Shown: positions 1 to 64,000 of the stretch, one piece after another
How the letters are laid out: every line of letters begins with the position of its first letter
Numbering within the stretch: the stretch's first letter is position 1
DNA from: Protonemura montana
Taxonomy: Eukaryota; Arthropoda; Insecta; Plecoptera; Nemouridae
Direction: 5' to 3'
Assembly (NCBI GenBank): GCA_947568835.1
Contig: OX387605.1
Span: 20,898,418 to 20,962,417 of the forward strand
DNA length: 64,000 bases
Translations under genes and position numbers: made by a program
The notes under the pieces: model-generated
What the model saw: only the letters and a program-made list of their open reading frames with translations
Database searches by the model: none
Told to the model about the DNA's origin: nothing

Positions 1-371
1 TAAGTTATCTGTATGGAGACGTTATATCTTGACTACCTGCCTCTTCCAATTTACTAAGAAACTCACTGTGTGGGAAATGCAGTAGCCAAAGTGGCATACC
101 CCTCTTTATCTTTAGCAATCGGCTAAATTTCAACTTCGGATAATAATGGTTCCTTTCCCAGTTTGTTCACTTGATCAAATAAAGTCATTGAACTGACTTC
201 GTAAGATTAAATTTAAGAAATCCACATTGATTAACAGTGCAGTACAGCAAGTTATTAAGTTTGGATAACAACTTTTTTTGCCTTGTTAGATTCATACTGG
301 CTGTAATTCGAAAGCTTTTTTTTTTAACTTGCAATAAACTGCCAATGACCATTATCAGCGGAAAGACTTAC

Positions 372-3300
372 GAAGCAGCGGCAGCCAAGGTTGCACCCAC
401 ACGTGGATGGGTTCGGTGTCGGTGACAGGATCCCACTCGTCCGCCTCGCGCTGGATTCTTGGCAGTAGAAGACGCTCTCGCAGATGGTCCACCAGCCACG
501 GCGGCAGCAGCGGAATCCACGCCTCCACTAAAGCCCACATCACGGCCGCATCACGCACGCGCCATTTCCTGCCAGTATAAATTGAACTATGACGTCTTGC
601 TGCTAGCCTACACTGTACCCATATTCACTAACTTTTTCCGAAGCAAAAACTGTGGCAGTGGCTGTGAAAGACGAGAGGTCACACAATTTGTATTCGCAAA
701 CTTTTTCTCTGTTCGTAGCTGCGGCTTTCAAATCTGGCTCGATGCAGCTGCATCGAAAACCAAGAAAACTTTCTTGGCTATGAGTCCGGTCATGAAAAGA
801 AGTTATTTGAGATAAACTTACATATATTACTTAAAAAAAAAATTTTCTATGAAAAGATGGTAACATTCCTATTATTATTTTTTACGAAAAGTCACTTTTA
901 AGTGACGAACGCAACTGCCAAATTTTTGAAACCTGAAAATGCACCAAGCAATGCCATCGATTTTTTGAGTTTCTGTTATGTTGTGCTGTTCCTTTTTTTT
1001 TCTTTCCACACCAAGTAACAGATATACAAATATTGTTAGAAGTTAAAAGATGTCAACGACCACAGCAACAACCAAACACCTGCAATATGCATTCCAACAA
1101 TGTCACAATAGCACCATAACGCTAGGAAGTGGTAAATCGAAGGAACCGCCTAGTAACGTACTACGGATCTTGCAAACCACACACACAACTTACATGATGG
1201 CTTGCCTCACAGAGGGCATCCACGCCTCCCACAGCAGCCGCTGGTAGGCGTCGTCGCCCCCACCGACCTCTCCGCCGCCGTTGCCCCCGCTGAGTAGCAG
1301 ACGCCAGCGTGCGAACAGTGCCACATTGTCGTCAGGTCGCGCCAGCGCGTCCCACGTCTGCAGACGTTCGCGCAATCGCGGGCCGAGCAGCGCTGCTGCC
1401 GCTGCCGGCGCCTCGTACAATCGCCACTCTTCGAAGTGGTCCTCCTGTGCAGGGAAAAACTTTATGTTGGTTGGATTCATAATGCTGTAGTTTGCTTTAA
1501 GGCCTGCTAATGCAGATCTTTTTATTTGAGACAGAGCCATAATCATTTATCCAAATGAGCCCAGCCTCATTTCAACTCAACTTTGGGGGTACATTTGTTC
1601 TCACAAACGGAAACAACCCATAAAAAGCTCTTAATGGCTTCTTGTGCTGCAGTTGTTTTCTTTTGCAGAGTGGCTGAAAAGGGGATAGTTTTAATACACT
1701 GCTAGAAAACAAAAAAATAAGGGTGGGACTGAAAGGGTTAATAAGCAAATCATGACAGAACATGAACAGAAAAGTGACTTTCTGCTCGAGATAGGTTAAA
1801 AACTATGTGCTATTTCAGCAGTGTTGTTGCAAAAGAGATTGAATAGTCCAATTTGAATAGTTCCAACCTTTCCACCCAAGCCTGGTGTCCCTAATCAACC
1901 AACACACCTGGAGTTTCTGCAGCAAGTCAGCAGAGTCCTCCAACTCAATAAGGGGCAGTTTCTCCAGCGCATCCACCAGCGCTGCCAGCGCGTGCTCGTG
2001 CGACTCCCGGCGTTCCAGCGCCGTCGACAGAGCAGCCTCCTCTGCTGCTAGCGTAGCAAGCCGTTCTTTGGCAGAACGAGTGGCACGCTCGTTCTCTAGG
2101 ATGTCCTGCAAGCAGAGCAGCAGCTTAGTTTCTTTTCGAATTCCATGTCGTGGGACTGGGCTGAAGGTGTCCAAACTCTAACCGAAACAATTTACCTAAC
2201 ATTTGTATCGAAAATTTTAAATATTGAGATATAAAAAATAATTTCTTACAAACCAAGGTGATTTATTTTTTGTAAATAATACGAAATGATTAGTGTGTTG
2301 GAAACACTTGTTTTGGTACGATCAACCAAGTTAAGGAACGCTGTGCTGGGCATTCATGACCAGTTTTCACAATAAGCCAGTGGTCTCATTTGGTGCCCTT
2401 TGACACAAGTAGACTTCATACTGGCACCAGATTCTCTTCCATTCTTAACTAGACTAAGTTCATTATCACACTATTAGGCAAGTGCCACAGGGCGATATGC
2501 AAAAAAGAAAGTTATTGCTAAACACCACAAATTCAGGTTTCCCTCATTCCCTTTAACCTAGGAGCTTCTAGCCTTGAGAGTATAAGTATAGTTAAGAGAG
2601 CAAGCGTTAATGTTAAGCTTTCTGCTGAGCAAACAAGCCGGCAACACATAGTATCGAAGTTTGATACTCGATGGTGATTGCGGCCATCCTTTAAATAAGT
2701 CTCTACAGTTAAATGATTACGGCTCATAACATCGACGCATGTAAATCAATTGTTAAGTTAAGCATGAGTAAAGAGTAATTGAGTGTAAACCGGTCTCAAA
2801 TGCGAGTAAGATGCAAAAAATAACGAAATTAAATTACTTGACGCTCGAAACAACTCGAGTGTCGAGTCCATCTGGTAGCTGGTAATTGGTACTCACCTGC
2901 TCACACATGTCGACGATGAGCCGCAAGTTATGTTGGAGTTCAGGCAGTGAGAAGTGTGCAGTCGTCCGGTCTGCCCGGGCCTCCATGTGTTCACTGCGTG
3001 GCGCGCCGATCGCGTGGTAGCCGGACAGCTCGCGGCGTTGTGGGCCCGTTAGGTCGATCACCTTGACGCGGCTCAGCGCAACGGAGCTACAACCCGTATG
3101 GAGGCAATCAGCCACATTATTTACATTTCTTTAATTCCAAAAAAGTTGTTTACTCAAGAACACTGCTGACACAAGATATCAATGTATCAAGTGGTATCAT
3201 TAATGGTTAACTTTCTATTAAATTCCTTTGGCCAGTTCTTCTGAAAACATTTTTGCAATTTTAGAGTCTCGACAAGATTGCGAAGGGAGATGGGCTTACA

Positions 3301-6300
3301 AATCGTAGCACCTACAATTTCTTATTTTGTTTATTTGCAAGAAATAAAACACTTATGTACAAAAATTTCTACAGCAATTTGCAAGCGTGTTTTTTTTTTG
3401 TAAGAATTATAGGAATCTTAAGACGTTCTGGAGTGGTAAAGGAGACATCCGTGCCCTTTTGGTGGAAAAACTTCCAAGCGTTTTGCCTGGAATAGGCAAC
3501 CACAATAGGGACTGCTGTCACTAGTATGAAAATAGGGTCCTGCCCAAATCCAAGGTTTATAACCAAATAAAAAAATGAAAGTATGGAATCAAAATTCCCG
3601 GTGCTACATACCCTTGCGCACGTTGCCGCGACCCGCCTTGCTGTAACAGCTGATCCACTGTTTTGTAGACGTATCGCGTTGCCTTTCCCTTGAGTGCAGC
3701 GTCCCTGCGCCACAAGGACAGCGCCTCAACGGCATCCTTGTCGTCACCTTCAGCAGCTCCAGTCTTCTCCACTCGAGCTGCCGCCGTTGCTGGAGTCTCC
3801 GCTAAACGCTGCTTTACTTCCGGGCCGTAGGCACCTAGAAGATAGAATGGTCAGCAGTGGATTTTTATAGGAGAGCTAAAGCATTTTTTTTTGTCAATTT
3901 GTATTTGTAGTTGATCCTGTCATGGCTGTTGGCTTATTTAAGAGTTTAATTTCAAACGTTTGTCGAACGAAATTAGACACTACACCAAAACCAAGGTACG
4001 GCTTAAAGGGGCATTTACCCTTCAAAATTAATTTTTGTAATAGGGTCATTCCATATCAAGTGCCCACACTCAAAACCTTCACTATCTCAGAACTTGACGA
4101 AATTTTCAGGAGGGTTAGAACACCGGAAATAAAAAATCTCTTTTAAAGTTTTTTTCCATATGTCTAGCGGTTTGCCCGTGGCAGGGGATGGAAAAATAAA
4201 ATATTTTACTTTTTGCCCCGCACGGCCATTCACTATATTCACTCTAGCGTTTGAACAAATAAACTTAAAACAATGGGATTAGTTCTAAAATGATAATCGT
4301 GCTTTCATTAACAAGAAAAAATGCATAAATTGCTTACTTATCAAGTTTAGGGGTAGAAAAAATCCACCCTTAAATTTCAACCCTTAATAACTCGAGAAGT
4401 AATATTTTTTTTTTTTTTTTGTTTTGTTGTGAAGCATCTCCTGTCTATTATCTTTCCATGAAAAAAAAATTAATCATTAACAGCCGTATGATCAGAAGTT
4501 ATGAGATTTTTATTGTATAAATGTGTGTGCATTTAGTTGTGTTTCTGCAAGTCTGTTAGCATGGTCCATGCAAATCACCCGTAAATTGATAGATTATATA
4601 ATTTTTCAGTTTAAAAATTGTGTGTAAGTACTACAAAGATTCTTTTTACTCACTCATTTCTTCGTTTCACTCTGACCTATCACTCTGGCTTCTTCGAACA
4701 ACGGCGAGGAGGAGAACACCCGCGTGGCTACTGAGTGCTCAGACACGGGTACGAAGCAATGCAGTTTTTGCGTGCCGGGAATTGGCCGGGATGACGCAAA
4801 TCGTGTGGCTAGCACCTGTTCTGTGTCTTGGTGCTCCTCAATAGTTCCGAATGTGAAGTTGATGGTCGGGATGGCTTCGACCGCCCAATCGAAGAGTTGC
4901 CGGGGTGTTATTATTTGCGACTCGTAGGGGCGCTGAAGACTCGCCCGCGCTGCCAGCCGCTTGACCGTCCCTCCGACGCCGTCGCAGGCGCTCTTCCCAT
5001 GTGACGTCGCCGTGAAATGCCACTCCACGTCGGCCCCAAAGTCTCTTTGATAGTGGCACAAGTTGGCAAAATTTTTCCTATTTTTATATTGCGAGGCTGC
5101 CCCATCAGAAAAATAGAACATCTTCTTTATGGTCTGAAATTTATTGTGCAAAAAGCTCACGAGTTTTTTTATGAATAGATGCACTGCGACAGTGTTGTGG
5201 ATCAAACTCTCGGAAATTACAACAAAGCTGATGTGGCGCTCTTCCCCGCCCTCTTTGTAATATGCCACGAAGGGGTGGATGGTGGCGGACGCATTGTTCC
5301 AGTGGAACCCCTGGGCCTCGTCTTGTAGCACGAACGCATAGTTTTCGGCAAAATCACAGATCACCAAAAACTCGCCGGGCAGGAGACCAATCTCTTCGCA
5401 CCAATCGGACATCAAGTGCGGTCTCCTGCCCGGCGAGTTTTTGGTGATCTGTGATTTTGCCGAAAACTATGCGTTCGTGCTACAAGACGAGGCCCAGGGG
5501 TTCCACTGGAACAATGCGTCCGCCACCATCCACCCCTTCGTGGCATATTACAAAGAGGGCGGGGAAGAGCGCCACATCAGCTTTGTTGTAATTTCCGAGA
5601 GTTTGATCCACAACACTGTCGCAGTGCATCTATTCATAAAAAAACTCGTGAGCTTTTTGCACAATAAATTTCAGACCATAAAGAAGATGTTCTATTTTTC
5701 TGATGGGGCAGCCTCGCAATATAAAAATAGGAAAAATTTTGCCAACTTGTGCCACTATCAAAGAGACTTTGGGGCCGACGTGGAGTGGCATTTCACGGCG
5801 ACGTCACATGGGAAGAGCGCCTGCGACGGCGTCGGAGGGACGGTCAAGCGGCTGGCAGCGCGGGCGAGTCTTCAGCGCCCCTACGAGTCGCAAATAATAA
5901 CACCCCGGCAACTCTTCGATTGGGCGGTCGAAGCCATCCCGACCATCAACTTCACATTCGGAACTATTGAGGAGCACCAAGACACAGAACAGGTGCTAGC
6001 CACACGATTTGCGTCATCCCGGCCAATTCCCGGCACGCAAAAACTGCATTGCTTCGTACCCGTGTCTGAGCACTCAGTAGCCACGCGGGTGTTCTCCTCC
6101 TCGCCGTTGTTCGAAGAAGCCAGAGTGATAGGTCAGAGTGAAACGAAGAAATGAGTGAGTAAAAAGAATCTTTGTAGTACTTACACACAATTTTTAAACT
6201 GAAAAATTATATAATCTATCAATTTACGGGTGATTTGCATGGACCATGCTAACAGACTTGCAGAAACACAACTAAATGCACACACATTTATACAATAAAA

Positions 6301-9300
6301 ATCTCATAACTTCTGATCATACGGCTGTTAATGATTAATTTTTTTTTCATGGAAAGATAATAGACAGGAGATGCTTCACAACAAAACAAAAAAAAAAAAA
6401 AAATATTACTTCTCGAGTTATTAAGGGTTGAAATTTAAGGGTGGATTTTTTCTACCCCTAAACTTGATAAGTAAGCAATTTATGCATTTTTTCTTGTTAA
6501 TGAAAGCACGATTATCATTTTAGAACTAATCCCATTGTTTTAAGTTTATTTGTTCAAACGCTAGAGTGAATATAGTGAATGGCCGTGCGGGGCAAAAAGT
6601 AAAATATTTTATTTTTCCATCCCCTGCCACGGGCAAACCGCTAGACATATGGAAAAAAACTTTAAAAGAGATTTTTTATTTCCGGTGTTCTAACCCTCCT
6701 GAAAATTTCGTCAAGTTCTGAGATAGTGAAGGTTTTGAGTGTGGGCACTTGATATGGAATGACCCAATAGTTAACAAATTATTTCAACACAGAGAAAGGA
6801 TGGAGGACTATGCTCAAATTAATTGAATTTTATCTGATTAGAGGTTTGTCTAGGTGCTAGGGGTCGAAAAAGCACTATGGGTTATTTCTTACTGGAGTTT
6901 GTTTTCTAAGCCAAAAAACGCAGACTTTGGCAATTTCTGCACGGACGGCCGTGGACACATGAGTTTTTTTATATAGTCCAAATGCCATTATTAAATCTTC
7001 CAAATCGATGATTAAAACTAAAATTCAATGAGAAAGACCCCAAGTATCCCAAAAAAGTAAAAAAAAATTGATATTGCTCAGTAATTAAACGATCCTTGAG
7101 TGTGGGAGAGATATTTGACCTCCTTAACAAAACTTGTTCTAACTGATGCTAAGGTGAGGAAATTATGGACACAATATTTCAGGGGCGTGTGGTCAGGGCA
7201 TGCGGGGCATGCACCTCATGCCCTGAGAAAATCACCAAGTGGGTTATTTTTATGTAGTTCTATCATTTACGATAATTATTTACAAATTTGGCGGGGAAAA
7301 AAGAATCGGACTGATGTTTTCAGTTTTTCAACGTTAAAAGCGCGCTTCCTCTTATAGCGCTATACATGGTGACGCTGGGTGAGCGGAGAGGAGAAGGGAA
7401 ATTCCCTCTCACTTGCTCTCTCTCAATTGCTCTCGCTCCTCTAGCTCTAGTAACGCGTCATCGTAACCTACGGCCCCAGTAGCTTTTAGCTCTATCGGCA
7501 GGAGTGTTCTGTGAGATGATTCAAATAACTTCCCGCTCTTGCTTAGATTTCCTCTGGCGACACGAGGTAGCTTGCTGCAGGCAGTCAGTCATTGGCCGGC
7601 GCTGTTTTGGGTAGAATCGCGTGGGTGACACTAACATTGCCCTGCAGCGTCTATATATATCTTTTTTTTAAGAGCATACCTAAGTTCTAGCCCCACCACA
7701 CGCCACTGTAATAATTCAAACACACAGCATACTTATGTGCTTTGAGTGGGAGGGGGTGCATACTCTGAAATGTGTGAAATCTAGAGAAGTTTGGTGATCA
7801 ATACATAATTACAAAATTAATTACACTGCCTTAAGACCTATTTTTATTATTAAATTGCACTGCAGAAGGTCCAATTGTAAAAATTCAAAACAAGTAAAGT
7901 AGATTTATTTTAGCATGAATGACTTTCCTTTTTAAGGGCAAAATTTTGCCCCGCTCAAAGTTATATTAGAATTGACAAATTAAGAAAAAAAAACGATAAA
8001 GAAGTAAAGTAAGTTCCTTGATTACCGATCGCTCCTCGCCCTCGACGCAGCCTGGCTTCGACGGGTGAGGCGATTCCTTGCAGCTCTTTGCCAAGCCCCT
8101 TGCCTGGCTGGAAACCCATCTGTAGCAGCAGCTTGGCGCCGATGCCCCGCGTGTGTTGCTCCCACTCGCCAACGCCACCTGCCGCCGCTGAGCGAGACGA
8201 GCCTCCGCGACGTAAGCCCGCCGTCTCGCCTTGCGGTGGCGCAACATTGCGCTTGCGCGGTGCCGGCACGTCCTCCTCACTGCACACATAGACGACGTTA
8301 TTAAGAGTCACTCTTTTGGTTTTGATCACTGCCTTGTAGTATTAAGCAGCGTCTTAAAGCTTTTTAATATTCGTAATAACAGTTTAGCAAGCGGTTTGAT
8401 CGAACAGTTTGTTCACGTATGATAAGCTTGTTTCTTTCTGTACTTTAAATTTAAGCACAAATTTAGGTGGTACTTACTCTAATATTTTTAAAGTACGCAG
8501 TCACTTCAGGTCTACTACTGTTTCTTCTATTACCTAAGAATGTTAAATACTACTCCAGCTCCACTATAGATACCAGAGGAGTTGTATGACAGCCCACTTT
8601 GAGGCACCAAAATATAAGTTCAACAACTAAAATGTGGTTCTAAAACAGGACATTATTCTTTCTACCCCATCCACTTGACAAGCTCTCACCTAGACGAGTC
8701 TGGCACACGACTGGAGGTTGCCTGGTCTTCATCATCATCCTCTTCACCCTCTGCAGCCTTTGCCGCACGCAGCTTCTCTGCTTTTTGCTTCTCCGTCAGC
8801 TGGAGCCCACCTGATACGAAACTCACGGGGGCCGTGTAGTTAGCACCACGTCTTCCTCCTGCCGGTCGTCGTGAGGTACTTTCTTCCTCATCGTCACTAT
8901 CCTCTGCCCAAACACCTGCAAAATATTGCTTTGGAGTAAACAATACAAGAGAAGTTGGGAATCGCTTTTTTTATAAGTTTTTGCTTTGATAGATGAATGT
9001 GGAACTGGAATCATCTTGGAATAGGAATGTCAGAACCAAAGAACTAGGATTTCCATTTTAGTTACCTATCATCTATGCCAAAAACAGGTTTTAAGAAGAG
9101 AAAACTAGCTGATACATTTACAGCTCGATATTTCCAAGATCTGGTAAATCTAGAAGTAAAGTCTACCTAGTAAGTCTAGTAAATACAAAATAGGGTTAAT
9201 ATGAAATGGAATAATTGTCAAATTTGGAACACTAACCATAAATTCTTTGATTCTTGGTCATACGCCGAGATGGCCTATTAATGTTGAATTCATTATCTAA

Positions 9301-9345
9301 ATCGTAGTCAGTCACTTCAAAGCTCTCAACTTCTTCGTCTGACAT
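372..9345 (-). CDS. TFIP11: Tuftelin-interacting protein 11 (TFIP11), 3' end beyond window
   Basis: TFIP11 is a G-patch protein that works with the helicase DHX15 in spliceosome (intron-lariat) disassembly in the nucleus. Eight exons were read: 9345-9237, 8915-8690, 8279-8026, 3834-3612, 3086-2897, 2105-1908, 1444-1194 and 568-372. All phases join, giving 549 codons before the left edge. The N-terminus MSDEEVESFEVTDYDLDNEF matches the TIP_N domain. An acidic stretch (DSDDEEE) follows. The G-patch is at about residues 152-197 (GIGAKLLLQMGFQPGKGLG). KVIDLTG and the SLPELQHNL segment lead into the GCFC region, ending at DPVTDTEPIHVW and QPWLPLL. The vertebrate protein continues for roughly 250 more residues, so the C-terminus lies outside. 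A conserved segment of about 25 residues seems absent between exons 6 and 7. Intron 3 (3835-8025) carries two transposable elements. The start is the only ATG giving the family N-terminus. Confidence 0.95.
2577..2840 (+). repeat. Dispersed repeat family A, copy 1
   Basis: Aligns along its length with 40184-40441 and 59327-59492. Shared blocks include CGTTAATGTTAA, GAGCAAACAAGCCGGCAACA (copy 3 differs slightly) and GCGGCCATCCTTT, and with copy 2 TCTCAAATGCGAG near the 3' end. It lies in TFIP11 intron 5. Confidence 0.65.
4043..5388 (+). repeat. Left arm of 1346 bp inverted repeat
   Basis: This is the reverse complement of 5420-6765; coordinate sums are constant at 10808 from the tip to the spacer, so there are no indels. 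About 610 bp of AT-rich non-coding DNA at the tip is followed by the coding fragment. Confidence 0.9.
4654..5412 (-). CDS. Transposase-like protein, C-terminal fragment (left arm copy)
   Basis: The open frame has 252 residues from an ATG that lies in the palindrome spacer. Candidate RNase H-fold acidic residues sit in VICDFAENY (D20), YFSDGAASQYKN (D103) and HGKSACDGVGG (D144), with conserved His and Gly around the last. Similar proteins with the SDGAASQYKN and ATSHGKSACDGVGG motifs are, as far as I recall, widespread as uncharacterised repeats in invertebrates. That, the terminal repeats and the duplicated arrangement point to a DNA transposon. The family's usual N-terminal part is not present, so this is a truncated gene. 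The local ATG belongs to the spacer and may not be the ancestral start. No host role is inferred. Confidence 0.6.
   Translation of the reverse strand: MSDWCEEIGLLPGEFLVICDFAENYAFVLQDEAQGFHWNNASATIHPFVAYYKEGGEERHISFVVISESLIHNTVAVHLFIKKLVSFLHNKFQTIKKMFYFSDGAASQYKNRKNFANLCHYQRDFGADVEWHFTATSHGKSACDGVGGTVKRLAARASLQRPYESQIITPRQLFDWAVEAIPTINFTFGTIEEHQDTEQVLATRFASSRPIPGTQKLHCFVPVSEHSVATRVFSSSPLFEEARVIGQSETKK
5420..6154 (+). CDS. Transposase-like protein, C-terminal fragment (right arm copy)
   Basis: The same protein as in the left arm is read from the opposite strand and diverges from the centre of the palindrome. The frame is open from GLLPGEFLVICDFAENY to the stop at 6154. Unlike the left copy it has no ATG in the spacer, so an initiation site is unclear and it is best treated as a 5'-truncated coding fragment. 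All visible residues match the left copy, including D-containing motifs at DFAENY and SDGAASQ. Confidence 0.55.
   Translation, partial: GLLPGEFLVICDFAENYAFVLQDEAQGFHWNNASATIHPFVAYYKEGGEERHISFVVISESLIHNTVAVHLFIKKLVSFLHNKFQTIKKMFYFSDGAASQYKNRKNFANLCHYQRDFGADVEWHFTATSHGKSACDGVGGTVKRLAARASLQRPYESQIITPRQLFDWAVEAIPTINFTFGTIEEHQDTEQVLATRFASSRPIPGTQKLHCFVPVSEHSVATRVFSSSPLFEEARVIGQSETKK
5420..6765 (-). repeat. Right arm of 1346 bp inverted repeat
   Basis: This is the mirror copy of 4043-5388. Identical homopolymer lengths suggest that the two arms are very young, were recently converted, or were duplicated during assembly. Confidence 0.9.
7180..7708. mobile_element. hAT-like non-autonomous element (MITE)
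   Basis: The left end is CAGGGGCGTGTGGTCAGGGC and the right end, reversed, is CAGTGGCGTGTGGTGGGGCT, an imperfect terminal inverted repeat with the CAGNGG pattern of hAT elements. Flanking 8-mers (7172-7179 and 7709-7716) agree at 6 of 8 positions, fitting a decayed 8 bp target duplication. No coding capacity is visible in 529 bp. It lies in TFIP11 intron 3. Confidence 0.55.
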
Positions 9346-9654
9346 TTCAAAAACAGAATATTAACGCTTCATGAAAGAGAAATGTCGATTTTAAACACAA
9401 ATAACCACAAATTGGAACGCCGCTGTTCGCATGCGAAGCAGAATTTCGAACAGGATTTAATCTGCACTGCCCTCTAAACACTCAGCTGTCAAAATTAAAT
9501 TTTTAGGTTAGAACCACTTGTAAAGTGCGGTAAAGTGTAAAATTGCGGTCTAGTTTCTCTGTGAACAAACCATTCCCGAATATTTAAAGTCGAATCTACA
9601 TACTTATTTCTTCTTCAGCTAAATATGTGAGCTTGATTTACAATTACCGAAGCA
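9346..9654. promoter_or_regulatory. Divergent promoter between TFIP11 and FKBP-like gene
   Basis: About 310 bp separates the two start codons on opposite strands. This must contain both 5' UTRs and start regions, unless non-coding exons lie elsewhere. No TATA box is obvious. The role is inferred from layout alone. Confidence 0.5.
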
Positions 9655-11219
9655 ATGGCTGACAAGATCCCATTTATCAGAGAAGTGGTTAGAGCGACTG
9701 AAAATAGGAGTAGACCACATGCAGGAGCGATATGTCATGTGTCGGTCTATGAGCTGGAGAAAGATTCAAACGTGAAAGACTGTCCTATATTTTTTTCGCT
9801 CTTCAATCTTGATGAGGGAGGGGATGTGCATCGAGGCTCGATTGAGATTTGTGCAGGTGATGCAACGGTCGAACAGGCGCTGTACATCTGCCTTGCTACT
9901 ATGGGACCAGGCCAGATCTGCCGCATTGACATCCCAACTCTCGGATTAAATTCCCTCAGCGATGAAACAACTGGCAACATACGCTGTACCCTAGAGCTTT
10001 CTTCGGTGTGTGAACAGGAACATTGATAATTTGAAGAGTTTTCTTAGATTAATTTACTATTGAAACAATGTAAGATAAATTGTAAAGTGTAATTTATTAG
10101 ATATTATTATGAATTATATTTATAGCTACCTTTAAGCTACCAACCTTCCTCGCTATATTCCAGCGGGACTAATAACTCTACCATTTACCAACAGATAACC
10201 TACCCATTATCAGTGTACAAATTGTCTGACTCCGAGAAGCATTCGCTTGCAGTCAAAGAGAAACAACTTGGCGTAGCACTTTATGCACAAGGAGCCTCGC
10301 ATGCATCTGCTCAGTGTTTCCAGCGTGCCCTTCGCACGCTCATTGCCATGGACCAGGAAGCACCAGACGCTGGATCTCTGCGCTGTGCCCTGTACAACAA
10401 CTTATCACTGCACCAGCTGCGCCGGGATCAACCAGCGTACGCAGCCGAACTTGCTGATCGAGCGCTAGAACGTGAGCCTCTCAACACAAAGGTAGGTCAC
10501 ATGCAGTACTTTGTTGTAGTGCAAAAATATCCTTGTTTCTAATAAAGCAACCCTCCTAGTGCTTTCAAACTATAATTAGATATATTGGAAGATGAAAGTT
10601 GATTATCACTGCCTTGTTTTGAAATGTAGCTCTTTGATGTAGACATATGTCTATATGAAATAATTCAAATTTCCTTCTTAATTAATTATTTTATTTACTT
10701 ATTTATTTTGTCTTCTATATTTTCTGGTGCTAGCTGGTGTTGGCAAGGAATGCCAGTAAACATGGCTACCTACCATAGTGATTGAAAAAAAAAAAACTTT
10801 GAATTCCAGAGATATGTTGTTTATTTTTACACAAAGTCCATCTTAATAACTAAATGACTGATACACTTATCTCTCCTGCCTCCATCAAACCATTATCATA
10901 AACAAAACAATTACTGCACAGTTCTGCATTCTTAACTTTTGTGCTTCCTAAGTTCTTAAGAATTTACTCGTGGTGACACGAGCATTACACCATTCTCTGT
11001 CTTACCTCTGCAATGCATTACCCACAGGCCTTGTGGCGACGTGCACAGGCTGCGCAGGCACTTGGCGATCTAAGCACTGCGCGAACATTCTTTGCCCGAC
11101 TGCTGACCGTTGAACCGACCAACGCGGCTGCAGCTGCCCGTCTGCGCTCTCTTGATGCAGAAAACCGCGTGGCCGGCGAGGGAATGGCGGCAATGGCACG
11201 AGCAATGCTTGAGTTATGA
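9655..11219 (+). CDS. FKBP-like protein with TPR domain (FKBPL / BDBT type)
   Basis: Three exons, 9655-10005, 10195-10491 and 11028-11219, join in phase 0 and give 279 residues. Residues 1-117 resemble a diverged FKBP fold: the segment YICLATMGPGQICRIDIPTLG corresponds to the 'M..GE...I..P' part of FKBPs, followed by a final beta strand, CTLELSS. The residues that normally form the rotamase pocket (for example FDSS) are not seen, so isomerase activity is unlikely. LSDSEKHSLAVKEKQLGVALY starts a TPR domain of about three repeats (CALYNNLSLHQLR, KALWRRAQAAQALGD), which in FKBPL-type proteins binds the Hsp90 tail. The start ATG at 9655 is the first in the open exon. The exon 1 donor (GTGTGT) is the least certain junction. 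It could instead be the orthologue of another small FKBP-TPR co-chaperone. Confidence 0.75.
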
Positions 11220-13087
11220 CGGCTGCCACACATTGCATAGAATTTTATACAAGTTAAAAATGCTGTTATTACTTGTAAATGATGTTTTTAAGCAAATATT
11301 TGCATGAAAAAATTATTTTTGTTTCCTATCTATATCAAATTATCACAGATATATCTTAATCAGATAGTTCATCTTCTTGGATTTGGCTACGTGAGAAAAA
11401 TTAGACTTGGCTAGAGGGAAGCAAGTTACTACGTGAAAATTGGCACAGGGGTGACTATGAGTTACTATTGATAGAGGGAGAAGTTTTTAGTAAATTTGCA
11501 GAGCAAGTAAAATTGATTAATTGTAAACCAAGACTCCCAAGTATGCAAAAAACCATGCAAGGCATCCTCCATATAATATTTGGCATAGCCAATTTTAACA
11601 TGTGATCGGCTATCAAGAATATGTGCTGCTGAATCTGTAAAACAATAATTTAAATTGAAACAAAAAAGCAAGTGAAGGTGATAAAAGAATAAATCGTGGA
11701 ATTGAAAATTATCATTCATAGTGGAATTGTTAAAGGTAAAGAACACAAGCTTTTGCTACAGTGTTCTTGATAAAGCATAGGTTATCAAGATTTGCTGTGT
11801 AAGATGATTTTTCAAAGCCTTGAAGGGGCATCGAAATACCTTTTCTTAAACCCCATCCTTGTCTAAAACAAAGAGCAACGGTTGCTGTGTTTCCAAGCAT
11901 TGCCCAAGACTAACGTAGAACTGAGCATGCAAGAAATATTCTGCGTTACCGGCAACCAGATCAGCAAACTGGCTTCTACACAAGTCAGAAATCGCTCTTT
12001 GATTTTATTACATTGTTTATGTGAATGGGGATTGAATGCAAGGCATTAACCTTTGACTTGTTCATTTGATATTTAAATTTACTACGAGCAACGTGAGGTG
12101 CTTTAAGCATTTTCGTTTTCTTGCAATAAAAATGGAGACGGCCGGTCCGCGCAATATGGTGTCGTTTATAATTCACTGTGTACGCAATTCTATGTTAATA
12201 TTTTTATGAGAATAAAATTATTGTCAATTAAATCTCGATTTGATTTTCAATTGTTGGAATATTGCATGGATTGTTCCTTCTGCTCTTGACAGTTATTTCT
12301 TTGGAGTTTGATGACCTGATTTAATTGCCAGTATCTTGCTGTTTTGGAAAGGTAACTCATCACTCATAACACACATAAAACAGTTTTTTATTTTACAATT
12401 TCACTTTCACTTTAAACCTGACTTGTGAACTAAAGGTTTTCGAGTCGAAGTTGATGCACCACTGGTAGGCCATCGGTAATGTGGTGGCGTTTTGTGGTTT
12501 TTTTTTTATCTGTTTCAACTCCTATGATGGAAGGGCATTACAACACAAAGAACTGTTCACTTGAGCCTCATTTAAGTTTTCAACAATAATTTATATTGTC
12601 CAATCAACCTTTAAATTATTATCACAGTAGATAATCAAATTTCTGATGTCTTGCTACATAAACCCATAAAAATACATGACAGGGCTACATGAAGTCCATT
12701 TATAGTTAGGTAAAACAAAAATATTCACAATATATTTATAGATGTTTTAAAACATTGTAATAGTCATATTTTCTTTACATCCGTACTCTTACCTTACCAA
12801 TTCATTTGCATTGATTCCTGCTTATAAATTTCCTAAATTGTTATATTGTTATGTTATGTTTATGGGTCATTATGTATTCTTATTATATAATCATTATTAT
12901 ATGTATATAGCACAATTTTTTATATTGGTATAATTTTTTAATGAGCTCACACCCAATTAATTTATGGTTAGTAGATTTTTTAAATATATTCGGTCACGAC
13001 AAAACAACATCAGAGAAAGAGATTGGCTACAATTATTCACACATTGTCTGTCCACGTTTCACTGTTCATTTCACTTTCACCAGGAAT
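11220..13087. other. Convergent intergenic region between FKBP-like gene and dpr
   Basis: This 1.9 kb AT-rich stretch lies between the stop codons of two converging genes and must hold both 3' UTRs. No further coding region or recognisable repeat was found. Confidence 0.6.
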
Positions 13088-16000
13088 TCAAGACCCAAAG
13101 AACGTGACCACCACACTGAAAACAAACACTCCGAACGGATACTGTAGTCGCAGTTGACCACCATGTTGCATTGCCGCTGGATGTTCACCTTAACCAACGA
13201 GAACATAATTTGTTAAATCAGTAATGTACCAAATTCACTCAATACCCTCGTGCAATGTTTGAAAAATCCTGTGAAGCCTTGTAAGTTGCAACGCTACTTC
13301 CTATCTCAGGACCTCTTAACTGTCAAGGCCATGGAAAACTTTCAACTGCTCGGTTTGTATCAGCATTCTCCACAACGGATGGTAAGTTTGTGGTCCCCAT
13401 GGGGCTCTTTACAAGAAGAGACTACATGCTGACATTGGGGATCTATGGATACATGTTTCTTATGAAACTTTCGTCTTCCCGGCAAACGACACAATAAAAC
13501 AAGGAAAATATTACATGAGAGCATGTATCACAGAAGTGGCCATTTTATCAAACGTCGTCTTGACAAGGATATCAGAAAGTCTAGATGGAAAGTGCTTTGC
13601 CATACCCAATTACTAAGCAGGCAAAACAGAAACAAGGTTTTATAGACTGGGCTAACAATATGCATGAACTAAAAAAGCATCAAACAAAACAAAAAAGTAT
13701 GTCACATCTGGTCCAGACAAAGTGATGTGTGTGTAGCAGGCAAATCTGGCAAAGCTTCGAGTTGAGAATTTAAATGCCAGGCCAGATTTTTTATTTTGAA
13801 TGATAATTTATCAATGAGAGTGCAAATAAGATTTTTGATAAAAAGTCACGCTTTCCTGAGAATGAGATTCTCGTCCTGGCCATCATGATAAGACCACTCC
13901 ATTTATTAACGAGCCAGGGGTTAAATTAATTCCTCGGTGGAATAGCCTTTGCTATTAATTATTTAGTCTTTGTCGCACTCTACATTGGTGGCAGCGGTGG
14001 GTCGTGATAGGATATTGTGACAGTGTGATTTTTTACTCCACGAAAAAAATTTATGATTGTAATTACTATTTTATGTGTCTACGCTTGAGAGGGGGTGGGG
14101 GACACTCCTTGCAAAATTAACGAGCACGTCGTTGCTAGTAATTAAGAATTCTTCTCGTGTGAAAATGCTCCTGGCAAATGACAAGTTGGGGAAAACGCCG
14201 AAAATTTCGATTTTCGTCACAGTATTAAATTTTAAATTCTAATCCCATGGAAATATGTAACCCTGTTCGCTTCTCATCAAGAAGATAGGTGAGTGACTGT
14301 GAAGTGTGAAGTGTAGAAAATTAATGAACTTCACTACGAGGAAAAATCCTTTCGCGATGATTTTCATGCTTGAGGTGTACAGACTCAGAACTTCGCTACG
14401 AAATACGTATATGCGTCGGTCGTTTCGTGTAGGTAGGTATTTCCTAATTAGTCTACGCTCGTTGCTGAACGCTAAATCCGGCCAGAAAATGATGATTATG
14501 ACACGAGGGAAAAGTTTGTACTACACCTGCTCTAAAACTTATGCCTTGCCGCATTGTTACACTTCTGCAAGCACTCATCTTTCGTTACTGTTTACAACTC
14601 AAGTATTTAAACTTTAAAGACCACTTTAAAAAGAAAATCTTCCTACCCCACTTCAAGAAGACGAGCAAGTAAAATGTTAACGCGTTTCTAGAATTATTGT
14701 GCGATTAGCACCAACGGCCAGTAGAATTTACACTGCCGAATATACCGATAATAATCCACAGAAAGCGATCAAACGTGCCAAAAAATAAAAGCTACTCCCG
14801 TTCAATAAACCAGAGTTATCCGTGGAAAAGATGTGGATAAACGATGTCTACGTGAGTGCACCCCCGAATTAAGCACCTCACTTTCCATCGGTGGATAGAT
14901 CGTGGTAACTGGCATTGAATAGAGAGTAGCCGTGCCGACTAGGAGCGGTCCACCGCGTCCATCAGTTAATGCCATACACGATTACCTAACCAAACCATGT
15001 ACTTTAATTGGCACTAATAGCCCACGGTGAACGCATTTGTTTCATAGTAAACGCCCGCGAAACCAAGCACCGCATAATCACCGTGATCTTCTAACAGAAG
15101 TATATCCGACTTTTTTTAATCCCCACTTTGTGGATCTGGCCGCAGGTGGTCTTTCTCTGCTCGGTGAAAATGAAGGAAATAATAACACGAAGGTACACTC
15201 AACCGCAGTAATCCTCGAAAAATCTCTAGCGAACTGACGCTTTTCTGTTAAAATTCCCGACATAGCTTGTCAGTCAGCCTCGCCTACGGTCCACCCCAGA
15301 CACGGGTATTTTATAGAACGTTTAAAAAATAAAAAGTGTCTTTTTACATAAATGCAGTTAAAAGCATTTAGATTATGTTATCAAAACAATGTGGGGTCCG
15401 GTCAACTTAAGCACGAACAATTTAAATCTTGGTTCAACAGCCAGACGGCACTTTTAAGGTGAGGAATTTTCGCTCTGAAAATACTGCAAATTTTAAAAAT
15501 CCATCTCGTTTCTCTGCAGACACATTTTTAGGACTGCTTATCGTACTCTTAGGATAAGAACCAGCAGCAAAAATGTCCAAAAAATGCCTCTTAACATTAT
15601 TCACCCAGATAATAGCTAATATCATAGAGAAAGAATTAGCTAAGGCTAACAGGGGAACCGCTTGTGTGTCGGCCGTTTAGTTGGCGGTTCCAACCCTGAA
15701 AATACTAATTCGAAACTAAATTTTATTTGGAACGCGATCGAAAAAACACCAAAAGCTGAGTACAATAATTTTATCTCTCGTTGCAAACGTTTACCAAGGG
15801 TTAAGTATTCCAAAGGGCCCGGTATTTTGGCGGCACACTTCTATTGGCTAGAACTTCTATTCATAGAGCATCTATGAATCTAGACACGTAGATTTGCTGC
15901 AGAATAACCCACCAATAACCCCATACCCACACACCAGCTTATTTTTCTATAGGAAGCCCAAAAATGCGTCTGAATATGTTGCAGAGGGTGCGGGGGGGGG

Positions 16001-19000
16001 GGGGGGGGGGGAGTCGAGGGAATTAATCTTGCTTACGCTAAAAAAATGCAGTCGGTCCAAACTTATTCCCCACATCCTATAGAAAATCTCGTAACGGTAA
16101 GCTGGTGCCGACGCTACAGTTTTCCCCTATTTCCTCTTAAGCTAGAAACGTGAATCATCATCATCATGCACCATTTACCACCCTATAATTCACCAATACA
16201 ATTAGACCAGTGATACAAGGTCCACTGCCAAACCAATTCGTCGTTAAACCACAGAAAAAAATCAAATTAAAACACCAAGAGCAGAGAAGTCTCTCTCACC
16301 CACCGAGCTTTCTATCCCCAACGGTACCAACCCCGCATAATGTATGAAGCGTCCGCACTTACCATTGAGAACGTGAACCACCACCGTCTTCAGATTGGCG
16401 TTCGAGGGGTTGCACGTGTATTTTCCAGAGTCGGGTGAATTGGCTCGCTGGATCAACAAGTAACTGGTGGTAATTTCACCTTTCTCCGTGATCACGCTCA
16501 CGCCTCCGCGAGGTGAATCGTAATTGATCTCCTGAATAAACCAAAAAGACAACGACGACGACGACGTTACAAAATCAAATATTCAAAGAAAGAGGGATGC
16601 ACGTTGGGCACCTTTCGAAATGGGGTAGAGGTTGGGCAAAGTCTCACCAAGTTCACATGTATATAACGATTTACGTTAAGTAGGTAAACAAAAGTGCTTT
16701 CAAGCGTCCTGGGGGATCACAATTCGCCAGAGTCCTGATTTATGCGAAGAATAGAAACACTTAATCCACCCGGATTACATTTCATTTACATTAATGAAGA
16801 TATAAAACGTATCATACTACGGCATATCATATAACTATTTCAGTGTTTTTCAAATGAGTTATTAAATTAACTGACATGATGTTCGGAGAGCAAGATGCAT
16901 TTTTGATGAGCATAAAAATGCATTTATTCCGCATTCGAATTGGTATTAGCATGACATACATTTTTCAAAGCAACAATTTCTCATTTCGACATTCATATGT
17001 CTGCTGTCTAACATGCTTATTTACTGTAGAGATGGTGATCTGGCTAAATTGTTATGCATATGCACGTTCAGGGGTTGAGTTCCAGGGATGTGTGGGTGGG
17101 TAAGGAGGGTGGGGAACGGGGGGGTGACCGTCAGTGGCGAGACCGAACAAAGCCGGGGAGTTCTGACTCGAGCGGGGGGTTGGGGGGGGGGGGAGTGACC
17201 CGAAAATTTGAATCACGGTATCGTTTCAACAGTTAAAATCAGTTACCATGTTTCGAGTCAGGCAAGATTCAAGTAGTTTTAGGTGAACACATCGAGCCAT
17301 GGGCGATCAATTTATCTCTTGATTTGCATACACTACGCAGGGGACACACGCCAAAGCTATTATCAATGCTAAAACTCCAGTGTGGTTATTTTTCAAAGCA
17401 ATTCTTCTACATGTTCGTGGATTTCTGGACTAAAAATCTAAAATCACCACCTTCTGAAATCTTCCAAAGCGACCCTTTTTCTAGTAACAAAACAAACGAC
17501 GCGCGGCCACCGTATCCCCATTATGTGAAGAAGTGACCCAATATATTTCCACCCTCCCTATTGTTAGTTGTAAGCCAAAATGAGAAAAAGAATGGATAAG
17601 AGGGCGAATTCAATTTTTCATTTCGGTCCTAAGCGACTCCCAGTTGTGACGCGACGCCACTGTCGTGCGGGGGGTGTATTGTTGGGGGGATGGGGTAGGG
17701 GGGTGCGACTGACCTGTGAGTTGTGCGTCCAGTAGATCGCCGGTGGGGGCTCAGGACTGTGCTTCACAATGCAAGTCAAATTGATCGTGCTGCCCTTGTA
17801 GATATACATGTCTGGCTCTCCTACAATGAGCGTGATCGGCTCTGTGAACAACAGGAGAACTCCGTCAGCAACGTCGACACAGAAGTCGGCAAGCCATACA
17901 AAACCTCCGACCACCCCTCTCACGTTGAAGGTCGCGTGGGTTTGTAGGAAGAACTTTGCCGGCGGTTTGATTGTGTCATCTCACTTTGCATTTAAGGGTT
18001 TCGCTGAAAGGGTTTCGAATCGGTGAGAGGAAAAGGGAATGGTGAAGTGAAAAAAGGGTGAATTTTTGGACGTTCTATTGAAGAGGTTGGCATGTTCTGT
18101 TTCGGTTGTGTGAGGGGTTTGACGCGACCTCAATTTTCATTGTGTCCTAACTTTAAGGTAGGGATAACACTGAAGGTATTGCTTTGAATCTTTAACAAGT
18201 AAAATGTAACTGTTATTCGAAATGTGGTCCATGGACAACAATCATTTTTAACTTTAGTAGATAAATCGACATTGCATCGAGTTTAAAAGAACTATGTCTG
18301 TGTTGGTACAAGAAGGCCCGGTTTTACCAAAATCTAAACTCCTTGTTGAAGTGTAAGTTGAAACTATTGCCATGGCGACTTACAATTACATGCAGTGAAA
18401 TTCAGATGTTTCTGCGAGTTAAAGGTTTAACTTATAGTTGAAAATGTTGGTAAAACCCGCCCTTGGTGTGTTTTATTGTACTTGATGGGTTGTGTCCTTC
18501 GTGAAAAGCGAAAATTTTAATTTCAACGCCGAAACTCGGTGGAAAAATTATAATGCGATTTCGGTTACCCAATATCTCATTTAATAATGCGGTGGGCGGA
18601 GTCGACTCATGATTTTGGAACGCACGATATAGTTTATAAAAATATCATTAAAGTTACCGATGCGCGAAATTTTTGAATTTCATATCGAAAGTTAATAACG
18701 GTGGGAAATTGACTGCCTTGCAACCTCTGCACTTGTCTACCAGTAACGCGTCAAGAAAATGCACGGTGCTTCGAAACAATTGATATCAAATAATTCACAG
18801 TACAGTGTAATAGAAAACGTGTACGCTATGTTCTAAGAAGACAACTTCTGTTCAATTTACGAAGGTTCTACTTTAAATAGCTAAGGGCTGGGTACGAAAT
18901 GTAATACACTTTTGGACCACACGACTGTGAGGTTTATTCGCGGAGCGCAGCTGGCTTTTTGATTATGTATAATTTATCTTTTGCAATGAGCTCCGTAAGG

Positions 19001-22000
19001 ATCTTGAAACAGTGAGAGGAAGTTAGCGGAGATTTTTAAGTGTTGAGTTATAAAGTCGAGCATTTTCAGGCCCAAGGCGCGTTTGTCTGGTATTTTTAAT
19101 CAAGTGTCATTTCGCAAAGGAGGATAGAGGTTTTTCAGAGTAGCAGAGAAATTTCTCGGCACTCGCGGAAAGTCTTGAAGCTTAAGTGTCTAATTTTTAG
19201 GTCCGAAGTTATCTAGCTTTAGATTGTGTCATTTAAATTTGAATGGCACGCAGGAGGCTTTAAGTCGTTGAGAAAATCTTGTGCACGTAGTATTTTGTTT
19301 TCCCTTCCATTGGAGACGTGGAAAGTCTTAAGCTGGGAAATCGTATAAATTTAAAATCCCTTCTGTCGGCACGACGTAATTTACGCAGCAATGCGTTCAA
19401 TGCGCACAGCGGGGCTCGTCGAAACATGCCAACATCCCCAGAAAATTTGCTTGTTATGTAAAAGCATCCATTTTTGTACTTCACATTCGCGGCGTTCCTT
19501 TTCAGCCAGACGCGTCTGCAAGTCTCACGCTCTTTTCCAAAATCTCCAATTTATCCAAAATTTATAAAAAAAAAAATAATAAAAAAAATACCTTTGCCTA
19601 TGGTAAGGGTTGAACTAGATGCCACCTCATTCCCCTTAAAACGACCATGTTTGACTTGCTGTTCTCGTTTTAAGAAAAATAATTGGAAAAAAAGAGGTTC
19701 TCTTTAATATTCGAAAAGATAATTCTCGTTTGAAAAGAAACGCTCCGATGGCAAGCTGCAAGCATAATGTTTTTTCCCAGCGAAGAAAGAAACCAATAGC
19801 GAAGGAGTAAGAAAAGAAGTGACAAAGAGAGGAAGTTCATTGAGGTTCAATTGCTATTCTTTGTTTGTTCCTCTCCCTCATCTGACAATAGAAAATGTTT
19901 TAAGGAACGTGGAGGAAGGGCTTTCATTTCCGAGACCTTTAGCAAGCTCTATGTACTTAAATGAGGCACACGACACAAGCACTATGTGGACAAGATTTCC
20001 ATTCTTGTTTGAACATAATAGCAAATAATTTGAGCACACGTCCCGTTTCTGTTTACGTTTACCTTTAGCAGGTCCACTTACTTTGAAGAGGATGATGCAG
20101 AGTGAAAGGAAGTTGTCGACAGGAACTGCCAAAGGGAAACATCCCACATGAGATGCTTGCTCGGGCTAGTGGCTAGCGCCAGTACTAACACCTCATTTGG
20201 ATTACTATACTAAGACAAAGTCTCGGGCTCAATCTCAAGGGGCGTCGTGGCAGAGATCTGGCTTGGGCTGCTGGGAACGGGGTTTAGGGAAGGGAAGGGG
20301 GGATGCCCCAGGGATTCGGGGAAAAGCATTCCCTCAGACATTTATCTAACGCTCGGGCCTGCAACCACCAAAGAAATTCCTTGCTCGAGAGGCTGGCATC
20401 CTCCTATAAAGTTTCGCCATGAGCAGTAAACTAAGAGAGATAAGTTACACTGATATGACTATTTTAGAAACAATTTACAAAACTTTCCCTTCTCTTGGTA
20501 CGTTAGCTTACGATACAGCGGCCCTACGTAACGTGGTCCTCTAGCCACATGGCTTGATTGAATTTGCAAAATCATGCGAAATGTAAAGAAAACGCGTCGT
20601 GGAGTGAACAAAAACTGGAAAAGCTTGGATTTTGTGAACAATGCGTCTGGAAAACTCTCGGTCGGTATATTTTCCATGCCGAGAAAACCGACACCAACGT
20701 GCATCACAGCATTTTCCCTCAAAAGATTTCCAGTTTTGCATATAAAATTGCTTCTCTTTTGCGACAGCAGAGAAAAAAAAAGTTATTTTGAAGAAGCCTT
20801 CTTGCTTCTTGTGACGGATACCAATAAAGAATTCATTTAACATTTCGTTGGAGCCCGCTAATTAAGTTTGTAACTCAAATAAAAATCTCCCTGTGAATAC
20901 GCGAGCCATCGCATTTTACAGGTCCACTGATAATAAGCTTTCAGCGTGGTCCGGATCAGGAAATCCATCGCGACCTTCCATCACACTCGACGCTCGTTGG
21001 CCGATTTCTCGACGAAATAAACCGTGCGATTACAGCCCAAGAGACTTATTAATCGCCCGATCGATTATTAACTGATATTCCAAAGATATGAAAGGCGCGT
21101 GTTCAAATTCCCGAAGGGATGATAATTTTTATTAAAGATCCAATCTCACTAATCGCGCAGACAGAGAGAGAATCCGGGAATGAGCAGGTCAATCGTGACA
21201 AATCGAATCAAAGATTTAAGACTATGGTTCATCTAACAGAAAGGAACAGCGCTAGCTAGCTATACGTGCTACGTGTAACCAATCGAAGATGAGCCCTGGC
21301 ATCTCAGGGAAACATCTCCTCCATTCCAGCAGTGACAAAACCAAGGCGAAATATTCTCAAGGAATGGAAAAGTTTTAGCGGCTCCCAAAGTACAGGACGT
21401 CGCCGTCATCAACATGAATCTAGTATAATGGGGAGGAGTGTTATTGCGTCTGCTACGGGAATCGCACAGGGAATGGAATGCCGGAATCCCGACCATTGTT
21501 TCGCCCAAAGTTTGGGAAGGCACCACATGGTCGGAACGCTCCCATTAGCATATTTTTTGGAGCATGTCAACTTATGAAACGAAAGACAGACGGTCACAAA
21601 ACAATTAACAAATACCTGTACAGGCGGGAAGGCCTGGCATTTTCCGGAGGGCGTTATACGCGTGCACATAAACGGAGACTGGAGTGACGCTGAGCCCGGC
21701 TAATATCCAGACGAGAGTGGTGGGGGTGAGGGGTGGCGCTAAGGGGGACGGTGGGGGGCGGTGGTAGCGGTAACTGAATTGTGTGGGTGGTGAAAATTGT
21801 GATGATTGGAAAGATGAAGCTTCCTGGAAAAGCAGGCAAATCTGCAGATAGTGGGGAATTAAATCTTCTTGCAGAGAAGCATTTCATTTTTTTTAGAAGA
21901 GTGGAAAGACTTTTGGAATCCCGGTTACATAAAGCTATTATCGACAGAGAACGGAATAATAATAAGAAAAAAAACTAAGTCTGAGTTGAGCCTATTGGAT

Positions 22001-25000
22001 GACACAGTTTGTCAGTAAGCCTCGATTAGGATATACGGATAATATGAAAAGAGAACTCAAAGGACCGGTGGGTTAGTATGCTTTGAGTTTGATCCCGACG
22101 CAAACTTGAAAGAAATCATGTCGAAATTGAGAGACAAGAGGTAGATCCTGAATAAACGAATTAGAATATCCATATACTCCCTTTATAGAGTTGGAAGTGA
22201 ATCCAGTCTAGCGAGTCGGTTGGCGTTACAGAGCTTTGCACAAATTGAAACTACCTGGAGGATCGAACAGCTCGACTATGCCGGCGATACTGGGAATGGG
22301 AGGCCTGGACTAGCTGGCTGGCTGGGTAACGAATTGACGGGCGAAAAGGGGAACAAGTTAAACAGTTCTCAAGTCCACATCGGCCCGGTAAAGTAAGCAA
22401 CACGCGAGCTCGGGCGCGCGACGTGACATGCCACGCAACCAAGTAAGCAGTTAAATAATAGAAACACTTTCATCTACAAACATTAGTTAAAAGCATATCG
22501 CAAAAGTTTTTACACTGGCGTACACGATGAGACGATTAATTTAAGATCAAAGTGATGTGGGGGCGATGGGCCACGTGTATAGAGTCCATAGATTGTTTCT
22601 AAGCGTCAGAGTGCAGCACCCCCTAAAATAAATCTTTGGACAGGAGGATTTCGCTTTGACAGCAACCATGGGACGATTTATGTGATTGCACTTGTATTAA
22701 ATACAATAGTCATTCCCTTTAAACAAACCGCCATGTTCCAATTTATAGCATGTTTTGTAAAAAAACTTTAGCCCTCTCTCTGCCCCGCTCACGTTCATTT
22801 ATCGTTATTTCAATTGAATTTCCTAGTACTAATTCTATGTGACTCGTGTCAAATTATTATTAAACTCCGTTTTATATATTTATATGCAACGTCGAAATTA
22901 AATTACGTGGTTTTACTCACGTCTGTTGATCGTTCGCTCGCTCGGTGTACGAAGTATGTTGGAGAAACTATTTTGCATCGCAATTGGGCATTTATTATTG
23001 TAACTTTCCAGAACTCGCATGCAACCGCAGTTTGATTATTTTGTCCTGGGCATCAAGGGAGCGGCCGCGGGGTTAAATTGCGAAAGGAATATTGCATGAA
23101 CTTTTGGCACTCGAAAACATGTTTCGTTTGGTTTATTACCATGGCTCACATAGCAAAGCATAGCAGAGAATATAGCTGAGCAGAGCAAAGCACATAGGTA
23201 TATGCGAAACGAGCACACACGAGCAAGCGACAGGCCGACGTCAGGCAAACAGGAATAAAGTATGCAAGCTCACGCTCCTGAAACAAGGCATGCACCTACA
23301 CACGGTTTCACGCACCGCGAAATACGCAAAACAATTCCACGCAATGTTTGAGTGTCGCCAACATTCCCCACCGAGAGGTGGAAGTCAGAAAAATGTCCAG
23401 GCCACAGTTCGAATTTCTCTCCGACAATATTCTAGCCATGAAAAGAGAAATTAGAGGCGACAGCTCTCAGCGTCGCCGTGAATACACAGTGTCAAGATAC
23501 AAGGGTGCCACTGAGTTTTCCGAATTAAACCGAGAGGCGGAAAAGTGAATTTTCCCGAGGCTCAGACCAAGCCATCGCTCGGGCAGTTTCCATAACGTTA
23601 CATCCACATACAGTGCGCGACGAAGAGATAGATTGCCTCCGAACAGGGGCGCAACCGAAGCTGTCATGTCCAACTCACCGACGACGGATAGGTACATCGA
23701 GTGACCTATCGGGGGCGTAGTGCTGACTTGGCATTCGTAAATGCCCGAGTCCCTCCTCTGCGGGTAGCGGATTTGCAGCATCCAGTCTTCCGTCTGCGGT
23801 GAATGTATGGACTGGAACCGCTGGTCGCTGGTGTACGTGTACCGGCCGACGGTCAGGAGGTGGATGTCTCGATGTCTCACCCAGGACACCTGGAAGAGAG
23901 CAGACAGATCGTTGGACTGCGTGGTCAGGATCAGAAGAGCATCGGCGGCCGGGGGATGGGGGCGATGTCTACCACGGCTTGTGCGACCAGGACTCTGCGA
24001 GGTGATTTCTCTGGGGAAGCTCGAGGGTCTGGCTCAAAATTCCAATTCCACGCAATTCCATGCAGCTTCGCTGGATACCCGCCAACCTTGATTGTGGTTT
24101 ATTACCCACGGGCTATTCTCGAAAGCCGGTCGCGCACTTCGCGAGCCGGAGGCGGCGCGTTTACGGGGGCCGGACCGCGGGCCCAAATGTGCGCCACTTA
24201 CTAGTGTTATTTCTCATAACGTCATAACGGATGAATTCGGAAACGATACACGACGCGCCGTTAGCTCTCTGACAAATAGCGGGCCATCAGGAGGCAACGT
24301 TCAACGTCATTAGAACTTAAGCTGACAATAAACTGAGCGAGCATCCTTCGTTTAGCTCTCAATCAAAATTGATAGCGAAACAAGTCGGAAAGTTTTAAGG
24401 GCCGTATCGAGCGACAGTCAAGAGCGACCGCGATGGGAATAGAGTTAGGGGATGAGCAGTGCGTGTGAGAGCGAGCGAGGGAAAAGCGAACGTCACGAGC
24501 GAAAGTGAAAAGATGGGAAATTTCTCCTCGCGTTCTAATGAAAAGGAAAAGGGGCACGGGGCAGAGGGGATGCAAATTTGAGTACGCGACATAGAGCAAG
24601 TTTACTTCCGGCACGGCGTGCGGTGAGCCGGCAGGAAGGCGACGAGGATTCCATAAAATTAGTTTCATTTCTGGGATTCACATCCTGAATGGAGGCTTGG
24701 CGGTCCCTCTGTGGCTTCCCGACGTTTTTAACTCGATTCCACTTGTGCGGGGGAATGGCAAGACGACGCACGGTGGCTGGCACGCCGCGGGGCCGAAAGG
24801 GCTGCGACTTGCATTATGAGCTTACTGTGGAAACGTGCGCGTTATATCGAAGTCCGGCTCTCACCCCCCCCCCCCCCCTCCCTCCAACACTCGTCCCTTC
24901 GTCCCGCGGCGCTCAGCACTCGCAATTTTGATACCCATGTTAGCTATTTAAAACTTATTAGAAACATACTGAAATTTCGCCCTCGGCGATACAGCGCTGC

Positions 25001-28000
25001 ACTCTCGACTTTCGAGCGTAATTAAGACCTTTTAGAATGAGTAATAGAATCATGTAACCGGGCTATCTTGCTAATTCCTCTACTTGCTTTCACACTACAT
25101 GCGAGGCGGGAAACATTGCGTGGCGTTTATTCATGGGAAGCGAGGCCGGGGGTGCTGGAGCAGGTCCCCAGACGCCCCTTTTGCCCCCCTATCCCACCAC
25201 CCTCGTGCCCCACCGGGGCCGATGCTGATGTAGAGGAGGATTTCCCGAGCCAGGAACGTACAACCTAATCATTATCATCGAAAGTGACGGAGCCCCGTAA
25301 GTCGTCTGTTCGTCGCGTTCGCTCGCTGGATGAAAGTTGAAACATGTCACTTGCAGACCTATTTACTGTGTGGACCTCGAAAGACAGCACTCTATATTTA
25401 GTAGCTGACTATTTCATTGCGTTACCAGTGGCCTCCTCATAAGGTCTTTTCGATGAGGGAGCGAAATGTAAATACAAAGGCTGGATGCTGTGTACCACGA
25501 AATACATAGGAATGCGAACGTGAGATGTCTCTTTCAATTTCCTTCCTCGGAGACAGAAAATCTAATCAATAAACTTATGCATCATTGAAAGATCGAACAC
25601 GTCAATCCTACTCATAGAGAGAAAAAAAAACTGCGAGTTGGCATGAATTCTTCTTTTCATTTTTTATAGCCACCCAATTCCGGTAGCCTCCCGCCATCCC
25701 CTCAAACCCCACGACACAACCATATCCCTGTTCCCATGCCCTGTTCCCGGTCGCTCCCGTCCTCCCAGTGGTCCCCGACCCCCCATCACCCCATCAGACG
25801 GAAAACACACACAAAAAGACAATTCCGCTCCATCGAGCTCCCGCAAGCTGAGAGCCCTGGCTTCGCCCTGCCTGCCCTGCCTGCCCTGGCAGCTTTACCC
25901 TACCCTGCCTTTACCACGCTATACCCACAGATTGAGCCCCCATCCATCTATTGTGAACCTCTGTTCAGAAAACTTTTACACCACATTCTGTTGAAGTCGT
26001 ATATACACAGAAATAACAATAACACCTTGCTTTCGCTGCTAGTGCTGCTGCTGCTGCTGGCGTCGACGAGCGGGCATGCGATACCCTCGATAAACTTTCA
26101 AGCGAAGAGAAGTCAAAGATTAAATCGATTCGGCCAATTTCGAAATGCTTTTCAAATAATCACAAGTGAGTTTACAATAAAAATAGACGGGGCTTTTCTT
26201 TATACGTGACGTCGAACGAGGCCATTGGAATTATTTTGTTTTCCCGCCCTAAGTAATTATTTAATACAAAAGAATCTAGAGCCGATTCGGAGAAGCGAGC
26301 TTCCTTCACCTGGGATTATATACTCTTTTGACGTGCCGTCGTCTAAAAGATCAAAGCATCAAATATTAAAGTGTTGACGCGAGCCTAGATGCAAAGTGTG
26401 GGTGGGGTGGGTGGTTGGGGTGAGAGAGCGTACTGGCGTCGCGCCTGGGACGGTGGAGGTGCCGGGTTTACGAGTTTCTATCTGTGTTTATGCTATACAT
26501 GGTTTATGGATGCAGATTGTGCGACTGGCAGGCACTGCGGTGCGATGACGTGCCATAAAGAATCGCGCGATCAAAGACGAAAGTGTACACGCCAAGATTT
26601 CCCTCTGTCGTCGGCAGGCAGGCAGTTCACTTAGCTCGGTGTCGAAAAAATATATCAAAGCAAGCTCGTTTTTATTTGGTTATTTTGCAAATGTGAAAAA
26701 CACTTATGGAATGGCAGTTTCAGAATTCTTCAAGTCTCGCATAATAGTTTTTCCATTTTTTTTTTTTTTATCGAAAAGCAATTAACTTCGGTCCGGAACA
26801 TATAGAGCCACGGATAAGTTATTTGCGTTGTTTGTCGATAGAGACGTTTTACTGACTTTCTAGGCCAAGGGAGCGTATCAACTCCTCTTTTAATCTTCAA
26901 CTGCCGAACAAAACAAAACAAAAAGTGCAGTATAATAAACGTGCAATTCCACTAGCACAATGCGCCAAGTTTGATTATCATCTGGAAGAGTAAATTTCCT
27001 AATGTAGCGGATTTCAAGTTTATAACCTAGCCGAGAGTCAAGCGCGGTGTACTGTGTATTGTTGCACAGGGATGAATTCATCCCTGTAAACCTGTACCCA
27101 TCGCGTTCGTTCCCGACGTACAGAGTGACTGCACCGAGGCTGCCATGAATGTTACACGCGCGATTGAGGGTAACAAGGGAACTGTACTGTTGTGTTGTCA
27201 GCCAGTACAGCAAACACAGTGCTGAGTGAACTTGCTCTCAAAGGATTCTCCCGTCATTACAGCAAACTTCAAAGGAGTTCACGTGACTCGAATATAACAA
27301 ACGCCATATATAGCTTTATTATGTGTTGGTCGCTCGTATAGTGGCATCGCAACAGGCACACGAACCGTGCGCCGATGCATCGTCGACGAAGAGAACTATG
27401 CGAGTGCGACCTATTTCCTTCCAGTTTTCCAGTTTTCCAGTCGCCGTCCCCGCGCCCACTCTTCCCTTCCATGAATAAAACGGTCTTGCGAAACAAACTG
27501 CATTTCCCTTTAGGGTTGTTTATGTTATACGCTCGCGTAAATAAAAATGTTACTGGTATCTCTATCTCTCTCTATAGTCTTGTCGTTGAAGTATATATAG
27601 GGTATTTTGCATGATATGCGATTCCGCCGATATAATACGATGATACATATGCAGTCGGGTACAGATATGGATCTCTGTGTACCGAAGCCTAATTGGCAGC
27701 CGTTTCCTCGCGCCGCTCGACCGGAAAATGCTCGTCGGAAAATCGTCGGAAAATCGTCGGAAAAATCCACTCGTCGCGCGTCGCGTCAAACGAGGCGATT
27801 CTCGGCGACGAAAACAAAAGTAATGGGAGCCGTGCAATCGGCACATGCCATCGCTAGACCAAATCACGTTTTTTTTTTCAACCTACTGCCGGATGAAATA
27901 TCCATCAATTGTTTGATCAGATCGCAAAGCGAGCGGCGACGGATCCTGACTAGGCGGGCGCGTCGTTGGATGTAATCGAGAAGAGAATTTGATTCCTGTT

Positions 28001-30288
28001 GTCGCCTTGCCTCGTTGACGATGTCGCCAGAGCGCGCAGCCGGGGATTTTATACTTCGTGTGGTTTCCGTCCGCGTAGTAATTTGTTTCAAAACTAGACT
28101 CTCTGTTCCTCACTCTACGGTCCCATGGTAAAACTTTGATCTCAAGTCTTTCATCTTCATCTTCATCATTACCCCATCAATCGTTCACGCACGCCAGCTC
28201 GGCATCGACGCCTCTCTGACTCTAGACTCTAAATTCTACGCCATACAAAATCCATGCGATTTTAAGTGTGGATATAAAATTACACCGGTTTGTTAGCTGC
28301 GTCCTCTAAACCAACAAAGATCTTTCGCGCCCCTATCATCACGTAGAAGCCAGCGACGCATTAGCCAAGTCATAATCACCGGTGATTCAGGTGTTGGAAG
28401 CCTATGAAAGAGCTCGCCAGCTACAAAGAGTTTGCGTATTCGAGCGATAAGTTCCAAAGCAAATGTTTGCCATAGGACGACGCCAACGCCGACGCCGGTA
28501 CTATGGCGTCGAAACGCTATACACTCTGTATTCTGTGCAATTAACGTCGACGTCGCGGCTGCGGCCCAGAGCTGGCTATGAGGGAAAGGGTCACCTCTCA
28601 ACAGCGGGCGCCTCGACGATGTCGGGTCACGCCGATACTATCAAAGAGCAATTACGACCAATTGAAAGATCCAATACAATTAGGCTGTGTCTTGTCGGGC
28701 CAATCTAATAACAGTAAATAGCAAACATACCGCTTCGAGCGGGCACACAAAATGTACGTATATACAGACGAACCGACCGCTCTAAATCGGTTCGGTTTTC
28801 ATCTCATCCAGATTCACAACTCTTGGTCAAATTCGAGTGTGGTATGAGGTTGATGGGGCCAAGGGGCAGGGGTGGAGGTGATTAGATTTGTGGTGTTAGC
28901 CGACGAGTTTGACTGTTTCCCCGAGTTGCTCTGGCATGTATCCGCCATTAGAATGGTGTTGTAGCAACGCGTGCACCCCTAACTCACAAACTCCAAGATA
29001 ATGCCGCGGCATCGCGAGTGTAAGGTCTGGTTTGCCTCAGTGAATGTAACAACATATGTCGAGATTAATGAAACTTTGGCCGAGCAACCTAGTCGTCTTT
29101 GTACCGGTACCGGCTTGCCCCACTAGTGCCGGGCCCCGCGCTTACAGATAGGGGAAGAATTAAAGCTATTTCACAGACGAATTGAAATGTACAACATTTA
29201 TGGTGGTTACATGAGAGAACATTGCCATGCTATTTGTAAACAAACGTACAAAGCGAGAGAACTTCGCGCTTAATGATACTTATATTTTGATACTTGAACG
29301 CTTAATTAACATGCAGGGGCAACCACACTCGAGTATAAACTGCAAGATGTTAATTTATTTAATTAAGTTCAGTAGTGACGTTAATTGGTTTATCACTGTG
29401 CAACTTTAGCTGTTCGCTGCTTTCTATTCGTTGTTGTATTGTGAAGCAACATTGGCGCTTCGTGGGTACCTATGAAGGTGGGTAGATCGGATGATGGGAT
29501 GATGGCATGCCGCTGCAAGCATCACAACTTAGTATCGTCTAATTAGTCCGCCTTGCGAGACACAGAGATGAAAGCAGCGGGGTAGAAAACGAGCCGATTG
29601 AACGAACGAACGTCTTGCTTTTGCCAGGTTGCGGCTTGCTCGAAATGGGGTTTGTTTCGCTCAAGCCATTTGCGCGCTAAGGAAAGGAGGAAATGAAGGA
29701 AATGAAGGAAAGGAGGGAACGCTTTTGTGCCATGGGATCTCGTTGCGGTGGGGTTTGGCTTGCTGATGGTGTTTTCTTTGTTCAGTTTTCAGAGTGCAAT
29801 GAAAATCACTTGTCTTGGTTAACTTTTTGACCGATTATAGACGCCAAGGGATTTGGGATTAAACCGAAAATGTTTTACGAATTTCCTCACACCATCCATG
29901 ACCTTGTTTGCTCTGTATTTTTGCCAAAATTTTCATGAAAGTGTCGATTTTCAAGTTTGTGCTGCGATGAACAATGCGATTTGATTACAACTTCATGAGA
30001 TCGCGGCTTCGCTACGGGGAACAATATCGTAAGTCTTATTCCAAGCAAATAGTATTTTTACTGTCAAGTGCGACCCTCCATAGATACGATTTGTACTCTT
30101 TGCTTGGGGTTTCCCCAGGTTTACTGTATCTTTGGGGAGTACTACTCGAACTAATAGCCTAGGGCGGAGTGGGTCCCGAATTCTAGCACGAGGACGTAGC
30201 TGCTTCAGCATTGAAGACACGCCGAAACTTAATTCCGAATTCAATTGTGAGCTCGCTGTTAGTCCGCAGAGAGGGCACAAGCCTGCGA

Positions 30289-30319
<31 letters not shown>

Positions 30320-33300
30320 ACGAGAATTGAGAGAACGACGTACTACGAACCGGCAATAATAAAACTTGAAAGATGGAAATTAATGCACGCCTCCACGCAA
30401 ACTTTGTGCCCAGAATGTTGATCAAGTTTTCAAGGTATATGTCTAGAAAAGGAACGTGAAATGTGCGCGTCCGGATTCATTTTATTGATTTCCTTTCATG
30501 CGTAATCGTCATCACCAGGTGTATTTACCCGCTACTTGTGGGACCCGGGTGGGACCGACCGACCGAGGTAGGTACACCCGGGTGGCTGCAGAAGGGTTTG
30601 CTTTACGACGGTGGATGTCTCGCGCTCGAGGTACCGCAACGCGTAGCGGCCCATTAAGATGATTATCAGGGTTTTGTCTCATTAGTTGGTGATAAATGAT
30701 GCAATTCGCGGTGGAAATTGATGTTTGAGAACAAATTAATGTGTTATGACATCGAGTCTAAGACTTTATTAAGCCCTTCTTATAAAACGTTGCCGAGAGA
30801 AATGAATAATGACTTAAGATCTGTCGACATGAAAATATGGGCGCCGGTATATACCGTTGTGAAGTCGGTAGAATGGGAGGGCGGGCGAAAAAATGGTCGA
30901 TTAGTGGACGCAGTTTTTTTGGGGCGCCATGCGAAGGGAATGTCCACACATGAAATTGTAGGGGCGCAAGGCTCGCAAATCGCCGCGCCAATGCCGTGTT
31001 TGTTTTATCGAGGTTGAAAACATGAAAAGCGATGCGAATACGCACGTATTTTTGAAAGGTAACGGTAAATAATCTCGTCCACTGGTGGCTACATAGCATG
31101 CCCTTCAAGGAGAGGCTCAATATGGCTTTCCCTTAATCAGATTCCCCTTCATTAAATTCGCTGTAATGGGGAAAAACTCCGAAACATACACTAAGTAGGC
31201 ATGGTATACGCCGCGCGCCAGTCGAAATAATTGCTTTTTTATCTATTCATTTACAAAACTGGAATCGGCGCTTGATGGGGATTATTCCGCGTAGCAGAGG
31301 GCGGGTAAAAGATCTGGCAGAGGGATGGTGTGGGCTCAGTATTGACCCCATTCTCGGGCACGCTGTGTGTAGCGAAGTTTTGTGTGCCCTCCTCTACTAC
31401 ACGAATGTATCGCAGATTAGCACGATATTCTCAAATTAGCACTACCGTCACGACGAAACCGTAAAAAACAATCTGCATTCGTGGTACTTCATTAGACGCA
31501 CACCAAATAACAATTAACAACTTTGATCTAAACTTCCCATTTTGCTCTGAAACCGCTGCACGAAATGGCAAAAAGCTATATCGCGTTTGCTCTCACCGGT
31601 TCCGCGATTCTCGCCGTCGCCGCGCCGCATAAAAACTTCGGTTTAGTATCGTATTAATTATTAATTCCTGTCTCTATAAACTCCATCGATAAGTAATTAG
31701 TGTTGACGTGAGTAGTTCCCGTGGTTTTACTGTGTTGTGGTGGGTTTTGCGGCTATAATGTAGATGAGCTAGCTCGCTGGCGGGGCAATAAATAAGGGCG
31801 CAAGGCAGGGCCTTGTTCCACCCCGCATGCAGGATGCCGGGTGCTGGCAGTGTTCTATCAGAGATATGGAGCCTGCCTGCCTGCCTCCGCTGCTTTAGCT
31901 TGCTTGCCATGCTATACGGCTAGATACTGACTTTAAACATCGTTACTTTTTATTAGGGAATCCGTTATACGGTACTAAATTCCGAATGTCAAATAGGGAA
32001 AGCGTTTGCTTGCTCGCTGCAAGCACAGAGTTTTCATTTTCCTCCATGAAACTTCGAAGCACCCCTAAAGAAGAGTTGACGACTATATTAAATTTTTAAA
32101 TCCAGCAATATTAGGAAAGGCAATTGACAAAGCTAAATGATATCTGCGGGATGGGGGAGAGCGTATGAGAGTGGAAAGAGGGCGGTGCCATCATCGCCAA
32201 CTTTCCAGCACTCAAATGTGAGGATGCTCTGCCGCGTACATTTGATCACTGATTTCTTTAAATAAGACATAGCGCCATGAATACGAAATTCATTTCTATG
32301 GCCAGGAGACAAATTTGAAATAACGACATGGTGTGTCTCGGAATATCTAGGGCAGCCTGTAGGTTCGGTTCGCCTTTTCGGTGGCACTGCTGAACCCGTC
32401 CGCCATGGATGGCCGCGGGTAGTTTTTGCCCGTTGGCCTGGTCTTGTAAAGCCTAATTCAACTACATCTGTTTCCTCCCGAGGGAAACCATACATTTGTA
32501 AGCCAAATGGATCTGTCCAATGTCCATTATACGTGCTCTGCGTACTTCAATTTGTTAGCTACGTATTTTATAGTTAGTTAATGGAACCTATTTAACGACG
32601 CATTGCCATGACAACTTATACGTAATATATCACCTAACGTGGTGGCAGCAGCGGGCAGCGCGGATGGGCGATTTATAATGATGAAGATTGATGCAGAAAT
32701 GAAAGACGCATAGCAGTGGCGACAATAGGCCATATTACTTTTGCGAACAGACCGCGCGCACGGCGTGGAACAGGCCATGCGATGCCGACTCCCTGGTCCT
32801 AGGCCGGAACAGAGAGCGTGCGAGGGGTCTACTTATACCTGAGCCGTCGCCGTCGGGGCAGGGGGCGTCGGAGCCGGGGGCTCCAGGACGCGAAAAGCGC
32901 GTCTCAGGACGTGGCACCGGCCGGGCAAGGGATAAAGTTCCCTTTCGATAAGGGGATCTGGGAAAGTGCCTCGAGACCATGCCTCGAGACGGCCGACCAA
33001 TTTCTTATCTTCTGCCCCGGCTAGCCTTCGGCAGCCTGTCGATGGATAAACAGCTGAAGGGGTCCATATATGCGCTGCGTCATGGCGGGAGTAGAAAAAC
33101 ACACGCTCCCATTTATAGTGTTCCGCGAGTGCTGGAGGGGCCGAGCTAGCGAAGTGGCCAAGCACGAGGCGAGACGTGAATCAAAATCACGGGCCGATGG
33201 ACCAATGTATCACGTCCACGGATAATGCCCTTTGTTGGGTGTGGCCCAATTCATCTCCTCGGAAATCACACTACGTGCCTTACATAATATTCTCACTACT

Positions 33301-35764
33301 CAGGTACTTTATACCTATATTGCTTCGAAGGTATCAAGGCTTTACGCCGTTCCGTACCGCACCGCATATACCTTGTATAGTTACGAGTTTGATAAATTGA
33401 TAATTGGATTAAAGAGCTCACCGTTCTGTTGCCTAGATTGCGAACGCGGCAATTCAGGTATGCTGTCTTCCCAACCAACGCCGTCACATTCTTGGAAGCG
33501 GAAAACTCAAAATGTGGCCCACGTAGACTCGACGAGATGGGTGTGAGGTCGGCGTTGTCCTCGTCGTTGATAGCGTGGTCGTCGCCGTCGGCGGCGTTGC
33601 CCGTGGAGTGTGCAGACGATTGGAAAGTGTCGTCGCTGAGCGTCGATTCTGGACGACGGCGTCGATCGAGGAAGGGGAAACAAAACAGGGCTTATTAATG
33701 GAACTGGAAACTGGTAGATAATGGAATGTTTCGTGCATGGCGCCACGGAATGTGGCGTCGCGATTCAGCGTCGGAAACGTGACGCCTAGCCGTTGGACGG
33801 CCGCCGACGCCGGCGTCGCTTGTGCACAACAAAGCAGATTAATATCTTATCTGAGCAGCCAGCTCTTCCATGCAGCTACCCCCTACCCCTACCCCCCGCA
33901 CATCCTCTCTAGCCAATAGCCATCTGACGCAAAACGCCGATAATCGAATAAAAATATTTGGATATTGGAAAAATAAATCTCAATTACGTTATTTTTAAAA
34001 AAGCACAATTGGTAGTTGAAATTGGTTCCCCGTTTTATCAATTCATTTGGTGGCGGGAAAAAAATACTTTTGTGCGGCATCGCGAATTTCTATTTAATTG
34101 CGTCGAATATTGTCTATATTGTACTATCTGGTCGCGCTCGGCCATCGCCATGCATCGGGACCGAGCAGCGGGATGCATGCCAAATGGCTATTTAACTTCT
34201 GTCAAACGATTTCTCTCTAAATGGGTCGCAATTTTGTTATCTCTGCCTGTTTATACGGCTCTCTACAGAGAATAAGTTTTTTTATTTTTTATTACTAGCT
34301 CGGCCAGTTAATGAATGTTTTCAATTTTCAACCCGCGTACTTGTACGTCGTCGACGTCGCCGGCGTCCCGACGCCCGCTTCTATATACTCTATATGTGCA
34401 GACATGAGCAGCCTGAAATCTCTTCAACGCCGAGGCGCCAGCAATTAAAAAATAATTGTACGAAAAAACTTGCTGAGTGTGTGTACGTGAATAGCATAAC
34501 AGTTATTACACGTTTCAACGTTTAATTCGAATCATGGGCAAATTATTAATGTCTCGAGGGGTGGGGGTGGACCATAAGAGACGGGGGGGGGGGGGGGCTA
34601 CATTGACACATGGTACAGCTATCATGGCATGTGTCGATGCATGCATGATTAATGTGATGGTTGGATTACGAGTTCACATGAAAGGCATTGGGCCCCCGGT
34701 GCCCCGTTCGGGGGGACCCTGAAATCTGAAAGGGGCTGCGGCCGACGAGTGGTCGTGGTGCCCCTTTCAGCTCGCGAAAACGAAATAAACCACGAAGACT
34801 GGAAATGAAACGACGTTCAACGCGACTGGAACCTAGCGAGCTCTCCGCCACTTGCAAATGTCTCCCTGAGCCATAAACCGAAGTGCCACTAACGAAGTGA
34901 ACCAATAGGAATCCAAGCCGAGGAAACCAAAGATCGCGGTTATTTATTCAACATCGATTCAAGTAGCCGGAGATAGATACACATCGAGTCCCCGGAAGTT
35001 TGCATCTAAAATTTGCTCAGTTTCCGCAGCGCATACCACGGCAGAGCAGTTTCGCTCGTTGTGGGCCGTCGCCGCCGCCGCCGCCAGTGAATTGCATTCC
35101 TTACAATTTATTCAAGCGTCTCGGCGCCGCGGGAGAAGAAAACCGGCGCCAAAATATTAGGTCAATGCCGGAGAAAAACTTGCGAGCGGCTTTCCCTGGA
35201 CGCCGCGGTTGAGAACACAGCCAATCAAAAAGCATCCGGCTATCTAAAATGCTGGTCCAATATTTGATCAATCAATATTTATCAGATTACTGGAATGTTT
35301 CCAGTCTTATGTTGGCAACTTGCTCGTTGCTTCAGAGTTTACAAGTCGCCGGGGACTCGTGTGGATTATGGCTCGCTGAGCGCGCTCTGCACTCGGTCCA
35401 AACTCACGAGCTCGGCATCGGAGTCGAGGAAAGAAATAAAAAAAAAAAAACTAGATGATACACCAACAAGCTTAAGTAAACAAACACCGCTTTTCTCGGA
35501 ATGGCTTTCGCGTCATTGACTTTCATATGCTGAGAAAATAATTTACATTCGTATGCGATTAGACCGAGCGACGTTCGTCCTGAATAACATCACCATCCAT
35601 GCTAATCAACCCGGCATGGTGCACACAGCGCGGGCTTTTAAACCATTTTTTTTAAGTACTTTCATGCTCAAGCAATTAACGGCGAGAAGAGGCAACTTAC
35701 CGGTCAGTATGGAGAGCAGCAGAAGGGCAAAGGGCGCCATCCAACCACCAAAGTCGGTCAGCAT
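13088..35764 (-). CDS. dpr: Defective proboscis extension response (dpr) family two-Ig cell-surface protein
   Basis: DPR proteins are neuronal surface immunoglobulin proteins that pair with DIP receptors for synaptic partner choice. Six exons, 35764-35701, 33648-33422, 23889-23679, 17841-17714, 16531-16363 and 13188-13088, all join in phase and give exactly 299 residues plus stop. Residues 1-21 are a signal peptide (hydrophobic core PFALLLLSIL). Residues 22-66 form an acidic linker. Ig1 is at about 68-167 (Cys88, Trp100, DSGIYEC to Cys150). Ig2 is at about 169-266 (Cys191, DSGKYTC to Cys250). Possible N-glycosylation sites are N75, N95 and N188. The last exon carries the family motif GEHPAAMQHGG and a hydrophobic tail ending VVVTFFGS, suggesting a GPI signal or membrane anchor. 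GSTINLTC and VSVITEKGE resemble the Drosophila dpr6/8/9/10/21 group; the exact paralogue is not resolved. Introns reach 9.5 kb, normal for this family. Confidence 0.95.
13189..16362 (-). other. dpr intron 5
   Basis: 3.2 kb of intron between the Ig2 exon and the anchor exon. A 20-base G run is at 15992-16011. No extra exon or clear element was seen. Confidence 0.6.
15992..16011. repeat. Poly-G tract
   Basis: Twenty consecutive G on the plus strand, the longest of four such runs across dpr (others are at 17182-17193, 24864-24878 as C, and 34583-34597). Confidence 0.95.
17842..23678 (-). other. dpr intron 3
   Basis: 5.8 kb between the Ig1 and Ig2 coding exons. Apart from a possible decayed tRNA-like SINE head at 20155-20245, no gene or element was recognised. 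Confidence 0.55.
20155..20245 (+). repeat. Possible decayed tRNA-derived SINE head
   Basis: A box-A-like segment (GTGGCTAGCGCCAG) is followed about 55 bases later by a box-B-like segment (CTCGGGCTCAATCTC), the spacing expected for a pol III SINE head. Both boxes differ from consensus and no terminal tail was identified. Confidence 0.25.
23890..33421 (-). other. dpr intron 2
   Basis: At 9.5 kb this is the largest intron, splitting Ig1. It contains TAATTA-rich patches (for example 31640-31700), a GACGCCGAC tandem repeat at 30287-30319 and a 15-base C run at 24864-24878. No coding exon was recognised. Its size and content would suit enhancers, but that is inference. Confidence 0.5.
30287..30319 (+). 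repeat. 9-bp tandem repeat GACGCCGAC
   Basis: About 3.7 perfect copies of the unit GACGCCGAC. It is the clearest of several GAC/GCC trinucleotide tracts between 28 and 38 kb. Confidence 0.85.
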
Positions 35765-38700
35765 TTTCGTACAAATGTTTATTCAGCCCTCTGAGCACAC
35801 AACAACAAAAACTCTCTCGTTTACAATGCTAACGACGCCGCGATTTGAATATTAAATAGCACACCGTGTTTTTTTTTTCTGCAACGCGTGTTTTTTTTTT
35901 TTTAGCACCGCAGAGTGACGATGGGTCAGCCGTGCAATTTGATGCAACGTTTTTAAAACAAAGGGCGTATAGCGTTGGGTGAGCGTTGGGTGAGCTTCGG
36001 CCGAGCGCGGGGGCCTAACACATGTAAATGTATGCTAACGTGTGCTTTCACATTTACAATAGTGTCTTGATTACTGATTGCACGGGGAATGCTAAAACCC
36101 ACAACTAATGAAATATATGGAAATACGGTGTCACTGGGGAGCGATTAGATTCCATGATGGCACGCTAGATAGAATAATACCATTACATCGGAAGTTAAAT
36201 TAGCCACAACTCAGCCCCGGCAGCTGATAGTCGAACAATTACATAGTAAATAAAGCAGTTATATAGCAATTCGCTGCAGCATTTCGTCGTAGTGTTCAGA
36301 GTTGAAAACCCCGGCCGTCGAATTCAACCGCGAACCTCCGGAGGGGCTTAACTTGTATTTATTTTATAGTTATTTTTATGTCTACGCCATAACACGAAAC
36401 TACCCTCGCCCGCCCTCGGTCTAAACTATACGCCGGGGCACCAGGAACAAACGAGCGAATTTAACTCTTGCCGATCGAACTGCTCGCCGGAATTGTCAAG
36501 TAGGTGATTAACTTTTTATGAAACTATCAGACCATTCCAGTAAATCCATTTTATAGATTGTAAGTATAACAACTTCACTTTGCTACATATCAAAATTAAC
36601 TGTTTATATTTTAGCAAGATGGGTCGTCGCCTTTCAAATTGCGTGCTCGGAAATCACTAAAAGTTTAGACAGGCGTCTCTCCATCTGACAGCAACGTCCC
36701 AAGTAAACTTCACCCTGCCGGTCCTAGTGGCAATTATCACAACGTGGCACGATGTCAAGCGATGTCACATTGCCCAATTGCTCAGCCCACGTCGACGATC
36801 CTTCCGTCCCCCGACGGCTGCCTCTGGGACGACGCCGACGCCGACGACGCAACACGACGCAAAATATCACACCAGACGAATCACACTCGGGCCGTCGTAC
36901 ACTCGGTCTTGCAAGCCGGCGCCTCAGCTGCTAGGCGTGTTCGTCTCGAGTCGGGTGCCCGGGATCTTCAACCTGGGTTACACTAGCCTCGACTACACTG
37001 AGGGCTCGGCTTTTCCACACAACGGCCGCACGCTCGCGGTACGCAGCCGCCGCGGCGACGCGGGCAGCGTGCGCGCGACGTCGCACGGCGTCGCGACGGT
37101 CAATACGGACGCCTAGAGCGCGGCGACGCTTGCCTCGCGAACGACGCACGGCTTAGCCGCTAGCGGATATATCTAGATTCTAGAATCACATTGGTCTTTT
37201 TTATTTCTCAGAGGGTGTAAAGGGGTGGCTGGGGGTGGGAGGATGGGAGATGGTGGCGAGAGAGACCATGTTGACGTCTCTTTTTCTGCTATGTCACACC
37301 CATGATAAAGTATAACTTTATTATCCTCTAGCAAGTTTGCGTATGAACGCGGAATATGTTATATGGAGTTGTCGCACGGCGACGGCGGTCGGCGGCGTCG
37401 CTTCACGGACGAGGAAGATGACGCCGCGACGCCGGGCATGATATGTTGCCGCTTGCCGAGGGTAAACGTGAGAGCATAAAACATCAACGCTCCCCAGAGA
37501 CCGGGCTGCTTCAAGTCTGTGTGTGTGCACGCGGCGCTGGTCTCTTTGGTGCCGGATTGCGTAGCGCGCAACTCGCAGCCTCCGACGCCCGTGCGAGATG
37601 AGTAGAAAGATAAACCGACGCCGGCGACGTCGTATAGCGTGAAATGTAACGTCGGGCTGGCATGACGGGATAAATGGCACGGCGCATTACACCCACCCCC
37701 TCCCAGCTACCCTTGCCCACCCCGGCACCCGGCCCGATGTGCCATGCGGGGCAGCGCGACGAAGATGCCTTGGCACCTTGAGAAGATTCATGGCGCACTC
37801 GACTGACGTAGAACAGTGGAAGAGCGGCTGGGGAGAGATGGAGGTGGCGTGGGAGGGAAGGGTGCAGACGCGCGACGGGGCGGAGGGTGTGAGGATCATT
37901 ATACGGAAAAACAGACGACCAAGCGATAAATGGGAAATAGGCCTATTATAAGAAAGATGAGATATCACATCGGAGCCGATAGCTCATGCGCTGGGATCGA
38001 TATAGCTATTGCGGTGAGGGGGTGGTGGTTGGCTGTGACAATCGCTGCCGCGTGAGACGTTCAGAATGGGATCGGAATCGGTTTTGGATAGGAAAGATGT
38101 CGTTGAGAATGTATTGAATATCTCAGAAAAATAAATATTAAACATGTGATCGCTAAGAAAAGGAGTGCCTTAAAGTGTGTCCCTTTATTTGTTTATGTTT
38201 ATACGATAAGTCTTAACATCGCCAGGCTAGGTGCCATTTTTGGCGACTTTACATGTGGGATAAAAGAAAAGAATCTGTAACATTGATATTTCTGTATATT
38301 TTCACTATTTATCTAGGCATCTTAGATCATATACTACCATAAAATGCAATAGTTTCATAACTGGGTACATTTAATAATAGTTTTCCAAGTTTTCTAGAAG
38401 GTATTACAACTAGAAAACGAATGAATGCAACATACATCCTGTAATATGTACACACGATTCTGATAACACTAGAATAAAATTGGTAAACAAACTGTATTTG
38501 GTCAAGAAACCCAAAATTAACATTGATTTCATTGGATTTTAAATGCAGTAAGTTGGTAACCCCTTGGCGTTCCACGACAGTGACATAAAGAAAGGACAAT
38601 CAGGATAAAGCCCCTGATTGATAGGGTAGACACCCTCTGAAGATCTTTGGGAAATCTTTGGTATTATTTATGATTGATTGATTGCACCAGTGCTATTTGA

Positions 38701-40183
38701 CCCAGCTAACAATCTGTCTTGAAAATTCAATAACCAGGTTGACAGATGACACATTTTCATGTCCTAGATGCAACGTTTTACAAAACAATGAAATGACTAA
38801 TTGTTTTGGGGTCGCTTCACACACACTTCAAATTCGCTTTTTTTTGCAAATTTCATTTTTTCTTGAAATCATGTATTCCACTTCTGTGTTACGCCCTGTC
38901 TCGAAACTTTTCTCACTCATAACCAAGTCAGCTTCAACGAGCGCACTTAATCTAATAGAAACAGATTACGTAGAAGTTGCTAATAAATGCAAATACTCAA
39001 CATAAATATGTAACTATAAAAGTTATACACTCAGTCCATAGGTACCAAGTTATAACAGCAAAAACTTGAGAACATTTCAGACTAGCTCAATGCTGTAATT
39101 ACATCTCAAAAGAACGTCAATTTAGTAGGAATATACTAATTTTAATAAAGACTTTCAGATTTGAAAAAAAGAAATTCTGAGGATCCAACTTGAGAAGAAA
39201 AATGGCACAGAATTGACTGGCCCATTATTTTGTCCGAGGCACGTTGATGCCTGTAGAGATCCATGAGTATTGTTCAATTGCTTCTGCTCGCTTCGCTTTA
39301 ATTATCAATGAGGGCTCGTTCAAAGAGGTCAAGAGGTTAGCGGGGGCTCGAGTGGCCACAACGGGCTCACATTTTTAGCGCATCGACGATAAAAACTCGA
39401 GCTCTCAACTAAATGTGAATCGTATGTCAACTGCTCGAGCACAGATTACAAAATAGACTACGGCGTCTAGTTTTCAAGTAGAAAAAATCACGGATACGTT
39501 ATATCTTGGCAACAAAATCTAGATGCTTTATCTCTGGTTCAATGCACTTCTCTTAAAGGTTGGTCAAACATTTCAGTGATTAGCGATCAATAGCCATTGA
39601 ATTCAGCAATTCAGTTGGCAACAATATTGATTGACGTTGAGTGCTTTCAATTGTGACTATTTGCTCGAAGTGTTAGCGGCTATTTTCAGCACAGACAATC
39701 ATAAAAAGTGAAGCAAAGCAATCTCCACTGTCTACGTTCACCCACTGTAATCAATTATTATTATCAAATGATAAAGTGCAACAACATTAAATGCATTTAG
39801 AAGAGTCATTGCAAGTACAGAGAAAAGTCATACTTCAACGTACCATCGAGCAGTAATGACATAAACCATGACAATCACATATCCTCACGTGATACAGCGA
39901 AACGAACCAGTAAAGATATATATTTTATGTTTTATTTATCGCTTAACTAACTGACCTCTGTAAGATGTAGCATGACCAAATCTCCTGACCGATTATATCC
40001 AGCCATTTGGCACATCTACTTATATTATCATTTAGAACAATCATCTAGACTAGACTGTTGATTGAGCTATTAAGGAACATGAATAAATACTGATGACCAA
40101 AGCATAAAATTAATACTTCCAGTCAATTGAACTGTACATTTATCAAATGCTCTACCACATTACCAATTTAACATAAAACCACT

Positions 40184-40441
40184 GGGTATATAGTTCATGG
40201 TCAGAGTCACAGCGCTAGTGTCAAACTTACTACAGCCTTCAGCTTGTGGTGAAGGTTGTAGGCACGCTAGGGCACTTCGAGCTGTCCTTTTAAACAAGCA
40301 TCTTCAATTAAATAATTATAGCTCACAATATCTATGCATAGAAAGCAATACAAAATTGTTGTGAGATATAAAGACGATTAATTGAAAGTAAACTAGTCTC
40401 AAATGCGAGAAATCTGCGAAAAATAACGTAATGAAAACTTG
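40184..40441 (+). repeat. Dispersed repeat family A, copy 2
   Basis: The most diverged copy. The 5' half keeps the spacing GTATATAG / GTCAGAG / GTGTCAAACTT; the 3' half keeps CTGTCCTTTTAAA, ATCTATGCAT, TCTCAAATGCGAG and GAAAAATAACG. It sits just 3' of the Gbeta5 stop codon and may contribute to its 3' UTR. Confidence 0.55.
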
Positions 40442-40476
40442 AAATGGGGGTGACTCCATCTCAGGGCAGCCACTTT

Positions 40477-40482
40477 TTTATT
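40477..40482 (-). terminator. Candidate polyadenylation signal of Gbeta5
   Basis: AATAAA on the minus strand, about 175 bases after the stop codon. No transcript evidence. Confidence 0.35.
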
Positions 40483-40657
40483 GGTAGAGTAATCATCCGT
40501 AATTTTCGCAATTTTAGCAGACAGTTTAATATAAGCGCGGAGATTCTGACTTGACCTGTAAACCCATTGATAAAACGAAACGTAAGCGTGACGAGTCAAT
40601 AAATAAAAAGTGATGTTAACCGGGTTGCGTTGGTCGATTCGGTGGTTGGGCGTACCT

Positions 40658-43600
40658 TTAGGCCCAGACGCGGAGGGTGTAGTCCCAGCTTCCGGTCGAG
40701 AGAGCGGTGCCATCTGGAGAGACTTGCAAGCAAGATACGCGATTCTCGTGCCCGTAGAGGAGCGTCACACGGCAACACTTCAGAGAGTCCCAGACGTTGA
40801 TCGTGTAGTCGTTATATCCAGCAAATAGCAGCCGACCTGAGAGGACAAACAAGAGTTTCGTTTTGACTTTTGATCTTTGCGTTTTTATGGGGTGAGAGAA
40901 ACTGGAATTTTCAATCTATGGTTGAGTAGGTAAATTAGCTGTCAGCTTGCTGTTTTTGCCAAAACCAGGGTTATTGACTTCCCTAAATATGTACAACACC
41001 GCTGAACAACACAAATATGATTAAACACGCAGCAAAAATCACAGAAATTACTTGAAACTACACGAAACATGGTCCGGATGCGTCATCTTAGATCCCCTAA
41101 CCGCAATAGATGCAAATTTCGTAAACCAACAGTCACAATGAATCCACGGTCCAATAAATCGAGGCTAACGCACATTAACCGACTATATCTCATCAATTCA
41201 CACTTAACTGAACCTATAGGGGAGAAAAAATTATAGTTTTAAAACGTTCCGATAAATTTTGTTTTAAGGGAAGAAACTGTAAGTGCTAAAAGTAAAAGAC
41301 CCTTGCACCACAGATCTAAGAGGCTGAAATTTGAAGCAATGCCAACTAAAATATTTAACTTATTATTGATGGTGGAATTTTTCACACAAAATAATCACAA
41401 AATATCAAAAATATCATTACAGTTCACTGTGGCTACGAAGATCAACTTTCTCAAATTCTCTTGGTTCCCCATTTTGACAATGAAGTTAAATCTACATGCC
41501 TATGGCCAGTGGTTAATTTCAGGGTGGACGGCATCCACCCACTATTTATCAGGGTGGATGCCGTCCACCCACCTAATTATTTTTGAAATGCCTTTTATTT
41601 TAATCTTGCCTTGTCAATGCGTTGTTCTAATTTACTCAGAGTGCTGACGATACACCATTTTATTTTGTACAAACTTGTGATTTATAAGTTGGACAGAATT
41701 CCTTCCGATCCCGTTGTATCGGGCTAACGTTTTGGTCAAAAGATGTTAGCAGGATTGCCTTGGAATTCCTTCCCCTCAACTCCTCGTACGAGCAGAGGTA
41801 AGCAACGTTCGTTGCTCGATCTTTTCAACAATTCATTTCCAGGAAGAAACAATGGCACTAGCAGGGAAATTTAGGTTGACCGAGGTAACCCACGCTCACA
41901 ATCTTCCCGTGAATTACCATTTCCTCTACTTTGTCCTCCCGGAAAGTGCCTTGTTGTTTTAAAAACCCCGTCAGTCACTTGTACTGTTCGCCTTTCATTT
42001 CTTTAAAAAAAATTATTCCACAAATTGGAGAGTTATATTACAAGAATTTTACTGAAACAAATAAAATTTGTTGGATTCAAATTCATGTAGGATGGTTACG
42101 TCCTCTTCGGGTGAGTCTCATTTTAGTTACACAAAGTCTTTTTGCCGACAATGAACCACAACTATCAACCAATGATTCCACTATTTACTTACAGAAAACA
42201 AGAAGAGATGACCCTCCCCCTCCCCCCACAAAAAAAGAAGATCGTCAAGCGTCCACCCATTTTTTTTTTTTTAGAAATTAACCACTGCCTATGGCTACAG
42301 AATCTTTGGCCTGTTTGTTCTAAATCTCTTAAACCAGATTAGAGGAGTGCAGTCTCAAATTCTTCAGACAAAATTTGCTTTTTAACAAGATCATTTCACG
42401 CCCTTGTACAGACAACTTCCGACAGCCTTGTTCTCCATTCTGAGCACAATTATCTTCAATAGCAGAGGTCAACCAGGAAATGAATGCTCGGGGATAAAAA
42501 AAAAAACCGGTTCCACTTACCACTGACGGAGAAGTCCACAGAGTTAACTCCGAAAATGATGCTTTCCTTGCTGTAGATGGCCACTTCCTTGTCTGCCCGC
42601 AGATCAAATAAGCGACACTGAAATGGAAAAGAAATCACGTTAGAACCGTTCTACCAACCAATATATGACCAATGAACATGAAGATTAACATAAATTCTAT
42701 CATAAGGGGGCAAAGAAAATAAAAAGTATTTTTTAAACTAGGACTAAGAGATCTTTCAGTGTGATCAGGTTTATTATATTTTTTCCTTGCGATCCATTTA
42801 TTTGGCTGCAGGGATAAACAAATGTTTTTCAAAGAATATTCCAACAAAGTTCAGTAATACGGTCACGTAATGTCGCCACATTTAACAACAATATTGATTT
42901 TCTGGTCAATTGAGTAAAGCCTAGTTTACAAGCTTACAGACTTAATTCCTTGACCAACGTCCTGCATTGTGGAAACTTTGTGCAGGTATTTCAAAAAGGG
43001 TAAGATTATAAGATTGGAAACAAGTGGACGGAGCATAAAAAAATTGCTGTCTAAAAAATCTTAAAACTTAAAGAGTTTAACGCAAAATGTATTAAATACT
43101 TGGTAATACGCTTGTAATTGTACGGAAAACGGAAGAGACGGACACCAAGATTTGACACCAAGATACTTTGTTTTGACAAATTAATTTCTGTGATCCTGTT
43201 TGGAAAGAGTCAAAATCTCACCTTACCAGCCAATTTTAGATGAAATTCCCCATTGAAACCCAATTCAATCGCCATAAGAAATTGCCTTAGGTCAATCTCA
43301 CAAACAATGTAAATATTAAAACCATTTCCAACCGTTTTTTAGCAATTTTTACAGTTTCAAGAAAGGTGCCAATTTCCAAGCAAAGAGTTGCTGGTTCACG
43401 CTGGTGCCCTATGAATGGTTTGTTTCATTCACGATTGAATGAAAAATAAGATTTGTTCTAATTGAGAAAAGTTGAGCTTGATTGTCTTGATCAAGACTTT
43501 TTGCTCAACTTTACCTCATTAGATGAGACAATTCATTGATGAGTATGATTGAGCTCAAGCTATTGTTGAAGGTCTTAATCCATGTAAACTAGGCTTAACT

Positions 43601-45860
43601 CAACCTCAATCCTTTTCTACCCTATTCATCTTTGTATTTCTGTTCTCAATTACTCGTTAGTGGAGCAACTGAGTGCTTACCGTAGAGTCGTCCGATCCTG
43701 TTGCAACGGAGTCTCCGCTGGGATGGAACTTGACGCTGTTGATGTCGGACTGGTGCCCTTCAAACGACTGCACGCACTGTCCAGTCCGCATGTCCCAGAT
43801 GAGAACCATTCTATCGCAACTCTGCAACGAAAGGACAAAGATCCTCGTACTGAGTCTCAACAATCTTGCAAACCACCTCAAAACCACCCTAAAGATACAA
43901 AGCAAAATTGAATTGTTTTAATTGGTTCAAGCCAAATATTGTGGATTATCAGTTTATTAAAGCATTGTCCACAATTTTAGAAGGGACCAGCTAGTTTGGT
44001 AGCAGTTTCCTCTTTTAATCCTTTTAGCGCCAAGAAGTGTCCATATAGCAAATAATTAATATTTGAAGCAGTAGGATAGGCCCCTATAAATCACAGATTG
44101 TCTCAATGAAGCACCTGCTACAAAAAAGTAAGGTGGTGGGTGCTGCACCTTGCACCTAGGCAACCTGACGGCAAAGCAAGGCATTTTATGCTCTTTCTTC
44201 CTTTTCTTCACTTTCTTAATCTTCATCTCCACCTATTCTTCCATTTAGCCACTACATTCCTTTATTGGTACTCATTTTCACTTTATTTCATACATGTGTC
44301 TGCTTTTCACAAATACAAATTCCATTTCCTTGCCTTTGGGTCTTCTCTCTCCCTCAACCATGCATGAATTAGGTTATATATAAATTGAAGTATGCATTTA
44401 AAATGCAATTGAAAAAGTTAACTAGCCTTGGCAGAAGCTTTTACCAGTAAAATATGGCAACGAGCAATGCAAATTCCTAGGAGTCGAAGGAGTTGAAAAA
44501 GTGCACTCACCCCTGAAACGAAAGTGTTTCCAGTCTCGGAAGGAGCCAGGTCGAGGGCCATTACGTCGCCGGCATGCCCATGGAAGTTCTGGAGCAACTG
44601 TCCTGATTCGACATCCCACAGAGCGCACGTAGAGTCACCACTGCCCGTCAAGATCTGGCCAAGAAACGTTGAGTTAAAGCAGCTCTTGAGTGACAAATCA
44701 GAATCAAATAGCATTGCCCACAGACTAGCTAGCTTGTTTAATATGGAGCTAAACTCTACGTTTAACTTACTACTGAACAGGAACCTTACATTAAAAAATG
44801 ATTCTGTTGGTTTGGCAACTTTGAATTCTAGTAGGTTTGCACCGCTCCAATATAGTTTAAGGATCTAACATTTCCTAAAAAAGTATAGAATTTTTCAAAT
44901 TACATGGCATAATGGAGCAGCAAGGAACTTGCTATTTGGTGCTAAGCCTTGTAACTAGCACCCAATGCAAATCACTACCAAAGTTTAAATAAAAACAATT
45001 AACTAAAGATGGAGCTATCTCTTTTTATGACATATATCCAAGGATGTTAGCAATAAGAAATGTCCGTTACTTTTTTTTATTGCTCACCTGTTGGTCTGAA
45101 TTAGGAAAAGTACAGCATGACATGTAGCTTGTGTGAGTTCCCACCGTCTTTTTACGAGTGGAAACGTCTTCCTCCAGACTGAGTGGGTACACAGTGACCT
45201 TGTTATCAAGCCCACCGCAGGCCACTAGATTTCCTGATGGAGCGTAGGCACATGCCATCACCCAGGTTGTTGGCATTGTTACTGCATGCTCCTTGTTTGT
45301 GGTGAAAGCATCCCAGATGATCATCTTTCCATCCTGAAAATAATCAGTAAGTGGTGATGCCTGCAAGAAATGGATTGAAGTATATGATGCATTGAAAATC
45401 TTGTTCTTTAATGGTATTTTTACCTGAGATGAGGAGACAATATGACGCTTGTCAGGTGACCAGTCAGAACATAACACCTTTGCTTGATGGCCCTTTAAGA
45501 CTCGTCTTGGCTTAATATTTAGATAACTAATTACTTCAAGTCTCTCTGCAACTGTTGATACTGAAAATGTACAGAATGGTTGCAGTATTTAGCGAGGATT
45601 TCAAACTAATGAACTCTTCCGATTGTAACGACCATGGAACCTCATAATCAACAGCCATCTCCTGGTTTTTCACACGAGAGCTCAAAACTGCACGGTTAAG
45701 TAGAATGAAAATAACACGACATTAATTATAACTTACATGCAACATCGTTCAGTTTCTGTCGTTCTTCTTCTAGCTTAGCTTTGAGGGATTCTGCTTCTTT
45801 GGTCAGTGCTTCTGCACTTTCGACGGGACTGCTTCTTTTAATTTCCCCATCAGAGGCCAT
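40658..45860 (-). CDS. Gbeta5: Guanine nucleotide-binding protein subunit beta-5
   Basis: Gbeta5 pairs with R7-type RGS proteins through their GGL domain and tunes Gi/o signalling in neurons. Exons: 45860-45737, 45558-45424, 45333-45088, 44654-44511, 43821-43681, 42617-42521 and 40836-40658. An N-terminal coiled coil ([17 protein letters not shown]) precedes a seven-bladed WD40 propeller, with blades ending in segments such as MIIWDAF, ALWDVES, LIWDMRT, VWDSLK and LRVWA at the C-terminus. The block [20 protein letters not shown] is diagnostic of Gbeta5. Coding length is 1066 bases, two short of a whole number of codons. The family alignment VAE-RLEVI shows that two bases are missing at the GA run near 45541-45546 of exon 2. 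Restored length would be 355 residues, close to the 353 of the human short form. A sequencing or assembly error, rather than a dead gene, is most likely. All other junctions are clean. Confidence 0.95.
41522..41570. repeat. 19-bp perfect inverted repeat in Gbeta5 intron 6
   Basis: GGGTGGACGGCATCCACCC at 41522-41540 is the exact reverse complement of 41552-41570, with an 11-base loop. Each half is itself partly palindromic. It could be a hairpin or a tiny transposon relic. Confidence 0.8.
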
Positions 45861-46421
45861 TCTAGATAATTAAATTAAGGTCAACAGATAGATCTCTAGC
45901 CGGTTCTGCACCTGGGAATTATTGTCGGTAGAACGAAATCTTTGTTCAATTTTCGAAAATAATTATAGAACTGTCAAACGGGTTTCTGCCATTACCAATC
46001 AAATCCACCCATCCTGTAGGCAAAATCCCAGACTAGTGGTGCCATCTGTAAACAAACACACTGCAGCGCCAATCGATCGAGTCAGATTTCCAGCCTAGCG
46101 CTCTTTCCGGCTTTTTTACTCCCAAAAACAACTCCTCACCTGAAATCCAACTCTTAAAATATTTCATCGGCATTTCAGCTTTAATTCTGATATGCAAGAA
46201 AAATCAACTGAGGATTTGGAAGCAAGGATAAAGTAGCAGACAAACATAAGATAATGGGTTTAAAATACAAGTTTATTAGTTTTTCCTCCGCAAACGACGA
46301 ACACGAAATGAGATTCAGGTTAAGCCCATTAATAAGAAATCCATTGCCAATATTTCTTAGTCCCTTCCAAAATTTTGATGTTTGTAATCATTCAGTCGTG
46401 GGTTCATTAAAGTAAGCAAAA
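45861..46421. other. Intergenic region between Gbeta5 start and CNBP 3' end
   Basis: About 560 bp that holds the Gbeta5 promoter and 5' UTR and the CNBP 3' UTR, both genes being read leftward. No other feature was seen. Confidence 0.6.
46272..46277 (-). terminator. Candidate polyadenylation signal of CNBP
   Basis: AATAAA on the minus strand, about 145 bases after the CNBP stop codon. Confidence 0.45.
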
Positions 46422-47455
46422 TCAGCGACGAGACTGGTCGCAGTCGCGGCTCATGTGGCCACTCTTGCCACAGTTGTAGCAGTTCCTTCCGCCGCCACCA
46501 CCGCCGCCTCCACCACCACCCTCGGGGCAGTCCCGAGAGATATGGCCGGGCTGGTTGCAGTTATAACACGATCCGGAGGAGCCTCCACGGCCGCCGCCAC
46601 CACCGCCACCCCCTCGGTTGGAAGACTCGGGGCACTCGCGCGAGATGTGCCCGACCTTGTTGCAGTTGTAGCAGGTGGGTCCTCCGCCGCCACCAGATTC
46701 GGTGCAATCGCGAGCGAAGTGGCCCGAGCCGTTGCACTTGTAACACTTGATGTCTCCACGGTCTCCTCGGCCACCGCCGCCACCACCACCTCCTCGGCCA
46801 CCACCATCTCCTTGAAAAAAAAACAAAGCTTTCTTAGTAAAAACACAAACGAAACATCAGCCGACAAGAGTGTATGCTCTTAGCTTATTGGCTATTGCAA
46901 GGTTATCCAAAGCATAGTCCAAGCCAAGGTTGCAACTAGTGGATTTACAATAAGCTAAGACCCAATCTATATTTGAGAACAAAACAGCAGAAAAACCGCA
47001 TTTAAATTCCGGTTTAATAGACAAGAAAGGACTGCTATCATATATCGACGCATTAGTTTGGCGTTTCTTGGGCGTTGAAAAGCCGCTACCCTGCGCAGGC
47101 CTCACATGCCGGCGCTAAACCCTAAGTTGTTATTCGGCATTAACTGTGAATTAATGCGATTTTAAAGCTGGCACAGTTATCATAAAGAAGGTTATAAGCT
47201 AGAGTTACAATAACTGACATAATAACTCGAGTTAATCCCTCATAGTATGATAATAAACAGGTTATGAAAACAGACGCCACCGATGACGCTGCCCCAAATG
47301 TTAGTCCTACACACGGCATTTACGCTCATACTTGTAAACGGAGAAATAACGTCTTACAAAAGCAAATATAATTTAACGAAAGATCGCTTACCTTCAGGGC
47401 ACTCCCGGGCAAAGTGTCCGGAGCGGTTGCATTTGTAACACAAGCTGGAGCTCAT
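46422..47455 (-). CDS. CNBP: CNBP-type CCHC zinc-knuckle nucleic-acid-binding protein
   Basis: CNBP binds single-stranded DNA and RNA, resolves G-rich structures and promotes translation. Exons 47455-47392 and 46810-46422 join in phase 1 and give 150 residues. Five zinc knuckles of form C-X2-C-X4-H-X4-C are visible: [14 protein letters not shown] at the N-terminus in exon 1, then [42 protein letters not shown] and [14 protein letters not shown] in exon 2. They are separated by long Gly/Arg-rich linkers resembling an RGG box. Vertebrate CNBP has seven knuckles and Drosophila six (from memory), so this form is shorter. The ATG at 47455 gives the usual short N-terminus before the first knuckle. 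A longer isoform using an unseen exon cannot be excluded. Confidence 0.93.
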
Positions 47456-48572
47456 GTTTAAAACTTAGTTAGAATATGACAAATATCGAATAACTCCGAC
47501 ACCGAACCTTCCTCGTGTTGAAGTGACTGAGGAAGTGAACGAACTTGGCGGCTCCAGCGGAAAGGGCGACAGAGGTTGTTGCAAGGGCCAAAACCGGCAG
47601 GTAGGCGACATTTCTGGCGGTTCACCGGCTCAACCACCGACGTCGCCGATCACATGGGACTTCGCTAAGGGTTGCTGGGAAATGGGCGGTGATATATGTG
47701 AAAGCAGCGGCGATTGGTCGAGCCGTTACCGCGATAATATCTTGCACGGCATTTGAAATTAAAAAATGCGAACACTTTTTAGATTCTGGTTTAACCACAT
47801 GTTTTTAAATGATGACATACTGGAGATAAATGACTAAAATTAAAGCTTAGAACTAGCTGAACAATCCAAATAGTCAGTGACACATTTATTCTATAGACAA
47901 AATAACGATTATGATACAAATCAACACACAAGAGATATCAACAGTTTGTCTGTGGCTTGCAATTCTGTGACCCAATGAAATATGCCATGCGACACTAATA
48001 GTATTAAAAAAAAATATCTCTGAAAATTGCAGATCACAATAATTAACAAGAAAAGCATGCGTTATTATTGTTATTCACTTTACCTCATGATATTATTTGG
48101 TACTTGAACATAACTACCTGTCACCATATCATGTTATACATAAGATGATTAAATTACAATAAAATCAATAAGATACTCACTTCCAGTGAACCGTAGGGAA
48201 CTTGTCCTTTTGAGCGCAGAAAAAAGCTAGAATTGATGTGTTTTGAGACTGTTCACAAATGCATCTAGCGCAAATTTTCTATCTATTTAAAAGCGATGAA
48301 CATATTTAAAAAAAATCATTACAAATCACAACCAGCTTCGTAACTTTATTACAACTCAGACAAAAATAAGATAAATCAATTGAATTTCATAAAATAAAAT
48401 TTTGACAACGGCAAATTGTTTTTTTAAATAATTATCACCAGGAACACTATTATCATCTTAAGAATTGATGCCCAAACATTGCAAGCGTTTGTAGTTTAAA
48501 TCAGGTTTCACATAAATGAGCTTTGCTATGGAGTTATGTCCTGCTGTTAGCACAGCGTAGCAGTCCCGCTGT
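47456..48572. other. Intergenic region upstream of CNBP
   Basis: 1.1 kb. A GC-rich part at 47500-47760 is probably the CNBP promoter and 5' UTR. The rest is AT-rich and includes the UGT 3' UTR. A plus-strand open frame at 47523-47756 resembles no known protein. Confidence 0.5.
48345..48350 (-). terminator. Candidate polyadenylation signal of the leftward UGT
   Basis: AATAAA on the minus strand, about 225 bases after the stop codon. Confidence 0.4.
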
Positions 48573-51216
48573 CTACGATGTCTTCACCTTCACACCAGCC
48601 TTCCCCCTCACCACCTGCCAGCACACCCTGACCACCATCCAGCATGCAGCCAGGAGTGCCAGCACTGCCAGCGCCAGTACAGCCAGCACATCAACCAGCC
48701 AGTACCGGTACCAGGTGAGGTCAGCTGCCGCTGAGCGAAGGTGCGGTGCTCCGCGGTGGCGGATCGCGTACTCGGTCCAGAACACGGCTCGCTCCAGCGG
48801 TGTCTGCGGCTGATCCCGGAACTGTGCAGACAGCAGCTTCATGTTCTCGTAGTAACTGCAGGGACAATAGTTGAACAAGACTTCAAATATTTGAGACTCA
48901 CTGAGTAAAGGGGCTATAAATAAGTATCCAACAATCAAAAAAGTTAAATGTAAGCCTATGTAAATACTAAGTTAATGAACCCTATTTAAAATAAATAAAT
49001 TACCAAATATTTTCAAAAATGTTGATGTTTTAATAGCTTTCAACGCTTGCCAGCACTCACCAGGGTATCAACCATAAAACTTGTATGATGGTTTTTAGAC
49101 TCATGTCAACTTGATTTATCCTTAGCACTAGTTTAAAAAAAAAATATTTGAAATGTGTTTTGAATGTTCAGTAAAGGACAACTAAAATTTTCAACGTTTC
49201 GTAAATACAAAATACGTTAGTTTTTTAGTTATTGACCCTGATTATTTTATTTAGATGCATTTAGGATGCTTGAACTAGGTAATTGTTATAATTTTATGTG
49301 GTTCTTTTCATCTTTTGTTATTGGAAAATTGTCAGGACTGCTCTAACCCTTGAAGAAGTAACTAGTAGGTACATGTTACGAAACGCCGGGAAAGTTAGTT
49401 GTCCTTTACTTAGCATTCAAAACCCATTTCAAATAGTTTTTGTTCATATAACTTGTACTTTGAGATCAAGAACGTTATCTCGTTAATTAACGTTGATTAA
49501 TCCTGGGATTTACCAAGAAAACGTTCGTGATCTGTAGCGAAATATTTACAAGTGCCCTGTACAGGATTCTTCAGCAACGTCCTGAGATTACCAACACTCA
49601 CCTAGGAGTCTCTATTATCAACCTTATCTTCGCCAACACCCCTTGCGGCGAGAGCGTCGCGTAATCTAGCCGCTCCCCAACGCCGTGCGCCATCGACTTG
49701 TGTACGTTGGGGTGCTGGTCGATGATGAAGGGCAGTCCCAGCATGGGCACCCCGTGGTAAACAGCCTCCTGCGTGCTGAGCAGGCCGCCGTGCGTGATAA
49801 AGAGTCGCACGTTGGGGTGTGCGAGCACGTCGTTCTGGGGCAGCCAGGGGGACACATGTACGTTCGGGGGCAGCGCGCTCCCCAGCTCCGACGCAGCCGT
49901 CTCCCACTTCCACAGCACGCGCAGCCGAGGCAGCTGCGCGAACGCCTTGAGGAACGCGGACAGTGCTTCGGGGCGCAGTTGTGAGCTACGGATGTTGGAG
50001 CCCAGACTGAACAAGATAGCGCCGTCGGTGGCCTCATCCAGGAATTTTTGAAGATCCTGGAGATAAGATGTGTGTCGTATGTCTGAATATTAAACACTTT
50101 TAGACAATAGTAATAATAAAAACATAATATATGTCGCTGGGGTTTTGGTATACACAATATCTTTAAATCCAAAACACCTTCCGAGAAGCTTTTTCTCTTG
50201 TACAGATGAATATATGAAAAAAAAAAATGATAGATGATACACAATAAAATACTTATCATCATGCTACGTTCATGTAAATGTATAAGTTTTCAATTCAGCA
50301 CTGCTCTCTTAATTATTTGTTTTGCGGTCACCCACCCGGTCTTGATAGAGTACAGTGTAACTTGGTGATGTAACTTGGTTTATTCTTTACTGACCTTTGG
50401 CAACGTCTTGACTGGCTGAATGTGTAATCCCCCCACGGGCACCATGGCCGGAAGCAGCGGGCGAGGATAGTCGATGCTGAAGTGCGAGTTCACCATAACC
50501 AGGCTGATGTTGGCTTCGATCTCACTGACGGGGGGCACGTCCGGCCCCAGCCGTCGTCGGGTGATCTCGTCTATCATTGGCAGGTAAACGTAACTCCTGT
50601 ACGCACTGACGAACGCGTACAACACTGTGTTGGTAACACGTTCCCAGAAAGTCATATGATCCGAATAAGTAATGTACAGATTTGGAATATACGACGGTGT
50701 CTCGATGTCTCCTGTCAATTTACTAGCCCACATAGGATGTGCGAAAGCAGTGACACCGATCATAGGGGGGTTGCCAAAGTGTCTGACAAACCCCAAGAAA
50801 CATTCGTTTACAACGACCTCCATTATTATCAAATCGTACTTTTCTTTGCGCGCTAAAAGCTTTCGAGCGCCTTCTGAATTCATCCAATGTCCACACATCC
50901 CTGTTCCCCAGTCCCACCAAGTCATCATCGACTTGAAAGGTCCGTCGGCGAACATCGTTGTGTATTCCCAATTGGATGCGATGAACTCATAGGAACCTTC
51001 CAAGACGATGTCAGTAAGGTTGGCGACTGGTGACTTCTCGGGGTCTGGGCTTACTACTGTCACGTGGTGTCCTCGTGCGGCCAGCGCGGTCATCAGGACG
51101 CTGTTCCATCTGTGATGGCTGGGGGACGGTGTGGGGAGGATTGCCAGAATGTTGGCCGCTTCGTTGGGGTGCGTCGATACCACGGCTAGGATGCATATGA
51201 CGGTGACTGGCCACAT
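48573..51216 (-). CDS. UDP-glycosyltransferase (UGT), leftward copy
   Basis: UGTs transfer sugar from a UDP-sugar to small lipophilic compounds in the endoplasmic reticulum lumen (detoxification, pigment and hormone conjugation). Exons 51216-50395, 50056-49602 and 48855-48573 join in phase (0, then 2) and give 519 residues, the normal length. Residues 1-20 or so form a signal peptide (VTVICILAVV). The acceptor domain has PTPSPSHH with the likely catalytic His. The donor domain carries the UGT signature from W345LPQ through H363GG, LSTQEA and GVPMLGLP to D387Q. A single membrane helix lies at about 478-500, followed by a basic tail ending VKVKTS, typical for a type I ER protein. The ATG at 51216 was chosen because it begins the signal peptide; an upstream 5' UTR intron acceptor is plausible. 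Intron 2 contains an inverted-repeat MITE. The acceptor-binding half differs from its neighbour, so the substrate may differ. Confidence 0.95.
49085..49480. mobile_element. Inverted-repeat MITE-like element in UGT intron 2
   Basis: The segment 49131-49204 (TTTTGAATGTTCAGTAAAGG, then CGTTTCGTAA) recurs as its reverse complement at about 49378-49455, roughly 75 bp per arm at about 80% identity by eye. A second copy of the family is at 59498-59690. No coding capacity was seen. Outer boundaries are approximate. Confidence 0.6.
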
Positions 51217-52322
51217 TGTCTGGAAGATAGGCAATATATGATACACGCAATTCTATCCGGTTTCATTGATCAATGGCAAAAGATAATGAAAATAGTGACA
51301 ATTGTGGTGGCTTCGATAAGATAGATGAAAAATAGGTAACACTAGAAACTACCAAATTCGAGTTTTATAATTGTCTATGTAATTTGTTGGGAAAAACACA
51401 TTTCCAAGTCTTTAATATAAATAGGCTCCAAACTAATGTCCAGTTTTGTGAATTTACTCACGATTTGTGCGTCACTTTCAGTGTATTTTCTCAGTTTAAT
51501 GGTATTTAATTCAACTCTATCCCCCCTGTACACATTTTGTTGTAACTACCTGCTTCTTTCACCTGTGAATTCCCATCCAGCACTGTGATGATATTTGCTC
51601 TGTCGCCTTCTCTTAAAAGATGGATGATAAGAGAATAGAGGGTCATGTGACCAGCAGTCTGCCTTCAATTATAATTGAGTAACAGTGCTTGAAAATGATT
51701 GTGCAATAAACCAATTATACATGATGAGAATCTCTTTTGAGAAGAAAATATTTATTTTTTATGCTCCTACTTTTATTCGGTTATTTATATCCAAGTTATA
51801 AGAATACCAACAATTATATTGGAGGAAGCACTAATGTTGAAAGCCTACGTCCTATTAGTCACAGATCTCTTCATCTCTTTGAGTAAATAACTACAATGTC
51901 TTAATTTTCAAAGTTCACTTTAAGAGTCAACAGCAAAGGGTTGACAAGCAGCTCTCGGTCCCTTTAATCTAGTTCACTAGCAACTACTGAGAGAAAATTG
52001 TTTAAATCTGTGTTTTTGCTGTGCTCCTTTCAGTTTCATTAAATCGCAAAGAAATAAAAACATATATATTTATATCTACTTTGTAAAGGAACAGTTTCAA
52101 AGTAGGGGTCCAGCAACGAATTATACGATTCCCAATTTAACACAAATACCGCGCGTCACCACTCAACGTTGAAAACAATAACCTACACATTGTCCAATGT
52201 ATATCTCCATAAAGGTCAGTTTATAAATAACGTCTCATTAGACGATTACGGCCATGAAATTGACTGCGTCAAATCACAACAAACTTGCTTTCACTAAGGC
52301 CGTACTTGAGCCGCGTTTGACA
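51217..52322. promoter_or_regulatory. Shared upstream region of the two divergent UGT genes
   Basis: 1.1 kb between two divergent start codons, AT-rich, with no other gene. It must contain both promoters, and possibly a non-coding first exon of the leftward gene because a pyrimidine-rich AG acceptor lies just before its ATG. Confidence 0.5.
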
Positions 52323-54515
52323 ATGAATACCATCGTCATCACGCTGTTCCTCGTAAATGCGTACACGACTTCTGCAGCTAGCATCCTAGCTCTGCTGCCG
52401 ACACCCTCACCAAGCCATCATCTCTGGAACAGTGTCCTCATGAAGACTCTCGCTACAAGGGGTCACCACGTCACTGTCCTCACCCCTGACCCGGAAGTTA
52501 TTTCCATCGCCAACTACACAACGCTGCATATGGAAGGAACATACAAGCACGCCATCAAGACAAGAGATTACCTCAGCATGAATGAAAGTCCCTTCTCAAT
52601 GTTGTACACCATGTTTAGTTGGGGACCGACCATGTGCAACTATGGGATGGATACACAGGGAGTGAAGACTTTGATGAACATGAATGCGACGTTTGATCTG
52701 GTAATCGTAGAGATTTCTTTCTACGAATGCTATTTGGCGTTCGTACCGTGGTTTGGTAATCCTCCTGTGGTTGCCATCACTGCTTTGGCGAGTCCTGGGT
52801 GGGCCGGCTGGATCACAGGAAGTCCTGAAAACCCGTCTTTCGTTCCCAACTTCTTGTCGTCTGCGATTGATCGCATGGGCTTCTGGGAACGTGTTACCAA
52901 CACAGTGTTGTACGCGTTCGTCAGTGCGTACAGGAGTTACGTTTACCTGCCAATGATAGACAAGATCACCCGACGACGGCTGGGGCCGGACGTGCCCCCC
53001 GTCAGTGAGATCGAAGCCAACATCAGCCTGGTCATGGTGAACTCGCACTTCAGCATGGATTATCCTCGCCCGCTGCTTCCGGCCATGGTGCCCGTGGGGG
53101 GATTACACATCCAACCAGTCAAGCCGTTGCCGAAGGTCAGTGGTGGGGAAGAGGGGAAGAGTTTTCATGAGTCAAATTGAGCCTGAGTATGGTTGTCATC
53201 GCCTACTGGATGATGCATTTTTTGAGCAACGGAGCTAGAGTCGTGATCGGAGCTACTGGCGGCGAGGGCTGGTTGGGTGACTATGACCAGATATCAAATG
53301 ATTGCTATAGGAAAGAGACTGTTTTATTTAAAATAACACTTGTATCCGTCTGAGATTCACAAAACACCGTGTTTTATAGAAATCCAAGAAAACCTCGAAC
53401 CATGCGTTCTAAGTTGACCTTGCTACAGATGACTTTCAGCCAATACTTTTCTTCTCTACAGGATCTTCAAACATTCCTGAATGATGCTGTCGACGGCGCC
53501 ATCTTGTTCAGTCTGGGCACAAACATCCGCAGCTCACAACTGCGCCCCGAAGCACTGTCCGCGTTCCTCAAGGCGTTCGCGCAGCTGCCTCGGCTGCGCG
53601 TGCTGTGGAAGTGGGAGACGGCTGCGTCGGAGCTGGGTAGCGCGCTGCCCCCGAACGTGTACGTGTCCCCCTGGCTGCCTCAGAACGACGTGCTCGCACA
53701 CCCCAACGTGCGACTCTTCATCACGCACGGCGGCCTGCTCAGCACGCAGGAGGCTTTTTACCACGGGGTGCCCATGCTGGGACTGCCCTTCATCATCGAC
53801 CAGCACCCCAACGTACACAAGTCGATGGCGCACGGCGTTGGGGAGCGGCTAGATTACGCGACGCTCTCGCCGCAAGGGGTGTTGGCGAAGATAAGGTTGA
53901 TAATAGAGACTCCTAGGTGAGTGTTGGTAATCTCAGGACGTTGCTGAAGAATCCTGTGTAGGGCACTTGTTAATTATTCGCTAGAGATCACACACGTTGG
54001 TGTAAGCGAAGATAAGGTAGCTGCTGAAGACTCCTAGGTGAGTTCGCCGGAACAAGGTATCCCATTTCTGGAGGCTGAATACCATTCATGTTCCCGAATT
54101 ATGTTCGGAATGTCAAATTCCGAATACTTCTTCATTCATACTTTTCAAGGTTGCGCCCGGTTCTTTAGCATTGGTACTTTTGCCACTGTGTAAGTAACGC
54201 GGGAAAATAACACGGAAACCTCTTCCTTGCAGATATCATGAGAACATGCAGCGGCTTTCGGCGGAGTTCCGGGACCAGCCGCAGACGCCGCTGGAGCGCG
54301 CTGTGTTTTGGACAGAATACGCGATTCGCCACCGTGGGGCGCAGCATCTTCGCTCCGCGGCCTTAGATCTCGCCTGGTACCGGTACTGGCTGCTCGACGT
54401 GCTGGTTGTTCTGATGCTGGCAGCGATGGCACTCCTGGCTGCGTGCTGGGTGGTGGTCAGGGTGTGCTGGCGGGTGGCGAGGGGGCGGTCGAGCGTGAAG
54501 ACGAAGACCAGATAG
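52323..54515 (+). CDS. UDP-glycosyltransferase (UGT), rightward copy
   Basis: This is the paralogue of the leftward UGT with the same three-exon structure: 52323-53135, 53462-53916 and 54233-54515, with identical phases and identical lengths for exons 2 and 3 (455 and 283 bases). It encodes 516 residues: signal peptide (IVITLFLVNAYTTSA), PTPSPSHH catalytic segment, donor domain with WLPQ, HGG, LSTQEA, GVPMLGLP and DQ, one membrane helix and a basic tail. The ATG at 52323 was chosen over an upstream in-frame ATG at 52254 because it lines up with the neighbour and starts the signal peptide. The first two thirds of exon 1 is clearly diverged from the neighbour, while the end of exon 1 and all of exon 2 are almost identical. 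A partial repeat of the exon 2 end lies in intron 2. Confidence 0.95.
54005..54046 (+). repeat. Partial duplicate of UGT exon 2 end and splice donor
   Basis: GCGAAGATAAGGT and GACTCCTAGGTGAGT both recur about 120 bases downstream of the true exon 2 end (53885-53923), so intron 2 contains a second potential donor. Confidence 0.7.
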
Positions 54516-54833
54516 ACCAAGGTTGGGGTGGATCTTAGGAACAAAATGACTTATTTTTAGGGCACACGTTTTGGCCTTTAGCGTCGGGTTTGGGACCAAA
54601 GGAATATGCGTTATTATTTATTACGCTTGAATTGTTGTGAGCAATCTCATGCCATACCGTACCTTAGATCTCTTGTCTTGGTTGCAAAAGTGGGTATGCC
54701 AAACTTTTTCTATAATTACACGGTTATCGAAGATATCGCCTTTTTTAAAGACATTTTTAAGATACGTTACAATTAAATGGCATTCAATGTCACAGCAACT
54801 GGCTATAAGCGCTGAATATATTTTACAAAAAAT

Positions 54834-54839
54834 AATAAA
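54834..54839 (+). terminator. Candidate polyadenylation signal of the rightward UGT
   Basis: AATAAA about 320 bases after the stop codon, inside an AAT-rich run. Confidence 0.35.
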
Positions 54840-55717
54840 TAAATGAATAAATAAATGAATTATCCAATCAGAATAGTTAATCAAAAACTCGCATTTACGT
54901 CCTTAATGTTTAAAGTTAGGTTAATTAGATGTATTTTTATAACCAACCACATTTAAAAATGTTAGGACTAAATCGACGGAGCCGTCGTTGTCTCTCGAAG
55001 ACTCCATCATGTTCAAATGATGCTCCAGTCTTTGTCGTAACCGCCAGTGAACAGCGCTCTCGACAAGTATGTGTTTGAAAGAAAGAGGCTGATTACATGG
55101 AGTGCATTATCAGTAGAGTGGATCTTCCCACTTGAAGATTAACACGTGGGAAAGAAAGCTGTGGTCGTTGCTCCCCAGGGTTGTTACTATCTCTTCCCGT
55201 CGACAGCGTGTTGGAAGAAGATAGCAAGCCACAGTAGATGCATTGATTGACCTGACCACTAGGTTCCCATTTGGTTAGAGCACTAATATTTAACAGTCTG
55301 GGCAAGCAAGGCCGACCAATGGCTTCTCTACCGTCAAAAATAGCAAGAAATGAAATCACTGTCATTTCGAGTGTTCGGATATTCCATTTCGTTATTTCTC
55401 GCAGATTATTCGCTTTTGGAACTGGTTTACGCTCAATTAAACTTCATTAATGCTAACCCCAATGTTTGATATACTCTTATCGATATTTTTTAATTGCAGA
55501 GGTTTGTTAAACAGAACAGCCACGAGCGCCATTGAGTGGCCACCACGGTTACTACTAATCGGCAGACAGTTTATCATTGACCTTCTGACTAATGGTTTCT
55601 AAGGCCTGAAATTTTTCTGCTAACACGGTAGCTCAAGCCGCGTGTCAATACTTTGATTTGTGGTGTTTAACGACGCACTGTTTTGACAACGGGCCCTGTA
55701 ACATTGGTCTTGTGTTT
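54840..55717. other. Intergenic, nothing recognised
   Basis: Mixed-composition DNA downstream of the rightward UGT. No gene or named repeat was recognised. Confidence 0.5.
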
Positions 55718-56075
55718 GGATGATGATAAGGATGATGATTAACCTAACCAAGCCAATAAGGAAAGGGCGGAAACCCGGTACCGGCACGTAGCCTACTCCT
55801 GTCGAAGATCACCAAGGAGACCACCGGCTTAACGTCCCTTCTGAAGGGCGGTACAACGCGAACAACAGGATTCCTCCACAAATCCATGCTGTCGAGAGGT
55901 TGACAAGCAAGGCGAATGAAGTTGCTGTACCAAATTTCATTTCTCCAACCTCTCTCCCGAACAGAACTGGTCATGTGTATGATGGTCATCCATCCAATAC
56001 CTGATCCAGAGCAGTGTTGCTTAACTTCGGTGATCTCATGAGAACCGGTGTTTCCAGCACGCCAAACCGTACGGC
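55718..56075 (-). mobile_element. 5S rRNA-derived SINE (SINE3-like)
   Basis: The first 90 bases on the minus strand (56075-55985) resemble 5S rRNA: ACCGGTTCTCATGAGATCA, CCGAAGTTAAGCAACACTG and a GGATGGATGACCATC segment match the internal promoter of 5S genes. A body of about 260 bp follows, with GGGACGTTAAGCCGGTGGTC and CGGTACCGGGTTTCCGCCC, ending in ATCATC-type short repeats. A 5S head, unrelated body and simple tail together define a SINE3-type element. The body match is from general recollection, not a search. Confidence 0.6.
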
Positions 56076-56375
56076 TTCGTCTGTAAAGCTGGAAGGGACA
56101 ACAGCAAAGTACACCATATGCTGAGCAGTGGCCTCTTTGGTGGCTCTGCCGGTCATCTCATTGTCAGCGATGCCAGCATGGCCTGGGAACCAAGAAAACA
56201 AAACTTTGACAGATACAGTTCTCCGCAAGTTATTCACACCACGCTGAACAATGTTGTCTGTTTGTTATGCGTGGAACAAAGTTTGAGAAGCTCATAAATT
56301 GTTTGAGTCTGGTTCTTTGAGCGTGTTCGCGGGTCTTGAGGATTGAAAACAATTCCGCTGTGAGTACGGTTCGGA
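56076..56375 (-). mobile_element. LINE (non-LTR retrotransposon) RNase H domain fragment
   Basis: The minus strand reads DPRTRSKNQTQTIYELL and then, in a different frame, VLFSWFPGHAGIADNEMTG, the two characteristic parts of the RNase H domain that follows reverse transcriptase in I/Jockey-type LINEs. The frame shift shows that it is decayed. The 5' part is missing and the 3' side ends where the 5S-derived SINE begins. Confidence 0.7.
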
Positions 56376-59326
56376 GTTAAGTCTGACGATCACACCCCCT
56401 GTTGTCGACAACAAATTCACACCCAACCGACGCAAACATATATATATTATTAATTCAGAACACATTCAAACACATTGGACCATTAATTTTGTAAGCCAAA
56501 GATATTTTTAATTAATTCGGGTAACTTTCTCATAATATAATATAACGTTTACAAGTACAACACTTATTTTCTGTAGAGCACGTTTTATAGTTCTGGATTC
56601 AGCAATTACACATTTTCTTCAACTGTCGCTACTCGCTCAGGATTCTTTGAATTCCTCTACTGAAAAACAACAAAATTAAGCTTATTCATCTACACACATG
56701 CACAACAGAGTTGAACTGTGCTCTGAATCCGCGCTTTAACATTTTACAGTTAATGTTTGCCTCTATGTTAAATACACAACCAATAATGCTTGCTTACAAA
56801 GAACTGGTGCAGCAAATTTCAATGAGATGCATGAAACTATATCCTACGATGTGTGTATAATATATCTGACCAAAGATTTGTATTTCCCTCAAATTTCTCT
56901 GTTATCAAAACCTTGGGTAACTGATAAAAAAGGTAAACTTATTATCACATCCAACTGAAATGAATTGTTATATCATACCAGCCCTTGGTAGCTCACAAAA
57001 ATAGCTTGGGACTCCACGATTTGGCTTTCAAACGTTGGCCACGGCAGCAAATAGATTTGCACGCGTTTTCATATTTCACAAAAATATCTGACACTCAATG
57101 GCTTTTACAACATATTTGTAATGCCTTTAGAATTCACTTAATGAATCAAATTATATAACTAAATGTTTTACCTGTGTCATGTACACCATACCGACAACTT
57201 TAAGTTCCAACCATCATGTGGCATGTCAAAAACTTGGCTGAACGGCATCTCAATGATGTGCATTTACCAAATTTGCATGATAATATATTAAAGACTGTTA
57301 AGCGTCACATTATTGCTCAGAATATTGAAATTAAATTCATCTTTTCATTGCTTGTTATCTGATAAAAAAATTAAAATCTATTATTTTGTCTGATTGTTCA
57401 CCATGTTAGTTTCAGTTGACTCGTCATGGCCTGCCACCTACCAGACTTTAGTGGAAACTTTAGTGGACGAAATTCTCACAAAATCGCGATTTGGAAATAA
57501 AAGGGCTGGCAGAGTGATTTCATTTGGCTGCGCTATTATTTTAAATTGGCAAGACCCAGGTAATTGGTACACTTCTACAATGAACTCCAGATACAACTTG
57601 AGAGTCACATAAACGCCAAACAATGCGTTTCGTTTGATTAGTTTCAATTACAAAATGTTATAATTCTATCAAAAATCAACACATTTTTTTTATCTGGACG
57701 TTGAAATTTTCACAGAGATTGCATTCAGCATCGGACAATACAGCGACACACCGATTTAGTATATAAACATTAGAACAACATCGAAGATATGCATTTCAGT
57801 TGAGCAAGTAATTGCTTTCATAAGTAATTCGTGGCGGTTTACTCAGTGCAATGAATGTTCTAATCCTCAAATGAGAGAAGCACTCACATCACAGTGTCTG
57901 GATGAAGCGTCGAGTGACGATCTCTGGCATCGTCAATTTCACAACGAGGGAACGGTTATAACTTATTGGGGAACTTGTGTATCAAGAATCTATCATAAAT
58001 AACATATTAAATGTGGATAAAATTATGATCTTCGTTCTGTGAGCTATATAGAAGTGAAAAGGGTCAAATTGGGATTCTACCATTCGTTACATTTAGCGAT
58101 GTGAGTAGATTATTTCATTAAAACATTGAGCGCAGTTAAGGGATGAAACACATCTAATAAAAACTGCTTGGACTAAAATATCTAACCACAGACAATCAAG
58201 TTACCTAGATATCGAGTTCTGTATTGAAAATTAAGATATCACGTCGATAATTTTAGCATTTGCTATATGTTCTACATCACATGGATTAATGCTCTAGCGC
58301 AGATGCATCTTAGAACAAACACGAGGAGAGTTTTAATATAAGTCTTATCAACAGACTGTCGACAAAGCCATCAGTCTTCCCGAGTAAAATAGTATAAGTA
58401 TTTCAATTAGTAAGATCACCAAGTATGACAAGAGGTGGCACTGGAAACATTCAGCTTAACGAAAGGGGGTTTCAATAACATTAGTTATTCACATTTTTAT
58501 GATTACAGCAATATTATCCACTAGTGATTAATCAAAATATAAGTAGAATGAGAAGCGAAACAATTCTTTTGTATATTGGGTAAAATGTAGGTCTGTCGAG
58601 ACTTTTAAAACACAAGCCCAGAACGTAAGTACAAGGAAACAGTATTTCAAGTAAAGTATCCTTTGAGGGGTAAGTCAATATAAAACATCTCAAACTCCTC
58701 GTTTTCGTGTAAAATATTTATGTTTGAAAACTAAGTGAAATCAAACAATTTTCACCTCACCTCGAGGATTTTTGTCACTGAGCGCGTTGAAAACAGTCTT
58801 TCAATCGCGTTTGATTTGGTTTTAGCGTCGTCTTTGCTCGAGTCACGTGTTTTGGTTCGACGTAGCGACGATCAGGCGGCGTCGCGAAGCTCAGGGGTGG
58901 CCGCGAAAGGCCGGTGGAGCCGCGGATGGGATGGGTGAACTTCACCCCGACGTAGCGACCCACTGCAAGCAAAGAGACAACGGTTGGATTCATGTCTACC
59001 TTCTATCAAACTGTTGCTTGCGAGTGCAATGCTTTTTAGTTGGACTTCTTTTATGTTGTTTAATTGTGCAGAAGATCTTGGACATTTTTGATTCAGAATG
59101 AAATGCACTGTTATCATAAAACATCTTATGGCTTGTAATTACAAACTTAAGCAAGAAAATTATTACTTTGTGTTACAATTGATATAAAAATACAAGAAAT
59201 AAAGCTAGTTAAGTTTTTTTAAAGTGCCAGTATCTTGAAAAATATTTTAGCAAATGCATTCATTTAAACTAATTTATAGGGTGTGTTTTATTTCCAGCTC
59301 CAAAATGCAGTTTATGCATTATCATT
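56376..59326. other. Intergenic, no gene recognised
   Basis: 3 kb, mostly AT-rich. A small GC-rich island at about 58795-58985 contains open frames on both strands but matches no family I recognise. A frame at 57394-57612 is also unassigned. Confidence 0.45.
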
Positions 59327-59492
59327 GAGTATATAGGTGTAGTCAGAGGGTCATCGTTAATGTTAAACTTTCTGCTGGGCAAACGAGCCGGCAACATGCG
59401 GCATCGGTAGGTGTCACCCGATGTCGCTTGCGGCCGTCCTTTTTAACAATAGTTACGAATCAAAATATCGATACGTGTATTTATCAAATAAC
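59327..59492 (+). repeat. Dispersed repeat family A, copy 3
   Basis: Shares GTTAATGTTAA, CTTTCTGCTG, GCAAACGAGCCGGCAACAT and GCGGCCGTCCTTTTTAA with copy 1. A central stem GCGGCATCGG / CCGATGTCGC is self-complementary. The 3' half is shorter than in copy 1. Confidence 0.6.
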
Positions 59493-59497
59493 AAAAT

Positions 59498-59690
59498 ATG
59501 ATAGTTTTTAGACTCATTTCTACTTTAACTAACCTTAGCACTAGTTCCGACAAAAACTATTTGAACTGGGTTTTGAATGCTCAGTGAAGAACAACTAAAT
59601 TTTCGCAACGTTTCGTAACTTGCATCTGTTACTTTGTATCATTAAAAAACCCTGTTCAAAAAGTTTTTGTCAAAACAAAATTATATTTCG
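59498..59690. mobile_element. Internally deleted copy of the UGT-intron MITE family
   Basis: TTTTTAGACTCAT, CCTTAGCACTAGTT, GGGTTTTGAATGCTCAGTGA and CAACGTTTCGTAAC align with 49090-49206. A short right-end match (AAGTTTTTGTCAAAAC) follows, so most of the second arm is missing. It directly follows repeat family A copy 3. Confidence 0.55.
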
Positions 59691-60449
59691 GAACACTCTA
59701 AACTAAGGCGAAACTCTACAAAATACCTTCATCCATTTTTGTCGGTAAAGTAGTCATTTGGCGGCTATTTTTCCCGACTACTGTTTACCATTAATGCTAT
59801 GTTAGTACGGTACACCACCTATATACAGCTGATGAAAGAAGGACCTTTCCTATTGTCTTAAGGTCACATATTTTACCGCGTTCAGCTTCACTAACATTGC
59901 AATTTTTTAGGAAAATTTCATGAACAAGAGCGACCAAAATTGGCTAGTAAAGTGTCAAAAGTGCGTCACTCTTTTGCAAGCATCAGGAAGCGAACCCGCA
60001 CCAACACCAGCCAATTTTCTCTTGGCACCCCATCAAAGTTAAGCCTTGGGCTAAGATTTTGGGATTTCGGTACACGGTCATTAGGCCAACAGCAATTTGA
60101 GTTTGTGTCAAACGAGAATAGCACACAATGTGATTGAAAGCAACATAAAATACATTCATAAATATAATTAAACACATTCCTTGTATCGGTCGCCAATAGC
60201 AATAAATCAGCCGCTGTAGCGATGCATATCATTTTGTACATCCCTGTACTGTGAACGTCAGAAAACTATTTAAATCATACACTCTTGGAAGTAAAGCGAA
60301 AAGATTTGCATCCTATTTTTATCGTAGATTGCAGCACGTGTGCACTTTTCTCGACTGCATCTTAATTGAGTACAAAGTGACACTAAGATAGAAGATAGCT
60401 TGCACAACGTACAATCTGGCACGGAGATTGTCGGCTTGTGCACTCACCA
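59691..60449. other. Intergenic, nothing recognised
   Basis: AT-rich DNA. Short open frames such as 59940-60137 have no recognisable features. Confidence 0.5.
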
Positions 60450-61449
60450 GGGCCCGGATTCACAAAGAGTCCTAACTTTATTAACATATTAGAGCTAATA
60501 CTGTAGTACTATTACTGTGCTAATATCGTATTAACGTATTACCATATTAGTGCTATTCCGCATTCACAAACAAAATATTAGCGCGGTCTGAGCAGTTTTA
60601 GGTTTCGTCACTAATTCAGACGTGACGTCATGACACGGGAAATTTCGACCAATCAGTGCAGGGTGCGCATTTATTCAAATAACGTTCGTCTGTTGTTATA
60701 TTCAAGCGAACATGAACCACTGATCTCAAATAACCCTGGGCAATTAAACCATAACTAACTAACTCAATAAAATAACTCATATAAATAAAACTCATAAATC
60801 ATATAAATCATAACTCAATAAAACCGCAATAAAACCGCAATGCTGCGAGTACTTGGGTAGGAACAGGGATTCCCCTTGATCTGAACGAATCTCTCTGTAG
60901 AGTGTCACCGATTTCTTGACAGAGCTCTACTATGGCATTCCTGGGAAGGCGATACCATCGTAGCAAAAAGTTGTCGGGCATATTTAAAGGATCTATTCTT
61001 CATTTAAAATAAACTGAACAGCGGCAGGTAACATTTCATTAAACTTACACTTGAATTCAATGAATGACACTGACAATTACGGCGAACAAGCAATCGAACA
61101 CGCCCACCTTAGGAGACGTCAAAGCGAAGTCTCAAAGAGGTTAAGTCTGACATTTCTTCGTAATTCGCGGGAATATAATGAAATGATCGTTGTGCTCCAC
61201 CGAAATATACATTATTTCAAATGTTATTAGTGAACTAACAAAAATCTCGCAGAAAATAAGACATTAAAATTTAAATGGGATAGTCTTAACTTCCCTAATA
61301 CCAGTCAGGACTGGTAGTAGACTTAAGATCGAATAGCGACTCTAATATTCTTTGTGAATTGGGACTAGTGGCCATTCTTTCATTACCTTGATATTCGTAA
61401 TTAAGTTAATACGATATTAAGAGTTATGACCCTTTGTGAATCCGGGCCC
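60450..61449. mobile_element. PIF/Harbinger-type DNA transposon, internally deleted
   Basis: The ends are inverted repeats: GGGCCCGGATTCACAAAGAG at the left, and at the right the reverse complement reads GGGCCCGGATTCACAAAGGG. The element is 1000 bp. Inside, on the minus strand, is an open segment clearly like the N-terminal part of a Harbinger transposase. The catalytic domain is absent, so it is non-autonomous. A 3 bp target duplication is not evident. Confidence 0.7.
60808..60999 (-). pseudogene. Harbinger transposase N-terminal remnant
   Basis: The open segment of about 63 codons reads MPDNFLLRWYRLPRNAIVEL, then CQEIGDTLQ, then GIPVPTQVLAALRFY. This matches the conserved region before the DDE domain of PIF/Harbinger transposases ('YR' ... 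'L' ... 'IP...Q.L..LRF'). It has no start codon of its own beyond an internal ATG, and the rest of the protein is deleted. Confidence 0.65.
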
Positions 61450-62755
61450 AGACGTACAACGAGGCAAGCGCTGATGTGCGCGGGCATACGGAATGCAAAT
61501 TTGTGCGCTCGCTTGTGAGAATTGTCACATGAGCCGTTTTATCGAAGATTTAACACACAAAAAAAAACTCATTGAGGGGCATACAGAGGAGTACTGTTAG
61601 AAAACACTTAGACAGTAGTTTATGATGGTTATGTATTTTTGCGTCCAAGTGTACTTTTGATGATAATGCATATTTATAGCATTATTAGCAAGTTTGCACC
61701 CTGACGCTGGTTGGTGACAGGACTAGTGTGGCTATTCAGCTATGGGAAACAGGATCTTGCCACACGGAAGGCCGAACACATTTACCGTGTGTTTTTATCT
61801 ATAGTAGCATCTTTTACAGTGTGTTTAGCTAATTAATTTGTTGCTCAGATGAATTATGTGATTGGAAACGAAATCGAAAGTACATACCTACGGGTTACCA
61901 ATTACTCATACTTTTTTTATTACCTGTTCGTCTAAAAATAAGGGTATTGAAAAAAAAATTTTTAACGTATTCAGAAATAAAATTATTTTTTGTTGAAAAG
62001 TCGTTTAAATTTTGCATGGTCACATTTTATGTACATTTTTATTACCGAAATGGAATAGAAATTAATAACTTGTCAATAAGAATTATGCGTTTATTTTTAT
62101 GGCCCATCATTGCGTAAAAGTTACGACACGGAGAGACTTAATTGTAAAGAAAACAATTATTCAGAAAAGGTTACCTGGTTGTGCGTTTGCGTTAGTTTCT
62201 GCAATGCTAATGCTGGGGGTCGAAATAATACCTTATGAGATAACTCTCTTATTCGCAGTCTTACCTACACGTATAGCATAGACGCCTAGAATACTAAATA
62301 CAAATAGAACAGAGATTGATCGATAGCGAACAGGATTATAGGTGCACCTATGCAACCAATTGTAAGCCACAAAATTAGCAAGTAATTCCGCTGATGACGT
62401 TGATATTTCACCAAAGAAAATAAAAGTCAGAATCGAGATTGGAATTGACATTGGCACGGGGGCGCACGTAATTCGAAACCGAAAACAATACTGCAAATTC
62501 TCGTTACAATATTGTGCATCTTCCAATCGAGCAAAACTAGAAAACCACGCATAAATCTCATTACCATAAACCAATAGCAATGTGAAATGCAAAATTCACG
62601 TGTTTTAATAAAAACACAAACATATCAGAATCGAGCTAAAAATCTCAGAATTCTGTCGTAACTTGTAAGTCCCTTTATTTTTACAAACTATTTCTGGTTG
62701 TTATTTGCACCAAAATTTGTCGGCATTTCCTTCTGTACTCTTTGTAACCACCGAT
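61450..62755. other. Intergenic, nothing recognised
   Basis: 1.3 kb, AT-rich, with no gene or named repeat recognised. A minus-strand open frame at 62233-62592 has hydrophobic stretches but no known motif. Confidence 0.45.
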
Positions 62756-62850
62756 CCACGACCAAATAAACCGGTTCGCGTGAGATCACCGAGGTTAAGC
62801 AACACTGCACGGGTTCAAATTTCGGATGGGTGACCATCATACCGTATATA
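62756..62850 (+). repeat. 5S rRNA-like fragment
   Basis: ACCGGTTCGCGTGAGATCAC, CGAGGTTAAGCAACACTGCA and GGATGGGTGACCATCATACC match the internal control region of 5S rRNA and the head of the SINE at 55985-56075. The following sequence differs from that SINE body. The ends diverge from 5S, so this is a SINE head or pseudogene, not a working rRNA gene. Confidence 0.55.
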
Positions 62851-64000
62851 TACTTAAAAGTAATTTCCTGAAGAGGGTTGAAAGACATTTAATTTATTAG
62901 CCACTATAAGTTTAAACAGCTTCACTCGCCCTATTTAACAACCTCTCGCCATCACGATTAGGTGAACAGAACATTACAAAGCCAGGCAACGTGCCGGCGT
63001 CTCTTCCTGTTCTAGGTTATGTTAGGTTAAGTTAGGTTATGTTCATTTTCATCAGCGGCCCTCGTCGTCGCCCTCATTCACCAACGCCATCAGACCACAA
63101 ACCAGTTGACTAAAGATTGCGTCGTAAAACTCAATCATCACACCAATCAATAATGAAAAAACTATAATTTTAATATTGTTTGTTTCGATCGGCTGTGAAG
63201 ACGGCACACCCGAGACAATAAAGAAAAGCAAGCGGCCATCACCAATAAATAGCAATGATGTTGGCTGCGAATCTAGCATATACTTTTTCTATTTATATAA
63301 ATATATATTATATATATATATCTATACCTATTCACTCTTCGCCTGCAATTGTAAAGTCCGACTTTATAGTAATTTAATTGTCCAGATAACATTACCTTGA
63401 TCGTAAAATGATATAATTTATTTAATGTCTTAAGTACCCACTATATTTTTTTGCTTGTTATGTATGGCTATAGCACTCGTCTGAATATTTTATACCATTC
63501 AAAGTAGGGTCATGCATTTTTTAGTAATAAAATAAAGACACAAACTATGCCGCGACTCAACCAGAGAGTAATCTTGAGCATGACGAAGACATTGATATTA
63601 TTGTATAAAACGCAGCGCGTTCAGTTTGATAGACTTGGCAAATACGAATCGATGTTACAACCAATCGAAAGAGTACCACGATTCATGACCGAGACCATAA
63701 AAACCCATGCCGAGCACGAGCTTTGTTAAATAGACTATCGTTCGAAATTGTAATCATAGTCGCAGAGGAATGAGCTTCAGAATTAAAACGAGACTGCTAC
63801 ATTTCAACGATCGCTGTATTAGCAGCTACAGATATGACAATTGTCTGAAACGAAACACTCTTGCACTCTTTCTATTGTGTTTGACATCAAATTGACGACA
63901 ACGCTACCAGAACTAGGTCAGGCGAATGAAATACGTTTTTCCCAGTGCGTCGTTAAACGAGAAGATAAGCGCGTTACTACCCTTCGTTCCTGTGCTGTGT
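62851..64000. other. Right-end intergenic DNA, no gene recognised
   Basis: Contains a short GTTAGGTTA-type run near 63015-63040, an AT dinucleotide tract at about 63296-63332, and an unassigned open frame at 63547-63729. Confidence 0.45.

Follow-up and report, generated by a model that had tools for sequence, protein, structure and literature searches.

A palindromic transposon in an intron of a TFIP11-type gene

In the 64,000-nucleotide stretch of Protonemura montana DNA that was analysed (the window), a TFIP11-type gene on the minus strand houses a long palindromic transposon copy in one of its predicted introns. Pfam domains were found in minus-strand open reading frames (ORFs) at 8689–8970 (TIP_N), 7964–8341 (G-patch), and 1193–1546 (GCFC); together they make up the TFIP11 domain set, by which the host gene is assigned to this type. 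Splice sites (GT/AG) read from the sequence, along with reading-frame continuity, predict an intron of 4191 bp at 3835–8025 (minus strand), which measures 1464 bp when the element and one target duplication are subtracted. The exon right after it (ORF at 3560–3850) had no Pfam match. The intronic location proposed in the initial annotation is thus borne out by the domains and the predicted splice sites.

The palindrome, a type A copy of 2723 bp (4043–6765), begins and ends with GGGTCATTCC...GGAATGACCC and is flanked by a target-site duplication, AATA, read directly at 4039–4042 on the left and 6766–6769 on the right. Direct letter comparison revealed that its arms (4043–5388 and 5420–6765) are exact reverse complements, with 1346 of 1346 nucleotides identical, which is beyond chance and matches the two exact arms and 31-bp spacer described in the initial annotation. 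The repeat finder placed each arm three bases further outward (4040–5388/5420–6768), but these outer bases pair incompletely (ATA versus ATT), so the limits 4043 and 6765 are correct and the mirror symmetry ends exactly at the transposon termini. With E numbers denoting positions in the 3780-bp parent element, the left arm (minus strand) corresponds to the parent's right half from E 3780 down to about E 2433, with 99.48% identity to the full-length copy L059, while the right arm (plus strand) is the same half, directly oriented and reaching E 3780, with 99.49% identity to L059 over 5393–6765 (E 2409–3780). The parent's terminal inverted repeat (TIR) is found at 4043–4548 (plus strand, 97.6% to E 1–505) and, by sequence comparison with the parent, at 6260–6765 (minus strand). 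The 31-nt spacer (5389–5419, plus strand), whose junction was aligned by eye with E 2400–2450, reads mostly as sequence present once, in the longer half (E about 2406–2433), plus a doubling of TC at the junction.

Two divergent ORFs lie in the arms. The first (4654–5415, minus strand, 253 aa) comprises the C-terminal 245 aa of a 689-aa transposase-like protein and 8 aa continuing through the junction; the second, taken from the ORF list (5441–6154, plus strand, 237 aa), covers the same C-terminal part on the opposite strand. Stop-to-stop frames reach 270 aa on each side, versus 689 aa for the parent ORF. The two divergent transposase-like genes of the initial annotation are therefore real as divergent ORFs, but they are C-terminal transposase fragments and not whole genes; neither matched a Pfam family at E ≤ 1. 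The element has the parent's termini and a 4-bp duplication without a complete transposase ORF, in agreement with a non-autonomous derivative.

The parent transposon and its protein

The parent is a 3780-bp DNA transposon with one 689-aa transposase-like ORF and TIRs of about 505 bp (98.4–98.6% identity between left and right). The sequence GGGTCATTCC stands at both ends of the parent, as it does in the palindrome, and 4-bp target duplications were present in all three full-length copies with both exact ends. The left-half matches that were scored (40 of 104 candidates) were all 100% identical over 871 bp, and from these sequences the parent looks recently active. We regard it with high confidence, as part of the explanation as a whole, as a very young and abundant cut-and-paste-type element of the genome that carries the palindrome.

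The transposase-like protein had no Pfam match reaching the cut-off (Dehydrin, at E 0.15, was among the matches) and nothing relevant among solved structures; the protein of a second transposon family likewise had no Pfam match reaching the cut-off (best E 0.051). As candidates for the three acidic residues of an RNase H-like DDD/E transposase core, the aspartates D457, D540, and D581 were hand-picked among invariant columns; they are conserved in this second family at 49% identity. The predicted structure of the 253-aa fragment, at a pLDDT of only 42, is readable as strand-strand-strand-helix-strand-helix-strand-helix; at this confidence fold matches would be meaningless.

Palindromic copies across the genome

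An exact centre-junction search of the genome identified 41 elements of four centre types: 9 of type A, 16 of type B (whose junction occurs at 17 places), 10 of type C, and 6 of type D. Large perfect inverted repeats, initially considered rare, are therefore not so in this genome, which carries at least 41 such elements. The genome also contains 11,123 overlapping exact matches to (TTAGG)7, which point to an arthropod and no further. The copies retrieved comprised 9/9 of type A, 7/10 of type C, 4/6 of type D, 1/1 of type E, 2/2 of type F, and 10 of the 13 type B copies that belong to neither E nor F. Among the palindromes tested, all 20 that have both exact ends carry a perfect 4-bp target duplication, and the figure is 23 of 23 such copies when the three full-length elements are included; the sample consisted of 24 loci, from which L025 was dropped for its missing right end (the right arm reaches no further than E 3465).

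The search for other copies with the central junction of the window copy, suggested in the initial annotation, placed it at nine sites in total. Eight of them have both ends and their own 4-bp duplication, while L029 is truncated just past the centre; this agrees with the earlier suggestion of a fold-back DNA transposon that moved as a unit. Formation of the palindrome at this site was rejected in view of these occurrences elsewhere, each flanked by its own duplication. The earlier suggestion of a very recent inverted duplication holds in part: an inversion did occur, in an ancestor, but the palindrome was most likely already complete when it inserted in the window.

The breakpoints of types A, B, C, and D are at E about 2433/2406, 2384/1971, 2299/1971, and 2314/2170, respectively. 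As read from the sequence, the halves of type B join at GG, and the centre of type D contains a 12-nt filler that looks like neighbouring sequence in inverted form. Indirect support for the instability proposed for such structures comes from L024, L029, and types E and F, whose centres are altered or truncated. Genome-wide, the right-half pattern gave 134 matches versus 54 for the left half, and a search for left-half palindromes found none, no two of the 54 left-half matches forming a pair within 10 kb.

Shared variants and arm identity

The palindromes examined share one variant set (2356G, 2710A, 3009G, 3250T, 3551T, 3660A, and 3662A). The exceptions are L020, neither arm of which has 3009G, and type F, in which one arm is without 3009G and 3250T; the two arms of type F belong to different lineages, one of them the shared one. 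The variant 2356G occurs at 46 places, 43 of them near an exact palindrome junction, one in the one-armed derivative L068, and two elsewhere (L066 and L067, which carry it without the rest of the set). A full-length copy carrying the whole set was looked for and not found. Since only single variants of the set were found in non-palindromic copies (L061, L062, L066, and L067), the source of the palindromes is either missing or mosaic. The lack of a full-length source was counted against our explanation, as were the exceptions in L020 and type F, the poly-A lengths, which group type A with C and type B with D, and the variants confined to one arm of L014, L015, L022, L045, and L046.

Some private variants are present in both arms of one copy. 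The arms of 29 two-armed elements, compared over E 2620–3396 only and with types E, F, and the one-armed L029 left out, differed at 1 of 22,529 sites within elements versus 285 of 1,306,686 between elements. The single difference seen, against 4.9 expected, gives a Poisson value of 0.04 with sites treated as independent, and the contrast is weak. In the ten type B loci retrieved, one arm is cut off at E 3422–3423, so variants further out are read from a single arm. The identity of the arms would follow from the youth of the family and probably also from conversion of one arm by the other, which these sequence patterns render moderately probable.

Proposed origin and spread

The palindromes consist of the right half of the parent only, a make-up observed directly together with their parentage, their structure, their many target-duplicated sites, and their shared variant set. 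We consider the palindrome to be, very probably, a mobile non-autonomous derivative of the 3780-bp transposon in which the parent's right half is joined head-to-head to itself. The joining would have taken place in an ancestor, between the right half of a single copy, with the transposase C-terminus and the TIR, and a second copy of that half. Break repair following excision or breakage is a quite likely route, in which one end may fold back on itself or, alternatively, both ends may copy inward from the same right half, the new ends being joined with little or no homology. The palindrome kept two good ends and would therefore be movable as a unit by the parent's transposase, and mobilisation in trans almost certainly accounts for its spread. 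A single founding inversion appears likely, after which the palindromes would have multiplied while the centre was reworked several times, giving types A, B, C, and D and the derivatives E, F, and L024.

Four independent inversions from one full-length source lineage, through a frequent palindrome-forming pathway, would also yield four centre types with different breakpoints. The short arms of types C and D run further than that of type B, and for this reason C and D are not simple central deletions of B. However, type C holds a 12-nt relic with three junction-specific differences of type B, the four centre types have one variant set in common, and a frequent pathway is at odds with the lack of left-half palindromes among the 54 left-half matches. 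Similarly, among the 100 of 162 places listed for the second transposon family (read by eye), right-half copies facing outward were never less than 6 kb apart, one such pair being separated by 9.3 kb. We therefore consider repeated inversion unlikely.

Comparison with known elements

MITEs and internally deleted non-autonomous elements are moved by a relative's transposase and have intact ends and target duplications, and ordinary deletion derivatives retain one left and one right end. The palindrome resembles them in its ends and duplications but differs in that it is long and both of its halves are the right half. Foldback (FB) elements have long inverted repeats flanking a small centre, as here, with arms built of internal tandem repeats. 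An FB assignment was rejected, since the tandem repeats within 4043–6765 amount to a poly-A/T run and the short-period rows that overlap it.

In Galileo of Drosophila willistoni, PMC4168063 describes an ORF end taken into both TIRs in inverted orientation (more than 500 bp in copy 147) and traces defective copies to abortive gap repair and template switching. The extended-TIR copies are similar to ours in having the transposase ORF end in both TIRs, inverted, whereas our arms form a multi-copy series, take in 1.3–1.5 kb of the right half, and have an identity of 100% or close to it. Target duplications are given there as 7 bp for Galileo and 8 bp for the P element (PMC4168063), and membership of the Galileo/P superfamily was rejected on the 4 bp seen in 23 of 23 copies. 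Sola2 elements, as described in PMC3627910, share the 4-bp duplication, but those in that paper have TIRs of 12–21 bp rather than about 505 bp. The top match for the terminus letters, PMC4028808, concerns a short tick transcript tag sharing 10 letters, not this element. Among the literature matches listed (titles and starts of abstracts), there was no description of this family or of an equivalent series.

A matching layout is that of Mu killer (Muk) in maize, which, according to PMC3440606, is a MuDR derivative in which part of the transposase gene is duplicated in inverted orientation, both TIRs stem from one element end, and a host gene adjoins. Muk is, however, described there as one locus and belongs to another superfamily, whereas at least 41 mobile copies with four centre types were found here, and the duplicated part is the 3′ half of the transposase gene.

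Other readings of the palindrome

This layout makes it possible that hairpin RNA from the palindrome silences the parent in a Muk-like manner. As a mobile silencer of its own parent, the palindrome would, when transcribed through, yield a long hairpin RNA, and small RNAs cut from it would target the transposase message. The hairpin in the TFIP11 pre-mRNA suggested in the initial annotation would follow from the sequence. The insertion in a TFIP11-type intron fits this idea, and the folding energy of a stretch about the centre is −196.7 kcal/mol versus a shuffle mean of −64.8, as expected of any perfect palindrome. On the other side stand the apparent recent activity of the parent and the report in PMC3440606 that silencing by Muk accompanied antisense transcripts but not read-through from the flanking gene. 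We consider the silencer reading improbable, and slightly more so its extension to a self-limiting transposon, in which the parent would mobilise palindromic cassettes that shut it down. Each new insertion in or near a transcribed gene would then be a source of hairpin RNA that corresponds to the 3′ half of the message for the parent's transposase, and palindromes would last through arm-to-arm conversion keeping the hairpin perfect. Long-read sequencing is known to yield fold-back chimeras, but an assembly artefact, as considered in the initial annotation, in which a read or contig doubles back, is very unlikely and was rejected, since the 31-nt-spacer junction recurs at nine separate places, eight with both ends and their own target duplications, and the mirror stops exactly at the termini.

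Significance

Kilobase-scale perfect palindromes, being unstable, have mostly been studied as engineered constructs. Here, one genome carries at least 41 related palindromes for which the parent family and insertion sites are known and changes of the centre are visible, so that these natural copies can be used to study how palindromes form, how centres are repaired, and how arms convert each other. They offer a natural test case for the making and keeping of long perfect palindromes by cells, and possibly for their silencing, and with small-RNA data the Mu-killer-like hypothesis becomes directly testable outside plants. Even without silencing, the family would be a clean example of a DNA transposon giving rise to spreading fold-back derivatives.

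Structure and genomic context of the palindrome

The two arms of the palindrome in the Protonemura montana window (4043-5388 and 5420-6765) match perfectly as reverse complements along their full 1346 nt and are separated by a 31-nt spacer, as the initial annotation had described; the repeat-finder call matches these arms except for three outer bases, not all of which are paired. The resulting unit of 2723 bp starts with GGGTCATTCC, ends with GGAATGACCC, and is flanked on both sides by AATA. It is situated in a 4191-bp intron (3835-8025, minus strand) of a TFIP11-type gene, a location proposed earlier and now supported by Pfam matches to the TIP_N, G-patch, and GCFC domains in minus-strand ORFs around the palindrome. 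The exon after this intron had no Pfam match and was linked to the gene via GT/AG sites and the reading frame. Once the element and one duplication are subtracted, the host intron would measure 1464 bp.

Parent transposon and a related family

Relatives were sought in the same genome (258 Mb, 34 contigs), and many were found. L059 and L060, two full-length copies, each span 3780 bp, are one base apart, contain a single ORF of 689 aa counted from ATG, and carry terminal repeats with 98.4-98.6% identity between left and right across approximately 505 bp; open frames of 702 aa were found in many copies of the family. An 871-bp piece of the left half gave 40 scored matches (of 104 candidates), every one at 100%, and the exact left-half pattern occurs 54 times in the genome, so the parent family is young. 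In parent coordinates (E 1-3780), the window copy, assigned to type A by its centre junction, runs from E 3780 to approximately 2433 and then from approximately 2406 to 3780, the spacer being the unpartnered portion of the longer half. The left half of the parent is missing, and with it the N-terminal part of the ORF; each arm retains the C-terminal frame (the left arm matches 245 aa). A low-confidence model of the C-terminal fragment (pLDDT 42) arranges its strands and helices in an RNase H-like order, and aspartates 457, 540, and 581, which we chose among invariant columns, are conserved in a second family; together, these features suggest a DDD-type transposase core.

This second family, represented by L065 (G000:C1:3233300-3238300), has an 860-aa ORF, the same start as the parent family (GGGTCATTCC), inverted repeats of 487 bp with 95.7% identity, and TAAT at both flanks. 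Its right-half pattern has 162 exact matches in the genome, including facing pairs 2.3-2.7 kb apart at C1:22025256/22027948 and C4:3014932/3017223, where the right ends almost touch. Contig C1 also contains scattered (TTAGG)n arrays, at many interstitial places among the matches listed. Regarding classification, the 4-bp target duplications agree with the description of Sola2 in PMC3627910 and are at odds with the P/Galileo group; no Pfam match to the transposase proteins of either family reached the cut-off.

Copy number and mobility

Exact searches with the centre junctions located type A at 9 places, type B at 17, type C at 10, and type D at 6. The 17 type B places correspond to 16 elements, with the double palindrome (type E, a palindrome of a palindrome) holding the junction twice and type F accounting for two of the 16, which gives 41 palindromic elements in total. 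An additional one-armed derivative, L068, carries B/C junction sequence and was missed by the exact B and C patterns. One end has been lost in L029, truncated just beyond the centre, and in L025, whose arm ends at E 3465. Perfect 4-bp duplications bordered all 23 copies with both exact ends (20 palindromes and three full-length copies), and flanks were common only to loci of the same site. The exception is window 6769-6900, to the right of the palindrome, which is approximately 90% similar over 137 bp to the flank of L059 on another contig; both stretches are probably part of a different repeat family or adjacent to one, which would account for the likeness. These elements therefore transposed as ready-made palindromes. 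The window copy is a real, mobile, palindromic derivative of a young DNA transposon, in line with one of the options put forward, a fold-back element moving as one unit. Having both ends and no complete ORF, it would be mobilised in trans by the parent transposase.

Origin and diversification of the centre types

Relative to L059, the palindromes examined share 2356G, 2710A, 3009G, 3250T, 3551T, 3660A, and 3662A where covered, except for both arms of L020 (full-length state at 3009) and one type F arm (3009 and 3250); in type F, one arm belongs to the shared lineage and the other to a different lineage. Read by eye, the type B junction links E 2384 with E 1971 through a common GG. Its final 12 nt are present inside type C, including three differences absent from all six non-palindromic copies that span that place, so type C descends from a B-like element. 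Type D carries a 12-nt filler that, by eye, resembles an inverted copy of the adjoining sequence, and L024 and L029 have the type A centre with a deletion and a truncation, respectively. Types A and D may be descendants of B/C or of separate origin.

No full-length copy with the entire palindrome variant set was found in the genome. Single variants occur in non-palindromic copies, namely 2710A, 3250T, and 3662A in L062, 2356G in L066 and L067, and 3009G and 3250T in L061, and thus either sequence has passed from copy to copy or the palindromes had a mosaic source. Full-length L061 (G000:C4:6486450-6490450) has palindrome-type states at 3009, 3250, and 3419 only, a pattern like the tract left by conversion between a full-length element and a palindromic one.

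None of the 54 left-half matches formed a palindrome, and no outward pair less than 6 kb apart was seen by eye in the second family (100 of 162 places). This pattern favours a rare founding event, an inversion that subsequently spread, over something that all such elements regularly undergo. The first palindrome probably formed through break repair involving fold-back synthesis or template switching; fold-back synthesis and copying of the same half by both ends fit the data equally. Events of this kind are named for derivatives of Galileo, a Drosophila transposon, in PMC4168063.

Identity between arms

Across E 2620-3396 in 29 elements, arms of the same element showed one difference in 22,529 sites, and different elements 285 in 1,306,686. 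Drift as separate copies would predict 4.9 within-element differences; with sites taken as independent, the Poisson probability of one or fewer is 0.04, a shortfall that is only suggestive. A more direct sign of arm conversion comes from private variants that both arms carry (L020 at 3009, L050 with 3235C, and L021 and L024 with 3403A). Changes confined to one arm count against it: L045 has one at 3393, L014 and L015 have 3654T, L046 differs at the edge of the poly-A run, and L022 has lost 4 nt. The 3654T variant occupies opposite halves relative to the spacer in L014 and L015, as expected from arm exchange or centre flipping. We infer arm-to-arm conversion within elements from these sequence comparisons. 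Elsewhere in the window, at 48573-54485, a pair of oppositely oriented UDP-glycosyltransferase genes (PF00201, three of three ORFs tested) shares inverted blocks of 549 and 261 bp with 95-97% identity and one of 263 bp with 83%, a pattern that partial homogenisation through conversion would give.

Hairpin potential and significance

The computed fold of the centre (5300-5510) is a single hairpin of -196.7 kcal/mol, compared with a mean of -64.8 for shuffled sequences, which is what any perfect palindrome gives. The layout is similar to that of maize Mu killer, an inverted-duplication derivative of MuDR that silences its parent; PMC3440606 describes antisense transcripts in silencing plants and read-through transcripts without association to silencing. 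Here, the near-identity of the full-length copies indicates that the parent has been active recently, which would speak against its complete silencing. The multi-copy series of palindromic derivatives lends itself to studies of how palindromes form and, possibly, of hairpin silencing.
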